From contig BPJV01000003.1 in assembly GCA_026004795.1 (NCBI GenBank), positions 620,001-684,000 of the forward strand: DNA of 64,000 nt, in the 5' to 3' direction. Shown here piece by piece: positions 1 through 64,000 of the stretch. How positions within the stretch are numbered: position 1 is the stretch's first letter; every line of letters begins with the position of its first letter. The stretch comes from Pirellulaceae bacterium (GTDB lineage: Bacteria > Planctomycetota > Planctomycetia > Pirellulales > Pirellulaceae). The notes below the pieces were generated by a model. It searched no databases and was not told the DNA's origin. It saw nothing but the letters and a program-made list of their open reading frames with translations. The translations under genes were made by a program, and so were the position numbers.

Positions 1-3000
1 GGCGTGTATAGGAATCGGTCCCCCTGCTGGCCGTCTCGCTGCAGCGTTCCTTTGGCGGGCGCCGCGAGTTCGGCGGTAACCTGTTGGCCTGTCAGCCGGC
101 CCGTCCCCTGATACAACTCGCCGCGGATCACTGCCTGCTCGGGCGTATCGACATGACTGCTGACGCTCAGCTCCTTCGACCAGGCGTTATCGTTTTCAGA
201 GGCTTTCTTGGCAGCCCCATCAAACCGATACTCGGCCGGCAACTTGATCTTCCGCCGCCAGTCGTAAATCGTCCCGTACTCCGAGTCGGAAGCCAGGACA
301 TCGACGACCAATTCGGTGGCGTTCGGACCCAAGCGGATGCCGTTCACATAATGCCCATTGGGAGCCAGTCGCTTCAGTTCACCGTCCTGTTCGCTTAACA
401 TGCCGTTGAACGGAACGACATCGACGACGACCGGGTGGCCGCTCATCGTGGCGGCCTGGACCTTGCCCGTGCCCGTCCCGCCGGCTCCGGGATCGGCGTC
501 CCACAGATAGTAATTTGCGTTGACGGTGAGCAACGCGTTGGTGGCGGGACCGTCCAGCAGCACCTCGTCGATTTTCAGTTCGTAGCCAAGCCGGCTTAAG
601 ATGGCGTTGAAACTATACGATTCGTCGTTGATGTCGCTGCGATCAAATCCCATATGCTCAGCCTGGGCCGCCCAACGCAGCAGGCGGCGTGCGCCATCGG
701 CCGACGGCGCTTCGCCCACACGATTGGGGTCCGGGTCCCAAATCAACTGGATCAACGCTTCCACAACCTGACGGTATTTCGTCCGCAGCGTGTCTTCCAA
801 TGGCCCCTGCGGGAACAACTCGTCCACCCCCAAGAACTCGTTGGCGGCACGCCATCGGGCGTATTCGGTGAGGGTGGTTTCCAGCGTGTCGATCGACAAC
901 TCGTCCACGCGCTTCTGCAATCCCACCGGCTCGTCGGGACCTGCCAAGCCGGCATTGAGCCAATACTCTTGGGGGGCCTTGAGTAGTTGCGGATCGATAT
1001 TCAAATCGAAGTCAAACTCCGCCATGGGCCCTAGGTCGATCACGGCCTGGCCGACGATTTCGCCCACTCGCGCTTCCGCTTCCGTTTGCGCGGCGGAAAA
1101 CGCGGTAACGGTCGCGGCACCGTCGTCAGTCGACTGATGCGGAACGCGGATCGAGCGGCTGCGGACGCCGTCCTGGTCGCGATAAGCAAACGCAATGACG
1201 ATGTCGCCGGTCTGTTTCACATTTGGCGATACAACAAACCGTACGATGCCGCTCTCGTTGGTTACGTAGAACAGCTCCGTTTCGGCCGCCGGACCGTGAA
1301 TGGCGGTGAACACCGTTTGATGCGCAGCCGGTGCGGGGCCGCGCGTCAATCGCAGCTCCACCAAAAGTTCTTCGCCGTCCACGAGTGTGGGCGCAGTGGT
1401 CGAAAGCGCGCCCGGTCCGTCACTGACCTTCGCCACACGGATGTCCATCACCGGTGCGCCTTCCAACAGGACGCGCTGCTCGGCGAACGTGATGAAACTC
1501 CCTTGCTCGGCGATCGTGGACGCGTTCCAAGAAACGACGGCATCGACCTCGATGACCTCCTCACGCGTATCCATCGGTATCGTATGGCGAAAATAGCCAT
1601 CCGCGTCCGTTGCGCCGGTTATCAAGTCAGTGGAGCTTCCACCGACAGGAGTTACGGCCACGGTTAATCCCTCGACAAACAACAACTCTTCAACACCCTC
1701 GACGCGGATACCGGCGCGCATCTGGAATTTCGCCGATGTGGTGCTCGTTCCGTTGGGCTTCAAAAAGGTCTCGTCGCGGCTGGTAGAAATCTCGGGAATG
1801 TAGCAAAGGGCGTCGCGGATTTCTTCGAGTGTGGACGGCGCGCGCTTGAAGACTTCGAGGATGCGCCCGGCCGTGTAATATTCCAACGCCTCCTCGCCCT
1901 CTTGTACCAATCGCCTGAGCAACTCGACACGGTACTCTCGCTGCTGCTCCGTGCCGCTGGGGGCCGCCTTGTACTCGTCGGCTCGTGCCACGCATCGGTC
2001 GTGCGTCCGCGCGATCGCCGTGTTCAATGCAGCAATGATCCGCTCGTCGCCCGCCAGTGCGTTGAAGCCGGGGACGGACGACGGTGCGATCTCCAGTGCT
2101 TTGGCGGCCGCAAACCACTGAGCCCAGTTGCCCAGCGCGTTTTGGAGCGTTTGTCGGAAGACGGCATCCTGCTCATCTGCGTTTTCGTTCCACTGGAGGT
2201 CGGGCGGGAGGTGAGTGACCGCTTCCAACCAATAAAGCACGCTCCCCACGGCATGCCCGGCCCCTAACGTTTGGTAGTCGTCGGGAGTTCCCCACCATTG
2301 CGAGAGAATCTGTTTGGCGGGACCTCTGATGGCATCCCAATCGACCGTTTGGACACCGAGCGAATCGGTGGTGGTGTGTGCCGCAATCAGATCGGCCAGA
2401 TCAGCAGCGGCTTGCTCTTGGTCGGGCGTGTCGAACCCACTGCCGGTCGCGTCCCCGCTTCCGCCGGAGTTTTCTCGAGGCTGATAGACCAGCGTCAACA
2501 TTTTGCTGAACAGCGCGCCGTTTTCGGTATAGCTGGCAATGACGAGGGCGACTCCGTTCGAATCGACGGGCATGTCGGGGGTTGCATTGGGAGGCGTATA
2601 CACGACACGCGCGACTCCGTTCTCGTCGGTCTCCGTCTCGCCGCTCGATAGCGTCCCGGCCCCGATCAGCCGGTAGCTGACCGGCGCTCCCGCTACGACT
2701 TCACCACGCCGAGACAGATCCACGCGCAGGACCACGGAAGCCTGGTCGGACTTCACCGAGCCGAGTGCCAGCGTGCTGGGTGGTTGATCGCCGAGTCGAC
2801 CTCGCAACGTCAACGATGGGGGCGCCACACGGGTTACGCGCACCCGATCCAACTCAACTCCGGCAAACAACGTGATGAAATCGACGTCCACCGAACCGAG
2901 CGTTGCGCCGGCAGTAGCCGACGTTGCAAAGTCTGCTGCAGCAATCCGGGGCTCGTAAGCTCCCGTACCCTCGTCGAACTCCATCGTCGAGCCGACCGAA

Positions 3001-4165
3001 AAACTGGCTTGTTCGATCTCGATTCCACTCGGGCTGGACAACTCGACCGTCAACGGTGCCGGGATGCCCGGCTTGATCCAAACCTGCGCCGCCTCATTGG
3101 TACCGGGTCCGGGGGTAACCACTTCCAGGATTGGCCGGCCACTGATGGCGATCGACGGCGACTGAGTTGACAATGGGGAAACATGGGGACCGTCATCCCA
3201 GCGGGTTCGTAACCCGGCTTCGGCAAGAATGTCTCCTTTCGACCAGGGAGTCTGCCGCCCCGACTCGGACGTCGCCAACACGGTGGCCACCATCGGAGCC
3301 ATCGAATCGGCGGTCACGCGCCAACGGAGCGCTTCCACCAATGGGCGCGTGCCGAGCAACGGCTCACCGAACCAATCACTCAGTTGTTCGTCGCCGAAAG
3401 CCCTGGCATTCATTTCGGGTTGCAACCGGCGGAAGAAATCGAGGTTTCGCTCGATGGCGTCCTGCAGCAGCGACCCGTACTGAGAGCCTGCCGCGTCGCG
3501 CTTCGCGATCAAGTCGGCCGTAAGGTGTTCGCCGAGCAACGTGACGTTTCCCAGCCATTCAAGCAATTCCGTGCCGGCATCGTCGGTTGCCCGCTCGGCC
3601 GCCTTGTACGTCTGCATCCGCGCTTCGATCGACACGTTACCAAGGTTTTGATACGCCTCGCTCGCGGTTTGTGCCTCTTGAATCGAGCCCGTGACAGCTC
3701 CGTTGTACCATTCGACCAGCAGCGGCTGCAGGCCCACCAGATCTCCCGGATGGACGACCCCTCCGGATTGCACGATCAGCCGTTCCCGCTCGGCACGCAC
3801 CGCGTCTGCGTCCGCGGATGCGGCATTGGGCGAGACCGCCGGACTGACCGTGCCGGAGGCCGTCGCGTAGTTCGCCTCGTCGGTCACCACCTGGAAATTG
3901 AGGTTGTCCGTGTAGGCATGTCCCTTCTCGAAGTAGACGGCGCCTAGGACGGCCGTGTCGACCGCGCCGGCGGGCGGGAAGTACTCCGCAAACGTATAGC
4001 CGTCCGGGCTCGTCCGCGCGCCGACGCGCACGCGCGTGGCAGCCCCGGACGGAGTCAAACTGCCGAGGTCTTCGTTGAGCAGGTAGAAAGTGACCGGCGC
4101 ATCGGCGAGCGGTCCCCCGTCCGCGGACCACGCGTGCCCGGAGTAGCACCGACTGTTGTGGCCCC
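1..4165 (-). CDS. Giant secreted protein, downstream segment after a frameshift (partial, open at left edge)
   Basis: This is the continuation, in another minus-strand frame, of the subtilase-like giant protein that begins at about 8.88 kb. From about 4130 down to base 1 the frame is open and reads as normal protein: alternating Ig/Big-like beta stretches such as ADAPVTFYLLNED and ENGVARVVYTPP, mixed with acidic, alpha-helical stretches such as LLRRLVQEGEEALEYYTAG. The frame used upstream turns arginine-rich and non-protein-like over the same bases. Several segments have the 'added property, then FTA/FYVTNESGIV' pattern of bacterial Ig-like (invasin-type) domains, which suggests an extracellular adhesin or shell-like role. 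There is no stop codon in the window, so the protein's C-terminus lies outside. The join to the upstream segment is placed by matching the domain pattern SVLLRAR / WSADGGPLADAPVTFYL near 4126-4133. Exact function unknown. Confidence 0.7.
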
Positions 4166-7100
4166 ACCAGCGGTGGCGAATCGGAAACCGAATCGTTGCC
4201 CGCCACGCCTCCTTCCAACTCGACATGCGGGCGCCCCAAGACGACTTCCGTGCGCGACTCGGCCAGCGGCAGCTCTTTGATACCGGCCGTGAATTCCACT
4301 TGGGCCAAGGTATCGTTCTCGCCCAAGTGCACGCTCGTCCGTACAACCCCCGTTGCATCCGTGGTCAACTCGACCGATCCGTCGTTGCGCTCGGAATCGA
4401 ACCAGTCGATCCCGGGGAGGCCTACCAGCTCCAGCAGTTGATCGAGTGTGCTGTTTTCCGTGGCCGGGGCTCCGGATACCCGATTGCTGTTGTCCCGACC
4501 GCGGGCGCGAATCACGACCTGCTGGGTATCGAACACGGGCGCGCCGAACTTGGAATCGTAGTCCGGCGCCTTCGGGTCGGCATTGATCGGCACGCCGGTA
4601 TGCTTGAATTGGATTCCCGCCTTCGCTCGGAATAGCGCTTCGTCATCCTTTCCCAATAAGCCGTCTTCCGTTTGGGCCACGAGTGATGTTTCTTCGTTCA
4701 CGATCACGACGCGCAACGGAAGATGCTCCATCACGTATCGCGGCGAGATATCGGTGCGAACGTCGGTCAGGTTGAAGAAGTCGGCGGTCGTTGCCCATTG
4801 GACCATGTCGTAGGCGCGGTCGAGATAACCGTCGCCGCCGTCCCGGGCTGGTCCTCGGGGGTTGGCATGGAAGATGGCGATGGCATCGTCGTGGGCCCGC
4901 CGAATGGCCTCGGCGATCGCATCGGCAACGCTCAATCTCAACTGATCCAAAAGAGAAACCTGTTGGGACGGTGCGGTGTCTCGGCCGCCCCACAGCGCAC
5001 TGAGCGTCCGGTTGAAAAGCTCCCAGTCACCGAGCGCTGCGATGAGCGAATCGCGGAATTCGCCCCACGTCTGGTTGCCGTCAAAGTCCGGCGAACCGGG
5101 ATCCAGCCGGTTGATTCGCTCTTTGACGGAGAGGTTCGTATCGTCCGGATCACCACTTCCACTCAGCCACTCGGCCATCGCCTGGAGAATACCGCTGTCG
5201 TTCGCGTCTGCGGCGCCTTCTTCGATTCTCTGTCGGATCATCGTCCGTGCACGCTCGGCATCGGCCGTTGGTGGAATGTCTTCGGGCAGGGCACCTCGCG
5301 GCTTGGTAACCGTTGCCATGACCTGGCTGACGCTTTCTCCAAAGCCGGATGCCAGACCGGACAGATAATCCGCCAGACCGATTCCGTCGATCAGGGCATA
5401 GCCCGCCTCCAAGGCATTGGCGAGAAACACACCTGCCGTGTAGTCCTGAACGCCGTCTTCGTCCACATCGGGGTTTTTCAGATCCAACTGACCCCAAGTG
5501 AATTGGACGTTCGCCAGCGACGAAGCGGAAAGATCCGTCAGTTCGATTCCCAAACCGGCCGAACCCCGAATTCGAAACGGATCGCCGCCGTGTGCCGTAT
5601 TCGGCAAACGCGGATCAACATCAACGTAGTCGAGAAATCCGAGCACGAGATCGGCGTCCACCGTACCGGTAATCGTGGCCGGCTCGCCAGCAGCGACCGG
5701 ATCGAGCGCGAGTCGCACGTCGTTGGCCAGATGCTCACCCACATCGCCCAGTCGCATGCGCCCCGCGCCCGGATCGAACGTCAACACGGGTCGCGCTTGA
5801 ATGTTACCAACCAACTGAACCGTACTGCTGAAGTGCCTGCCTCTGGCCGCCGGCTCGACTACGACGCGCCCCCCGATGTGGGTCGCCGAGTCCAGGTAAC
5901 TGCCTGCCGTATCCAAGCCGAACTGCACCAGGGCTTCCGGAAGAAACGTGCCCCGTACGGTCCCTTCCAAGCCGAACTGATCGAGCGCGCCGAGCGTGTC
6001 CTTTCCCAACGAGAAATCGAACTCGGCACTGAGCGGGGCAAAAGCATGCTCCGGTACCGTAAACGACAGGGTCACGAGCTGGTCGTTGGACAATTGCGTG
6101 GCATCGCCGGAAAGGAACGCGCGCAACGCATCGTCCGAGGTCATCTGCACGTCGATCCCGATCAATCCGAGTGCACTGCTGGTGGGAACGCGTGGTGGCA
6201 ACAGCGGTTGCGAGCCGTCGTCGGGGGGAAGCAAGCCAAGCCGATCTGCGGCGCGCACGGCGTTGATCAGACCGTATCCTTCCTCGTCGGTGTAGTCTTC
6301 GCCCGAAAACGTTTGGGCGGATCCGGTCAGCGCGTCGGTGATCAGGGCTCTCCATTGCGTTTGGGGACGACCATCCTTTTCCAGTAGCTCCATCAGCAGG
6401 CCGCTGACCGCGGCGACGTGAGCCGCCGCGGCTCCCGTGCCGTCGAATCGCCGACTCGCTCCGCCCGCCCCGCTGACTTTTACACCCGACACTCCCAGCA
6501 CGTCGAGCGAAGGCACGGGCGTTTGGCCACGCCTCGTCGATGGACCGGCGTTGCTGGTCGGCGAGACCTGGTTCGGCTGGGCGATGTCCATGGCACCAAC
6601 GACCAGCACGTGCGGCAGGCTTTTGTGGGATACAAGGGCATCGCCACGTTGAGTCGGATCCACTTGAAACACAAGACCGCGATCGCCGAAGATCTCGAAT
6701 TCGGGCAGCACATCCGGTTTTGCCTGCTGGGCCAGTTCCACCACGAAGTATGCCGTCTCGCCCTGATCGAGCGAAAAGAATAACTCGGCGGATGCCGACG
6801 GCTGAGCTTCGGAGGTGGCGACCGTACCGGTAATCGTCTTTGTCGCCGGGGCGTAATCAACGCGGTGAAGGACCAGCCGGTTTTGGGGATCATAGAATGA
6901 GTCGTTCCATTGGAGCGAGAGCCGGTGGTTGCCCGAAGTGCTCGCCTGGACCTGCAGCACGAACCGGCCGTCAACGTCGTTTCCCGGATCGATGATGTGT
7001 AAATCCCCCATCGCTGTCGAATCGGGAGCCATCGTTTCCTGAAAATGGTTCAGCCGATCGTCGCCGGCGCTCGTGATCCACGTGACGCCGTGTGTCTCAA

Positions 7101-8943
7101 GGAGTTCACGCAATTGGGCTGTGAACCAACTGTCCTGGAACCATGTGTCGTTGAGAAAGGAATAGTCGTCGACGATCACGTCGGCACCGGCGGCGATCAG
7201 GGCCTTCGCCCCTTCGATAAACAGAACCTGTTTGTCCTCCGCATCATTCGTCTCAAACGGAGCGTCGATGCCCCAGAACAAGAGTTGGGCGTCGGGAGCG
7301 ACATCATGAATGATCTCCATCATGCCGATACCGCCGCTGCCAAAACCGGCGCGACGCACGTCGACCCATGGTCCGGGTTGTGACTCGTCGGTGCGCAGAG
7401 CTGGCAGATCGCCGGTCGTGATGGCCCTGTTGAGTGCCGTCCATGTGGTCGGCTCGGCGCCTGAGGTCGCAATGCCGTCGGAAATCACGGCGATTTTGAT
7501 GCCGGCCCCGGAGACGCCGGCTCGGTGCCGTAGCCGATCGGCTTCCAGCCACTGGTCGCCCTCCGTGGCGAACAGTCCCTGCCCGCCTTGCGGCACGTCG
7601 ACCAGACCGCGAAGCCAACCGACAAACCGATCCATCCAGATGGAATCACCGCTCGCGTCATGATCAGCAACGGCGCGGGAGGTCGTCACGCTCTTGGCTT
7701 CGAGCGACCCTGTAAAGGGTAAGACCAATTCGCCGATTTTGTCGAGCAATTCAGGTTGGAAGTACTGGTCCAGCGTGTCGGACAATCGCGATGTTAAGGA
7801 ACTCAGCAACACGTCGCCGGAGACCGGAGCCAGGTTGTCGGTGACCGTAACCGTGCCATCTGCGGACGATAGCATCCAAGCGTCCGTGAATGTATAGCCC
7901 GTGTCGCCGCCGTCGAGCTGCAGTGACCAGTCGAGTGCGATCTCGGCGGATGCTGTAGCCGTTGATTGGAAGGTGGTGGTCGGATCGGAAAACTGTGCCG
8001 CGCGAAGACGGACGGGGGCGCCGGCGGCGGCTAGCGCAAGATGCAAATCGGCCGTGACCTGACTTGTGGGTTGCGCAAGAAGCGAAAACGCGCCGCCCGG
8101 AAGCGGCGATTGTCCCGTCATCGGGTCCGCCGACGTGATCGATGCGTCGAAGATCGTGAGAGGTTCCAAGTAGAACGCCGTTTCGTCGACCCCCAAGTTC
8201 CAGTCGAACGAGAGGTCGAGCGACGGGTTCAAATCGGCGGCGAGCGCAGCACCGGGAGCCAATCCGGTAAGCTGGGAGTTCATCGTGTCGTCGTAAGGAA
8301 TGCTCGTGCCTTGGTCGCTGAGCGAGGCGACAATGGGCACCGCCAGAAGATTCCTGTCACATGCCGCGTCACCGAGAACGCATGCGCTGCCGTATCCCAA
8401 GTTCTGCAGTGCCGTGCGGAGATCGGTGAGCGTGTTCAGGGAAGTCGCCTCGTCGATCGTCTTCAAGTTGGCCGTGGCCCATGAAGTCAAGAGCGAATCC
8501 ACTCCCAAGGCGCCGGCCACCGCGTCGGGCAAAACGAGTAGATCCTCGCCATGGGTGTCCAGTGCGGCCGCCCAATCGGGCAGTGCCGCCAACAGCGCCG
8601 TAACCCCGGCATTCCATTGCGACCGCAGTTGTTGCGCAAGAGCGGCTTGATCCACCGCCGTAACTTCCAGCGCCATTTGCGTGGCTGTGGTCATCGGCGT
8701 CAATCGACGCGTCGCATCAATATAAACTCCGCTGACCTGCGAAAAACTGCCGTTGACGTTTGCCGCGGAAACAACATCGAATTGCTCACCGACCGCCGGA
8801 TCCAATCCCGGCAGGGGATCAAGATTGAGCCGGCCGCCGAGCGATGCCGTGCCGGTAACTTGGAGTTGCGAGAAATCCGTGGCTACCTTGCGCGCGGTGA
8901 TGACCGAGGAGCCAGTGCCGCCGCGACGAGAGCGAAAGGACAT
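3637..8943 (-). pseudogene. Subtilase-like (S8) giant secreted protein, N-terminal segment; truncated 5' and frameshifted
   Basis: The frame is open for 1768 codons but is trustworthy only from about 8880 to about 4130. The first 20 or so residues are antisense to a kinase gene and the last 170 are out of frame. Residues about 25-75 look like the end of an autotransporter-type beta domain (QLQVTGTASLGG... FDVVSA). Residues about 480-850 form a peptidase S8 domain of the 'DVxx' type: Asp489 in AVISDG, His546 in EIIHDVAP, the family block AGADVIVDDYSF, and TGAAAAHVAA. The catalytic Ser of GTS is Gly837 and the oxyanion Asn of AAGN is Asp (TSAGDD, about 629), so it should not cleave. Asp- and Gly-rich beta domains follow, and an Ig-like domain near 4200-4400. 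Probably extracellular. No real start codon is present: the coding pattern begins at the junction near 8880. The frameshift and the junction may be mutation or assembly error. Confidence 0.7.
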
Positions 8944-10933
8944 CCCGCCCGACTTGGAATCGATTTGCCTGCAGTGCCTGGAAAAACTACCAGAACAACG
9001 CTACGTGTCGGCCCGCGATCTGGCGGACGACTTGAAGAGGTTTCTCGCGCATCAACCCGTTCGAGCCCGCAGACTCGGGCCGATCACCCGCACCTGGCGT
9101 TGGTGCCTCCGCCATCGCACCGTGGTTTCACTCGCCTTGATCCTGTTCCTGGTGCTGGGTGTTCAGGCTGCTACGACCACGGTGCTGTGGCGACGCGCGG
9201 TGGTAGAACGCGGCCGCGCTGATTGGCGTGCCGAACAACTGGCGGTCAAATCGGAACAACTCGAACAAGCCATCGATCGATTGTTCCGTACCGTCGCCGA
9301 CAGTCCTGAGATCCATACGGTGGATGCCGAACATTTGCGACAAAGGCTCTTGTCGGAGGTCCGAGAGTACTACGAACTCTTCTTAACCGAGAGTCCGCAG
9401 GATGATGCGTTGCGGCTCAACCATTCGAAAAACCTGTTCCGGCTCGCGGAGATCCACGCCGCGCTCGGCGATCGGCAAGGTGCTGTTCGGCTGGCTCGCC
9501 AAGCCTTGGTGAACCTCAATGCCGTCCGCTTGCCAGGCGATGATGCCACGGCAAATCGAGCGCGCTGGCAAGCATTTCTCGGACATCACCTGTTTCGGGC
9601 CGGCCAGTTTGACGAGGCGCGTCAAGTCTACCAGGACTTGCTGGCAGACGAAGCGGTGAAGGCAGACCAAGATGCCGCGCTAATAGCGAGCGCTTGGAGC
9701 GATCTGGCGGCCAGCGAGCTGTTTCTAGCCGACACCACGCGGGCTCGCGCGGCAGCGACGGAAGCCCAACGACTGTGGAAGCAGTGCCTGGCAGCAAACC
9801 CGCACCTCGGTACGAGCCAGAATCGTCTGGCCTACGCACGGTGGCTGGTCACGCAGGGCCAGCTCTGCGAGATGACCGGCGCGCCAACGGAAAGCAAGAG
9901 CTACTTCGAGCAAGCAATCGAGTGGCTGTCAGCCACGCCGTGGGAGTCGGACGATCTGCGCGGCGACCAGTGGCGAGCCATGTTGGCCAGGTCCCAACAG
10001 GGGCTCGGCATCGCTTTCGCTGAATTGGGCGAGTTGAGCCGTGCCCGCCAGTGGTACCAAGCATCGCTGACCGAATACGGTCGATTGGTGCGCCAGCGAC
10101 CTTCTGCTGTGAAGTATCGTGAGGACATGACCGGTCCGCGGTATAGCCTGGCAGTAACCGAGCTGTTGTTGGAGAACTACGCGCAAGCAGAGCAGTTGAT
10201 CCGGGAAAACGTAGCTGAAATGAGATCGCTGCAGCAGGCCGCGCCCGACCAGCGTTTGACGCTGGAGGATCGTTGTGGCAAGGACCTGAATCTGCTTTAC
10301 GTCATCCTGCGACGTAAAGGGGACACCGGCGGTGCCAACGAGGCGATCGAGGAAGCTCTGGCATGCTTTCAAACCGTCTTGGAAGAACGTCCGGATTGGA
10401 CCGAAACACGCATTGCCCAGGCCGAAACCGTCGGCAATTTCGGAAATCTCTTGGCGGATATGAAGCGAGATTCGGAGGCGATCGAGCAATACGAACGATC
10501 GAGGTCGTTGATCGAACCGATCCACCAGCTCCAACCGCAACACGCGCGAGCTGCACGAGTATTCCACAGTTCATTTACCGGTCCCATCGCGTTGTACAGC
10601 GCACGTCAGCAATTCGATCTGGCCTTGACCGAACTGCAACGAATGAAGGAAGCTCTGCCTGGACTACCAGCGAGAGAGCGATGGCTCGAGGTATGGTTGT
10701 TGGATCGATCGGGAAATTATGATAAAGCGGCGTCCGTTCTGGAGGAGCTGGTGGCTTCGACTGGATGGACACCGGAGGATGCAGCGCAGATTGCCGAACA
10801 GGCGCGGAATCTGGTGGCGGACCACGAGAACCAGAACCGCCGGGCATCGGAGACGGGCTCCCCGCCGCCCGATTCCTACCTTGCGCGGCTGCACGAACTG
10901 GCTGCTGAACAAGCCCCCCCGACCTCGCCCTGA
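8885..10933 (+). pseudogene. Ser/Thr protein kinase-TPR protein, C-terminal part only (5'-truncated)
   Basis: The reading frame enters in the middle of a planctomycetal PknB-type kinase. The stretch TLRAVMTEEPVPPRR, then DIPPDLESICLQCLEK and YVSARDLADDLKRFL, is the C-lobe end of these kinases, and about 250 upstream residues with the ATP loop, catalytic loop and DFG motif are absent. It is followed by one transmembrane helix (VVSLALILFLVLG, about 9120-9190) and a long helical region of TPR-like repeats typical of the sensor half of such kinases. The first in-frame ATG (8900) lies inside the kinase fold and has no ribosome site, so this is not a functional start. Upstream of about 8880 the DNA belongs to the unrelated minus-strand giant gene. 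Either a genomic break removed the kinase domain or the assembly is chimeric here. As it stands it cannot encode an active kinase. Confidence 0.85.
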
Positions 10934-11135
10934 AACGGCCCGCTGGCAAGGCCCCAGCCGTGTCCTCATCGCGTTCATGCATCGAGTTTCCCCATATCGT
11001 CCTCCTTGATTTCAGCTAGTGGTTGACTGATCAGAATCCTTGGTTCACGATGCCGACCTATTGATTCCAAACACGGCGTCACGCATGATGCACCACGCAT
11101 CAACCATCAGGAATTAGGGATTTGGGGATTCACTC

Positions 11136-12389
11136 ATGGCGTCATCCATTCGCTCCGACCGTTTGCTGGAACGATTCACGCGTTACGTCCGCGTCGATAC
11201 TACAGCCAACCCGGACTCGGGAGAATATCCGAGTTCGGCGGGGCAATTGGAGCTGGGCGCCATGTTGGTCGACGAACTGCGTCAGGCAGGAATCGCGGAC
11301 GCGGAGCAAGACGAGCATGGCCTGGTGTGGGGCACCGTGCCGGCTACCGTGCCGGGCGACTTGCCAACGATCCTGCTCAACGCCCACCTGGACACTTCGC
11401 CTGAGGCGCCCGGCGCGAATGTCGATCCGCAGATCATTGAAAGCTACGCAGGTGGCGATATCCCTTTGCCGCGTGGCGACCAGGTGATTCGCGTGGCCGA
11501 CGCACCGGAACTCAAGGAAATGACCGGACACTGCCTGGTCACTACCGACGGCACGACGTTGCTCGGCGCCGACGACAAAGCGGGGGTGGCGGTGATCATG
11601 GAGCTGGCGCAGCACTTGATTGAAAATCCACACCTGCCGCATGGTCCCGTGCGGATCATGTTCACCTGCGACGAAGAGATCGGACACGGGGCGCGGCACT
11701 TTGATTTGCAGCGTGCCGGAGCTGCGGCTGGCTACACGCTGGACGGGCAAGGGCACGGCGAAGTCGAAAACGAAAACTTCTCGGCCGACGCGCTGACCGT
11801 CCGGGCGATGGGTCACAACATCCATCCGGCCATCGCCAAGGGCAGGATGAAGCACGCTTTGCGGGCCATGTGCCATTTTGTCGATCGGCTGCCGCGCGAC
11901 CGGTTGAGTCCGGAAACGACCGACGGACGCAACGGGTTCCTCCATCCATATCACTTGCAAGCCGGTGTGGGTGAAGCTTCGTGTGAGATCCTGTTGCGCG
12001 ACTTCGACACGGCCCGGTTGGACGAGTATGCGGCGCTGGCCGAAGCGGCGGCGGCGGAGACGGAAGCCGCCTTTCCCGGCGTGCGGCTACAGATCGATCG
12101 GCGTCGGCAGTACCGCAACATGGCTGAGTTCCTGCAGGCGGCGCCCCACGTGGTCGAACTGGCGTGCGAAGCGTACCGTCGGCTGGGACGGCCATGGACG
12201 CTGGGCGCCATTCGCGGCGGGACCGACGGAGCGATGTTCTCCGAGATGGGGCTGCCCACGCCCAATTTGTCGACCGGCCAACATGCGATCCACAGCGTGC
12301 TCGAATTCGCGTCGCTGGACGAGATGGTATGGGCGGTCGAGCATCTGGTCGAGTTGCTCGATCTATGGCAGGCGTTTGGCCGCACTTGA
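11136..12389 (+). CDS. pepT: Peptidase T (tripeptide aminopeptidase, M20B)
   Basis: This 417-residue protein matches PepT, a cytosolic zinc aminopeptidase that removes the N-terminal residue of tripeptides. Visible M20 motifs are AHLDTS (His84, Asp86), GADDKAG (residues 144-150, bridging Asp146), CDEEIGHGA (Glu180/Glu181, the general base and a metal ligand), RGGTDGA and the late metal histidine in GQHAIHS. The characteristic second domain 'GHNIHPAIAKGRMKHAL' of PepT is present. Length is normal for the family (about 410). The ATG at 11136 gives the expected N-terminus. It is followed by 200 bp without a gene and then the convergent PIG-L gene, so it appears to be transcribed alone. Confidence 0.93.
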   Translation: MASSIRSDRLLERFTRYVRVDTTANPDSGEYPSSAGQLELGAMLVDELRQAGIADAEQDEHGLVWGTVPATVPGDLPTILLNAHLDTSPEAPGANVDPQIIESYAGGDIPLPRGDQVIRVADAPELKEMTGHCLVTTDGTTLLGADDKAGVAVIMELAQHLIENPHLPHGPVRIMFTCDEEIGHGARHFDLQRAGAAAGYTLDGQGHGEVENENFSADALTVRAMGHNIHPAIAKGRMKHALRAMCHFVDRLPRDRLSPETTDGRNGFLHPYHLQAGVGEASCEILLRDFDTARLDEYAALAEAAAAETEAAFPGVRLQIDRRRQYRNMAEFLQAAPHVVELACEAYRRLGRPWTLGAIRGGTDGAMFSEMGLPTPNLSTGQHAIHSVLEFASLDEMVWAVEHLVELLDLWQAFGRT

Positions 12390-12590
12390 CCTGGCTGCCT
12401 GCCTCCCCATCACCCCTGACTCCCCATCATCAGGGATCTACGTGACGAAATGCGTGGCTGGCAACGATCGAAGATGCAGGGGAACAACTGGTTGCAATTT
12501 GGGGCAACAGGTTTTCGCAGCGCAACACACCGTGGAACGAGATAGACGCCATAGGCCGCCAAGAGTTTTTACGGTAGGTGCACTCGACAC

Positions 12591-13433
12591 CTATCCCCCT
12601 GCCGAAAGCCGTCCGGGAAATAGACAGTCCAGCATCTCCTCGTCAGGTTGCGCAGCGTATTCGGACAATTCATAGACCTCAAGGTACTGGACAGCTTCGG
12701 GCGCACGACCAAGAGCCCGCAGATCCTTAGCGAAAAATCGACAGCGTGTCCGGTGAAATTCATCGATCCACCGTCGCAACCACTTCCTCCGCTCGACCGG
12801 CTCTGGGGGAACCGAGTCGATCACCCCATCGTGGTACGGCAACCACTCGAAAACCTGCGATTGGTGGCAGGCGAGCATGGAAAGCACTTGATCGATCTCC
12901 GCCGCCACGTCCATGACCACGTCGGGCTGGATGCGCACCGGCCTGGTAAACAGATCGACCATGGATGCGACCACCGGATCTCGCGCTAGGGATGGAACCT
13001 CGGGACAAACGTGTGGCACCGTGACCAGGTAGCACGCGTCTTGAACGGCCGTTCCCACGGCACGATGGTCGGGATGGTAATCGAACGGGCGATGCGTCAA
13101 CACGAGGTCCGGGGAGAATTGCCGTATCTCGCGGATGATCGCGCAACGGACATCCAAGGTGGGCAACAAGGCTCCATCGGGAAAGTCCCACGTTACGTAT
13201 TCCGCACCAACAGCCGCTCCTGCTCGAACCGCTTCCGCGCGACGAATAGCCACGAGTTCTTCAGGGGGAACACGATGATGGCCGCTGCGCCCATCGGTAA
13301 CCGAAACGATCTTCACCACGTTGCCGGCGCGACGTTGACGAACAATCAGCCCCCCAGCAAACAGCTCCGCGTCATCCGGATGCGCACCGAATACCAAAAC
13401 GCGCAAAGGTCGGTCGCTAGCTTCCACGCCCAT
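12591..13433 (-). CDS. PIG-L/LmbE family deacetylase (BshB-like)
   Basis: The protein has the PIG-L signature near its N-terminus (VFGAHPDDAE, giving His, Asp and Asp for zinc and catalysis) and the second metal region RPFDYHPDHRAVG. Members of this family de-N-acetylate GlcNAc-containing small molecules such as GlcNAc-malate in bacillithiol synthesis, or GlcNAc-PI-type substrates. The natural substrate here cannot be read from sequence. Length (about 280) fits BshB-like enzymes. The start is ambiguous: TTG at 13448, ATG at 13433 or GTG at 13427, the last with GAGG a few bases upstream. All of them overlap the end of the small upstream gene, which argues for translational coupling with it. 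Confidence 0.88.
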   Translation of the reverse strand: MGVEASDRPLRVLVFGAHPDDAELFAGGLIVRQRRAGNVVKIVSVTDGRSGHHRVPPEELVAIRRAEAVRAGAAVGAEYVTWDFPDGALLPTLDVRCAIIREIRQFSPDLVLTHRPFDYHPDHRAVGTAVQDACYLVTVPHVCPEVPSLARDPVVASMVDLFTRPVRIQPDVVMDVAAEIDQVLSMLACHQSQVFEWLPYHDGVIDSVPPEPVERRKWLRRWIDEFHRTRCRFFAKDLRALGRAPEAVQYLEVYELSEYAAQPDEEMLDCLFPGRLSAGG

Positions 13434-13626
13434 CCTCGTAGTGGACAATGATCAAGACGTCTGAAGCACCGAACGATCCCATTGAACTTTGAGAACGTGT
13501 CTGCGGAGCGATATTGCCGGTGATGGAAATGACTCGCGCCTGCGACTGCTCGATCCACTCGTTGATCTCTTGCTCGAGGGTGGTCAATTCCGATTCCAAT
13601 CCTTTGAACAGCTTAACTTTTTGCAC
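13417..13626 (-). CDS. Small Cse60-like acidic protein
   Basis: A protein of about 69 residues: VQKVKLFKGLES, then a helix ELTTLEQEINEWIEQ, a strand ARVISITGNIAPQT, a Ser/Gly linker and a final strand SDVLIIVHYED. The layout (short strand, ELE..INEWI helix, two strands) resembles the small Cse60 sporulation-protein family of Bacilli, though planctomycetes do not sporulate, so only the fold is suggested. I chose the GTG at 13626 because GGAGGAGGGAGA lies a few bases upstream. An earlier in-frame GTG at 13644 would run through that ribosome site. Its 3' end overlaps the deacetylase gene by 17 to 32 bases, so the two are likely one transcriptional and translational unit. Function unknown. Confidence 0.7.
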   Translation of the reverse strand: MQKVKLFKGLESELTTLEQEINEWIEQSQARVISITGNIAPQTRSQSSMGSFGASDVLIIVHYEDGRGS

Positions 13627-13644
13627 CAATTCTCCCTCCTCCAC

Positions 13645-14492
13645 AGGGTGTCACGTGGCAGTGGATCCATGGATCCGCCGTTTCCATAGACTGCGGGAAC
13701 AGGTGACCGACCGACCTTCGGTGATCCTTCAGGAAACCAGTATGACGAAGAATACAGCACCGGCAAAGTAGCCTCCCTGATCCTCCACCCGCCACGATAC
13801 CCCGTCACCACTGCCCCCCATGCAGATCGTTGGGTGCCAACCGTCCCGCTCGGCATCACTGGCCGGCAAAACTTGGGACCCATCAGTGCCTGGCGAAGTC
13901 AGCTTTACATGCGAGTTAGCCGCCCACCCACCCTCATCTGAGCGCTCCCTCCCGGCTGGGGAGTACCCTTGCGATCTGCGGTGGCAAGAAGAATTGGGGG
14001 CCCGGATTTGCCGTTTGTGTCCAGGGGCCCGTGGGCAGTCGAGATCAGGAATCGAGATGGGCTGAGTGGCCAACAGCACCCGATGAGGGAGCGATTTGTC
14101 TGGGGCAATCGGCGAGGACTGGGAAGCGAACTCGGCCTTGCCCCGACGTTGCTCGGCCGTGGCTGAAAGCTTTCCTCTCACACAACGACAACCTGGGAAT
14201 TGCCCCCTGAAGACGCCCTCTCGTGCTGGCGTCAAGCTCCCACCTCAATGCGGCTCCCCAGAACACATTCTCGGCCAGTCACCCCCGAGAGCGTCTCACG
14301 GAACGCGGGCTGCAATCGCATCGAAGCTGTGCAGGGGTGAAGGGAGTGAAGGCGTGAAGGCGTGAATCACGACCACGATCTCTCTTGAGACGAATGATTG
14401 ATTTTTACTAAAGTCCTTTGTGGCGTGTATGCTTGGATGCCTTTTATCGCCGGAACAATCCGGACGGTTTGCGCTTTTTGGGAAATGGATTC
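13645..14492. other. Intergenic region with no supported gene
   Basis: About 850 bases between the Cse60-like gene and the TPR lipoprotein. Frames on both strands are short, rich in Arg, Pro and Ser, and show no family motif. A short palindromic GGATCCATGGATCC lies near 13662-13676. Near 14345-14365 there is a short tandem GTGAAGGCGTGAAGGCGTGA. Nothing else can be supported. Confidence 0.5.
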
Positions 14493-15233
14493 ATGCCGAC
14501 CCGCAGTCTTATGGTTTGGACCTGGTCGACGCTGTGTGCGGTGCTGCTAACGATGGCCAGTGGATGTCGAATCGCCAGCAATGGGCAGAATTCGCTGGGT
14601 GTTCGGCTGTTTCAGGAGGGCCGTTACACCGAAGCATTGCAGCAGTTCCAAATGGCCTTGAATCGCGACCCATCGAATCCCGACGCGTATTACAATCTTG
14701 CATCAACGTATCATAAACTTGCCGCTGCTCAGAAGGACCAACGGTTGGTTGAGCAAGCCGAATCGCTGTACAACCAATGCTTGGACTTGTCTCCCAACCA
14801 CGTCGATTGCCATCGTGGCCTGGCCGTCTTATTGGCGGAATCTGGGCGCCCCGATGCGGCGATGACGTTGTTGAAGAACTGGGCAGCGCGCACCCCGGGG
14901 CTCTCTGCACCACGCATCGAGCTAGCACGTTTGCACCAGGAACTGGGGCAAACGCAGTTGGCCGAGCGGTACTTGGATGAGGCTCTGGCAGTGAATCCCC
15001 ACGATTATCGCGCGTGGGCGGCGAAAGGACAGATGCGCGAAGCGGCGGGCCAATTGACACAGGCCCTCCAGAATTATCAACAGAGCTTAGCCATCAACAG
15101 CCTGCAGCCTGACCTCTATCAACGAGTCGCTGCCCTGAACGTCCGTATTGCGCAAAGCAATGTTAACAGCACGTCCACCGACACCAACTGGACGGTGCAA
15201 AATCAACCCCTCGGCGGCTTACGCCGCTATTGA
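14493..15233 (+). CDS. TPR-repeat lipoprotein
   Basis: From the ATG at 14493 the protein is about 246 residues with a lipoprotein signal: MPTRSLM, hydrophobic core TLCAVLLTMAS, then the lipobox ending in Cys (TMASGC). The mature part is a run of TPR helices: SLGVRLFQEGRYTEALQQFQMALNRDPSNPDAYYNLA, then LAVLLAESGRPDAAM, ELARLHQELGQTQLAERYLDEALAVNP and KGQMREAAGQLTQALQNYQQSLAIN. TPRs mediate protein-protein contacts, so this is probably a periplasmic scaffold anchored to the outer or inner membrane. In-frame codons upstream of 14493 (TTG at 14418) would bury the signal peptide, so I reject that longer start. Partner unknown. It seems to be a single-gene transcript. Confidence 0.85.
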   Translation: MPTRSLMVWTWSTLCAVLLTMASGCRIASNGQNSLGVRLFQEGRYTEALQQFQMALNRDPSNPDAYYNLASTYHKLAAAQKDQRLVEQAESLYNQCLDLSPNHVDCHRGLAVLLAESGRPDAAMTLLKNWAARTPGLSAPRIELARLHQELGQTQLAERYLDEALAVNPHDYRAWAAKGQMREAAGQLTQALQNYQQSLAINSLQPDLYQRVAALNVRIAQSNVNSTSTDTNWTVQNQPLGGLRRY

Positions 15234-15746
15234 CACTCCCGCCCACCGGTGGGGTTCAGGAAATCAGTTCGAAACAATCCACGCGCCAGCACCGATGATG
15301 CTCACCGTCATCGCTCCAGCCATGCACCGGCTCTGCACTGCGGGAGGGCAACAGTGGAGACATCCTTTCATGCTTTCCTCGATTGGCGGAAGTGTGCCGG
15401 CGCCAGTTCTGAAGAAAGAGACAGTACGGCGGCAACGATAGGGTCGACGGAGCGTCCCGGTGTCAGGGTATCATCGATCTCTTTCGGTGCGTCATGCCCT
15501 CACCTGGAATCCATTACCGTAACAAAGGGTACTGCTTGAGGAGCGGAATTGTCATGGACCGACTTTCCCGGCTTCCTTCTTTCTACCGCAGCGCAGACCC
15601 TTGACGGCCCCCCTCCGGCGTAGATTAGAATGAGCAGGTGGGATACCAGGATCAAGAATCAACGTCTATTGGCGGTTCACGATCAAGTTGGGGTATCACG
15701 CAAGAATATTAATCGGCTGCTCACGGCCTATAGCTTCGCCTCATCG
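15234..15746. other. Intergenic region with no supported gene
   Basis: About 510 bases between the TPR lipoprotein and the next secreted protein. Only short frames are present and none has recognisable motifs. Part of it should hold the promoter of the following gene, but no clear -35/-10 pair was found. Confidence 0.4.
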
Positions 15747-16241
15747 ATGAATCGACCCTTCTTCAACGCACCTCTTATCTCGCCCGGCCAGAGCGTCTGC
15801 CGCCTTGCTGCGGGGTGGATCTCATGCGCCTTGGTGGTGATGCTGATGGTGTGCATGCCCAGAACGGCGCAGGGATCAGGGTGCGATTATCATGCTGATG
15901 TTTCGGCAGGCATCTACGACGGCCATGCGGCCCCTCATCGCCCCCAGTGGGTGGAATGGTCGACCGGCCTGGTCTATCGCGTGTACCGGGACGGCCGAGT
16001 GTATTATTTCCAGTTGGCCGCTGACACGCTGCCCTGCCGCGGTCCTTCGTGTCGTCAACCCGCTAAAGGTCCCGAGATGCGTCCGCTGACGATCGTCCAG
16101 ACCGACCGCGTACCGACCGGATGTCCCGATCAGGAAGGTCGCCCCGATGACCTCCACCAACTCGGTCACCGCCTCTTCGACTTCTCTCAACTACCCTCGC
16201 AGCAACCACACGATCCTCCCCTGCGTCCCCCTTGCGGCTAG
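15747..16241 (+). CDS. Hypothetical secreted protein
   Basis: About 164 residues from the ATG at 15747 (MNRPFFNAP). A hydrophobic segment (LAAGWISCALVVMLMVCMPRTAQG) looks like a signal peptide cleaved after TAQG. The mature part begins SGCDYHADVSAGIYDGH and holds a beta-like core WVEWSTGLVYRVYRDGRVYYFQL followed by a Cys- and Pro-rich tail (LPCRGPSCRQP, TGCPDQ, RPPCG). The five mature cysteines could form disulfides outside the cytoplasm. I do not recognise a family. The frame extends upstream to 15630, but that part has no signal peptide and no ribosome site. Neighbours give no hint of role. Confidence 0.6.
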   Translation: MNRPFFNAPLISPGQSVCRLAAGWISCALVVMLMVCMPRTAQGSGCDYHADVSAGIYDGHAAPHRPQWVEWSTGLVYRVYRDGRVYYFQLAADTLPCRGPSCRQPAKGPEMRPLTIVQTDRVPTGCPDQEGRPDDLHQLGHRLFDFSQLPSQQPHDPPLRPPCG

Positions 16242-16566
16242 TCCTCATCAGCGCGGTCCAGAGTAGGGGACGGGCATGCGTGGTAGCGTGCACTGATCGA
16301 TCCGCAATGGTCGATAGTAGCAGCCAGACCACGAAGAGTTTGTGTTTAGCCCTTCCTGTGCGGTAACGGTGGTGTTTCTCGCGCCGCTCCTACCTGATAG
16401 CGCGCTCGACGGTGCCGACCACTCGCCGCTTTCTCCAGGCCTTCAGTCGGCAGCGATTCTACGACATCGCAAGATGGATTAGAGGTGAGGCCGCGTCTCG
16501 GCTTGAAGACGCGGCCTGCCCACAACACGGCAGTGCATCGAATCGATTTCGGTCGAGAGGGCGATC
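16242..16566. other. Intergenic region upstream of the cytochrome operon
   Basis: About 325 bases with no credible frame. The promoter of the pentahaem cytochrome operon should lie here, but no strong sigma-70 box pair was identified by eye. Confidence 0.4.
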
Positions 16567-19533
16567 ATGAAAAATTTGCAAGGCAATACGCCTGTGCCAG
16601 CGACACCGCCGGCCAAGCCCGTTAAACGCGTGATTAGCAAGCGCCTGCGCGTGGTGCTGATCGTGGTGTTGACGCTGTTTTCGCTGTTGCTGGCCAACGG
16701 GTTGTACCTGGCCACGATCACTTGGCTGCAGGTGGCCACTGGAGAAATCTATGAGGACTTGTTCTACCAATACATGTTCATGGCTCACGTGGTCCTCGGC
16801 TTGCTGCTCATCGGGCCGGTGGTGGTGTTTGGAGTTATCCATATGTTGGCGGCGTGGAATCGTCGCAACCGTCGCGCCGTCAAGATCGGCTACGCGCTGT
16901 TCGCCTGCGCCCTGGCAGTGCTTGTCTCCGGAATCGCCTTGACCCGCAGTTTCGGTTTTGAACTGAAGCATCCCACCGCGCGGAATACCGTGTACTGGAT
17001 GCATGTCATCACTCCGTTGACGGCCATGTGGCTGTATTGGCTCCACCGGCTCGTTGGTCCACGAATCAAATGGCACGTCGGTAGACGGATCGCCATCGCG
17101 ACCGCCGTCCTCGTGGGCTGCATGGTGTGGTTGCAGATGCAGGACCCACGTCGTTGGCATCAATCCGGACCGAAGGAAGGAGCCAAGTACTTTGAACCTT
17201 CGTTGGCCCGGACAGCCACCGGCAACTTCATCCCGGCCAGAGCATTGCAAAACGACGAGTACTGCATGCGGTGCCATCAGGACATCTACGAGAATTGGTA
17301 CCACAGTGCACACCGCTTCAGTTCGTTCAACAATCCGGCCTATCTCTACGCGGTACGAGAAACGCGCCGCGTCGCCCTCGAGCGTGATGGTAACGTGCAG
17401 GCCTCTCGCTGGTGCGCCGGCTGCCACGATCCCGTACCATTCTTTTCCGGAGCCTTCGATGACCCGAATTACGATGACGTCAACGATCCGACCAGTCAGG
17501 CAGGGATCACCTGTACGGTATGCCATGGCATCACGCACGTGAACAGCAATCGGGGCAACGCGGATTACGTGATCGACGAACCTATCCAATATCCGTTCAC
17601 CTATAGCGACCACCCATTGTTGCAGCAGATCAACAGCATGCTGGTGAAAGCCAAGCCGGGCTTCCACAAAAAAACGTATTTGAAACCCTTCCACAAGACG
17701 GCCGAGTTCTGCAGCGTTTGCCATAAGGTCCATTTGCCTAAGGAGGTGACGGCTTACAAAGAGTTTCTACGTGGGCAAAATCACTATGACAGCTATTTGC
17801 TCAGCGGCGTTTCCGGTCATGGCGCTTCGAGCTTCTACTATCCGGACGTTGCTCAACCGAACTGCAACGAATGCCATATGCCACAGCAACTCTCTCAGGA
17901 TTTCGGCGCCAAGTGGTCGGACAAACTCCAAGGATTGGCGGTTCACGACCACTTTTTTCCGGGCGCCAATACCGCCCTGCCCTGGTGGCGAGGCGAAGAC
18001 GAGTGGGTCCAACGAGCCCAAGAGTTGCTCACCGATGTCACGCGCGTAGACATCTTCGGCTTGCGCAAAGGCGGGCATATCGACGACCCCTTGATCGCCC
18101 CGCTGGGACCTGAGTATCCCCTCCTGGAAGCAGGTGAGCGTTACTTGCTGGAAACGGTTATCCGTACCACGCGTCTGGGGCATCACCTGACGCAAGGGAC
18201 GGTTGACTCGAACGAACTCTGGCTCGACGTCACGGTGCGCAGCGGCGATCGGATTCTTGGCCGCAGCGGCGGGTTGGATGCCCAGGGCGAATCGGATCGC
18301 TGGGGCCACTTCGTCAACGTATTCATGCTTGACAGGCATGGCAATCGGATTTCGCGCCGCAACGCTCAGGACATCTTCATCCCGTTGTACAACCACCAGA
18401 TCCCTCCGGGGGCCGCGGCTACCGTGCACTACGGATTGCAGCTGCCCGATGATCTCGACGCGCCCATCGAGATCATCGTTCGGTTGAACTACCGCAAGTT
18501 CGACAAAGAGTACCTCGACTTCATGAACAGAGACTTTCGTCCGGGAGACCGCGAGTTCCGTGAGCGCAGCGATCCGGCCCACACGGTTAATCGTTTGCCC
18601 ATCACGGTGATGGCAGAAGACCGAGTGGTACTGGGAGTCAAACTGGCCGATGGCCGCATCCTACCTCGGCCTGCGGAGGATCGCCAACTGCCCGAACAGT
18701 GGCAGCGTTGGAACGACTACGGCATCGGCATGTTGCTGGCCGGGCGATCTCAGCGCAAGGCCGCTGCCGAGGCGTTCCGTCGAGTCGAATCACTGGGACG
18801 GTACGACGGCCCGCTGAACCTCGCCCGGGTGCTCTTCGCCGAAGGCGACCTGGAAGAGGCTGCGGCGGCAGTGCAGCGTGCCGCCAACATGCAACCGGCT
18901 CCCCCTCCCTGGACCATCGCCTGGCTCAGTGGTGAGATCAGCCGACAACTGGGCGACCTGGAGGCGGCCGAATCGAGTTTTCGCAGTGTGCTGGAAGACG
19001 ACAATCCCGAGCGTCGGCGGCGCGGTTTCGATTTCAGCCTCGATTACCGGGTCCGCAATCTGCTGGGTTTGACGTTGATCGACCTGGCGGAAAAAGCTGC
19101 CGTGCGGGGACACGACGACCAGGCGGATTCCTACTATCGGGCGGCCGTGCAGCAGTTTGAACAGGTGCTCGCCATCGATACGGAGAACGTTACCGCCCAC
19201 GCCAATCTGGCCTCACTCTATGACCGCCTAGGAGAGCCGGAGAAGGCCCGGTACCACCAACAGTTGCATCTGAGGTACAAACCCGATGATAACGCCGCCG
19301 ATCTCGCCCAACCGGCTGCGCGGCGGAAGTATCCCGCTGCCAATCGCGCTGCAGAAGAGCTGGTAATCTATTGGTTGCATCGCCGCGGGGCGCCTGAGCT
19401 ACCGCCGGAATCGCAACGGCCCGATCCCTACGCTCCAGAGCAAGAAGGCGTTCCAGCCTTCCAGGATAGTGTGGAGCAGCGTGCCTCCGCCCCTGTTCTT
19501 CCCCATTCTCTTCCGGAGGATAACTCCCCATGA
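16567..19533 (+). CDS. Membrane-bound pentahaem cytochrome c with TPR tail
   Basis: A 988-residue protein in three parts. Residues 28-190 hold five predicted membrane helices (31-50, 72-92, 108-125, 142-162, 175-190) with in-membrane or boundary histidines (His73, His92, His146, His160) that could bind haem b. Residues 225-440 are extracytoplasmic and carry five CxxCH haem c sites at Cys233, 283, 316, 382 and 433, plus other conserved histidines (HSAHR, HPLLQQ, HKTAE). Residues 480-680 form a beta-rich domain, and about 700-940 contain TPR repeats (ALGRYDGPLNLARVLFAEGDLEEA..., ANLASLYDRLGEPEKA). It is most likely a quinol- or membrane-linked electron-transfer module with its haem face in the periplasm. 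Its stop overlaps the start of the next gene by 4 bases (ATGA), with GGAGGAT upstream, so both are co-translated. Confidence 0.85.
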   Translation: MKNLQGNTPVPATPPAKPVKRVISKRLRVVLIVVLTLFSLLLANGLYLATITWLQVATGEIYEDLFYQYMFMAHVVLGLLLIGPVVVFGVIHMLAAWNRRNRRAVKIGYALFACALAVLVSGIALTRSFGFELKHPTARNTVYWMHVITPLTAMWLYWLHRLVGPRIKWHVGRRIAIATAVLVGCMVWLQMQDPRRWHQSGPKEGAKYFEPSLARTATGNFIPARALQNDEYCMRCHQDIYENWYHSAHRFSSFNNPAYLYAVRETRRVALERDGNVQASRWCAGCHDPVPFFSGAFDDPNYDDVNDPTSQAGITCTVCHGITHVNSNRGNADYVIDEPIQYPFTYSDHPLLQQINSMLVKAKPGFHKKTYLKPFHKTAEFCSVCHKVHLPKEVTAYKEFLRGQNHYDSYLLSGVSGHGASSFYYPDVAQPNCNECHMPQQLSQDFGAKWSDKLQGLAVHDHFFPGANTALPWWRGEDEWVQRAQELLTDVTRVDIFGLRKGGHIDDPLIAPLGPEYPLLEAGERYLLETVIRTTRLGHHLTQGTVDSNELWLDVTVRSGDRILGRSGGLDAQGESDRWGHFVNVFMLDRHGNRISRRNAQDIFIPLYNHQIPPGAAATVHYGLQLPDDLDAPIEIIVRLNYRKFDKEYLDFMNRDFRPGDREFRERSDPAHTVNRLPITVMAEDRVVLGVKLADGRILPRPAEDRQLPEQWQRWNDYGIGMLLAGRSQRKAAAEAFRRVESLGRYDGPLNLARVLFAEGDLEEAAAAVQRAANMQPAPPPWTIAWLSGEISRQLGDLEAAESSFRSVLEDDNPERRRRGFDFSLDYRVRNLLGLTLIDLAEKAAVRGHDDQADSYYRAAVQQFEQVLAIDTENVTAHANLASLYDRLGEPEKARYHQQLHLRYKPDDNAADLAQPAARRKYPAANRAAEELVIYWLHRRGAPELPPESQRPDPYAPEQEGVPAFQDSVEQRASAPVLPHSLPEDNSP

Positions 19534-21392
19534 TGCCAGAAGACGAATTGATCACCGAAGATCGTCAAGACGACGAGGTCATCGGTGTGGCCTTGAAATG
19601 GTCGTTGGTGGTTTTCTTCCTCGCGCTGATCGCCGCCGGTACGGGTTGGGGTATCTGGTACCTCTACCACCAAGAGCCTCCGCCGACGATCGAGCACGTC
19701 GTGGAACTTCCCCAGAAACGGCAGGTCGATCAGGTAGTACTGCCCCACCTCCCACTGGTCGATATCACGGTGGATTCAGGCATCGACTGGGAGCATGTAA
19801 GCGGTAAGGAAGGCGAAAAACTGCTGCCGGAAACAATGGGTGGCGGCGTAGCCATTTTCGATTACGACAACGACGGCGACCAAGATGTGCTGTTCGTGGG
19901 TGGTACAAGCTGGCCCTGGGCGAAACATCCTATCAGGCGGCCAAGGTCGCTATGCCTGTATGCCAACGACGGGCAGGCACGCTTCACCGACGTGACGCAG
20001 CAAGTGGGGTTGCCGGACAACCTGTACGGGATGGCACCGCTGGTCGGCGATTTCGATAACGACGGTTGGTCCGATCTGTTTGTTACCGCGGTGGGCGTCA
20101 ATCGCCTGTTCCGCAATGAACAGGGCAAGTTCGTCGACGTGACGGACAGTTCGGGGGCCGGCGGCGAAGATGTATGGAGCACCGGAGCGACATGGATTGA
20201 TTACGACCGAGACGGATTTCTCGATTTGTTCGTGTGCAACTACGTGCTATGGTCACGCGAGTTGGATAAGTCATTAGGGTTTCAATTGACGGGAGTCGGA
20301 AGGGCGTATGGCCAACCTACCGCGTTCAGCGGTGCCCATTGCCAGTTGTTGCACAATCGACGCGATGGAACGTTCGAGGATGTCACCCAGCGTATGGGGA
20401 TCGAACAATTCAATCCCAATACGGGTGTCCCCATGGGCAAAGCACTCGCGGCCGCCGCCTTGGACGTCGATCGAGATGGGTGGCAGGATATCATCGTGGC
20501 CAACGACACCGTCCAAAACTTCCTGTTCCTCAACATCGAGGGGACCCGGTTCGAGGAATCAGCGATTCCGATGGGTATCGCTTTCGATCGCGCTGGCAAT
20601 GCCACCGGAGCGATGGGTGTCGACTGTGGTTTCTTCAGGAATGACCATTCGTTGGGCATCGTCGTCGGGAATTTCGCCAATGAGCCGATGAGCCTCTACG
20701 TGACCCGCGACCCGTCGGCTCCGTTCAACGACGAATCGCTCTCCAGCGGCTTGGGACCGCAAACGCGCCTCAGCCTTACCTTTGGCGTCTTCTTTTGCGA
20801 TCTCGATTTGGACAGCCGGTACGATGTGGTTGCCGCCAATGGCCACCTGGAGGAGGAGATCGCTCAAGTTCAGCCGACTCAGTCCTACCAGCAACCACCG
20901 CAATTCCTGTGGAACGCCGGCGTGCTGAACAGCAGTGAATTCATCCCGCTGGGCCGTGCGGAAGTCGGTGAGGATGCTTTGCAACCGATGGTCGGTCGCG
21001 GTGCCGCTGGTGGCGACCTCGACGGTGATGGCGACGTGGACATCGTGTTGGTTGCCAATAGCGGACGACCACGTGTGTTGCGCAATGATCAGCAAACAGG
21101 GCACCATTGGTTGCGTATCAAGTTGCAAGGCACGATGCCGTCCAACCGGGATGCCCTGGGAGCAACGGTGGAGGTGCGGGCACCGGCCGGTACTACCCAA
21201 CGCCGCCTCGTCATGTCGGCCCGCAGTTACCTGAGTCAGTGCGAGGCACCGCTGACCTTTGGACTGGGAGACCATCACACGGAATGCCCGGTAATCGTCA
21301 CCTGGCCTTCGGGACGCCAAGAATCGTTTTCATGTCAGCCTGATCGCGTGCACCATTTGCAAGAAGGGACGGGAATCTCCGGCTCCGATTAA
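19530..21392 (+). CDS. CRTAC1/ASPIC-UnbV family FG-GAP protein, membrane anchored
   Basis: A 620-residue protein with a short acidic N-terminus, one transmembrane helix (VALKWSLVVFFLALIAAGTGWGIW, about 27-50), and a periplasmic seven-bladed-propeller-type domain. Calcium-loop repeats are visible: DYDNDGDQDVLF, DFDNDGWSDLFV, DYDRDGFLDLFV, DVDRDGWQDIIV, DLDLDSRYDVVAANG and DLDGDGDVDIVLV. A C-terminal ASPIC/UnbV domain follows (NRDALGATVEVRA... SYLSQCEAPLTFGLG). These domains bind calcium and contact partner proteins. It is translated from an ATG that overlaps the stop of the pentahaem gene, so it is expected to work with that cytochrome in a surface or periplasmic complex. Exact biochemical role unknown. 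Confidence 0.88.
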   Translation: MMPEDELITEDRQDDEVIGVALKWSLVVFFLALIAAGTGWGIWYLYHQEPPPTIEHVVELPQKRQVDQVVLPHLPLVDITVDSGIDWEHVSGKEGEKLLPETMGGGVAIFDYDNDGDQDVLFVGGTSWPWAKHPIRRPRSLCLYANDGQARFTDVTQQVGLPDNLYGMAPLVGDFDNDGWSDLFVTAVGVNRLFRNEQGKFVDVTDSSGAGGEDVWSTGATWIDYDRDGFLDLFVCNYVLWSRELDKSLGFQLTGVGRAYGQPTAFSGAHCQLLHNRRDGTFEDVTQRMGIEQFNPNTGVPMGKALAAAALDVDRDGWQDIIVANDTVQNFLFLNIEGTRFEESAIPMGIAFDRAGNATGAMGVDCGFFRNDHSLGIVVGNFANEPMSLYVTRDPSAPFNDESLSSGLGPQTRLSLTFGVFFCDLDLDSRYDVVAANGHLEEEIAQVQPTQSYQQPPQFLWNAGVLNSSEFIPLGRAEVGEDALQPMVGRGAAGGDLDGDGDVDIVLVANSGRPRVLRNDQQTGHHWLRIKLQGTMPSNRDALGATVEVRAPAGTTQRRLVMSARSYLSQCEAPLTFGLGDHHTECPVIVTWPSGRQESFSCQPDRVHHLQEGTGISGSD

Positions 21393-21603
21393 CCGCCGCA
21401 CCGGCCGCTCCTGGCATAGCTGTACAACCTTGAGGGCCCTCCCACCAGCGACGGAGGCCCACTTGGCCTCGGGGAGCCAGCCATCTTCCATCGAGTACCG
21501 GTGTTTCCTCGTCCTTACTGCGAGTAAAACTGACGGTGCCACGTCTGGCGCCGATACCGATCTCAGGCTTCACCATCATTACTCCGTTTGTTCAGCGCAC
21601 ACC

Positions 21604-22191
21604 ATGCCCTCTTATCGATTCAAGACAGCCAACTTGATTCTAAGCCTGTCCGTTTTCGTTTTCGGGTACATCTTTCTTCGGTATGCTTACCAGGTAGCCG
21701 ACTCCTTTCCTTTTTCCCAAGAAATCGTGCTGATCGTACTGGGGACGTTGGCCACAATTTTCATCACGGCATTGTTATTGCAAAAACAAACAGAGGTCGA
21801 GCTGGGCAAGGAACAACGGATCAAGTACCTGGACTTGAAATCCACGACCTACCACCAACTTGTCACTGACATTCAGGAATTTGTGGTCAAGGGAGACTTG
21901 ACTCGCGAGGACCTGCGTCATCTGGAATTTCTTGCGCACAGAGTTGCCTTGGTGGGATCTCCAGACGTGCTGAAGTCCTATGGGGAATTCGTTGCCGGCA
22001 TCGCCACGGCCGTGGGGGACGCGCATCTTTCCCAGATGGATTCCGACATCGTTTCTCGGAAGCTGGCCGAGCTGACGATCGCCTTACGCCGGGACCTGAT
22101 TGGCGAGCTGGATGACCGTGATCCGGAAATGAAGGCAGTGATCGATCGGTACATCATCGAAAACACGGACCGTTCGATCGACGCATTCTAA
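21604..22191 (+). CDS. Small two-helix membrane protein
   Basis: From the ATG at 21604 (MPSYRFKTANLIL) the protein is 195 residues. It has two adjacent membrane helices (LILSLSVFVFGYIFLRYAY and EIVLIVLGTLATIFITALLL) and then a charged cytosolic helical domain, LQKQTEVELGKEQRIKYLDLKSTTYHQL, ending EMKAVIDRYIIENTDRSIDAF. The same frame stays open upstream to 21430, but that stretch lacks protein character. The pattern of two helices plus a coiled-coil-like cytosolic tail occurs in many unannotated bacterial proteins. I do not recognise a function. It lies 211 bases after the CRTAC1-like gene and may be cotranscribed or separate. Confidence 0.65.
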   Translation: MPSYRFKTANLILSLSVFVFGYIFLRYAYQVADSFPFSQEIVLIVLGTLATIFITALLLQKQTEVELGKEQRIKYLDLKSTTYHQLVTDIQEFVVKGDLTREDLRHLEFLAHRVALVGSPDVLKSYGEFVAGIATAVGDAHLSQMDSDIVSRKLAELTIALRRDLIGELDDRDPEMKAVIDRYIIENTDRSIDAF

Positions 22192-22523
22192 GCGTGCTCG
22201 ACAGCGCCCATCGTTGCTCTCTTCCGCCACGGCACCCGTGTTGAAGGGAATCCAAGAGGCGAGAAGAAAGCGAACCACGCAGAAAGCGTCTCTCCGGCGG
22301 CGGTCCAGCCTCTCTGGTGCCCGAGCTTTTTAACCTTGCCGCTGAGAACGGCTTGGGCCAGGAGGCGGGAGGCGAGGGCCTGGTGGATGCCGAGGGCGTC
22401 GGCGATCTTTTGTACGAAGACCACGCCGTCTTGCTCGCGAATGAACTGGACGGCGTCGCGCCACCGCCCGGGGCTGGGGATGTCGTCGGTCAGGGAGTCC
22501 CTTCCGGGAGCGAGCATCTTCAC
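22188..22523 (-). CDS. Possible winged-helix fragment
   Basis: A 111-residue frame whose central part, WRDAVQFIREQDGVVFVQKIADALGIHQALASRLLAQAVLSGKVKKLGHQRGWTAAG, looks like a winged helix-turn-helix: a helix, then KIADALGIHQALASRLL as turn and recognition helix, then a wing. The flanks (N-terminal MKMLAPGRDS, C-terminal FFSPLGFPSTRVPWRKR) look non-conserved. It ends 4 bases inside the preceding plus-strand gene's stop region. It sits at the left edge of the decayed island and may be a remnant of a larger regulator. Confidence 0.4.
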   Translation of the reverse strand: MKMLAPGRDSLTDDIPSPGRWRDAVQFIREQDGVVFVQKIADALGIHQALASRLLAQAVLSGKVKKLGHQRGWTAAGETLSAWFAFFSPLGFPSTRVPWRKRATMGAVEHA

Positions 22524-22738
22524 TCTACTTCAGGTCGCGAAGCATGCTGGCGTTAAGAGCCACGTCCGCTTGCGATAGTCACACTGAGCCAGGAATTCCG
22601 CCCGACATCAAGCGCGGTTTTGCTAGGTTTCGGCGGGCCTCGTTGGTACCGCCGGTGGCCAGAGCTGCTACCGCTGGCGTGCAGGCTTTGATAGACTGCG
22701 AAGGGCGGCGAAAACCCTTCGGAGGGAATGAACAAGTG

Positions 22739-22936
22739 ATGACGAAGTTGTCCGAATACGTGATGACGGCCAAGGCGGCGGAGATCCTCGGCGTGGCCGA
22801 TGTGGAAGACGACGACGAACCGTTCGAGGAAAAGATGCAGCGTTTGACGGCCGAGTTGTACGAGTGCCTGTCCGAATCGGAATCGCTCGCCGCGCAGATT
22901 AAGGCGAATCTGGAGGGGCTGGGTTCTGGCGGGTAG
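22739..22936 (+). pseudogene. hsdM: Chimeric fragment: excisionase-like start plus HsdM C-terminal tail
   Basis: A 65-residue frame after GGAGGG and the ATG at 22739. Residues 4-18 (LSEYVMTAKAAEILGV) match the opening of MerR/excisionase-type helix-turn-helix domains. From residue 21 on, EDDDEPFEEKMQRLTAELYECLSESESLAAQIKANLEGLG matches the extreme C-terminus of type I DNA methyltransferases (HsdM), which end with the 'FEEKM.RLT..L...F.ES..LE..I..NL.GLGY' helix pair. The catalytic methylase domain with NPPY is absent. This looks like a deletion scar that joined two genes. It could still be translated as a microprotein. Confidence 0.55.
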
Positions 22937-22948
22937 CGGGAAGATTGG

Positions 22949-23011
22949 AAACACAGAGGCACAGAGGGCACGGAGAGATCACCGCTCTGTGTTCTCTCTG
23001 CCTCTGTGTTT
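22949..23011. repeat. CACAGAGG palindromic repeat, copy 1
   Basis: Left arm AAACACAGAGGCACAGAGG and right arm CTCTGCCTCTGTGTTT form a long imperfect inverted repeat around a short centre. The 34 bases starting GGAAGATTGG before and through the left arm are nearly identical in copies 1 and 2. The GTG start of the GxxExxY gene lies inside the right arm. Confidence 0.85.
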
Positions 23012-23410
23012 CAATCGAATTGCGAGCACATCAGAAATACGAACGACCTGACCAGTTCGATCATCGGTGCGGCCATTGAAGTTCACAAACGCCTCGGCCC
23101 GAGACTTCTCGAATCGGCCTACCGCGTGTGTCTGGCGTACGAACTACGGAAACGAGGCTTCGAGGTGATTGAGGAACAACCGATTCCGGTGGTTTACGAC
23201 GACGTCAAACTCGAATGCGGATTGCGGGCGGACCTGATTGTGAATGGACAGGTCGTGGTTGAACTGAAGGCGAAGTCAGCCATTCATCCGGTGGACAAGG
23301 CGCAAACGCTGTCGCACCGGCGATTGATGGGGTTGCGCTTCGGGCTGTTGATCAATTTTCATGAGGTCAAACTGGTGGACGGCGTTTATCGGATTGTGAA
23401 CGGGTATTGA
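23006..23410 (+). CDS. GxxExxY family protein (PD-(D/E)XK nuclease fold)
   Basis: A 134-residue protein matching the GxxExxY family: TSSIIGAAIEVHKRLGPRLLESAYRVCLAYELRKRG. Here the first Gly of the namesake motif is Arg33, followed by Glu36 and Tyr39. A PD-(D/E)XK-like core follows: Asp76 in LRADLIV and Glu86-Leu-Lys88 in VVVELKAK. Family members are small, of unknown role, and often sit among short palindromic repeats in environmental bacteria. This one is flanked by three such repeats and its only plausible start, GTG 23006, is inside the right arm of copy 1. The core residues are intact, so it may be functional. Possible roles are repeat mobilisation or nucleic-acid processing, neither proven. 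Confidence 0.8.
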   Translation: MFQSNCEHIRNTNDLTSSIIGAAIEVHKRLGPRLLESAYRVCLAYELRKRGFEVIEEQPIPVVYDDVKLECGLRADLIVNGQVVVELKAKSAIHPVDKAQTLSHRRLMGLRFGLLINFHEVKLVDGVYRIVNGY

Positions 23411-23431
23411 GATGGAAAACCGGAAGATTGG

Positions 23432-23503
23432 AAACACAGAGGCACAGAGGGCACGAAGAAGCGGCCGCGCGATCGGCTCTGTGTTCTCTCTGCCTCTGTG
23501 TTT
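23432..23503. repeat. CACAGAGG palindromic repeat, copy 2
   Basis: Arms AAACACAGAGGCACAGAGG and CTCTGCCTCTGTGTTT, with a centre containing GAAGAAGCGGCCGCGCGATC. It starts 21 bases after the stop of the GxxExxY gene. Confidence 0.85.
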
Positions 23504-23598
23504 CTACCTTTTCCGCGACCCTTCTCAAACTGCATCTCCGGCGACGCTCTCCGCGCTTCCGGTCACCGAGGTAGGCGGCGATGCGTGAGTTCGTTGGG

Positions 23599-23670
23599 AA
23601 ACACAGAGACACAGAGGGCACGAAGAAGCGGCCGCGCGATCGGCTCTGTGTTCTCTGTGCCTCTGTGTTT
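23599..23670. repeat. CACAGAGG palindromic repeat, copy 3
   Basis: Arms AAACACAGAGACACAGAGG and CTGTGCCTCTGTGTTT. The centre, GAAGAAGCGGCCGCGCGATC, is identical to copy 2, while copy 1 has a different centre. It lies about 70 bases upstream of the DUF3800 gene. Confidence 0.85.
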
Positions 23671-23738
23671 TCCTCCCCGTCCCTTCGCCGCAACCGCTCC
23701 CATGACGCTGCCACCTCAGCCGCAAACGGAGGTCAGGC

Positions 23739-24623
23739 ATGAGCTGGCTGTTGTTCCTTGACGAAAGCGGGCATGACCACCGGCAGATGCCCTACGATGT
23801 TCGCGGCGGTGTGGCTCTGCAGGATGCTCAGCTTTGGCCGTTCGTGCAAGCGATGCAGCGACTTGAACTCGATTCCTTCGGCGGGCAACTGCACCACTAC
23901 CGCAAGGAATTGAAAGGGAGCACGCTGGTCGACCGGAAACGTTTCCGATTTGCCAACCAGGCGTCGCCGATGAAACCCGAAGCACGCCGGAAACATGCTC
24001 GCGGGTTTCTGACCAAAGGGCTGGAGAAGAAGACGCCGACTCGCGACGAATTCACGGCCTACGGGCAGGCTTGTCTTGAGATGGCGCGCGGCATATTTTA
24101 ACTGCTCAGGGATCACCGAGCCGTAGTCTTCGCAGCGGCGATTCCGGCCCGCATGAAAAAGCCCGGTCAGGCACGCCTTGACGAATTCCTGCGCAAGGAC
24201 CACGTCTTCCTGCTGGAACGTTATTTCTATTTTCTGGAAGCTCAGCGCCAGCATGGGCTGCTGGTCATGGACGAGGTCGAAAAAGCGGCTGATCGCAAGT
24301 TCGTGCGGCAATTGGAAGCGTACTTCACGAAGACCAGTACCGGACGCTACCGAACGGCGTGGATCGTGCCAACGCCGTTCTTTGTGTCGTCAGACATGAC
24401 GTATCCGGTTCAGGCAGCGGACCTGTGCATTTATTGCCTCAACTGGGGATTCCGTCTTCCGTCTCAGGGGATGAACGGGCCAACACGAACTGAGATTGCC
24501 GATGAGTTCGGCCGCTGGCTCGGTCAATTGCAGTTCAAAGGCGAAGGAGAGAAGGACGGGCGAGTCTTCCAAAGCTGGGGCATCGTCTATGTTCCGAACC
24601 CGTACGCCCCCGGGAGGACATGA
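23739..24623 (+). pseudogene. DUF3800 family protein interrupted by one in-frame stop
   Basis: Residues 1-120 begin MSWLLFLDESGHD, the hallmark of DUF3800 (an acidic LDESG strand), and continue RGGVALQDAQLWPFV. Codon 121 (24099-24101) is TAA. The same frame resumes at once with LLRDHRAVVFAAAIPARMKKP and runs to 24623 through FLEAQRQHGLLVMDEVEKAADRKFVRQL, SSDMTYPVQAADLCIYCLNWGF, the usual second conserved block of the family. One base change, for example GAA to TAA, explains the interruption. The full frame would be about 294 residues. DUF3800 proteins are common in mobile and defence islands and their activity is not established. An internal ATG at 24153 could restart translation of the C-terminal half. 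Confidence 0.75.
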
Positions 24624-25810
24624 TTTGGGAGGACATGACATGGGAGTGCGCACAAAAAAAGAGGCAATGCCTTTGGGACCACCCACAAGGAGCCGTCCCG
24701 CAGCCGAGCCTCCAATAACAGTATCGGCCCGGATCTACCCAAAGTCAAGCAATGTTATCGACTTGCACTGTCCTTTCGCGACTCCGATTGACTCCGGCCG
24801 CGGTCCTTCAGTTAGTGCTTCGAATCGAGAGCACGAGGTAAACCGCCCAACCGATACGCGACAGCCCATGGTCGCCTTGAAAACTGAAGCATGAAGAATC
24901 GTTTCTGATGACTGACGCCAACCAGATTCGTGAATCCCGGCCAATTACCGTCCTCTGTCTGAAACAGTGGTCGAGCGGGCGGCTTTGGGATGGTTCGAAG
25001 CACTCAACTACGACGTGGAACGCGGGGCCGACATCTCGCCCGGTGCAGACAATCCGCTCAGGGCGAGTTACGAAGACGTCGTGCTTGAGCCGCGTCTGCG
25101 AGCGGCGCTGCGGAAGATCAATTCGTACTTGTCGGACGATGCCATCGAGCAGGCCGTTCGCGTCGTCGCTCGGCCGCCGGAACCGACGCTGATCCAAAAC
25201 AACCGTTGGTTCCACCGGCTGCTGACCGACGGAATCGATGTCGAGTATCGAACCAAGTCGGGCGAAACACGCGGCGACAAGGCATGGCTGGTCGATTTTG
25301 CTCGACCGAAGAACAACGACCTGCTGGTGGTCAATCAGTTCACCGTCAAATGCGGCAACGCGACACGGCGGCCGGATCTGGTTGTCTTTCTGAACGGCCT
25401 GCCGATTGCCGTCATTGAACTGAAGGATCCCGCCGACGAGCAGGCCGACTTGTGGAAGGCCTATCGCCAGTTGCAGGACTACAAGCAGAACATTCCACCG
25501 CTGTTCGTCTACAACGAGTTGCTGGCGATCAGCGATGGCGATTCCACGCGCGTCGGTTCCCTGACCGCCGACAACGACCGCTTCGCGCCGTGGCGATCGA
25601 TCGAAGATTACCGCAATCCGGGACATCACGTTCTGGAAGTTCTGATCAAGGGACTGTTCGAGCCGTCGCGGCTGGTCGACTATCTGCGGCACTGCATCAC
25701 GTTTGAAGAAGACGAACGCTCCGGCGACATCATCAAGAAGATCGCGGCCTACCACCAGTTCCGCGCGGTGCGGAACGCACGGGAGTCGGTGAAGCGGGCG
25801 CTGCGCAATC

Positions 25811-25883
25811 AGCCGCAGGGCGCTAGCCCCGGTTCGACCGGCGCGGCAGATCGGGGGGAACCGGACGCTAGCGCGTTCCGGCT
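25811..25883. repeat. GCTAGC-type palindromic element inside hsdR, copy 1
   Basis: Left arm AGCCGCAGGGCGCTAGCCCC and right arm GGACGCTAGCGCGTTCCGGC form an imperfect inverted repeat. The hsdR frame runs straight through, encoding a Gly/Ser/Ala-rich insert (QGASPGSTGAADRGEPDASA) between RNARESVKRALRNQ and the Walker A region. Confidence 0.7.
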
Positions 25884-26527
25884 GATGGAATCGGGCGATG
25901 GCCGAGGCGGGGTTATCTGGTACACACAGGGGGTCCGGCAAAAGCCTGTCCATGTTGATGCTTGCGGGTGCACTGATCGCCGACGAGCAGCTCGCCAATC
26001 CGACGATCGTCGTCGTCACGGACCGGAACGATCTGGACGGCCAACTGTTCGCCACGTTCGCAGCCGGACGTGCGTTGTTGCGGCAGCAGCCGGAACAGGC
26101 CGAGAGCCGCGACGATCTGGCAGCGAAACTGAATCGCGCCTCGGGCGGCGTCGTCTTCACCACGATTCAGAAATTCGAAGAACGCGGCGGTCCGGTCAGC
26201 GAACGGTCGAACATCGTCGTCCTCGCCGACGAAGCCCATCGCAGCCAGTACGGGTTCCTCGACGGCGGTGCTCGCTGGATGCGGGACGCGATCCCAAATG
26301 CCACCTTCGTCGGCTTCACTGGAACCCCGATCGAAAGCGACGACAAGAACACTCCGGCTGTCTTCGGCGACTACTGCGACATCTACGACATCCGGCAGGC
26401 CATCGACGACAACGCGACCGTACCCATCTTTTATGAGATGCGGCTCGTCAAACTGCTGCCGGATGAGGAAGGCATTGCCGAGGCGGAAGCCCAGATCACA
26501 GCGGCGTTGCAGTCACCCTCAGCAAGT

Positions 26528-26596
26528 GAGCCGCTGGGCGCTAGCCCCGGTTGTCGCGATGCGGATTCAGGAACCGGGGCTAGCGCCCAACGGCTG
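26528..26596. repeat. GCTAGC-type palindromic element inside hsdR, copy 2
   Basis: Left arm GAGCCGCTGGGCGCTAGCCC and right arm GGGGCTAGCGCCCAACGGCT pair almost perfectly. It is in frame, encoding [20 protein letters not shown], and resembles copy 1 about 700 bases upstream. Confidence 0.75.
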
Positions 26597-27039
26597 ATAG
26601 CGAAGGCCGCTCGGACCGAGGACACCGCCGGCGCAGTTCCCCCAGACATCAGCGCTCCGCTCGAGGAACTTGTCGGCGCGGAGCGGCGGCTGAAACTGGT
26701 GGCGAAGGAAATCGTCGAGCATTTCGAGAAGCGGCGGGAGGCGATCGAAGGCAAAGGCATGGTCGTCTGCATGAGCCGCAAGATCTGCATCGACCTCTAC
26801 AACGAGATCACCAAGCTGCGGGCGGACTGGCATGCCGACGAAGACGACGAGGGTTTCATCAAGGTCGTGATGACCGATGGCGTCCCGCCACAACGCAGAG
26901 GCGAGAGCGACGCGGACTACCAGAAGCGAATCGAGCCACTGATCGAACCCATCAAGTACCACGGCCGGACCAAGGGCCGACGGGCTCGTGGCGTGACTGA
27001 AACAACTCACCCCTGACCAGCAATCCCGGAGCAACCGAC

Positions 27040-27327
27040 ATGGCAAAGAATGCATCAACCCCGAAACGAAAATCCACATTCGGCTCATCGAACATTGACC
27101 ACTTCAGCCCGGCATTGCCCGAAGGCACACCGAAGGCGATCAACGTCGTCCTCAGCTTCGAGGAAGCACTGAAACTGCACCTGAGCCTCGGCCAGTTGCT
27201 TGGCCACCTGAACGGCTACAACCGCGCGACGAAGGAAGGCAAGCGCACCGCAGCAAATCTCTGCATTTATACCGATGTGAAACGCGTTGCAGTGGTCGAG
27301 GGGAAGATTCGCAAAGAGAATTCATAG
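27040..27327 (+). CDS. Small conserved protein of unknown function
   Basis: A 95-residue protein starting at ATG 27040: a basic N-terminus (MAKNASTPKRK), then GSSNIDHFSPALPEGTPKAINVVLSFEEALKLHLSLGQLLGHLNGYNRATKEGKRTAANLCIYTDVKRVAVVEGKI. The composition, with a helix rich in Leu/His and a closing beta hairpin, is protein-like, and the frame is intact, in contrast to its neighbours. I do not recognise a named domain. It begins 24 bases after the truncated hsdR frame ends and may be a cargo gene of the island. Confidence 0.6.
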   Translation: MAKNASTPKRKSTFGSSNIDHFSPALPEGTPKAINVVLSFEEALKLHLSLGQLLGHLNGYNRATKEGKRTAANLCIYTDVKRVAVVEGKIRKENS

Positions 27328-27420
27328 CCGCCCCCCGAGCCGCCGGGGGTGCCAGGCCCGGCGACTCACGACATGGACCGAATTGTCAAAGAACGATTCG
27401 CGAACGCACACCCTCGTCCG

Positions 27421-27534
27421 GTCGGCCGGTGGTGGCCGATAAGTGAACGCGATTCACCGTCGACCACTGCGAGCCGATAAGTGAATGCGATGTCCGGTCG
27501 ACCGCTGGCGGCCGATTGGTGAGCGCGATTTTCC
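27421..27534. repeat. Tandem repeat, three 38-bp units
   Basis: Units start at 27421, 27459 and 27497, each exactly 38 bases, opening GTCGRCC and sharing a middle GCCGATAAGTGAACGCGAT (third unit GCCGATTGGTGAGCGCGAT). A more degenerate fourth unit may follow at 27535-27572. The period is not a multiple of three and the units are contiguous, so this is neither coding nor CRISPR-like. It may be a binding or iteron-like array of the lost element. Confidence 0.75.
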
Positions 27535-27601
27535 GTTGGGTGGTGCCAGTGGGCTTGGTCAGCGCGACGGCGAGTTGGCCGAGTCCACGTGAAGGCGGCG
27601 A

Positions 27602-27973
27602 TCAGACACGGGATTCACGCATCCGCTGCTTGATCTTCGCGCGCCGTTTTTCCACGTCTGTCCGTAACTCGCCAAGCGACTTGCTGGCCTCGGCCGGCAG
27701 GCGTTGGACGTCGGTGGAAATGCTCTCGCCGCCAAACCGGGTGTCACTCACGATGGCCAGCGTCTTGTCGATGAGCGGCTGTAGGTCGAACGGTCCGACC
27801 AGGCCGGATGTCTTCGGGCCACAGACGTTATCGGTGCTCACAAGTCGGACCAGCAAGCGTGCCGAACAGGTCGGGGAACCGATCTTGCGGGGCAAGAATT
27901 CGACCCGCCGCAGAACTTGGAAGATGGGGAGCAATTGCCAAGGCTTGCGGAAAAAGGTGCCGGGACCAATCAC
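27602..27973 (-). pseudogene. Remnant of phage/plasmid primase, SF3 helicase domain
   Basis: The minus-strand frame contains SARLLVRLVSTDNVCGPKTSGLVGPFDLQPLIDKTLAIVSDTRFGGES, which I match to the C-terminal helicase part of P4-type phage/plasmid primases. Intact members read like 'GSGKGTIARVL..LVG..NVC.PTL..L...FGL.PLI.K.LA.ISDAR..G'. The Walker A is spoiled (KIGSPTCSARLL) and the region after GGES no longer fits the family, turning into a Lys/Arg-rich tail. The N-terminal primase is absent. It supports a former integrative element or prophage here. The match is by eye and needs a profile search. Confidence 0.5.
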
Positions 27974-28122
27974 GGTGGCCGAGATTTACGATTGGGCCAT
28001 TGCGTCGGCAAAGCGTGAGGTCGTCCGTTGCAAGATCGCTCGCGGCAAGACGCCAATCGAGGCTGGTGATAAGCCTCTCCCGAAAGCAACACGCACTGCT
28101 GAGTACGCGAGCATCCGGCGCG

Positions 28123-28466
28123 ATGAGCACGACCCGCGAATTGGCCTGGCGTGTGCGAAAGCGCATCTACCTGGGCCGCGACACGCAAATCAGCAAGCTC
28201 TTCTGGTTGCTTGCCTCCTCGGTCGGGCGGGGCCTTACGCTCGTCGAGGTGCAGCGGGCCATCGATGGATTTGAAACGGACCGCGAGGGCCAGGATGAAT
28301 TCGACAGCGCCCTGAAGCGCCTTGCGAAAGGCGTTCTCGAAACTGCAGAAAGCCTTGCGCAAAGGCGGTGCTGTCGACCATCTGCTCATCGTCGGTGGCG
28401 GCAGCGCGGCGTGCCCCGAGTACACGCTGAGTACACAGTGGTCCTGCGCTTCCCAGAAAAGTCCTG
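28123..28466 (+). pseudogene. Remnant of an unknown small gene with one frameshift
   Basis: From ATG 28123 the frame reads MSTTRELAWRVRKRIYLGRD, then KLFWLLASSVGRGLTLVEVQRAIDGFETD..., FDSALKRL. Near 28318 one extra base shifts it. The adjacent frame continues with RKAFSKLQKALRKGGAVDHLLIVGGG and ends PEYTLSTQWS at 28465. The two parts join into one plausible helical protein of about 110 residues. I do not recognise the family. Confidence 0.4.
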
Positions 28467-28648
28467 AGTGGAACACCAACGATTCTCGCGGATTCCGCGT
28501 TGTTGCCTCAAGCCCCGCCTCTTGAACCACACTTCTTGGCCGGCATTGCAGTAAGCACGTCCCGCGACACCGTAGCCATTTCCCGGTTCGCGACAACTGG
28601 ACCGCTGGCAGGAAGCAGCGATGGCAGCAGGCCGATGCGTCCCACCAG

Positions 28649-31600
28649 CTAGGGTCCTTGGTCGTCCGCCACACCATCACCAATGTGCAGGTAGCCGGCC
28701 CATAACAAAGGATGCTCACCGGTGACGAGATTCTCTGCTTCTTTGCCGGCCGGTAGCAACGCTGGTTCCTCGGCAATCAACCACTGATTGGCCCACATCG
28801 ACAGGACACTCCTTCTCCAGGCCGCGCTCCAGGAGCCTAACGAGACTTCGCGCAAGTAGCGTTCTAGAAGGGCGGCCGTGCTTCGTCCCCCCGTCGGCCA
28901 ACGGCTGAGTACCGCCCCCCGGACTCCACTGACCTGCAGGGCACAGGCGGGCAGGAACAGTTCGTCACCATCCCCCAGCCCACCGGTCGCCAACCCGCCA
29001 TTGATTCCAGGCAAGATTACCAGGGATGGACCACCGAGGGGAACGCGCAGCCAACCGCGCAACGGATCTCCCTGCCCGCGCACCGGAGGGATCCAAGTCA
29101 CTTCCAGCTCGCGATCGCGAATATCAACCGTTTGGGTCGACCACAGCAGGTCGGTGCGCGCGCGCAACCAGACAGGCGATGGGTAGTTCACCTTTTGGTT
29201 GGCATCGATTACCAAGGTGCCAGGGCGGGCAGCCACCAGCGACTGATGCAGTTGAGCATTCAGTGCCAGATCCGCCGCCAATAATCGCCCCTGAACTCCC
29301 ACCGTCGTGTTGAGGGCCGATCCGCCCGGATGCGACCTGAGACTCATCCCCAAGGTCGGCGCGTAGACCACTTCATGCATCGCCAACACTCGTTGCCCCC
29401 CTCCCCCGCCCTGCTGCGGCTCGGGCAACAATTCCCACGGCAAGTACCAAAGCTGCTCGTGGGGCACGATGATCCACCGCTGAGCCTGGTGCAACCTGGC
29501 CTGAATATCCGCGGGCAACAGAAGATCGCGAAGTTCCTCCGCCGTTTGCCGCCACGCCGCCTCAGATGCCATGACCACCGAGGGAAGCAACGGAGCTTGC
29601 TGCCTCACCAGGCCAATCTCCCTCAACAACAAAGCGATGCGCGAACGCACCGCATCGACCTGCTCCACACGCCACGTTTCCACACCATCCTCAGTGATCA
29701 GTATTCCTAACGCCCCCGAATTGGACACGGCCCAAGCCAGAATGGCATCCGTGGGAGGCACGACGGATGCGGCGGGGACGGAGGTCATCTCCCAAGGCAC
29801 GAAACGTGGCAGGGAATAGCGAGACAGGGCCAGCAAACTGACCTGGTCTTCCAGTTCCTGACTGGCCACCAGACATTCGGCCCACGCCCGTTTCTGCTCA
29901 GCAGTAAGCTGGCGTTCATCTACCGGCACCGGAAGGGCATGCAGGCTCTGCCACGCGTTGTCCCAACGTCCTCTGGCCGCCGCGAGTTGCCCGTGTTGTC
30001 CCACGGCGGCTTGCACCACTGGTCGCACCGATGCGGGCAATTGCTCGGTCGGCGTCAGGCAGGCCAATCGCCAACTGAGAGCTCTTCCCGCCAAGGGAAG
30101 CGACTCGAAGAACCGTTGACGGTGTAGGCGATCGGCACGCATGACCTGGGCCTGCAGATCGCCGCGGGCCATCGCCATCTCGAACCATACCCGATAAGCC
30201 GGGAGGCTCGAGGTCGTCAGAAAGGCCAACATATCCAGCGGCTCGTCTCGCCACTGGCTTTCGCTCGGCTCGGCCAACAACTGCCCCAGTGCACGCTCCG
30301 CGTCGGCCATCGTTAGGCTGCCACTGCTGTACAAATCCAGAACCAACTGGATTTGAAACACGCGTTCCACGGCGGCGCCCGATTGCGCGGAACCATGCAT
30401 TAGGCGCAGCGCATTGTCCAGGTGACCTTGAGCCACGCTGGCACGTCCACGCGCCCAGGCAGCACGAGCCAAAACCATTGCCAGGTGCGCAATCGGCCGT
30501 GGCATCACCGTATCGCGACCTCGTAAGGTACCGGCCAATTGCTGCGACGTGCGATCGAATAAAGCGAATTGCCCAGCCTCCAAAGACAGCTCCAAGACGG
30601 CCAGCGTAGCATACGCGTGGGCCAGCAAACTGGTCTTCGTTCCCCACGCCGCCACGCGTTGAAACGAAGACACCATGTCGGTGCGCCGACCACTTGCAGC
30701 CAAGGCAGTCAACTTGGCCAACGCCGCACTCAAAATGTCGTGCTGCCGATAGTATCCCGCCAGCAGAATGGCGTCTTGCAACAAGCTCATCGCTGGCGCC
30801 ACCGCCCCTTGCCGCCTGTCCAATTCGGCCAACACCAAACTGGCGCGCGGTGTCAAAAAATAATCGCCCCCTCCGGGTAACAGCATGCCTGCCCGAATGG
30901 CATTGGCCGCATCCGCCGATGCCCGTGTCGAAAGTTGGCTGATGCCGCGCAGCACCATCCAAGACGATTGCACCCAATTGATCGGCACGGTCGGCTGGCG
31001 AGACAACATCTTCGCCAGCGGCTCGGACAGCGGCGAATAGGGAGCCAGGGGCCCCAGTAGCTGCCAACGCCGATGCAAAGCGAGCGCCATCGTCCGCAAC
31101 ACTTCACTGACGTCCAACCTGGTAACCAAGGAAACCGGCGCCACGACCACTCCCGGTTGAGTCACCTGGGACTGGCTCGGATCGACCAGCAGTTCCATGG
31201 CCTCGGGCACGGTGACCGGGCGGAGAGGACGCGAAGCGGGAAACCAGTTGATCGAACGCATGGCGGCGTCGGACCCGATCTCTTGCAGCGTCGTCGTGGG
31301 GACTTCCAACTGATCGATCCACACGGGATGGGCCAGCGCCAGGTTCAGCGCCGCATCGTAGTACTCAGCCGCCTGGGCCAGGTTCCCTTGCTGGTAATAA
31401 CATTCCCCAATCATCACCAACGGTGGCAAGCTATCGATCCATCGTTGGGTACCAATCTTTCTCGCTCCCTGGTAGGCGCTCTGAAATGCCTCCAGTGCGT
31501 CCCCCGTACGCCCGGCACCGTACAGATCCAGCCCCAGGTAATATTCGGCACGAGGCAATTCGCTCACCGCCTGCCCCCGGACAAGCGACGGCCACAGTAC

Positions 31601-31651
31601 CACTACTGCCGCAACGAGGAACATTCCTCGCAGCCGACCGGCCCCCGCCAT
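28649..31651 (-). CDS. Secreted TPR protein with catalytically dead CHAT-like domain
   Basis: From ATG 31651 (MAGAGRLRGMFLVAAVVVLWPSLVRGQA, a clean signal peptide) the protein is 1000 residues. TPR-like helices fill residues about 30-680 (AEYYLGLDLYGAGRTGDALEAF, GECYYQQGNLAQAAEYYDAAL). The C-terminal 300 residues have the layout of CHAT caspase-like domains: WIIVPHEQLWYLPWELLPE, a middle VYAPTLGMSLR, and the terminal block LVILPGINGGLATG... ACALQVSGVRGAVLSRWPTGGRSTAALLERYL, HPLLWAGYLHIGD. Where active CHAT proteases have 'ATHG' and 'LSAC', this one has IDAN and LPGI, so both the catalytic His and Cys are missing. It is therefore predicted to be a binding or regulatory protein outside the cytoplasm. 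A longer start at 31729 would put 26 extra residues before the signal. Confidence 0.75.
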   Translation of the reverse strand: MAGAGRLRGMFLVAAVVVLWPSLVRGQAVSELPRAEYYLGLDLYGAGRTGDALEAFQSAYQGARKIGTQRWIDSLPPLVMIGECYYQQGNLAQAAEYYDAALNLALAHPVWIDQLEVPTTTLQEIGSDAAMRSINWFPASRPLRPVTVPEAMELLVDPSQSQVTQPGVVVAPVSLVTRLDVSEVLRTMALALHRRWQLLGPLAPYSPLSEPLAKMLSRQPTVPINWVQSSWMVLRGISQLSTRASADAANAIRAGMLLPGGGDYFLTPRASLVLAELDRRQGAVAPAMSLLQDAILLAGYYRQHDILSAALAKLTALAASGRRTDMVSSFQRVAAWGTKTSLLAHAYATLAVLELSLEAGQFALFDRTSQQLAGTLRGRDTVMPRPIAHLAMVLARAAWARGRASVAQGHLDNALRLMHGSAQSGAAVERVFQIQLVLDLYSSGSLTMADAERALGQLLAEPSESQWRDEPLDMLAFLTTSSLPAYRVWFEMAMARGDLQAQVMRADRLHRQRFFESLPLAGRALSWRLACLTPTEQLPASVRPVVQAAVGQHGQLAAARGRWDNAWQSLHALPVPVDERQLTAEQKRAWAECLVASQELEDQVSLLALSRYSLPRFVPWEMTSVPAASVVPPTDAILAWAVSNSGALGILITEDGVETWRVEQVDAVRSRIALLLREIGLVRQQAPLLPSVVMASEAAWRQTAEELRDLLLPADIQARLHQAQRWIIVPHEQLWYLPWELLPEPQQGGGGGQRVLAMHEVVYAPTLGMSLRSHPGGSALNTTVGVQGRLLAADLALNAQLHQSLVAARPGTLVIDANQKVNYPSPVWLRARTDLLWSTQTVDIRDRELEVTWIPPVRGQGDPLRGWLRVPLGGPSLVILPGINGGLATGGLGDGDELFLPACALQVSGVRGAVLSRWPTGGRSTAALLERYLREVSLGSWSAAWRRSVLSMWANQWLIAEEPALLPAGKEAENLVTGEHPLLWAGYLHIGDGVADDQGP

Positions 31652-32074
31652 CGGTAGGCGTCCCCCTCGATGCGGTCCCGCCCATGCCCGCCCGGCGCAT
31701 GTTCGCTCTTCTCGGTTCAGATGGCCCATCGCTCACCCTATCTTTCCCATACGGCTTGCGCCGCGTCCAACCGTGCCTCTACCCTGCCGCCGCGCCCGCC
31801 GGCATCGAACCGCAAGCGTTCGACCACCATCCATCCTGACATTGACAGTATTAACAAGTCAAGGATTCTCCGTTGCGATCGGCAGAATTGGTCTGGAAAT
31901 GCTCTGGGCAACAGCATTCCTGCCGCCATCGTATCAGACGGATGAGTCGACAAAATGTTCCTCTTTCTATCAACTGGAACGACACACCTGACCGATAGAA
32001 TTGCTAGAGATTACCCCTGCAGGCTGTCAGGGAGTTGCGTGGTCAGTTGCCATGGATGCCAAGGAGAATTGCTA
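31652..32074. other. Divergent intergenic region
   Basis: About 420 bases between the divergent CHAT-like gene and the small lipoprotein gene. Frames are short and without motifs. A TTGACA near 31850 on the plus strand lacks a good -10 at the right distance. Confidence 0.4.
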
Positions 32075-32311
32075 ATGAGTTCGACCAAGCGACCATCTGC
32101 TTGGAAGTTTGCTGCTCTGGGACTGCTGCTGACAGGAGCGATGGCGCCCCTAGTTGGCTGCCAGGTATCCGTCGCTGGCCAGACGCTGCCCAGCCCGTAC
32201 TACCTCCAGGACGACGTTCAGTACTTCCCCGCCGGACCGGAAAATAAGCTGGCCAATGAAGCGGCAGCGTTGAAGAAAGCGCAAGCCGAGTCGATGCAGA
32301 CGCAGCGGTAG
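32075..32311 (+). CDS. Small lipoprotein with AGQTLPSPYYL motif
   Basis: 78 residues from ATG 32075 with AAGGAG nine bases upstream. MSSTKRPSAWKFAALGLLLTGAMAPLVGC is a lipoprotein signal ending at the lipobox Cys. The mature peptide, QVSVAGQTLPSPYYLQDDVQYFPAGPENKLANEAAALKKAQ, has an SPYYL-DDVQYFP block I associate with small planctomycetal lipoproteins, then a helix. It lies 5 bases before a HAD phosphatase gene, so they form an operon. Function unknown, probably an envelope component. Confidence 0.8.
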   Translation: MSSTKRPSAWKFAALGLLLTGAMAPLVGCQVSVAGQTLPSPYYLQDDVQYFPAGPENKLANEAAALKKAQAESMQTQR

Positions 32312-32316
32312 ATTTG

Positions 32317-33018
32317 ATGATGCCCGAGCCGACACCGCTCCGGTGGCCCGTTCCGATCCGCGCCGTCGCGTTGGACATGGACGGCTTGATGGTCAACACC
32401 GAAGACCTGTATTCGATCGTGGGCCAGACTTTGCTCCAGCGACGCGGCAAACAGTTCACCGCCGAGCTGAAAACCCGCATGATGGGCCTGCCGGGACCGG
32501 AGGCTTACGGGGAGATGATTCGTTATAGCGGCATCACGGCAACCGCGGAACAATTGGCCGACGAGGCTGACCAGATTTTTGCTCGGCTCCTCGAGGAGCG
32601 ATTGGAGCCGATGCCAGGCCTGGAACAATTCCTCGCCCTGCTCGAAGCACTCCAATTGCCCAAGGCGGTCGCCACCAGCAGTTCCCGCGTCTTTGCCGAA
32701 AACGTCCTGCAGGGCATCGCCGTCGCCGATCGGCTTCGCTTCATCTTGACGGCGGAAGATGTGGCACGTGGTAAGCCGCATCCAGACATCTATGTCGAGG
32801 CAGCACGCCGATTCGGTGTCACCCCGCCTGAATTACTGGTCCTGGAAGACAGCTACAACGGGACACAGGCCGCGGTGCAGGCCGGAACTCTAACCGTCGC
32901 AGTCCCGAGTCGTCATAGCCGAAATCACGACTTCTCCCAAGTGCACTTCGTTGCCCAGTCACTGGCCGATCCTCAGCTTCACTTCCTAGTAAAACACTGG
33001 AGCCAGGCGACCGCATAG
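32317..33018 (+). CDS. HAD-superfamily phosphatase (beta-phosphoglucomutase-like)
   Basis: A 233-residue HAD hydrolase. Motif I is ALDMDGLMVNTE (nucleophile Asp and acid/base Asp), motif II is the Ser in VATSSSR, motif III/IV is GKPHPDIYVEAARRFG and VLEDSYNGTQAA. The helical C1 cap between about 35 and 100 is typical of the PGMB/Gph subfamily, acting on small phosphosugars or phosphoglycolate in the cytosol. The substrate cannot be fixed. Start is ATG 32317 (a second ATG follows at once), with a TTG just before. It is in tandem with the small lipoprotein gene. Confidence 0.85.
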   Translation: MMPEPTPLRWPVPIRAVALDMDGLMVNTEDLYSIVGQTLLQRRGKQFTAELKTRMMGLPGPEAYGEMIRYSGITATAEQLADEADQIFARLLEERLEPMPGLEQFLALLEALQLPKAVATSSSRVFAENVLQGIAVADRLRFILTAEDVARGKPHPDIYVEAARRFGVTPPELLVLEDSYNGTQAAVQAGTLTVAVPSRHSRNHDFSQVHFVAQSLADPQLHFLVKHWSQATA

Positions 33019-33095
33019 CGGCCACGTTAGTCGAGGCCCGTGTAGCGGCGACTCTCCACTGCTGCGGAGCGAGCGACGGCGGACCAGACACAACA

Positions 33096-33125
33096 AGGGC
33101 CGCCTACCGACGTCGGTACGCGGCC
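33096..33125 (-). terminator. Intrinsic terminator-like hairpin after HU
   Basis: GGGCCGC, then TACCGACGTCGGTA, then GCGGCCC form a nearly perfect 30-base palindrome. On the minus strand it is followed by TTGTTGTGT, so it may end the HU transcript. The plus-strand side has no T-run. Confidence 0.6.
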
Positions 33126-33191
33126 CGTCATCTTGGGTGAGCTGACCTGGGAGGATCACCTACCTTTTCTTACCTTTTCTCAGGCTCTTGA

Positions 33192-33515
33192 TCAGACCAT
33201 GTCCTTCAGCTTCTTCAACGGTCGCACCCGTACTTGAACCGATGCGGGTTTGGGAGCCGCCCAGATCATCTCTCCGGTCGCTGGATTGCGAACTTGGCGT
33301 TTGGGTTGCGCCGGCTTATCCACAGCCACGATCTTGCACAGATTCGGCAACTGGAACACCCGTGGCCCCTTCTTGCCGATATTCTCGGCGATCAGGTCCG
33401 ACAAGGCGTCGAAGAACTCAGCGACCTGCTTCTTGGTCAGACCGGTCCGCTCGGCCAACTCATTGTAAATCTCAGTCTTCGTCAACGGCTTTTTCTTCGC
33501 TGCGGCTTTCGCCAT
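33192..33515 (-). CDS. HU/IHF family DNA-binding protein
   Basis: 107 residues with a basic Ala/Lys N-terminal extension (MAKAAAKKK). The HU fold follows: LTKTEIYNELAERTGLTKKQVAEFFDALSDLIAENI, then the arm region PAQPKRQVRNPATGEMIWAAPKPASVQVRVRPLKKLKD, which carries the RNPATGE motif and the intercalating Pro region. It bends and compacts DNA in the nucleoid. AAGGAT upstream of ATG 33515 is a good ribosome site. The lysine-rich extension is longer than in E. coli HU. It is a single-gene unit with its own promoter and terminator. Confidence 0.93.
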   Translation of the reverse strand: MAKAAAKKKPLTKTEIYNELAERTGLTKKQVAEFFDALSDLIAENIGKKGPRVFQLPNLCKIVAVDKPAQPKRQVRNPATGEMIWAAPKPASVQVRVRPLKKLKDMV

Positions 33516-33578
33516 CTTCTACATCCTTTGCTCTAGAGTCCGAATGAACTTTACTGAGGGGGTGACAGACGTCCGAAG

Positions 33579-33607
33579 ATTTAACGTGGGGACACGACAG
33601 ATTTCAA
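33579..33607 (-). promoter_or_regulatory. Sigma-70-like promoter of the HU gene
   Basis: On the minus strand TTGAAA (33602-33607), a 17-base spacer and TTAAAT (33579-33584) make a good -35/-10 pair, 64 bases upstream of the HU start codon. Confidence 0.6.
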
Positions 33608-33791
33608 CGGGAGATGAGGCGAAAACGGCCGTTTTTCCCTAGGATTTTGGCAGTTTTCTGCCCTTAAGCCTCCCTCAACCCCCTTCCGCCCCTATTCAAG
33701 CCGCTCCACGGGCCCCCGGGAGCGACGGATCCGCGACCGCAGCGAGGCAATCAAGGGCGGGAGAAATCAGCACATTTCTCCCCCCCAACGC

Positions 33792-36700
33792 TTACCTTGT
33801 CTCTCCATCCTCAGCCGCTGAATCACTCCCGTCTTCCGATCCTAATGCTCCGGAAAGAAGCGTCTGTTCGAGCTCGTCGTTCAGTGACAACTCCAACTGG
33901 GGTAGCACTTGAGGCATCACCGAATCGACCGAAAGAGGATCGAGAACTCCAGCCGAATCACCTCTATCCCCATCCTCCCACGTTGATCCCAACCTGGATC
34001 GTAACGCCGACGTTCCCTGGAAGACACTGGGCGCGGACGTGGTCTCAGGGGAGGGGACGACCACGCTTTGAATCACCGGCGGCGGTACCCATTCCCCTTC
34101 GCCTACTAACTCTTGACCATTGGTGATCGCGTTCACGATAGGAGCAGCTTCCCCTTCACCGCCCGCGCCGCTTGCCGAGGATCCCGCCGAAGCAGCACTG
34201 GTTGCCACGGCCGACAATCCCACGTCGGTAGGACGTCCGATGAGCTTGATCAAGCGGGCATTTGCCTCTCTCCCGGCTTCGAAAACGCGACTACTGCCGC
34301 CGGAAATGGGCACACTCTTTTGTACTGGATTCTGGTTAGCATCGCTCCCGGTTACTACCAAGGCATTGGCCGCCGCATCCACGGATACCTGCAAACCGCT
34401 GACCGCGCCCCATTCCCCTCGTGCCACATGCCAGGTGGCCGTGCCGTCGGCGGCGATCGCCGCCGTCAAACTGCTACCTGCCGATGAACCGAGAAAATCG
34501 CGAACATCAAAGAACTGAGGCTTCAGCGTCCCCGCAACCTGCAGATCAGCGACCAGATCGCCATCGTCCATCGCTGAGACGAGCGGAATACTTTCCCCGG
34601 CATCGTGCAAGAACGGCAAGGGCGGCCTGCTTAACACATAATTACCCGGTGGCATCTCATCGAACTGAAAGCTTCCATCCGCCCCTACGGCGACCGTCCG
34701 CTCGATGGCGTTCCCTTCGAAATCGGTGCCTGTCAAGGTCAGTTTCAAACCAGCCACCGGCAAACCGTTGCCACCATTGCCACTGCGCACTGTTCCTCGG
34801 AACTTGCGAGGAACGAAGTCCCGCACCTCGATGTTCACCGTCGCCGTATCCGTCCCATCACTACCGTCGCTGATCGTGTAAGTGATGGCAAAGGAACCGG
34901 TAAACGCATCCGATGGAGGCGTGTAAATCAGCGACTTCCCACCTTCAGCTATGGCAATCGAACCAGCACCGGCCGGTGGTTGCGTCACCTCGATGATCGT
35001 GTACTCCTCTCCGTCATCGACATTGGTGTCATTGGCCAACACATCCAGCGTGGTCGACGCGTTTCCTCGAATGACCGTGAATTGGTCATCCACGGCGTTG
35101 GGCGGATCATTGACTGGTGTCACCGTAAAGGTGACCAGACCGCTGGCGGTTGCCCCGCGACTGTCGCGCACCGTGTATGGGAGGATTTCCGTGCCAAAGA
35201 AATTGGCGGCCGGTCGGTAAATCACGCCCTGCCCATCCGGGGCGACCTGAAACAGGCTTCCCCGTTGGCTGGTTCCCACCGCAGAGACGACCAACGTCTC
35301 GCCAGGATCGTCTGTCGAATCGTTGGCCAACACATCAAACGACGCTTGCGCGGCATCTTCCTCGACGGTGAATGCATCATTCTGCACCGTGGGAGGCGGA
35401 TTTTCCTCATTGACGGTCACCGTGACGGTGGCTGTTGCCGTCCCCCCTCGGCCATCGGACAACGTGTAGGTGAAGGTCTCCGTTCCTTCAAATCCCTGCT
35501 GAGGCGTATACCGCACGGTCAATCCACCGCTGCCCACGAAGACCTGCCCACCGGCCGACCCCTGACCAACCGCAGTCACGCGAATCGTTTCGGCCGATGG
35601 CGAATCGACCCCGGTGCTGTCGTTGGCCAACACTTCGAGCACGTTCTCGTTGCTATTCTTGAACACCGTAAAGGAATCGTTCTGGGCCACCGGAGGATCA
35701 TTCACGTCGGCCACCTGGACGGTGACCGTGGCTGTGTCTTGCACTCCATCCTGATTGGCTACCGTGTAGGTGAACACTTCCTGGCCACTGAAGTTCGCCG
35801 CGGGAGTGTACTGGAGCGAGGCGCCGTTGTTGGTGATACTCACCTGCCCTCCTCCCGAGGGTGTTCCCACGGCGACAATGGTCAACGTGGTGGTTCCTTG
35901 CACGACATCGTTGGCCAAAACATCAAGCGTGTGAGGGCCGGTATCTTCATCGAAATTGAAAAGATCATCGGCCACCTGGAAGTCGGCTCCTACCCCGAGA
36001 TCCAGTGCCCCAAGCTGCACTCGCGTCTGCGAGATCGGTTCATCCACATCGAACAACAGGACATCGTTGCCGGTATCGTCAGCAGCATCGAGCCGCAATC
36101 CGGTATTCCCCACCGCCTTGGCTCGAAACGTAATCTCCGCCAACACGCGCAGATCATTGCCCAATGGGCTGGTCGACGCGGAGAACGCACCGAGCTCATC
36201 GATCAATCCCGGCGTAGTTGCCGATCCGCTCTTATCGTTGGTGTACGGGCTGACGTGACTAATCGGATTGTCACCGAACGGTTCCAACACATCCGGATCG
36301 TATAACAGGTCCACGTAGGCGGCAAAGACGCCGTTGGCTTGCACGGCGGGACGCAAATCCTCAACGGTCACTTGCACCCGGAATGTCTGCCCCACGGTGA
36401 CGGAAGTGAGTGGAGCGCCGCTATCATCGACCGCTCGCAACAGAACTCGCACTTGCGGCTGATCAATGACATTGATCGAGAAATTCTGCGTACTCGTATT
36501 GCCCGCCACATCGGTCATGGTCACGGTGAAGCTATGGCTACCGACCTGAGTCGACGTGGGGGTCCATGTAAGTTGGCCGGTAGCCGCATCGATGGCCATC
36601 CCGGTCGGTGCTCCGCTGAGCCCGTAGATCAATCCTTGACCTTCCTCTGCGTGCCCAAAGTCGACGGTAAGCTGCTGCCCGAATATCGTCGTCGGTGGCA

Positions 36701-38630
36701 CGGTACCACTGCTCGGCTCTCCCGGCGCGGTCCGGTCGAGTGTCACCGCCAAGGCCGGCGACTCGGGGCTGGTGGTGCCATTGATCGTCTGCGTCGCCGT
36801 AAACTCCACCACTCCCTCGCCCAAGGACGTGGCGTCGCTAACCACGATCTGGGTGGTGGAGCCCGACGCCACTGCCGTGCCCACTACCGTACCACCGGCT
36901 CGCAGTTCTACCGTAGCGCCAGCGATCGTCCCCGCGACCGTGAAGACCAGACTATTGGCATTGGTGATGTTGTCGCTATCACTAGTCCCTGAATCGCTGG
37001 CCGTATCGAGGTCGACGGCGGTAGGAGCCCCCTGGACGACGTTGACCGTAATGATCTGATTGTCATCCGGACTGGTGGTGGTCGTCGGTTGCGTCTGTCG
37101 CACCGAGGCTAGGAACTGCAGTTGACCACTGAAGTCGGCCGGAGGAGTAATCGTCACCAATCCCGTCGCACTATCGACCGACAAACCGAATGATTGACTG
37201 CCAAGCGGTTGCACCGAGTAAACGAGGGTGTCCCCCTCTTTGTCTTGAGCGGTCAACTGAATATTGGTCGCCTGACCGGCAAACGCTTCCACCGCAGGTA
37301 CGGGATTGAGGAAAGGAGCACCATTGGCCGTGTCATTGACAACGGTAGCCTGAAACGCTTGCGAGGTGCTATTTCCCTCCCCATCACTGACGGTGACCGT
37401 GATCGTGGCGGTCCCGGTTCCGTTGCCCGTGGGACGCAGCACGATCACGCGGTTCTCCGTATCCTGGAAAACCTCGGCCGACTCAATGACCACGGAATGG
37501 ACGGGCCGGTCCGAGGCGTCGGTAGCCGTATTGCTAATCGCCTCCCTTACCGCTTCCCCCTCCACCAATTGCCCGAAGACCGAGTGGTTGAAATCTAAAA
37601 ATCGCTGCGGCCCTTCCGTGATGAAGAACTGCGAGTCATTCGTATCGTCGGTCGATTTGGCGAACGACAACACCCCCGTGCGATTGTGCTGCAAATCAAG
37701 GTGGAACTGATCATCGAAATCGCCCAGGCTTGAGCCGCCGGCACCGGTTCCCGTTGGGTCGCCCCCTTGGATGACAAAGTTATTGATCACGCGGTGGAAG
37801 GTCACCCCATCATAAAACCCGGACTGTGCCAACTGAATGACCCGGCCACTGGGCACCGGCGCGCGATCCTCGAACAGCTCGAAAACCATGTCACCAAAGC
37901 CCTGCATGTTGAGCCGTAGGCTACGATTACCCGTCAATACCTCGGCGGTGACCAGACTGGGGTCGCTCGATGTCACCGTCACCGTCAGCGGATCGCCATT
38001 GGGATCATAGGCATCGATGGGAATGTGCAGCGGAGATCCGATGGCAACGTTCACATCGCTCAGCGCATCGAAAGAAGGCGTGGCACTGGTGGGAATCGCT
38101 ACACCAGACCGCTGGGAAATCGTGTCCAGCGATTGCACGCCGGTCAGCCGGGTACCATCGGGAAACTCCCATGTTGGATATTGGGTGATCCCCTCACTGA
38201 CGGCAATGGAATTTGGCGTGCGGTCGGGATTGGTCACTTCGATGAAGGGTAAGTACTTCCCCCCGTCCTCGAACAACTCCTTCTGCTCCGTACAGAACGG
38301 ACACCAGGCGGCACCGAAGAAGCGAGTTCCCGAATCGGCCAAGGCCTTGGCAAAGGCCACCAAATCGGGTGCCGCCTCCCCTTCGGCTACCATCTCCCCC
38401 TCGCCAACCAGGGGGGCAGCATAAAGATCACTCGATGCGGCAGGCTCGTGCAGCGAACCAACCATCCACGTAAAGAGATCGGCCGCCAGCAATTCGCGGC
38501 GCTCCAGCGGCTCGACCACGATGGGCCGCGTTCCCCGTGAATCGTTCCCTAGCCTCTCCCTGCCGTTGGACGAAAAGATCCATTCCGACAGCCATCGGGA
38601 CAACCGACGTCGCTTTTCTTGTTGGGTCAT
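33792..38630 (-). CDS. Giant LEPR-xLL secreted protein with thioredoxin-like, cyclophilin and cadherin-like domains
   Basis: 1612 residues. The N-terminus holds the LEPR-xLL type signature (VVEPLERRELLAADLF, residues 38-53) found at the start of giant planctomycetal surface proteins. Residues about 85-175 are thioredoxin-like with a CPFC redox motif (Cys110, Cys113). Residues about 240-365 are a cyclophilin-type peptidyl-prolyl isomerase: GVTFHRVI with catalytic Arg280, IQGGD, SQFFI, DFNHSVFGQ. Then come many Ig/cadherin-like repeats, including at least five 'VLANDST.../YTPAANFSG.E.FTYTV' units and a prealbumin-like GTVRSGNG... domain near the C-terminus. The tail is acidic and without an anchor motif. 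It is probably an exported or cell-surface protein that combines redox and proline isomerase activity with a long stalk. It is a single-gene unit. Confidence 0.88.
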   Translation of the reverse strand: MTQQEKRRRLSRWLSEWIFSSNGRERLGNDSRGTRPIVVEPLERRELLAADLFTWMVGSLHEPAASSDLYAAPLVGEGEMVAEGEAAPDLVAFAKALADSGTRFFGAAWCPFCTEQKELFEDGGKYLPFIEVTNPDRTPNSIAVSEGITQYPTWEFPDGTRLTGVQSLDTISQRSGVAIPTSATPSFDALSDVNVAIGSPLHIPIDAYDPNGDPLTVTVTSSDPSLVTAEVLTGNRSLRLNMQGFGDMVFELFEDRAPVPSGRVIQLAQSGFYDGVTFHRVINNFVIQGGDPTGTGAGGSSLGDFDDQFHLDLQHNRTGVLSFAKSTDDTNDSQFFITEGPQRFLDFNHSVFGQLVEGEAVREAISNTATDASDRPVHSVVIESAEVFQDTENRVIVLRPTGNGTGTATITVTVSDGEGNSTSQAFQATVVNDTANGAPFLNPVPAVEAFAGQATNIQLTAQDKEGDTLVYSVQPLGSQSFGLSVDSATGLVTITPPADFSGQLQFLASVRQTQPTTTTSPDDNQIITVNVVQGAPTAVDLDTASDSGTSDSDNITNANSLVFTVAGTIAGATVELRAGGTVVGTAVASGSTTQIVVSDATSLGEGVVEFTATQTINGTTSPESPALAVTLDRTAPGEPSSGTVPPTTIFGQQLTVDFGHAEEGQGLIYGLSGAPTGMAIDAATGQLTWTPTSTQVGSHSFTVTMTDVAGNTSTQNFSINVIDQPQVRVLLRAVDDSGAPLTSVTVGQTFRVQVTVEDLRPAVQANGVFAAYVDLLYDPDVLEPFGDNPISHVSPYTNDKSGSATTPGLIDELGAFSASTSPLGNDLRVLAEITFRAKAVGNTGLRLDAADDTGNDVLLFDVDEPISQTRVQLGALDLGVGADFQVADDLFNFDEDTGPHTLDVLANDVVQGTTTLTIVAVGTPSGGGQVSITNNGASLQYTPAANFSGQEVFTYTVANQDGVQDTATVTVQVADVNDPPVAQNDSFTVFKNSNENVLEVLANDSTGVDSPSAETIRVTAVGQGSAGGQVFVGSGGLTVRYTPQQGFEGTETFTYTLSDGRGGTATATVTVTVNEENPPPTVQNDAFTVEEDAAQASFDVLANDSTDDPGETLVVSAVGTSQRGSLFQVAPDGQGVIYRPAANFFGTEILPYTVRDSRGATASGLVTFTVTPVNDPPNAVDDQFTVIRGNASTTLDVLANDTNVDDGEEYTIIEVTQPPAGAGSIAIAEGGKSLIYTPPSDAFTGSFAITYTISDGSDGTDTATVNIEVRDFVPRKFRGTVRSGNGGNGLPVAGLKLTLTGTDFEGNAIERTVAVGADGSFQFDEMPPGNYVLSRPPLPFLHDAGESIPLVSAMDDGDLVADLQVAGTLKPQFFDVRDFLGSSAGSSLTAAIAADGTATWHVARGEWGAVSGLQVSVDAAANALVVTGSDANQNPVQKSVPISGGSSRVFEAGREANARLIKLIGRPTDVGLSAVATSAASAGSSASGAGGEGEAAPIVNAITNGQELVGEGEWVPPPVIQSVVVPSPETTSAPSVFQGTSALRSRLGSTWEDGDRGDSAGVLDPLSVDSVMPQVLPQLELSLNDELEQTLLSGALGSEDGSDSAAEDGETR

Positions 38631-39554
38631 ACTCGGCTCGTGAACCTACAATTTCATGGGGTTAGACTAATGGTCGCCAGCTGCCAATCGGAGGACAGCA
38701 ATAACACCATCTTTGCCAGGGTAGCCAGGATCCAATGAAGGAGCCCTCCTAAGTCAGATTAGTCCGAGGTACCGCCGTCGTTGAGCGCGTTGTTACACGT
38801 ATTGGTTGGGTCGGCAACCAAGCCCTAGTAATTTCAACTTAACCGCGAAAACCGGTACCGTTCCGCTGTTCGGCACCGGCGCTCATTCAGTCAAATGAAG
38901 TGGATAGCCCGCGCCAAATCGGAGCGTGCGGGATAGGCAGCCGATTTTGGACGGATTGACGCAGCACAAAGTTCCCCAGCCCACCCAAATACCCTGCAGC
39001 TACCACGCCAATCTGCCGCCTTAGCCTCCTGCATCACGGCACTCCTCTTCCCCCTCAGGAACACCTTCGTCGGTACGCGATCGGGTTCTTGGCTGCCAAA
39101 TCGGGGGGCTGGGTGCCTGTGCGATTTCAAAAACTGTGGCGAATTGCTAGCAAACGGAGATTGATAGAAAAAAAAGCTCCCGGATTGTGAACGAGTCCCA
39201 GGGGGGCGGAGGACTGCGAGCTACTGATCCGGGAGCAAGGAAAAATTGCTAGGTTGGGTTGCAGTGGCGCGGAGTACGACGGGACGGTGGAGCCATCCAG
39301 CGATCGGTGACGGACCGCGTCGCCTGCCACTCATCATGATTTATTGATTACTGCACGACGGGGAGACTCCGCAAGGTTGATTCTGCATTTTTCTCTGTTT
39401 TTCCCAGCGGGACGGCAATAGCCTCGGCAAGCACGATAGCCTCGGCGAGCACGATCACCACATCATGGCGGGCAACGGTGAGGAGGCGGAGCAGCCCCTC
39501 CATGTCCCCTCCTCGTTCTGGGAGGCGTGCCCAGTTCTGGACATCACGGTAGCT
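38631..39554. other. Long intergenic region
   Basis: About 920 bases between two minus-strand genes. No frame has protein character. It contains a strong hairpin with a T-run (39168-39236, listed separately) and an 18-bp tandem duplication ATAGCCTCGGCAAGCACG x2 near 39418-39453. ACATCACGGTAG occurs twice (39539-39571); the second copy is the stop region of the cyclase gene. Confidence 0.5.
39168..39236 (-). terminator. Strong stem with inner hairpin and T8 tail
   Basis: Arms GCTCCCGGAT (39176-39185) and ATCCGGGAGC (39227-39236) are perfectly complementary over ten bases. Inside, AGTCC (39194-39198) pairs with GGACT (39211-39215). On the minus strand the outer stem is followed at once by eight T. 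This is an intrinsic terminator, about 320 bases after the cyclase stop, or the 3' end of a small structured RNA. Confidence 0.65.
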
Positions 39555-41084
39555 CTAGACATCACGGTAGATGCAGCTATCGCCATCGTGAATCACGATC
39601 TGCATCGGTTCGGCCGCTTCAGCGGCATTCAGTGCATCCTCGAGTCGATCCAAGAAGTCGGCCGCTTGCTCCATCGACTTCGCGATGGAGACCGAAATCG
39701 CCAAACGCGAGAACGGAGTGCTGGTACCGTCATTGGCCTGCAGGCGATCGAACGCCTCTAGGATGGCGGCAGCGCGATTGATGGTCGCATCCATCGAGCA
39801 CCCCGGTAGGAAAATGCACAGGGTTTGAGGACGAAAATGGCACATCAAGTCGATCCCCCGCAGATGCGGACGAACCGTCTCTTCGAGCTGGCTCCAAATC
39901 TGCTCGGGGTTCAGCGTCTCCTGCCCATCGCCATCGAACTCCATGGCCTCAACCATGATTCCTCCGGCAGGGAGATCGGCAAAATGCAATTGTTCCAGAT
40001 TCGCCTCCAACCGTTGCATGAAAGCATTCAACGTCACCACCTCAACCGTTCCGTCGCTGGCGCTTCCCTGCTTTGTCGGTGCAACATCCTCGGCCAATTC
40101 CTGGGCATGCTTTGCTTGGCCAACGGATCCGTCGTCGGCCTCCACGGGTCCCTCCTGGGCGGCGGCAGCTCCCTCCAGTTTCCCATCCGGAAACGGTTTC
40201 CACCCATCTTCATCCAACCAGTGCCCACAATTGCGCCCCGCCTCCTTGGATTTATACAAACCTTCGTCAGCTCGCTCATAAGCGCTCTCCACCGACTCGC
40301 CAGAGACCAGCGTGCACAATCCGGCCGAGGCAGTAACGCGGTGTTTCACGTCGTTATGCTCCAACACCTGTTCACTGACGTACCGCCGGATCTTCGCCCC
40401 CAGATGCACCATCTCTTCCATCGAATCGGCATGAACCACGACAGCGAACTCTTCACCGCCGTAGCGGAATGGGCGGCATTGATCTCCACACACCTCTTCC
40501 AGCCAGCCCCCGAATCGTGTGAGCACGACATCGCCGACAATGTGTCCAAACGTGTCATTGAATTTCTTGAAGTGGTCGATGTCCATGAGCAACAGGCCAC
40601 TTAGCTGCTTATCCGTTGCCTCTGCCAATTCGTCGCGAAGATATTCTTCAAGGGCCCGACGGTTGGGCAGTCCGGTCAGCGCATCGGTTCGCGCCTGACG
40701 CGAGGTCTTCTCAATCAACTTTGCCTGATGCTCGATCTGCTTTTGCGCATCCGCCAACTCGGCCTCCATTTTGCGGTTGGCGGACAACACTTGAACAATG
40801 GCCTTGGACAAGTGGGAGGGGAGCTCGACACCAGCATCGATCAAGACCGCGTTGAAGTGTTCGATCTCTGCTCGATGCACTCCCACACTGGACGCCACAT
40901 GGGAAGTGATCGACTGCAAACTGTCCGAGACAGACTGAATCTCAACTGCACCGGCCGGCTCTGCCGGCGACTGGTCATCAGGAACTTGTGGCGACTTGAC
41001 CGACGGGCTGGCCCCGCGATGCAAAGAGGCGTAAACGGTGGCACCAGCGACGATTCCGGCAAGGGTATAGAGCAGCTCAATCAT
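39555..41084 (-). CDS. Diguanylate cyclase with a second degenerate GGDEF domain
   Basis: 509 residues. One N-terminal membrane helix (MIELLYTLAGIVAGATVYASL), a helical linker with coiled coil (about 95-130), and an intact GGDEF domain follow: TDALTGLPNRRALEEYL, LLMDIDHFKKFND, GGEEF at 209-213. It should make cyclic di-GMP from two GTP at the membrane. The allosteric RxxD I-site is absent (GDQC at 200-203). The C-terminal half (about 345-500) has the same secondary structure pattern, FMQRLEANLEQLHFADLPAGGIMVEAMEF... LCIFLPGCSMDATINRAAAI... ISVSIAKSMEQAADFLDRLEDALNAAE, with the signature lost. It looks like a duplicated, inactive GGDEF acting as a sensor or dimer partner. Confidence 0.88.
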   Translation of the reverse strand: MIELLYTLAGIVAGATVYASLHRGASPSVKSPQVPDDQSPAEPAGAVEIQSVSDSLQSITSHVASSVGVHRAEIEHFNAVLIDAGVELPSHLSKAIVQVLSANRKMEAELADAQKQIEHQAKLIEKTSRQARTDALTGLPNRRALEEYLRDELAEATDKQLSGLLLMDIDHFKKFNDTFGHIVGDVVLTRFGGWLEEVCGDQCRPFRYGGEEFAVVVHADSMEEMVHLGAKIRRYVSEQVLEHNDVKHRVTASAGLCTLVSGESVESAYERADEGLYKSKEAGRNCGHWLDEDGWKPFPDGKLEGAAAAQEGPVEADDGSVGQAKHAQELAEDVAPTKQGSASDGTVEVVTLNAFMQRLEANLEQLHFADLPAGGIMVEAMEFDGDGQETLNPEQIWSQLEETVRPHLRGIDLMCHFRPQTLCIFLPGCSMDATINRAAAILEAFDRLQANDGTSTPFSRLAISVSIAKSMEQAADFLDRLEDALNAAEAAEPMQIVIHDGDSCIYRDV

Positions 41085-41232
41085 AAATGGATGAATCCCG
41101 TCAATGATCTTCTAGTTCCTGCCTCGCAGACAACGGTCGTACAGTGGAAAATAGGTTCCACTTGAGTCGCAGTCAAAAGGCGTCCCCTCCGTTGTCAGCC
41201 GGCCGGTGCCCTTGACCAAGAACAATCGGAAC

Positions 41233-41272
41233 ATCCCAAATACTTGACACTTTGGGATAAACCGCCATACTT
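41233..41272 (+). promoter_or_regulatory. Promoter with dyad operator upstream of the BON gene
   Basis: TTGACA (41244-41249), a 17-base spacer and ATACTT (41267-41272) fit a sigma-70 promoter reading toward the BON gene. ATCCCAAA (41233-41240) and TTTGGGAT (41251-41258) form a perfect 8-base inverted repeat with the -35 box in its centre, a classic operator position. The divergent cyclase gene may share this region. Confidence 0.6.
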
Positions 41273-41386
41273 GGTACGGATTCTATTGTTCTTGCCGCCA
41301 ACACACTTCATTGCTTTACCTTCCACTGGATGGCGTAGGAATCTTCGAGCTCACGGCGGGTCTTCCCACAGGACGGGTAGTAACAA

Positions 41387-41605
41387 ATGATCGATTCTGC
41401 GGTGTATGACGTGACGGGACGAATCCGGCTTCTGCTTCAGGCCAGTCCCATTGCTGACGTGCGACGTATTCGTGTCGAGCAGCATGGCGACGAGGTTCGC
41501 TTGGAGGGGCGAGTCCGATCGTATTACGCCAAACAGATGGCGCAAGAGACGGTCAAGAGAGCAGTGGGACGACTGCACATCGTCAATTCCGTCACCGTCG
41601 ACTAG
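41387..41605 (+). CDS. Small BON-domain protein
   Basis: 72 residues, MIDSAVYDVTGRIRLLLQASPIADVRRIRVEQHGDEVRLEGRVRSYYAKQMAQETVKRAVGRLHIVNSVTVD. This is one complete BON domain: helix, strand RRIRVEQHGDEVRLEGRVRS, helix, strand IVNSVTV. BON domains bind phospholipid or hydrophobic ligands and occur in envelope stress proteins. There is no signal peptide, so it is cytosolic as annotated. Its stop codon overlaps the convergent lpxK stop. Confidence 0.8.
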   Translation: MIDSAVYDVTGRIRLLLQASPIADVRRIRVEQHGDEVRLEGRVRSYYAKQMAQETVKRAVGRLHIVNSVTVD

Positions 41606-42774
41606 AAATCGCTTGTGCAAGTGGTCGTTTTCTGGAGACGAATCAGCGTGCGAAAACGGCCCCACACCTCATGCCAGTAGGCGGAGGGAGGGATCAATTC
41701 CATCTCGATGCCCAATGCTTGCAAAGGCTTTCCCCCGAGCGATTCGGCTTGCAATTTGACCAAGTCCTTCATGGTGCATAACACTCGCTGAGCTGCCGGA
41801 ACGGCATCGACCCATCGCTGCAACGCCAGCACATCGTCGGCCTGATAAGCGTGGTGATCGGGAAAAATCCGACGGTCGAGCAGGTCGAATCCAAGCATTT
41901 CCAACTGTCGAAAAAAGGCCTGCGGATTGCCGATGCCGCAGAAGGCCAACACCGGCTCGCCCGCGTTGGTAGGGAAAGCAACCTCGTGATCGGGATAGCC
42001 AACCAGTCGGCGGGCCCGATGAACCGAGCGACAGATTTGCTCCGCATCGACAAAGCGCTGCAATCGTCTTTCTAGTGCTTGCAAACGCGGCTCGCAAACC
42101 TGATCCGTTCTGGTCAGCACCACCACATGACAACGCCTTAATGCCGAAAGCGGTTCGCGCAGAACACCGGCGGGAAACGTTCTCCATGCGGCATCAGGAT
42201 CGGTGGCGTCGATGAGCACAATATCCAAGTCGCGATGCAGCCGACGGTGTTGGAATCCATCGTCGAGGACCAAGGCCTCCATCTCGAGCTGCTCTACGGC
42301 GATACGAGCCGATGCGACGCGATCGGGGTGCTGCAGGTGAGGCACGTCGGGGTGAAGCAACTCCAACTCCAACGCTTCGTCGTTCAACCCATCATCCAGT
42401 TGGCCGTAGCCGCGACTGAGCACGGCCGCTCGCACTCCCTCGGCGCGCAATTGGCGACACAGAAAGGAGACCATGGGCGTCTTCCCAGTACCACCTACCG
42501 AAAGGTTGCCGACGCTCACAACCGGTACCTCAGCGCGGTGCACCGACTTCCAACCGCGTTGATAAAGGAGATTGCGCACGCGAACACCCACACTATACGG
42601 GAGCGCCAGCCCGCGCATGGCAAGTCGAGCCGCGACTACAGCCGCCGATGGTTTTGTTTCACACACCAGGTCGCGCCAACGCATCCGTTCACACACCTCA
42701 TCGAGAAACCGTCTTACCGCCTTGCCAGCCACTGGCCAGTATTCCATGACGAGGTACCACTTGGCAATCCGCAT
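41602..42774 (-). CDS. lpxK: Tetraacyldisaccharide 4'-kinase
   Basis: 390 residues. LpxK phosphorylates the 4' position of the tetraacyldisaccharide-1-P precursor of lipid A at the inner face of the cytoplasmic membrane. Visible features are VPVVSVGNLSVGGTGKTPMV (Walker A GGTGKTP at 94-100), SRGYG, the DDGFQHRRLHRDLDIVLID block that is highly specific to LpxK, PAGVLREPLSALRRC, and FPDHHAYQADD. Its presence implies an LPS-type outer membrane. It ends by sharing bases with the convergent BON gene. The N-terminus (MRIAKWYLVMEYW) is slightly longer than in E. coli. Confidence 0.92.
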   Translation of the reverse strand: MRIAKWYLVMEYWPVAGKAVRRFLDEVCERMRWRDLVCETKPSAAVVAARLAMRGLALPYSVGVRVRNLLYQRGWKSVHRAEVPVVSVGNLSVGGTGKTPMVSFLCRQLRAEGVRAAVLSRGYGQLDDGLNDEALELELLHPDVPHLQHPDRVASARIAVEQLEMEALVLDDGFQHRRLHRDLDIVLIDATDPDAAWRTFPAGVLREPLSALRRCHVVVLTRTDQVCEPRLQALERRLQRFVDAEQICRSVHRARRLVGYPDHEVAFPTNAGEPVLAFCGIGNPQAFFRQLEMLGFDLLDRRIFPDHHAYQADDVLALQRWVDAVPAAQRVLCTMKDLVKLQAESLGGKPLQALGIEMELIPPSAYWHEVWGRFRTLIRLQKTTTCTSDF

Positions 42775-43013
42775 TCCTACTCCTCGGCGGCTACTGCCAT
42801 GGGAAGCTCAACCCTCCGGTAGGGCCGCGGGCAACCGCCAGCGACGCAGAACCACCAGGGCTTCGCACGGGGTGGGACAACGTTAGAATCGTTGGCTTGG
42901 CAACGTGATGACTGGGCAGCGGCTGCCGCGGTTCGAGTCGCTAGCTACTCCTCCTAACACTGGCTCCTGGACGAACGCTCGCCGCCAGGTCGCCGACGAC
43001 GAGATGGCAAAAG

Positions 43014-45257
43014 ATGAATACCATTACCTACACGATTACCGATGAGGCTCCCGCGCTGGCAACGGCTTCGTGGCTGCCGATTGTACGGGCATTCTGTACT
43101 GCTGCGGGCATCCGTATCGACGCCAAGGACATATCGCTGGCCGGTCGTCTACTGGCCGCCGTCTCGGACTTGCTCCCGCAAGAACACCGAGTCCCCGATG
43201 CCCTAGCGGAACTTGGGGAATTGGTCCTGCGTCCCGAGGCGAACATCATCAAGCTACCCAACATTAGCGCATCGATTCCGCAGTTGGAAGCGGCAATTGG
43301 CGAGCTGCAGGGGCAAGGTATTCCAGTTCCCGACTTCCCTGCTGAGCCGCAGAGCGACGCCGAACGGGAAATCCGTGCTCGGTATGCGAAAGTGTTAGGC
43401 AGCGCCGTCAATCCGGTGATCCGGGAGGGGAATTCAGACCGGCGCGTGGCCAAGGCGGTGAAGGAGTACGCCCGGGAGCATCCTCACTCGATGGGCGACT
43501 GGCACCCCAGCTCGAAAACCCATGTCGCCTCCATGCCATCAGGCGACTTTTACGCCAATGAACAATCTCACACCGCCACCTCAGATGGCGCAGTGCGCAT
43601 CGAACTGATCGCCCACGATGGGAGCACCCACGTGCTTCGTGAGGCGGTAGCCGTCGAGGCCGGTGATGTCCTCGACGCCTCGGTGATGCACGTTGCCGAT
43701 CTCCGCCAGTACCTGAAGGAACAGATCGACGACGCTCGCCAACAGGGCTTGCTCCTTTCGTTACACCTGAAGGCGACGATGATGAAGGTCTCCGATCCGA
43801 TCATCTTCGGACATGCTGTGGAGGTCTTCTTCGAGTCGGTTTTCCAGCGTTTTGGCGAGGCATTGCGGGGGGTAGGGGCCAACCCCAACAATGGGCTGTC
43901 GGACATCTTGTCCAAGCTCCAGCGGCTCGAGGAATCCCAGCGGCGTGCCATCGAGGAAGAGATCGCCGCTACGTACCAGCGTCGCCCTCCCTTGGCGATG
44001 GTCGATTCGGATCGTGGCATCACCAACCTGCACGTGCCTAACGATGTCATCATCGATGCCTCGATGCCGGCGGCCATCCGTGCTGGCGGCAAAATGTGGG
44101 GGCCTGACGGCAAGCTTCATGACACCAAAGCGCTCATTCCCGATCGCAGTTATGCCGGTGTCTACCAGGCCGTGATCGACGACTGCAAGCAGCACGGAGC
44201 CTTCGATCCGCGCACCATGGGCAGCGTCTCGAACGTAGGCCTAATGGCCAAGAAAGCCGAGGAGTACGGCTCCCACGACAAGACCTTTGAAATTCCAGCC
44301 TGCGGTAAGGTACGGGTGATCGACACGGCGGGTAACACGTTGTTCGAGCATCAAGTGGCCAAAGGAGACATCTGGCGGATGTGCCAAACGAAAGACGTGG
44401 CCATCGCCGACTGGGTGAAGCTGGCCGTGCGCCGTGCGCGCGCCACTGGAGCCGCTACCGTTTTTTGGCTGGATCCTCAGCGCGCCCACGATCAGCAGTT
44501 GCGAGCCAAAGTAGAGCGTTACCTCCAGGACCACGACACGACGGGATTGGACCTCTCGATCCACAGCCCGATCGAGGCGACGCGAATCGCCTGCCAACGC
44601 CTCCGTCAAGGGCTCGATACCGTTACCGTCACCGGAAACGTCCTGCGCGATTACCTTACCGATCTGTTTCCGATTCTTGAGCTGGGCACCAGCGCAAAGA
44701 TGCTATCGATCGTCCCCTTGCTGGCAGGAGGTGGGCTGTTCGAAACCGGAGCAGGCGGATCGGCCCCCAAACACGTGCAGCAATTCCTCGAGGAGGGGCA
44801 CCTGCGGTGGGACTCGCTGGGCGAGTTCTTGGCCCTCGCCGTCTCCTTGGAAGACCTGGCGGAAAAGAGTGGCAACTCGCGGGCCGCCGTACTTGCTCGT
44901 TCCCTCGATGATGCGACGGTGCTATTCCTGCGGAATGATAAGTCCCCATCACGGAAGGTAGGGGAACTCGATACGCGGGGCAGCCACTTTTACATGGCTT
45001 TGTACTGGGCCCAAACCATCGCCCAGCAAGCGGCCGATCGGCATTTGTCGAGCTTGTTCCAGCCTTTCGCCGAGAAGGCACAAGGTTTGGAAAGCAAGAT
45101 CCTCCAAGAGCTTCTCGATGCCCAAGGCCATCCGGTGGATATCGGAGGTTACTACCACCCCGATCCCCAATTGGTCGCGCAGCACATGCGCCCGAGCCCA
45201 TCGTGGAACGCGCTGGTCGACCAATTGCAGCAGGATGCTGCCGTGTCGACCGATTAG
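43014..45257 (+). CDS. icd: NADP-dependent isocitrate dehydrogenase, monomeric type
   Basis: 747 residues, the length of the monomeric 80-kDa isocitrate dehydrogenases (type II), which oxidise isocitrate to 2-oxoglutarate with NADP+ in the TCA cycle. Matching blocks are [47 protein letters not shown] (substrate-binding Asn133 and Arg137), [52 protein letters not shown] and [27 protein letters not shown]. No homology to the usual dimeric enzyme is expected. It is the sole gene in its transcript here. ATG 43014 gives the normal N-terminus. Confidence 0.94.
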
Positions 45258-45356
45258 CAATTGAGGTGCCGCACCGCATGGATCGCCTCTGGAGCTCGTC
45301 AACCAGCAGCCGGGAAGATGGCGATGAGCCCTCCTCCGCCATCGTCTTGGGCACGT

Positions 45357-46985
45357 TCAAAGCACTGGACCGACCAGCCACGGAACGAATTCTTCGTCCC
45401 CCAGTCCCAACCGTTCACTGCACGTGCGGCGTCCGCTGGCCACCTGCAACAGCGCCTCAAAAATCTCTTGTCCAACTTGCTGCAATGACTTGCCCGTGAG
45501 CACCTGGCCGGCATCGAAATCCATATCATCGGGCAACCGATGGTACAACTCGCTGTTGGAAGCGATCTTAAAACTGGGCACTGGCTTGTAGCCGAAGCAA
45601 CTCCCCCGCCCGGTCGTGAAAGCGATCAAATTGGCTCCACCGGCGACCATACCCGTGACACTTGCCGGATCGAACCCCGGCGTATCCATGACGACCAAGC
45701 CGTGCCGCTCGATCGGTTCGGCGTATTCGTAGACGGCTTCCAAGGCGGTCGTCCCTCCTTTGAGAATGGCGCCCAGGCTTTTTTCCGTAATGGTCGTCAA
45801 GCCGCCGGCTTTGTTTCCCACCGAGGGATTGTTGTCGAACTGTTCCCCATAGTTCTCGCAGTACCGTTGCCACCAGGCGATCCGCTCCAGGAGTTTGCGG
45901 CCGACCTCAGGCGTCCGGGCCCGACGCGTCAACAGATGCTCAGCCCCATAAATCTCCGAAGTCTCCGACAGGACCACCGTACCACCACAGGCCACGAGCA
46001 GATCCGCAGCAGCGCCCAATGCAGGATTGGCTGTAATCCCCGAGTAGCCATCCGATCCACCGCACTCGGTCGCCAAGACCAGATGCGCTGCAGGCACTTC
46101 TTCCCGTCGCACATCATTCACCTCGGGTAACATGCGCGCTACCATCTCTATGCCGCGTTGGATCGTCGCTGCGGTCCCACCGCTGGCTTGGATCGACAAC
46201 ACGGGCAACCGGCTCGCCCCTCCATTCCTCCCATCCTCCTCACCCGCCTGGCCGATCGAATACAAACGCTGACTTTCCACCAAATAATCCAAACTTCCCT
46301 GCTCACATCCCAGGCCCACTAAGAGCCATCCCCCAACGTTCGGATGGCGTGCCATGCCTCCGAGAACCCGGGTCAACATCTCGTGGCGACTACCCCGCCA
46401 TTTCATCGCACATCCTCCTTCATGACGAAAGGAGATGACTCCATCGATGTTCGGATATTCTCGCAGTGCGCGTTCATCGAAGTGAGCCGCGATACGCCGG
46501 GCAACGGTTGCCGAGCAATTCACATTGCTGATGACTGCCAGATAGTTTCGCGTCCCCACCTTTCCATGGGGGCGACGATACCCACGAAAAGTGACCCCCG
46601 GCAGGCGGGCGGGGGCCGGTGGAATCTCTGTGGCAATCTGCTCGGGATCGACTCGATGATCGACTCGCACATTGTGGGTGTGCACATGCTCTCCCGCAGC
46701 GATCGGCCGCGAAGCCCGCCCGATGGGCCAACCGTACTTCAGCACCGGCTCATCGGTGTCGATGGGCCGCAGCGCCACCTTGTGGCCGGGTGGAATCGCA
46801 TCCCGTATTTCGATCGACGTATTGCCGATCACCAGCTCAACCCCAGGCTTCATCGCCTGCAATGCGACGACGACGCTGTCATGAGGTGATAACAACAACC
46901 AATCAGACCGAACGTTGTTAGTCGGCAAAGCGGCACCTGTAGAATCTCGAGGGTGGATGAAGCGTCGGTAAAGTGAGATGGACAA
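45357..46985 (-). CDS. UxaA/GarD family dehydratase (altronate or galactarate)
   Basis: 542 residues. An N-terminal SAF-type domain (LLLSPHDSVVVALQAM... GHKVALRPIDTDEPVLKYGWPIGRASRPIAAGEHVHTHN) joins the UxaA catalytic domain: FRGYRRPHGKVGTRNYLAVISNVNCSATV, HEGGCAM, GCEQGSLDYL, ECGGSDGYSGITANPALGAA, GGTVVLSETSEIYGAEHLL. These iron-dependent enzymes dehydrate altronate or galactarate in hexuronate catabolism, and sequence alone does not decide between them. The start is uncertain: TTG 46985 lacks a ribosome site. No other uronate gene is in the window. Confidence 0.85.
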   Translation of the reverse strand: MSISLYRRFIHPRDSTGAALPTNNVRSDWLLLSPHDSVVVALQAMKPGVELVIGNTSIEIRDAIPPGHKVALRPIDTDEPVLKYGWPIGRASRPIAAGEHVHTHNVRVDHRVDPEQIATEIPPAPARLPGVTFRGYRRPHGKVGTRNYLAVISNVNCSATVARRIAAHFDERALREYPNIDGVISFRHEGGCAMKWRGSRHEMLTRVLGGMARHPNVGGWLLVGLGCEQGSLDYLVESQRLYSIGQAGEEDGRNGGASRLPVLSIQASGGTAATIQRGIEMVARMLPEVNDVRREEVPAAHLVLATECGGSDGYSGITANPALGAAADLLVACGGTVVLSETSEIYGAEHLLTRRARTPEVGRKLLERIAWWQRYCENYGEQFDNNPSVGNKAGGLTTITEKSLGAILKGGTTALEAVYEYAEPIERHGLVVMDTPGFDPASVTGMVAGGANLIAFTTGRGSCFGYKPVPSFKIASNSELYHRLPDDMDFDAGQVLTGKSLQQVGQEIFEALLQVASGRRTCSERLGLGDEEFVPWLVGPVL

Positions 46986-47091
46986 CGGGGGAAGGAAACG
47001 ATTGCGGGACGAATCAGGAACCGCTCCCGCCTCTGATATCGTCTATACTACAAAGTACGCCCCTTGGGAAAAGTTCTAGGAAAACCGGTTC

Positions 47092-50000
47092 ATGAGCAGC
47101 TTACCATCCACCCCCTCCGCACCTGGTCGCGGCCAGCGAGTTTCTCGCACCGAGCGCCTCCGCGCCGGACTGCTCGAACACCTCAAGCGCACCGCCTGGT
47201 TTATCAAGACGCTCGATGCGTTGACGTATCTCAGCAAAGCCGTGGGGCTGGTGCTGATGGTGTGGCTTGTCGCCTGCCTCATCGACCACTGGTTGTATGG
47301 ACTGCCATCGCTTGTCCGCTGGGGGCTGTTCTTTTTCGCCATCGGAGGCGTGACCTGGTTGATCGGTGCTCGGATCGCCCCCCTGTTGCTCTACCGCATC
47401 AACTTGACTTATGCCGCCAAACGGGTTGAGCAACTGGTACCGGAATTCAAGAACGGATTGGTGACGTGGCTGGAACTGGAAACGATGCCTGAACCGTCTG
47501 TCCCTCCCGGGATTATGGCCGCCCTGGCCTACCGTGCCAAGAAGTTCATTGGCGGGCATGACCCTTCTTCGATTGTGGATACCAGCCCGCTTATCCGCTC
47601 CGTTGCCGTGGTCCTCCTCCTGGCCGTGACGCTGGTCGTTTACGCCGTGGTGGTACCGAAGAGTATTTATGCGACTTTGCAGCGAGTGGCGATGCCATGG
47701 TCGCACGTCGCCGCACCGACCCGCGTCCACGTCTTATCTGTCGAACCTGGAGACGTTGAGGTTACGTTCGGACAACCCCTCGAGATCCACGCGGAATTGC
47801 AGGGGTTACGCCGTGACGAACCAGTCCACATCGAGTTTTCGACGATCGATGGTCAGATTGTCCACCACACGATCGAAATGACGCCCGTAACGTCCGGTTT
47901 CCATTACATGGGACTGCTCAAGACGGGAAAGGGGGGTGTCGAACATGAATTGCACTACCGGATCATCGCCGGTGACGCCACGAGCCCCGTCTACCATGTC
48001 ACCATCAATCCGTTGCCGCGCATTGTTCTGGAGTCCATCGAGTTGACCTTTCCCCCGTATACGCGGATTCCCCCCAAGACCTACACTCGTGATGGCTTCG
48101 AAGCCGTGGAAGGCACCACAGCAATTATCCGCGCTCGAGCCAACCAACCTCTGAAAACAGCGCGCATGGAGATCGATCCGGACTACGACCCCCAGACGCA
48201 ACATGTGCGCACTTCGGCCGTTCGTGACCTGACCATCGACGACCAACGCCTAACCGGCCAGCTACTCCTTCAATTGAATGCTGCCCGGGATAATCCGACG
48301 ACGGTCCGTTTTCAGTTGCGTGGTTTCAACGAACGTGGTGATGCCAACCCGGACCCCATCGTCCACCAACTGTCCGTGCTAGCGGATGTCGGGCCGGAAG
48401 TTACTCTCGAGGGCCCCAACAGCCGCATCGTGCGCGTCCTTCCCGATGCTCAGTGGAAGCTCGATGTCGTCGCCAGCGATCCCGATTACGGCCTGACCCA
48501 GCTCGTCATCGTCGCGCAACATGCCGATGGACGAAAAAAAGAGTGGGTGGCCTGGCGGCACGACGGTTTCCAAGGGCGCCTGACTCAATCTCTTCCCCTG
48601 GACGTCTCCCGCCTCAATGCCCGCATCGGCGAACGGATCCTCGTCTCGGTCCGAGCGCTCGACAACCGTCATGATCCCAACAGCCACCAGTGGGCCCCCA
48701 ACATCGCTGAATCGGAGCCCCTCCTGTTGGTCATCACAGACGAGCAGGATCTGCCCCCCGATCAAATAGCCGAACAACGTCGGCCATCCGCAGACGACAA
48801 CCAAGACCGTTCCGACCGAACTTCCCCCCAGTCCAATGACCTCGCTCCCTCAACTGACCACAGTTCCGATTCCACACCATCGCCCGCGATGGGCGAACAG
48901 AATGCCTCGCCGTCTTCTCCGGCGACCGCACCGGACGACTCCGCCGGCCATGCGTCTGCTGATGACGATACCACCTCCCATCGGCAATCATCCTCCGGTG
49001 ACGCGCGTAGCCAGGCGGGCGATTCTCCCGCATCGGACCAACTCAATGCGGATCACCAGTCGACACCAGGAGACGCATCCGCCGCAACCAGTAACGAACC
49101 ACGCGGTCGCTCTACCGGCGACGGTTCGGACAACACTTCGTCGCCATCGCCGCCTAGGGACAGCGCCCAGGGCGATGCATTGAACCCACAAGACCGCATG
49201 TCACCACCACAGTCGGCCCGCGATTCCGTAGCCCCCGAAAAGTCAACGCCTCACTCATCACAACCGGCACCATCGGATCCAGCCTCCACCGCGCCGCCGA
49301 CGACTACTGCGGGAGATCCCAAGAATTCTCCCCCTGATTCGGAAATCATTCGCAAGGTGAAAGAGTTTTTGGAACGGCGGCAAGAGCATCTCAAAAACTC
49401 ACCACCAACAACCACGCCGTCGCCAGACGCCTCCGCCGAGGATTCCTCGCCCAACACTCCCTCCGGTTCTCCGTCCACGCAGCAGCAGCAACAACGAACG
49501 GAACAACCAGACACTGCCTCGGATCCTGCCAACGCCCCCCCACGATCCGATCCGTCGCCCGACTCGAAGGCTACATCACCGACCAGTGCGGAAGACGCTT
49601 CCCCATCGGGGCAGAACAAAGCTTCTGATGGCAATGCGGACGCCGCGGAAAATTCTTCGGCCAACGAGTCGACGGGCGGAGGAAACCAGGCGCCCTCAGG
49701 CACGGAGCAAGCCTCGGGCCGACAGGATCAACCATCTGGTGGACAAGAGAAGCCAGCCGGTGAGCCGGCAACGCCACCAAGAGGTGAAGGCAACGACCAA
49801 GATGCTTCCTCAAACTCTTCGCCGCCAAGTTCTCCACAACGCTCCCTGCCGTCTTCCAACCAGCCCGGACAACCCGGCGAACAAAGCGCGACAAACAACC
49901 CGCAAGACTCAACTGATGGTCCGCCCAGCCAGGGAGCCAATGCCAATGCCAACGCATCCGCGACGGCCTCCGGTAACCAGTCGGGCGGCGCGAACAACAA

Positions 50001-50856
50001 TTCGACGCCGACCGGTTCCCCCCACTCGAATTCATCGAATTCGCCCGGCCAGGATCCCTCCGCGGACAGCCAGAACACCAGCAGCAGTCCACGTCGCTCG
50101 GATCAAGCTAACGCCCAAAGTTCCGCGCCCTCTTCGGCCGGCTCGGGCAACCAAGCGCAAGATGGCGGCAAGGACAGCGGCAGCTCGTCTTCAGGCGAGC
50201 CAAGCGAATCGCAGGCAGTCAACGACAGCCAGACGAACTCGCCCGGGTCGCAACCAAGCTCCGCCGCCTCCTCCGGGTCAGGCTCGTCCCAGAGCGAACA
50301 AAGCTCCAGCAGCAGCTCCAGCAGCTCCAGCAGCAGTTCTGCGAGCGCAGGATCAGGAACCAACAGCGGGCAATCGGGCGAGGGGGGCTCCACGGCTGGA
50401 ACTCAGACGGGAACCGGTAGCAGTCCAGCAACCACGGGCGGTAGCGGTGGAGGCCAAGGTTCCGGCATGAAGGCCATCGAGCAGTACACCGACGAGACAA
50501 CCCAGCTGGTGCTCGACTACCTAACGCGTCAGAAAGACCAACCCGATCCAGAACTTCTTCGGGAGCTGAATTGGACAGAGCGGGATCTGGAAGAATTCTT
50601 GCGTCGTTGGCAAGCGGCGCGCGAACTCAACGCCGCTGCGGATCCGGACCACCAGCAACGGTGGCAACAAGATCTTGACCGCCTCGATCTGGGCACCGCT
50701 GACCGCCGTGCTCCCCTGGAAGCATCCGCCCTTAACGATACTTTTCAGCAAATGCTCGACGCGGGATCTCGCATTCAACCCCCGCGTGAACTGCGATCAC
50801 GGTTGGACGCGTTTCGCCGAGCGCTGGAGCAACAACGAGGCGACCGCCAACCATAA
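47092..50856 (+). CDS. DUF4175-like membrane protein with very long disordered region
   Basis: 1254 residues. Two N-terminal membrane helices (about 48-65, 76-95) are followed by a third near 165-190. A long extracytoplasmic beta region then carries VRVLPDAQWKLDVVASDPDYGLTQLVIVAQHADGRKK, as in planctomycetal DUF4175-type proteins that lie near MoxR/VWA operons. From about 560 to 1125 the chain is almost entirely Ser, Pro, Asp, Gln, Asn and Gly, with a run of more than ten Ser near 1080, and must be disordered. A short helical end follows: IEQYTDETTQLVLDYLTRQ, LNWTERDLEEFLRRWQAARE. The compositional shift is sharp but codon phase is kept throughout. Role unknown, perhaps envelope-spanning assembly. 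Confidence 0.8.
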   Translation: MSSLPSTPSAPGRGQRVSRTERLRAGLLEHLKRTAWFIKTLDALTYLSKAVGLVLMVWLVACLIDHWLYGLPSLVRWGLFFFAIGGVTWLIGARIAPLLLYRINLTYAAKRVEQLVPEFKNGLVTWLELETMPEPSVPPGIMAALAYRAKKFIGGHDPSSIVDTSPLIRSVAVVLLLAVTLVVYAVVVPKSIYATLQRVAMPWSHVAAPTRVHVLSVEPGDVEVTFGQPLEIHAELQGLRRDEPVHIEFSTIDGQIVHHTIEMTPVTSGFHYMGLLKTGKGGVEHELHYRIIAGDATSPVYHVTINPLPRIVLESIELTFPPYTRIPPKTYTRDGFEAVEGTTAIIRARANQPLKTARMEIDPDYDPQTQHVRTSAVRDLTIDDQRLTGQLLLQLNAARDNPTTVRFQLRGFNERGDANPDPIVHQLSVLADVGPEVTLEGPNSRIVRVLPDAQWKLDVVASDPDYGLTQLVIVAQHADGRKKEWVAWRHDGFQGRLTQSLPLDVSRLNARIGERILVSVRALDNRHDPNSHQWAPNIAESEPLLLVITDEQDLPPDQIAEQRRPSADDNQDRSDRTSPQSNDLAPSTDHSSDSTPSPAMGEQNASPSSPATAPDDSAGHASADDDTTSHRQSSSGDARSQAGDSPASDQLNADHQSTPGDASAATSNEPRGRSTGDGSDNTSSPSPPRDSAQGDALNPQDRMSPPQSARDSVAPEKSTPHSSQPAPSDPASTAPPTTTAGDPKNSPPDSEIIRKVKEFLERRQEHLKNSPPTTTPSPDASAEDSSPNTPSGSPSTQQQQQRTEQPDTASDPANAPPRSDPSPDSKATSPTSAEDASPSGQNKASDGNADAAENSSANESTGGGNQAPSGTEQASGRQDQPSGGQEKPAGEPATPPRGEGNDQDASSNSSPPSSPQRSLPSSNQPGQPGEQSATNNPQDSTDGPPSQGANANANASATASGNQSGGANNNSTPTGSPHSNSSNSPGQDPSADSQNTSSSPRRSDQANAQSSAPSSAGSGNQAQDGGKDSGSSSSGEPSESQAVNDSQTNSPGSQPSSAASSGSGSSQSEQSSSSSSSSSSSSSASAGSGTNSGQSGEGGSTAGTQTGTGSSPATTGGSGGGQGSGMKAIEQYTDETTQLVLDYLTRQKDQPDPELLRELNWTERDLEEFLRRWQAARELNAAADPDHQQRWQQDLDRLDLGTADRRAPLEASALNDTFQQMLDAGSRIQPPRELRSRLDAFRRALEQQRGDRQP

Positions 50857-50911
50857 GAGACGACGAGCGATGTCGGCGACTTCCTAAGTGCTGTCGACTT
50901 GCCTCAGCTAC

Positions 50912-52027
50912 CTACTCTTTCACCCAGACCAATCGCTCGGCCGGTACCCAGCCCAGAACGGGGTCATCAATCTCTTGCTCTGGATCGGCAAGTACCCATA
51001 GATGCTCGCCACAAAACTCGATGCGCACCAACTGATGGGCACCGATGTCACGCCGCTCTAGACAAGTGCCACGAATTTGCAGAGCGCCCCCATCCCCTGA
51101 TGCAATTCCATGTTCTTCTTCCTGAGAGCGATACCGAGGATTACCAGCCGGCAGGGTGGATGGCAAACAGATCGCCGCATGGGCATCGGCACTTCGATTC
51201 TCCTCGCCCGTCTTACCTACGATAAAGTGCTCAGGCCGAAAACCAACAAATCGAGCGTCGCCAGCATTACGCGCAAGCCGCGGGACATCGGAGAGCAGGT
51301 CGATGGGGATCCAATTCATGCCAAGAATTCCCAGCAGGCTACCCGACTCCCGAGTACGCGGCGACCAGTACAATTGGCTAGGACTGCCGCCGTCGATGAC
51401 CTTTCCCTGCTTCATCACTAGCAGATGATCCGCTAGACGCATCGCATCATTCGGGTCGTGCGAGACGAGAATCACGGTGTTACGATGCGCGTGGTGGGTG
51501 TCTTCAACCAATTGCAACAGCGGCCCTTTGGTCACACCATCAACCTGCGAAAACGGCTCATCGAGCAACAACAGACTGGGCTTCCGTACTAGCGCCTTCG
51601 CCAAGGCAGCACGTTGCAATTGCCCTCCGGAGAGTTCATGGGGCAAGCAATGGTCGACACCGCAGAGTCCACATTGTTCCAAGGTGCGATCGATAAGAAG
51701 CTCGCGTTCGGATGCCGCCACGCCTGCTGATCGCATCGCCAGCCGCATGCTTTGGCGAATCGATCGCCCAGGATAAAGCGCACAATCCTGAGTCACCAAG
51801 GCTACTTGACGGCGCCAGGGCGGAGTATTCGTTACATCGGATGATCCGCAGCGAATACTGCCGGAATCGGGCTGCTCGACACCGGCAAGTAAGCGAAGCA
51901 AGGTCGACTTCCCTGCTCCACTGGCTCCTAAAATGACGGTGATTTTTTGGCTAGGAATCTGCGCACATAGATCATCCACCGCCCAGTGGCCCCGATAACG
52001 CTTAGCCAGATGAATCAGGTCGTACAT
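50912..52027 (-). CDS. ABC transporter ATP-binding protein (MalK/PotA-like)
   Basis: 371 residues from ATG 52027 (MYDLIHLAKRYRGHWAVDDL). Walker A GASGAGKST, Q-loop VTQDCALYPGRSIRQ, signature LSGGQLQRAALAKAL, Walker B LLLLDEP and H-loop SHD are all intact. After the NBD, FVGFRPEHF... and VRIEFCGEHLWVLADPE form a TOBE-like regulatory domain as in MalK, UgpC or PotA. No permease or binding protein gene is adjacent, so its transporter is unknown. The frame is open upstream to 52213 but those residues are not ABC-like. Confidence 0.88.
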   Translation of the reverse strand: MYDLIHLAKRYRGHWAVDDLCAQIPSQKITVILGASGAGKSTLLRLLAGVEQPDSGSIRCGSSDVTNTPPWRRQVALVTQDCALYPGRSIRQSMRLAMRSAGVAASERELLIDRTLEQCGLCGVDHCLPHELSGGQLQRAALAKALVRKPSLLLLDEPFSQVDGVTKGPLLQLVEDTHHAHRNTVILVSHDPNDAMRLADHLLVMKQGKVIDGGSPSQLYWSPRTRESGSLLGILGMNWIPIDLLSDVPRLARNAGDARFVGFRPEHFIVGKTGEENRSADAHAAICLPSTLPAGNPRYRSQEEEHGIASGDGGALQIRGTCLERRDIGAHQLVRIEFCGEHLWVLADPEQEIDDPVLGWVPAERLVWVKE

Positions 52028-52215
52028 CGCACATTGCTTCCCGAAAGGGTCGTCGCCAGCTGTTCGGACTTTGCCGATTATGCACGGCGACGGTGATACG
52101 CTGAAGCCGTTTTGCCGCGACAACCGATTCGTCTGGTAATGCCCACCCCGCACCACCGGGGAAGGCGTTTTTCCATGCGCGCGATAGGATGCGTTGTGAT
52201 CTGCAGGAGGCAAAA

Positions 52216-53130
52216 ATGCGATTCTCGCTCATGAGTTGGTTACGCAGCGCGGTGATACTGACGACGGCCTGTTCTCCAGCGCTGGGACAACAACCGGCGC
52301 TGCGAGTTCCCTTCCGGTCCTCGATTTCTACCTTGCCATTAGCACCTCAACCGGTACGGCCGGTATGCCATGCCCCAGATCGGCAAGAATCCGCCTCGGT
52401 CGACCAAACCGCAGAATTCCATCAACCGGAACCGATGCCCTCCTATCCCGCCGCGTCGATAAAGCTCGTACGCAGCACCGTTCGCTCCGCGCGCACCCCT
52501 TCCCAAACGGTTCGTGCCGCTGAATCATTCTCCTTGCAGTTTATCCAAACCGAAATCTCTCCATCAGACCACCCCGCCCCCGACACTTCGACCAACCAGG
52601 TATCCTCGATCGAAGCCGCCTCCCCCACCAACCAGCCCCCTTCCCCGCGGCGCGAAGTTTTAACGCCGCTGCAAACTCGTCAACTCGAGCTGACCGTCGA
52701 GGCGGTTAGTCTTGATGAAGCGAACGTTGGCACAGGACTGGTGCCGCCGCGACAACACTTCGTCGACGAAGAACTCTACGCACTACCGGATGTGCATTCG
52801 CGCGGAGCCCCCTATTTCGAAGTCCGTTGGCAACCTAGTAATATCTGTCATTTTCCTTTGTATTACGAAGATGTCATGCTGGAGCGCCACGGACACGTAC
52901 GTTGGGGGTGCTGTCAACCGCTCGTTTCCGGTGTACGGTTCTTTGGCACCATTCCCATGACGCCCTACCTAGCAACCATACATCCGCCGAAACAGGGAGC
53001 CTACGTGTTAGGCCACTTCCGCCCAGGAACGGCAGCTCCTGCACTGCGCCAGCGTCCACCGTGGAACCGCCGCGCAGCGATTGTCGAAACTCTTTCTCTG
53101 GCCGGTTTCTTCTGGGGCGCTCCGCTGTGA
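52216..53130 (+). CDS. Secreted protein with conserved planctomycetal C-terminal domain
   Basis: 304 residues. CAGGAGG sits right before ATG 52216. MRFSLMSWLRSAVILTTACSPALGQQ is a signal peptide. A Ser/Pro/Thr-rich linker follows to about 200. The C-terminal 110 residues, FEVRWQPSNICHFPLYYEDVMLERHGH... GCCQPLVSGVRFFGTIPMTPYLATIHPP... YVLGHFRPGTAAPALRQRPPW, form a Cys- and aromatic-rich domain I know as common and taxon-restricted in planctomycetes. Function unknown. The first four cysteines could form two disulfides. Confidence 0.8.
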   Translation: MRFSLMSWLRSAVILTTACSPALGQQPALRVPFRSSISTLPLAPQPVRPVCHAPDRQESASVDQTAEFHQPEPMPSYPAASIKLVRSTVRSARTPSQTVRAAESFSLQFIQTEISPSDHPAPDTSTNQVSSIEAASPTNQPPSPRREVLTPLQTRQLELTVEAVSLDEANVGTGLVPPRQHFVDEELYALPDVHSRGAPYFEVRWQPSNICHFPLYYEDVMLERHGHVRWGCCQPLVSGVRFFGTIPMTPYLATIHPPKQGAYVLGHFRPGTAAPALRQRPPWNRRAAIVETLSLAGFFWGAPL

Positions 53131-53457
53131 GCCGTCACGCGAAGCCCCCAGGGCGCGGTCAACTCAACGTCGAAGCCCCCCGGATTTTGCGTCTTTGCGT
53201 CCCGTCCCTACGCGTCCATCTTGCACAGCGACCGTCACCACGGTAGTTTGGAGGAAATTCAGCGAGCACTGCAATTGGCGAAGAGTGCGTCTCGCCCCCC
53301 GACCGTGCTGGCCCTCCGTCGGCTCTAGGCGGGTGGCGATTAGGCCTGTCTGAAAAGACGCCAGCCAAACGCCCGCAAAGCGAATCCAATTCTTCGTGGC
53401 AGCCGGCTGCCGCAATCACTTCCCGACGATCGACTTCGAGCAAGGTTGTACCCAGCG
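53131..53457. other. Intergenic region with a coding-like stretch
   Basis: About 327 bases. On the plus strand 53214-53327 reads SILHSDRHHGSLEEIQRALQLAKSASRPPTVLALRRL and then stops, in frame with the stop of the preceding gene but with no start codon or ribosome site. It may be a chance or decayed fragment. Confidence 0.3.
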
Positions 53458-54090
53458 ATGAATTCAATCCTATCCGCCCGTGCATTCGTCCTGGCATTTT
53501 TCGCGATCGCCGTAGCCTTGCGACTGGTGCCACACGAATACAATCTTACCGCCATCGGAGCGTTAGGATTGTTCGCCGGCTATTACTGGTCAGCAACGGC
53601 TGGGCTACTTTTCAGCATGGCCGCCATGGCCGTAAGCGACATGGTTGGACACTGGCTACAGATTCCCAGCATGGGGGTCTACGACATCCGCATCATGTTA
53701 CCAGTTTATTTGGCCATGGGAGCTTCGGGATTGATTGGACGAGCACTCGCCATGCCGGGAAGAAAACGTCGATTGCCGCTATGGCTGGTCGTACCAGGTG
53801 GCGCCGCTGCGGCGTCGCTAGCTTTTTTCCTTATCTCGAACTTCGCCGTGTGGATTGGTCCCTATAGCACGTATCCTCGCAATGTCGCGGGATTGGTCGA
53901 ATGCTATGTGGCAGCCATCCCGTTCATCAAGAATACGATTTTGGGCAACTTCCTTTTTTCTGCCATCTTTTTCGGCTCGTATGCCGCTGCAGGGCAGTGG
54001 CTAGGTAGTCATGCCGGTGCCCACAACGCAGAATTGCGTCCAGCTTCTCACAACCTAGCTCGGACGAGCAAAAGTAGCGCGGACGAGTAA
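53458..54090 (+). CDS. DUF6580-like integral membrane protein
   Basis: 210 residues from ATG 53458 (MNSILSARAFVLAFFAIAVALRLV). About six membrane segments are visible, among them LTAIGALGLFAGYYW, SATAGLLFSMAAMAVSDM, VYLAMGASGLIGR, LVVPGGAAAASLAFFLISNFAVWI and FIKNTILGNFLFSAIFFGSY. The blocks 'ALRLVPHEYNLTAIGAL', 'MGVYDIRIMLPVYLAMG' and 'FLISNFAVW' fit the DUF6580 family, whose fold resembles the substrate-binding S component of ECF vitamin transporters. No ECF ATPase is nearby. Substrate unknown. Confidence 0.8.
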   Translation: MNSILSARAFVLAFFAIAVALRLVPHEYNLTAIGALGLFAGYYWSATAGLLFSMAAMAVSDMVGHWLQIPSMGVYDIRIMLPVYLAMGASGLIGRALAMPGRKRRLPLWLVVPGGAAAASLAFFLISNFAVWIGPYSTYPRNVAGLVECYVAAIPFIKNTILGNFLFSAIFFGSYAAAGQWLGSHAGAHNAELRPASHNLARTSKSSADE

Positions 54091-55039
54091 CTGCGACTAA
54101 CTCCAGCTTGGCCGCTCCGAACTCTGGTGGACCCCTCGAACGTCCTACCTTCCTGCTGCGGCACCATCGCCGCCGATCGGCAGAAAAAGATTACGGTGCC
54201 ATCGACTACCGTTGGTGCTGTCAAGAGCGAGTGTTCTCAGGGTGGCGCTTCCAGCAGCTACGCCGCTGTCGCTCTGCCCTGGGATTTCATGGCGGTGCCC
54301 CTTCAGGGCGAATTGCGGCCCCGACGATTGTGCGACTGTGCGACGCCCCGCAGGCGCATCGACAATGATAACCATTACTGCTAGGACCGTACGCATGCCG
54401 TCCCTGAGATCCTATTGAGTACAGGGGAATTCTGGCGAATTCCACTACTGGTAGGTTGACGGGCAACCACGGATGGCAGTGGGCGCGAGCGCTGCCACGC
54501 AAACCCTCAAGTGGGGGGCGCGGATCCCGGTACGGCGTTCCTCGCCCAATTGCAGTAAGTTTTGCAGGCATCTTTCGGTGAAACGGACGAGGAATCCGCC
54601 ACGGCCTTCGCGGAACAATCGGCAAAGCAGGTGAGGCGATCGGCCGCCCCGAGGCAAGGGACCGTAGCGCCGCTTACCATAGAGGGCGGTGCCAGGAGCA
54701 AACCGCGGCTTTTCAATTGTACGGCAGTGCCGATCGTGGAGACCCCTGCGCGAAAGCCTCCATCATGATCCGCTCTTAGTTGCCGAGCCGAAACGCAACC
54801 AACTCTTCCGAATTTAACGATTCCCCGGTTGCTATCATTTGATCGTGCGCTATCAGCCTCACGATCGTTCCAAGTGCACCTTGTGGCAGACCCGATAAGT
54901 GAGCAAAGCGGTTCATCGCCCGATTGACTGAGCGGTCCCATGGATGCTTCAGGCTGCGACGCATGAAGCAGCAGCTTGACCGTTTTGCCCTACCGCGTTT
55001 TCGTGAGGCTCAATATTGGACTCCAAGGATTGGATTTCC
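54091..55039. other. Long intergenic region with no supported gene
   Basis: About 950 bases. Frames on both strands are short and rich in Ala, Ser, Arg and Pro. A small palindrome GGAATTC-TGGC-GAATTCC lies at 54427-54444. Part of the plus strand near 54200-54330 has weak coding character but no start, ribosome site or family match. Confidence 0.5.
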
Positions 55040-56995
55040 ATGCAGACGCACTATCAGACAGGCAGGTGGCAGAAGCGGGTGACGCTCGGGGCGATTGTCT
55101 TATGCAGTGCCTTGGTACCGGCCTGCGCCCGCTTACGAGATCGAACGCTGAACTCTGCGCCCCAATCAGGGGAGACCTACTACGCCCCTGAGCAGACGCG
55201 GATCGAGTACCCGAGTGTGAAGTCGTATCTGGAGCCCGAAGTCGTTCAAACGCCACCGCCGTTGGCTCTGGAGAATCCTGCTGAGCTTCCGACGCGAGAC
55301 ATCGAGCTGAACGAAGCTATACAGCTAGCTCTCAGCAATGCGGAGATCCTGCGATCGTTGGGTGGCAGCGTGGTCCAAGCGCCGGCTGGGGTGCGGACAA
55401 AATTTGATCCTGCGGTCACGGAATCCAACCCAATTGGCGGTGTAGAAGCGGCCTTGTCCGCCTTCGATGCGCAGGTTGCATCGCAACTTTTCTGGAACGT
55501 CAACGATCGGCCAAATAACATTCAGCTCAACCCGATCTTAGGTCAGTTCCAGGTGCCCACCTTTCAACAAACGGCGGCCACTTTCAACTATGAGATCGCC
55601 AAACGCACGGCGACTGGAGCTCGGTTTGCGGCTCGTCACGTTTTCAACTACGACAATGCCAATACGCCGAACCGATTGTTCAGTGGCGCCTATACGGGGT
55701 GGTTCGAGTTCGAGTATCGTCAACCGCTGCTGCGTGGGGCGGGTGTTGACTTCAATCGCATCGCCGGTCCGAACAGCGGCGTTGGGCAGTACAACGGTGT
55801 TCTCATTGCGCGCATCAATACCGACATCTCGTTGGCCGATTTCGAGGCCGGTGTAATCTCCTTTATCAATGACGTAGAAACGGCCTATTGGGAACTTTAC
55901 TTCGCGTATCACAACCTGGAATCCCTGGTGGCGGGGCGCAATGCTGCCCTGGTTACATGGCAACGAACCAAGGAGTTGCAACGAGTAGGGGCACGTGGTG
56001 GCGATGCGGCTGCGGAGGCGCAAGCGCGATCGAATTACTACAATTTCGATGTCCAGGTCAAAGACGCGTTGACCGGCCCCAACGGTCTTTATGCAATCGA
56101 ACAGCGTCTACGTTATCTCCTCGGCTTGCCTGCCACCGACGGCATGATCCTTAAACCGATCACCGAGCCGATGGATGGACAGGTAGCCTACGACTGGAAC
56201 GCTGCCCTGCAGGACGCGTTGACTCAACGTGTGGAAATCCGGCGGCAGAAATGGAACATCAAGCGACGGGAGTTGGAATTGATTGCAGCGAAGATGAATC
56301 GCCTCCCCAACCTCGACTTCCTCGGACTGTACCGCTATCGAGGCCTGGGCGATGCCTTGATCGATTCCCGCGATCCGAACAACTCTTTCAACAGTTTGTA
56401 CCAGAGCATTTTCGAAGGAGATTATCAGGAGTGGCAGGCCGGCTTGGAACTCTCCTATCCCGTGGGCCTACGTCAAGCTGGGGTGGCGGTGGCCAACGCC
56501 CGCTGGAATCTCGCGCGTGAATGTGCCCTGCTGAAAGAACAAGAGCTGAAGATCTCCCATGATTTAGCCAATGCGGCACGGCAGGTGCGGCGTGCCTATG
56601 AGCTGTTGGTGGCCAACTACAACCGCCAATTGTCTGATCAGGAGCAAGTGAAGGCATTGCAAGCTCGCTACGAGAGCGGGCTCGACAATATCAATTTCTT
56701 GCTGCAAGCACAGCAGCAACTGGCGGCCAGCCAAAGTGCCTTCTTCCGCTCCCTGGTGGATTACCAACTGGCCTTGCGTGACTTCCATCGGGAAAAAGGT
56801 TCACTACTGGCCTACAATCACATCGGGTTGGCCGAAGATGCTTGGCCCACTGCGGCGTATGCAGACGCTGCCGAGCGCGGACAATTCTTTACACCGCGAG
56901 TGGAGGCTGAGGCGGTCGAGGTGAAACCGGCGCATCGCGTCAGCGACGGGGCCTTCGATCCGACCACGATCGGGCACCCGTCGGACCACCGATGA
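55040..56995 (+). CDS. TolC-family outer membrane efflux lipoprotein
   Basis: 651 residues from ATG 55040 (MQTHYQTGRWQKRV) with AAGGATT upstream. The hydrophobic core GAIVLCSALVPAC ends in a lipobox Cys, so it is lipid-anchored. The C-terminal half has the TolC/OEP helical repeats: EAGVISFINDVETAYWELYFAYHNLESLVAGRNAALVTWQRTKEL, and LSYPVGLRQAGVAVANARWNLARECALLKEQELKISHDLANAARQVRRAYELLVANYNRQL. These form the outer membrane channel of tripartite efflux or type I secretion. No inner membrane pump or adaptor gene is adjacent. It is longer than TolC because of a proline-rich N-terminal lead and C-terminal tail. Confidence 0.9.
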   Translation: MQTHYQTGRWQKRVTLGAIVLCSALVPACARLRDRTLNSAPQSGETYYAPEQTRIEYPSVKSYLEPEVVQTPPPLALENPAELPTRDIELNEAIQLALSNAEILRSLGGSVVQAPAGVRTKFDPAVTESNPIGGVEAALSAFDAQVASQLFWNVNDRPNNIQLNPILGQFQVPTFQQTAATFNYEIAKRTATGARFAARHVFNYDNANTPNRLFSGAYTGWFEFEYRQPLLRGAGVDFNRIAGPNSGVGQYNGVLIARINTDISLADFEAGVISFINDVETAYWELYFAYHNLESLVAGRNAALVTWQRTKELQRVGARGGDAAAEAQARSNYYNFDVQVKDALTGPNGLYAIEQRLRYLLGLPATDGMILKPITEPMDGQVAYDWNAALQDALTQRVEIRRQKWNIKRRELELIAAKMNRLPNLDFLGLYRYRGLGDALIDSRDPNNSFNSLYQSIFEGDYQEWQAGLELSYPVGLRQAGVAVANARWNLARECALLKEQELKISHDLANAARQVRRAYELLVANYNRQLSDQEQVKALQARYESGLDNINFLLQAQQQLAASQSAFFRSLVDYQLALRDFHREKGSLLAYNHIGLAEDAWPTAAYADAAERGQFFTPRVEAEAVEVKPAHRVSDGAFDPTTIGHPSDHR

Positions 56996-57070
56996 CCACG
57001 GAGGCGACACCGCCTCGATGAAGAAGGCCCTTCGTCTCCAGTCGCCGAACTCCTCACGCCAGACGGAGTT

Positions 57071-57112
57071 GGGCGCCAGACAACGATGGGCGCCAGACAA
57101 CGATGGGCGCCA
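57071..57112. repeat. Short tandem repeat, 17 bp x 2.5
   Basis: GGGCGCCAGACAACGAT occurs at 57071 and 57088, with a further GGGCGCCA at 57105. It is noncoding, between the TolC gene and the convergent oxidoreductase. Confidence 0.8.
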
Positions 57113-57214
57113 CAGCGGAATCCATGGAGCGAGAACAGTGGCTCGTGCCCACCTCGCTCAACGCGCCGAGCACTTGGTCAGCAACATTTCGCTCTACTCG
57201 TAGCATGGGTCACA

Positions 57215-58450
57215 TCAGCCCGCTACCGTTTGGTACAGATCCAAATCGGCCCGCCCGCCAACTAACGCGAACACGGTACGGATGTGTTCCATCGTGCGCC
57301 GAAATTCGCTTCGTGCCCTCCCGTCACCTTTAGCCCCCAAGACATAATAGTGAGGCTGCGACGTTAGCACTGGGGGCAAGCCCAAGACAGGCAACGTTCG
57401 CTGGCAGGCGGCGAACAGGGGGGCGGAGAACGACCAGTCAGGGGCGTGAGGAAAATCGACGATCAAGCCTCCTGCAGTGAGCTCCACCGTTTCTTCGACG
57501 GTGCGACGCACCAGTAGGTGCCACAGGCCATCTTGTTGTCGTGTCACACGTTCCACTCCGAGGATTGGCAGGCAGGCCCACCGGTCGGATGGTGGACGCG
57601 TGGCGATCCTTAGCGCTGCATCGGCAAGAACGGTCGGTAAGTGGGACCATGCATCGTGCGACTCGGGCGAAGCATGCGGCACCAACCAGAGCCACGGGGA
57701 TTGGCCCGTCCCCTCGGCCTCCGCCAGTCGCATCGCACATTGAACAGCATCAGGTTGATTTCCCCACAAGATGCACCGCTGGCCCGCTGCAACGTTTGGC
57801 CGCTCGGCTCGCTGCAACCACGAGGACGCCAGCTCATCGTCGGTGACCGCCTGCTGGCCCGCCGCAGCGCCGCCTCCTGGCCCCAACCCGAGTCTCAGGC
57901 TGTGACCACTGCAATCGAGCACGATATCGGCCCGTTGTACGTACTCGCCGCGAGTCGACGAGGCGACCAACACGCGAAACTCTTGTTCCGACCAACGTTC
58001 CTCCTCGGTTGTTGCTAGCCTCCACGGTTCCAAGCGGCTGATCGATCGCACCTCGGTCTGAATCTGAACACAGTCGTACACCAGATCGGTCTTTGCCAAT
58101 GGCAGCAGGTACCGATCGACGTACTCGGCGAAGGACGGGCGAGCATTGAGATCCACCTCAAGTGGCGTGTCCTGAGCGACGAGAGCTGCTCGGCCCAGCG
58201 GCGATGTCTCCTGCTCCCACGTACCATTCATGGGCCAATCGCGGAGCGAGTCCCATTGCTTGCCCGGTCGTCGTCGCTCGTACAGTTGCACGTCGTAACC
58301 GAGAAATCTAGCGTACAAAGTGGCTTCAATCCCCGCTCGCCCTCCCCCCACGACGGCAATGGTGGCTGGGGTATCGATTTCGGCATCCCACGGCAAATCA
58401 TACTCCACGTGACCTAGCTCCTCTTCTGTCGTTCGTTGTCCAAGGTGCAT
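57215..58450 (-). CDS. FAD/NAD(P)-binding oxidoreductase
   Basis: 411 residues with an N-terminal Rossmann dinucleotide fold, IAVVGGGRAGIEATLYARFLGYDVQLYERRRPGKQW, giving GGGxAG and the acidic residue (Glu) at the end of strand 2 that binds ribose of FAD. A second segment holds DIVLDCSGHSLRLGLGPGG, the ATG-like motif of flavin monooxygenase/thioredoxin reductase-type proteins, and the C-terminus has YYVLGAKGDGRARSEFRRTMEHIRTVFALVGGR. No catalytic CxxC is present, so it is not a thioredoxin reductase. Substrate unknown, cytosolic. It is a separate transcript, convergent with the TolC gene. Confidence 0.78.
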   Translation of the reverse strand: MHLGQRTTEEELGHVEYDLPWDAEIDTPATIAVVGGGRAGIEATLYARFLGYDVQLYERRRPGKQWDSLRDWPMNGTWEQETSPLGRAALVAQDTPLEVDLNARPSFAEYVDRYLLPLAKTDLVYDCVQIQTEVRSISRLEPWRLATTEEERWSEQEFRVLVASSTRGEYVQRADIVLDCSGHSLRLGLGPGGGAAAGQQAVTDDELASSWLQRAERPNVAAGQRCILWGNQPDAVQCAMRLAEAEGTGQSPWLWLVPHASPESHDAWSHLPTVLADAALRIATRPPSDRWACLPILGVERVTRQQDGLWHLLVRRTVEETVELTAGGLIVDFPHAPDWSFSAPLFAACQRTLPVLGLPPVLTSQPHYYVLGAKGDGRARSEFRRTMEHIRTVFALVGGRADLDLYQTVAG

Positions 58451-58534
58451 AGCGGAAGCCCCTCTCCTCAGGTTGCTTCCATTGCAGACGATTGTGGATG
58501 ATTCTGTGCAAAGCCAAAAGGCGGGCAGAAGCGC

Positions 58535-59764
58535 TTAGCTGGCCAGATGAAAGAGGAGGAATTTCAAATACCGCATCTCCGGCATGGCCAATGGGGTGGG
58601 GTGATCGCAGGGCAAGTCTCGCTGCAGCAGAAGCGTCGCGGGACGTCGCGCCTTGGCCAGTACGTCGAGGTGTAGCTGGTAGAATTCCGCGGCTCCGATA
58701 TGACTGGAACAAGAGGCGACCGCCAACAGCCCTTGCGGTGCCGTGACTTGGAGGGCGAGTTGAGCCAACTTCGCATAAGCAGCCAAGGCGGCCGACCGGC
58801 TCCGCTGATTGGGAGCGAACGAAGGCGGATCGGAAACCACCAGATCCCATGTTCTCCCGCGTGATGCGGCCTTTTCCAAGAACTCGAAGCAGTCCGCCAC
58901 GATTGCCTCATGATTCGTCGAGGGCAACTGGTTCAGTTCCCAGTGGCGCTGCGCATCGGCAATGGCCCGAGACGCACTGTCGACGGACGTTACCGACTTG
59001 GCGCCACCCATTCCCGCAGCCACGGAAAAACCGCCGGTATATGAAAACAGGTTCAACACGGAACGTCCCGAGGACACCCACGCAATGGCCTGCCGGTTGT
59101 CGCGTTGGTCGAGGAAGAAGCCCGTTTTTTGCCCTTGTAAACAGTCAGCCGTCAGTCGCATGCCGTTCTCCAAGAACTCCACAGGAGCCGTCCAAGGCAT
59201 TCCGCACAGGACCTCCCCTGCCCTGCCTCGCTGACGATAACGACGAACGACGCGGCGAACTCCCACCTGGGTGACCAACCAGTCACCAAGCCAACTGCAA
59301 TCATAGAACGCTTCTGGCGCCCCACCATCGAGCTTGACTACCGCGGTATCGCCATAGATATCGACAATCAGGCCGGGCAATCGATCCCCCTCCCCGTTGA
59401 CCAGTCGGTATCCGGTCGTCTTCTCCGTCCGGGTCAGTCCTCGCCGAAGAGTGCTGGCCAGGTGGAGTCGGGAAGCCAACCACCGGTGATCCAACTCCCA
59501 GGGAGGTTCGGTGCGACATACGCGAACACGAATTGGATGCTCCGGGTCGTAGAGACCGCTGGCGATCGGCCGGTCGCCGCGGGGGGTCAATACGCGCACC
59601 GGTACTCCCGGTGGCAAATCGCCGCGATTTTCAATGGCATCGGAAAAGATCCACGCATGCCCTTGTTTAATGAGCCGCGTTAATTGCTTCTTCAAGCGCA
59701 CCGTGGGCATGGGAACCACTTGGTCGGCAAAGACTGCCTTCCTATTCTGTTCTCGGGCATCCAT
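58535..59764 (-). CDS. Class I SAM-dependent rRNA methyltransferase (RlmI/RlmK-like)
   Basis: 409 residues from ATG 59764 (MDAREQNRKAVF). An N-terminal PUA domain (VRLKKQLTRLIKQGHAWIFSDAIENRGDLPPGVPVRVLTPRGDRPIASGLYDPEHPIRVRV) precedes the methyltransferase: FFLDQRDNRQAI, SVLNLFSYTGGFSVAAGMGGAKSVTSVDSA (SAM binding) and LVVSDPPSFAPN, then QVTAPQGLLAVASCSSHI. It matches RlmI-type 5-methylcytosine 23S rRNA methyltransferases. It follows the zinc-ribbon gene with only 1 base between stop and start (TGAGATG), so the two are translationally coupled. Confidence 0.88.
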   Translation of the reverse strand: MDAREQNRKAVFADQVVPMPTVRLKKQLTRLIKQGHAWIFSDAIENRGDLPPGVPVRVLTPRGDRPIASGLYDPEHPIRVRVCRTEPPWELDHRWLASRLHLASTLRRGLTRTEKTTGYRLVNGEGDRLPGLIVDIYGDTAVVKLDGGAPEAFYDCSWLGDWLVTQVGVRRVVRRYRQRGRAGEVLCGMPWTAPVEFLENGMRLTADCLQGQKTGFFLDQRDNRQAIAWVSSGRSVLNLFSYTGGFSVAAGMGGAKSVTSVDSASRAIADAQRHWELNQLPSTNHEAIVADCFEFLEKAASRGRTWDLVVSDPPSFAPNQRSRSAALAAYAKLAQLALQVTAPQGLLAVASCSSHIGAAEFYQLHLDVLAKARRPATLLLQRDLPCDHPTPLAMPEMRYLKFLLFHLAS

Positions 59765-59765
59765 C

Positions 59766-60965
59766 TCAACGCTGCCCCGTCCAGAGAATAAGCGCCAGCA
59801 GGAGGGCCAGGAGGACCAGAACCACCACGACCGCCAGGGCGACACGTGGCCAGGAGACCGGTTTCGTTCCCGTGACCTTTCCCGTTTGACCGTTTACCAA
59901 GAAGCGATGAACGGTATTACGGTAGCGGTAACTGAAAACATAGACGGGAAAGAGCACCAAATCAGTGCCCGTTTGTTCCACCCTCGTAGTCACCGTCAGG
60001 TCTCGATGGGTATCACCTGGTAGGAACGCTGCCACGCCAGCCTGCTGCCGCTGCTCGACCTCGCCCCAGGCAGCTTGGCGAGCGGTGGACAATGGAATGC
60101 TATACTCCTCACTCAACCAACCAGCGATAATCGCCGGATCGTAACGCTGCAATTCCCCCAGGCGAAAGGGCTGGAGGGACTTTGCCTCCTCTGCCGTGAT
60201 GGATTGAGTGCCAGGCACGAGTACTCCCCAATGGAAACGCTCGAACTCACCTGCCAACCGATACCACTCCGTTTCGCGCACTTGCCGTGTCCTGGTCACT
60301 TGCTCTCCTTTGGAGTTTGTCGTGGTGTAGGTTTCCGTCCGATACCAGTACTCGCCGATACGAGCGGTCCAGGAGCTGTGTGCTAGCGCAGTAAAATGCC
60401 AGAATGGCAAATACACTCCTTGTTGCCGCTGGGTAACGGCGCGAACGCGCAGATCCTTCGGGCAAAACCAGCTATTGCGGCCAAGCCATTGGTGGAACTT
60501 CTCCACCGCTTGCTCCTTGGTGATCGCAAAGCCTATGATGAATTCCGGCCGTTGACGACCACTGACTTCGGCCGATATCTCCACGACATAGGTCGAATCG
60601 CAGAAGGGGCAAACATAGCTGCGTCGGTCCACCGAGGTCGATACGACGCTGCCACAATTCTCACACTGGAATGCGTGGCGGTGGGCACTCTCGCCTCTGT
60701 CCAGTGGGGTGACCGGAGACCTCGATCCTGACGCCAAGCTCTGGCCGCAGGCGCGGCAGTGCGTATCGGCGGCGCGGTAGGGCATGCCACAGGCAGAACA
60801 CATCCCGATCTCGTCGGCCGGTGATGCGGGAGGTGCGGGGCTGTCGACCAGCTTGGCATCGATCACCGAAACCTGGTTCTGCTCCCCAGGTGCCACCACA
60901 TCCACCGGCGAGGGTGTTGCCCTGCCGTCCTTCGATTTCTGCCGGTTGGGAGATCGTCTGGCCAT
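59766..60965 (-). CDS. Zinc-ribbon protein with C-terminal membrane anchor
   Basis: 399 residues. Two Cys4 zinc ribbons are visible: CSACGMPYRAADTHCRACG (about 56-74) and CENCGSVVSTSVDRRSYVCPFC (about 100-121), TFIIB-like. A middle domain of about 220 residues holds VYLPFWHFTALAHSSWTARIGEYW, YRLAGEFERFHWGVLVPGTQ, LVLFPVYVFSYRYRNTVHRFLVNGQTGKVTG. One C-terminal membrane helix (VALAVVVVLVLLALLLALILW) anchors it in a tail-anchored orientation. The zinc-ribbon plus 'LPFW' middle part occurs in many unannotated bacterial proteins. Function unknown. It is the first gene of an operon with the rRNA methyltransferase. Confidence 0.78.
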   Translation of the reverse strand: MARRSPNRQKSKDGRATPSPVDVVAPGEQNQVSVIDAKLVDSPAPPASPADEIGMCSACGMPYRAADTHCRACGQSLASGSRSPVTPLDRGESAHRHAFQCENCGSVVSTSVDRRSYVCPFCDSTYVVEISAEVSGRQRPEFIIGFAITKEQAVEKFHQWLGRNSWFCPKDLRVRAVTQRQQGVYLPFWHFTALAHSSWTARIGEYWYRTETYTTTNSKGEQVTRTRQVRETEWYRLAGEFERFHWGVLVPGTQSITAEEAKSLQPFRLGELQRYDPAIIAGWLSEEYSIPLSTARQAAWGEVEQRQQAGVAAFLPGDTHRDLTVTTRVEQTGTDLVLFPVYVFSYRYRNTVHRFLVNGQTGKVTGTKPVSWPRVALAVVVVLVLLALLLALILWTGQR

Positions 60966-61075
60966 AGTTCGTGCAGCAAGCGTTTCTCAATTCTCGTCGG
61001 GGACTACAATGCGCTATCCACAGGCCCTCGACTCGTCATTTCCACAGCGAACCAACCGTCGTTATCAGGAGCCAA

Positions 61076-61597
61076 GTGGTGGATCAAGCCTTACCCTCAT
61101 CACCGCCATCTCAAGGTCAGTTTCGCGTCCAGTTGCAGAAGGAGCAATTGGTCTTCAGCGCGGCCCATTTCATCACCTTCGCTGGCAACATCTGCGAACG
61201 GCTTCACGGGCACAATTATGCTGTTCGGGCGGAGGTGGCCGGCAGGCTGGACGAAAACCGTTATGTCATCGACTTTATCGCTTTTCGTGATGCGCTGGCT
61301 GCCATTGTAGCCCGGCTGGACCACCGCATGTTGTTACCGGCAACACATCCTCACATCCAAGTAACGACGAGTGAAAATGAGGTCACCGCTCGCTTTGAGG
61401 AACGTCGGTGGCTGTTCCCTGCCGAGGATTGCCTCATCCTCCCGGTGTCGAACACAACGGCCGAGGAATTGGCGCGGTGGATTGCCCTGGAAGTTCGCAC
61501 GGCGCTCAAGCCGCAGGTGGGCAGTGCTCTGGATTGGCTGGAGGTTGGGGTCGACGAGAACAACGGGCAGTGGGGCATCTGTCGGATCGACTGGTAA
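61076..61597 (+). CDS. queD: 6-pyruvoyl tetrahydropterin synthase/QueD-like protein
   Basis: 173 residues from GTG 61076, with CAGGAG six bases upstream. The T-fold motif set is present: FSAAHF (zinc His), CERLHGHNYAVRAEV (the catalytic Cys and the two His of HGHN), VIDFIAFRDALAAIVARLDHRML and the late Glu in EVGVDEN that binds the pterin. It should convert 7,8-dihydroneopterin triphosphate to 6-carboxytetrahydropterin (queuosine path) or to 6-pyruvoyl-tetrahydropterin. The frame upstream (from 60971) is rich in Arg and His and is not needed. It is divergent from the zinc-ribbon gene. Confidence 0.85.
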   Translation: MVDQALPSSPPSQGQFRVQLQKEQLVFSAAHFITFAGNICERLHGHNYAVRAEVAGRLDENRYVIDFIAFRDALAAIVARLDHRMLLPATHPHIQVTTSENEVTARFEERRWLFPAEDCLILPVSNTTAEELARWIALEVRTALKPQVGSALDWLEVGVDENNGQWGICRIDW

Positions 61598-61770
61598 AAA
61601 CGTTAAGACCGGCTACGCCGCCACCGGCTGGCCTCTGCCGCTGAGCAATCGAGGCAAAGCTGACTCCGGCAAGGGGACGAAGTTACCTAGTGCGGATGGA
61701 GTCTCCCCGCAAGCTGACATCGTAACAGGCCTTAGCCAGAAGACTCGCTAGTCCCCCATCGTAGCTTTCC

Positions 61771-62790
61771 ATGGCCAGCAGCACTCCGGTCAACATCTCC
61801 GAAGGAGTTCGCAAAGCCGCCATCCTCATCATGAGCTTGGAGGAGGATGATGCCGCGGCCCTGCTAGCGCGTCTACCTCGCCACGAGGTGGAACGAGTCT
61901 CCATCGCCATTGCCCAGATGGACACCGTTAGCGGCCAGGAGCAAGAGCAGGTTATGCGGGAGTTCCTGGAAAGCCGACCGAGCATCATGGGCCCCAATGC
62001 CGGGGGGTTGGATCGCGCCAAGAACCTGGTGATGAAGGCCCTGGGCAAGGAAGCTGCTGATACGATCAGCATGCTTCAGCAGACGCTGGAATCGCTGCCC
62101 TTCGGCTTCCTGCACAAAGTGGATCCCCAGAACATCCTTTCGTTCGTCATCGACGAACACCCGCAAACGATCGCCTTGGTCCTCAGCCATCTGCCTCCGG
62201 CAACCGCTGCTGGTGTCATCAGCGGACTTCCCCTCGACCGGCGCCTGGCCGTTATCGAACGCATCGCGGAGATGGGAGAGACCAGCCCGGATGCGATCGA
62301 GGAGGTCGAAGGGGTCCTTTCCAGTCGCATGTCCCTGTTCTTGACCCAGGGTTTTCGCAAAGCGGGCGGTGTCCCGGCGGTCGCCGAAATGCTCAATGTG
62401 TGCGATCGCTCCACCGAACGCGCCATCTTGGATGCTCTGGCCAAGGAGAAGCCGGAGCTCGTCGAGGAAATCCGCCGCTTGATGTTCGTCTTCGAAGACA
62501 TTTTGAAGCTCAGCGACAAAGACATTCAAACTATTCTCAAGCATGTCGAAACCAATCAATGGGCCATGGCGCTCAAAGGCGCCAGCGAAGCACTGCAGGA
62601 AAAGATCCTCAGCAATATGTCGCAGCGGGCAGCCGAGATGCTTCGCGAGGAGATGGATTTCTTGGGCAAGGTTCGCTTGAGCGAAGTCGAGTCGGTGCAG
62701 CAAAAAATCGTCGACATCGTCCGATCGCTGGAAGACGCCGGACAGATTTCCCGACCCACCGGGGATCAAGAAGAAGAGTACGTGGCGTGA
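61771..62790 (+). CDS. fliG: Flagellar motor switch protein FliG
   Basis: 339 residues, the normal FliG length. FliG sits on the cytoplasmic face of the MS ring and transmits torque from MotA. Matching blocks are EGVRKAAILIMSLEEDDAAALLARLPRHEVERVSIAIAQM (N-domain), LPFGFLHKVDPQNILSFVIDEHPQTIALVLSHLPPATAA (middle domain with EHPQTIA), RKAGGVPAVAEMLNVCDRSTERAIL, and RRLMFVFEDILKLSDKDIQTILKHVETNQWAMALKGASEALQEKILSNMSQRAAEMLREEM (C-domain with charged torque helix). Other flagellar genes are not in the window. Confidence 0.95.
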   Translation: MASSTPVNISEGVRKAAILIMSLEEDDAAALLARLPRHEVERVSIAIAQMDTVSGQEQEQVMREFLESRPSIMGPNAGGLDRAKNLVMKALGKEAADTISMLQQTLESLPFGFLHKVDPQNILSFVIDEHPQTIALVLSHLPPATAAGVISGLPLDRRLAVIERIAEMGETSPDAIEEVEGVLSSRMSLFLTQGFRKAGGVPAVAEMLNVCDRSTERAILDALAKEKPELVEEIRRLMFVFEDILKLSDKDIQTILKHVETNQWAMALKGASEALQEKILSNMSQRAAEMLREEMDFLGKVRLSEVESVQQKIVDIVRSLEDAGQISRPTGDQEEEYVA

Positions 62791-62924
62791 TCTTCACCAT
62801 CGGCGGCAGCCACCTTGCACTCGACGCCCATTGCGGGATACTCAGCCTCATCCCTTGAACCTTCGCCAACTCGGCGTCTAGATTCTGTTCTCGCTAGCGA
62901 CCCACGGAGGATGCAAGACCGGCC

Positions 62925-64000
62925 ATGGCCACCTCCCCCATGATGCGCCAATACGAAGAGGCCAAAGCGGCTTGCGGTGATGCCTTGCTCCTGTTTCGCA
63001 TGGGCGACTTTTACGAGCTCTTTCACGAGGATGCCAAAATCTGCGCACGCATCCTCGGCCTGACGCTCACCAGTCGCGACAAAGGGGAAAACCCCATCCC
63101 CATGGCCGGCTTTCCCCATCACCAACTCGAAGGCTACCTCGCCAAACTAATCCGCATGGGCTACCGAGTCGCAGTCTGTGATCAGGTAGAAGACCCGAAA
63201 CAGGCCAAGGGGATCGTGCGGCGGGAGGTGACCCGCATCGTTACCCCCGGTACGCTGACCGATGATGCCCTACTCGATCCGCTCCAGCCCAATTTGCTGG
63301 TTGCCGTTTTTTCTCCCGAAGTCGAGAAAGCCGCAAGCCAGGTGGGGCTCGCCTGGGCGGAACTCTCTACCGGACGCTTCGCGGCCACCAGCGTTCCTCG
63401 CTCCAAAGTACTCGATGAACTGGCTCGCTTGGAACCGTCCGAGGTACTGATCCGAGACGATGACGGCTTGTTGTCTCCAGGTGAAGATGCGGCCTGGGCG
63501 GTCACCCTCCGCCCAGTGTGGGAATTCTCTCCGGAAGAGGCTCGCCGCAGCCTGTGCCAGCACTTCGGCGTCCGCAGTCTCGAAGGAATGGGCTGGGACG
63601 AACAGACCGATGTGGCGGCGATCGGTGCTGCCGGTGCCGTCCTGGCTTATCTACAAGAGACGCAAAAAACGTCGCTGGGTCACTTGCAACCTCCGGTCCC
63701 ATGGCGAAGCGGCCACACCCTGGAGATCGACGCGGCGACGCGACGCAGCCTGGAATTGACTCACACTATCCGCGATCGCGATCGGTCCGGTTCGCTGCTG
63801 TCGGTCCTCGATCAAACGTGCACTTCGATGGGCGCCCGACTGCTGGCCGACTGGTTGGCCTCCCCATTGGTGGACGTGGCCGCCATCCAAGCCCGACATG
63901 CGGCGGTGGGAGAATTGGTGGGCGATGACCGATTGCGGGCACGCCTCCGCGCTGCACTGGAATCGGTGTACGACCTGCAACGTCTGTTGGGCCGAGTGGC
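62925..64000 (+). CDS. mutS: DNA mismatch repair protein MutS (N-terminal part, open at right edge)
   Basis: Starts at ATG 62925 (MATSPMMRQYEEAKAACGDALLLFRMGDFYELFHEDAKICARILGLTLTSRD). The mismatch-binding F-x-E motif is GDFYELF. The connector domain follows with ENPIPMAGFPHHQLEGYLAKLIRMGYRVAVCDQVEDPKQAKGIVRREVTRIVTPGTL, and the core begins with IDAATRRSLELTHTIRDRDRSGSLLSVLDQTCTSMGARLLADWLASP. The ATPase domain lies outside the window. No overlap with fliG (134 bases apart). Confidence 0.95.
   Translation, partial: MATSPMMRQYEEAKAACGDALLLFRMGDFYELFHEDAKICARILGLTLTSRDKGENPIPMAGFPHHQLEGYLAKLIRMGYRVAVCDQVEDPKQAKGIVRREVTRIVTPGTLTDDALLDPLQPNLLVAVFSPEVEKAASQVGLAWAELSTGRFAATSVPRSKVLDELARLEPSEVLIRDDDGLLSPGEDAAWAVTLRPVWEFSPEEARRSLCQHFGVRSLEGMGWDEQTDVAAIGAAGAVLAYLQETQKTSLGHLQPPVPWRSGHTLEIDAATRRSLELTHTIRDRDRSGSLLSVLDQTCTSMGARLLADWLASPLVDVAAIQARHAAVGELVGDDRLRARLRAALESVYDLQRLLGRV

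Follow-up and report, generated by a model that had tools for sequence, protein, structure and literature searches.

Introduction

Which enzyme, if any, moves the palindromic repeats that surround a small nuclease-like gene in a planctomycete genome? The DNA analysed here (the window) is a stretch of 64,000 nucleotides from a Pirellulaceae bacterium (assembly GCA_026004795.1, contig BPJV01000003.1), in which a gene of the GxxExxY type lies among three inverted repeats. The original prediction likened this layout to REP elements tied to a RAYT transposase, with a PD-(D/E)XK protein in place of the transposase, and suggested a new system in which a nuclease mobilises repeats. REPINs are described as inverted REP doublets that form hairpins and cluster beside each RAYT of one strain; their tandem clusters take in flanking sequence, and the repeat type matches the enzyme (PMC3116915). 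Two further papers report that two TnpA-REP groups co-evolved with their REPs (PMC8266576) and that REPs usually number more than 100 per genome (PMC2817692).

Results

The GxxExxY gene and its hairpins

The features of the locus, in window positions, are:

22820..22936, + strand: 3' tail of a type I restriction-modification (R-M) hsdM gene, immediately left of copy 1
22949..23011: hairpin copy 1, upstream of the gene (+ arm 22952-22975, - arm 22985-23008)
23006..23410, + strand: GxxExxY / PDDEXK_3 gene, beginning at a GTG within hairpin copy 1
23042-23395, + strand: conserved domain of the GxxExxY gene, with D64, E74, K76 and Q88 (domain numbering)
23432..23503: hairpin copy 2, directly downstream of the gene (+ arm 23435-23458, - arm 23477-23500)
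23504..23598: spacer of 95 bp between copies 2 and 3, similar at its start to the C14 element's right flank (by eye)
23599..23670: hairpin copy 3, 97% identical to copy 2 (+ arm 23602-23625, - arm 23644-23667)

The three inverted repeats of 63-72 bp expected around the gene are indeed there. Each is an imperfect palindrome with a + arm and a - arm of three units (CACAGAG, CACAGAG and CACGGAG are examples), and copies 2 and 3, which are identical at 97% of positions over 74 nt, have the predicted common centre, GCGGCCGCGC; the centre of copy 1 differs. Left of copy 1, the ORF at 22544-22933 matches MTase_I (8e-10), and the hsdM tail is 59% identical, over 37 residues, to the C-terminal end of HsdM at another locus, L062. 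The HsdR-like protein of L062 (3718-7176, minus strand; 1153 residues) has a GIY-YIG match (9.7e-15, residues 765-830) between its helicase and C-terminal parts. Right of copy 3, an in-frame stop divides a DUF3800 gene (23739-24623) into two ORFs, and the hsdR gene that follows is broken into pieces (24967-27016); we read this side as a decaying type I R-M locus.

In HMM searches the window protein matched TIGR04256 (E 4.5e-36; 123.7 bits, curated cut-off 35) and PF13366 (PDDEXK_3; E 1e-34; 119.8 bits, curated cut-off 22), and is a member of both. These were the only families matched, and no known transposase family was among them. The glycine that gives GxxExxY its name is present in 86 of 88 aligned proteins; the window protein is one of the two with arginine, so that its membership rests on the match over the whole length. 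The GTG inside copy 1 is the sole ATG, GTG or TTG start before the domain. In both of this genome's closest paralogues an ATG lies further inside, at a place where the window copy has none. The window copy has therefore probably lost the ancestral start, leaving the GTG; the claim that copy 1 holds the only plausible start is right for this copy. With the arginine in its motif and no paralogue-type ATG, the window copy appears degraded.

The GxxExxY protein has a restriction-endonuclease-like fold of the Cas4/RecB-like PD-(D/E)XK kind. The closest solved structure is the Cas4/RecB-like nuclease SSO0001 (4ic1); a sequence search among solved structures gave no hit. D, ExK and QxxxY motifs, as in Cas4/RecB-like nucleases, are present across GxxExxY proteins: over 88 rows the motif columns hold D in 86, E in 80 (with D in 8), K in 86, Q in 84 and Y in 73, and the Y of QxxxY is His in the window protein. 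The sequences also bear the mark of purifying selection. No cysteine occupies an invariant or nearly invariant column of an alignment of 34 sequences (A1), so the pattern of an iron-sulphur protein was not found there. GxxExxY thus differs from Cas4 and RecB-like nucleases in its core of 118 residues, in lacking a conserved cysteine column and in having repeats on both sides.

Other copies in the same genome

The original prediction called for a genome-wide search for clustering of the repeat with GxxExxY genes. Allowing at most three mismatches, the 23-nt half-site occurs 23 times in the 5.59-Mb genome and its reversed control not at all. All but one of these occurrences (22/23) are no more than 2 kb from one of three GxxExxY genes, out of six in the genome, and the absence of a positional link, which would have spoken against the idea, was not what we found. 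The remaining half-site, at C11 (L067:7368-7472), lies off the GxxExxY hits and adjoins a CGCAAAG-type repeat, another class.

A layout like that of the window is also seen at C14 and at C1:699 kb, with four hairpins each. The C1:699 kb element lies in a type I operon whose genes are uninterrupted, with hsdS on one side of it and hsdR on the other; a further hairpin is found at the hsdM/hsdS junction, and pieces of neighbouring genes are duplicated around the hairpins (partly read by eye). At C14, where the neighbours are a sulfatase gene on one side and a lysyltransferase (MprF-like) gene on the other, copies related to the window's hsdM tail alternate with hairpins to either side of the GxxExxY gene. 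A CRISPR-like array was considered for these loci and rejected, their spacers being copies of neighbouring or R-M genes; a restriction module was rejected since the unit holds one small gene.

These duplications of flanking DNA would suit a homing-type selfish nuclease, which cuts repeat-like sites and spreads by gene conversion or end joining, with the hairpins and tandem duplications as repair products. Membership in the PD-(D/E)XK family and the failure to find a target-site duplication (see below) fit this explanation too. However, a homing nuclease with its putative target kept on both sides of the element would be expected to cut itself, and the dispersed hairpins described below, with their two matched arms, resemble units rather than repair scars. 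We consider homing very unlikely.

The GxxExxY gene found at C1:755 kb belongs to another type. Beside it lie two copies in which, by eye, only the gene's two ends remain between CACGAAT repeats; these are MITE-like derivatives. In genomes G007 and G001 the two genes that flank this cluster adjoin each other, and no CACGAAT element was seen in the spacer between them. A clean empty site in the window's genus was nevertheless rejected, as the spacers in G007 and G001 hold other DNA. Elsewhere in the window genome, a sequence of ~305 bp (query 901-1206) that matches the DNA just left of the C4:177.5 kb GxxExxY gene occurs with 96-100% identity at eight further places, on C4, C7, C9, C16 and C1; it may represent another repeat family or an IS end.

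Matching inverted repeats around GxxExxY genes in other genomes

GxxExxY was present in 46 of 60 genomes (the window's own and its relatives), with up to 19 matches per genome. Each gene's own upstream 300 bp was compared with its own downstream 300 bp, an inverted match with a score of at least 16 counting as positive. From these genomes, 88 distinct full-length genes were collected, five of which were dropped for short flanks; an inverted match was found for 69 of the remaining 83, compared with 5/180 controls from the same contigs. In named genomes from 14 phyla the result was similar, with 66 of 75 loci positive (80 loci, the best of 581, of which 75 had enough flank) and 7/220 controls. 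Thirteen of the 14 phyla sampled yielded positives, archaea among them. For other small genes the rate was 11/226, and on this ground terminators were rejected as an explanation. Loci with no inverted pair at threshold numbered 14/83, 9/75 and 5/76 in three sets. The observation of a gene amid matching repeats therefore extends well beyond the window, and the flanking by cognate repeats appears general in these comparisons.

Could a simple sequence of 9-nt period beside a small gene produce this pattern, as an annotation artefact or by coincidence? The units are short and partly degenerate, and in the cross-phylum set arms paired across loci reach threshold in 14.3% of cases, which is explained by the one motif plan that the loci have in common. 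Against this stand the three control rates given above, the reversed pattern (0 versus 23), the many phyla involved and the far better match between a locus's own left and right arms (median 24, compared with 11 for arms of other loci). Coincidence is hardly credible on these figures.

The viral collection contained no locus with the window protein and one with A2, and the matches in eight plasmid records were all below 60% identity. The window protein was unmatched in a PADLOC search. Rfam gave nine matches up to E 1, all under the gathering score and mostly to hairpin microRNA families.

Repeat class and protein clade

The arms usually consist of three 7-nt units, CRCNNA[G/T/A], spaced 8-10 nt apart and inverted on the opposite side. 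Some Bacteroidota arms have four units, and Flavobacterium additionally has CATTAAG and CATATAAG unit classes. The last letter of the unit could be labelled for 71 of 88 loci and is G in 45 and T or A in 26. On a maximum-likelihood tree of the 88 proteins, the division between G and the rest requires a single change (support 92/89), compared with a shuffled mean of 21.4, and none of 500 shuffles was as low. The corresponding counts, unshuffled, are 14 changes for the second letter, 27 for the fourth and fifth letters and 18 for the linker. In Flavobacterium (70 of 77 labelled), five unit classes need 11 changes compared with 36.7 when shuffled (0/200 as low), with one weakly coherent class, CTC-AG (7 changes versus 9.6).

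These trees indicate that repeat class follows protein clade. The last-letter split in Flavobacterium, where some longer-type proteins carry ..GAT units, differs from that in the window's relatives, so the code is coherent within clades and not universal. A gene and repeats inherited as a single unit would also yield clade coherence; co-variation alone is therefore no proof of contact between protein and repeat.

Boundaries of the element

Five elements of the same type from four genera (L033, L040, L041, L069 and L085) were compared in 10 pairs. In seven pairs the alignment spans the gene from one repeat to the other, beginning at about -40..-25 and ending at about +390..+403; in the other three it extends rightward by about 25, 50 and 150 bp. 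Only three pairs test the left boundary, because in both G012 copies the contig stops 46 bp to the left of the domain. The boundaries of a unit are evident from these few comparable elements. Over 105 loci the median element, holding the GxxExxY domain, is 519 bp long. When the flanks of these elements were joined, the junction fell inside a long ORF in 21 of the 105, compared with 421 of 525 random points. A target-site duplication was not found at 113 loci, where a locus's own k-mer matches were similar to those of shuffled pairs.

Empty, solo and full states of one site

In Flavobacterium, an element is found with a hemW-like gene (HemN_C domain) on one side and a putative cyclase gene on the other; the match of the cyclase is slightly under its cut-off. 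The spacer between these two genes was assigned by us, from its sequence, to one of four classes in 69 genomes: 17 were empty (8-56 bp), 30 contained a solo hairpin of G type or T type (61-116 bp), 12 a full GxxExxY element and 10 other DNA. Among the 30 solo spacers are five remnants of 61-62 bp that resemble a right arm, and one spacer classed as other (G075) starts with a T-type arm. The 69 genomes comprise 66 of the 81 in a draw from the genus, plus G062, G063 and G070; the remaining 15 of the draw were left out as not fetched or with the two genes not adjacent. The original prediction had asked whether copies move between strains; that this one orthologous site is found empty, solo or full is a sign of mobility. 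We consider the spacer to be an intergenic hot spot. The other DNA (e.g. L248, L259 and L265) measures 307-1206 bp, and three of these ten spacers start with TTTCAG and end with TTCAGCATAA.

The state of the site is associated with the gene. In the 81-genome draw, GxxExxY is encoded somewhere in all 30 genomes with a solo spacer, in 7 of 16 with an empty one and in 8 of 10 with other DNA (solo versus empty, Fisher 1.0e-5). For one hairpin type, R1, a covariance model gave matches in 38 of 65 genomes with GxxExxY and in 1 of 16 without (Fisher 1.5e-4). This genome-level association is backed by few independent contrasts: of four pairs on supported branches, one to three go in the expected direction and none against, which is not significant.

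Hairpins are also dispersed through genomes. R1 sites number at least 14 in G086, 19 in G079 and 15 in G127, these counts being lower bounds for one hairpin model, with both-strand matches of palindromic sites merged by hand. Two of the 48 sites adjoin a GxxExxY gene and two lie about 2.5 kb away. The dispersed hairpins shown for G127 have the arms of its GxxExxY-adjacent hairpin, with one exception (L348). Those of G086 are mostly CTCGCAAAG-like, and no cognate gene was found among the three GxxExxY loci examined there (L370, L372 and L377), which have other motifs; a fourth locus has an internal stop. The mismatch in G086 speaks against strict dependence or indicates loss.

The Flavobacterium element ends near the stop codon of one gene and the start codon of the next. 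One might therefore regard the repeats as regulatory or protective sites for the nuclease (operator, terminator or self-mark), kept alike by selection and spread by ordinary recombination rather than moved by the enzyme. Arms that co-vary with the protein and the missing target duplication at 113 loci are in keeping with such sites. What they leave unexplained are the gene-less hairpins dispersed in the genome, the internally deleted copies, the three states of one site and the difference between 30/30 and 7/16. On balance, we think it unlikely that the repeats are sites of this kind.

Y1 transposases as possible alternative movers

Y1_Tnp genes are found in 11 of the 12 genomes tested, that of the window included, and most R1 hairpins in the three fully listed genomes are far from GxxExxY. 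The repeats could accordingly be REPs or MITEs moved by a RAYT/Y1 or DDE transposase, with GxxExxY as a captured passenger. Several results argue against this. R1 hairpins were found at none of 20 Y1 loci (E 0.01; 18 Flavobacterium and two window-genome loci), as opposed to 8 of 25 GxxExxY loci (all from Flavobacterium, part of those fetched), six of them at E <=2e-4. Of the 20 Y1 loci (L421-L440), 11 have inverted flanks of their own sequence (e.g. CTGGACTTCAGTCCAG), unlike the GxxExxY flanks; as far as tested, repeats of the Y1 type and the GxxExxY type coexist and are distinct. The one genome with no Y1_Tnp match, G125, has 12 R1 matches. Nor would a passenger be expected to sit in a unit of 519 bp (median) in 13 phyla, or its tree to track repeat class. 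A captured passenger seems to us an improbable account, about on a par with regulatory sites.

Discussion

We conclude that the GxxExxY gene and its flanking inverted repeats probably form a mobile unit of ~0.5 kb, with the nuclease as its likeliest mover; we put the probability of this reading at roughly two in three. The unit would consist of a left repeat, the gene and an inverted right repeat, each repeat being a short run of the 7-nt unit. Gene-less derivatives, whether internally deleted copies or bare two-end hairpins, would behave as MITEs or REPINs. The Cas4/RecB-like PD-(D/E)XK nuclease is proposed to recognise, both in cis and in trans, the units that make up its own family's repeats, and to cut or nick either the paired ends or the hairpin. 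The cut would launch movement or copying, and host replication and repair would complete the process. The expected outcome is insertion that is mostly intergenic and free of target-site duplication, with hairpin and flank duplicated in tandem in several loci. The sequences themselves show the flanking by cognate repeats, the co-variation, the three states of one site and the dispersal; binding, cleavage, the form of DNA acted on, the joining step and catalysis of movement by GxxExxY are what we infer from the genomic patterns.

How far does the comparison with RAYTs hold? The organisation bears it out: extragenic imperfect palindromes, inverted hairpin doublets, clusters near the enzyme gene, tandem clusters with flanks, a repeat class matched to the clade of the enzyme, gene-less copies dispersed in the genome and a site that is empty, solo or full. 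The enzyme does not. RAYTs are HUH Y1 enzymes, and the HUH enzyme that defines a REPtron is replaced here by an unrelated PD-(D/E)XK protein, so that a REPtron-like organisation is found with no HUH enzyme. Unlike REPs, the arms consist of 7-nt units in tandem, and the ends enclose the enzyme's own gene, with several loci per genome possible. The 14-19 sites per genome in three genomes are lower bounds for one hairpin type and compare with the >100 cited above for REPs.

The inverted ends around one gene, the internally deleted derivatives and the empty and filled sites are reminiscent of insertion sequences with terminal inverted repeats and of MITEs; the GxxExxY element differs from these in that no target-site duplication was found and in having no known transposase. 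IS200/IS605 elements have hairpin ends and make no target-site duplication. The GxxExxY element shares both features, but its gene is not a Y1 transposase. In the open-access literature searched, GxxExxY was met only as an annotation, with no mention of repeats there; the repeat sequences matched only papers of other fields; and nuclease-driven miniature elements were not found, combined searches giving CRISPR papers at most.

A bolder proposal is that GxxExxY nucleases move their own gene and, in trans, the hairpins, as an undescribed class in at least 13 phyla including archaea: a counterpart of REPIN/RAYT with an unrelated enzyme and a readable protein-to-repeat code. We regard this as evenly poised. 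If it is true, a family annotated by motif alone in bacteria and archaea would gain a function, and a stand-alone PD-(D/E)XK nuclease would be the motor of a mobile element; we know of no mobile element driven by such a nuclease. REP-like repeats would then have evolved alongside enzymes of more than one kind. From the natural range of nuclease/repeat pairs recognition could be decoded, and the Cas4-like fold would bear on the way in which nucleases of the Cas4 type acquired their handling of hairpin or flap DNA.
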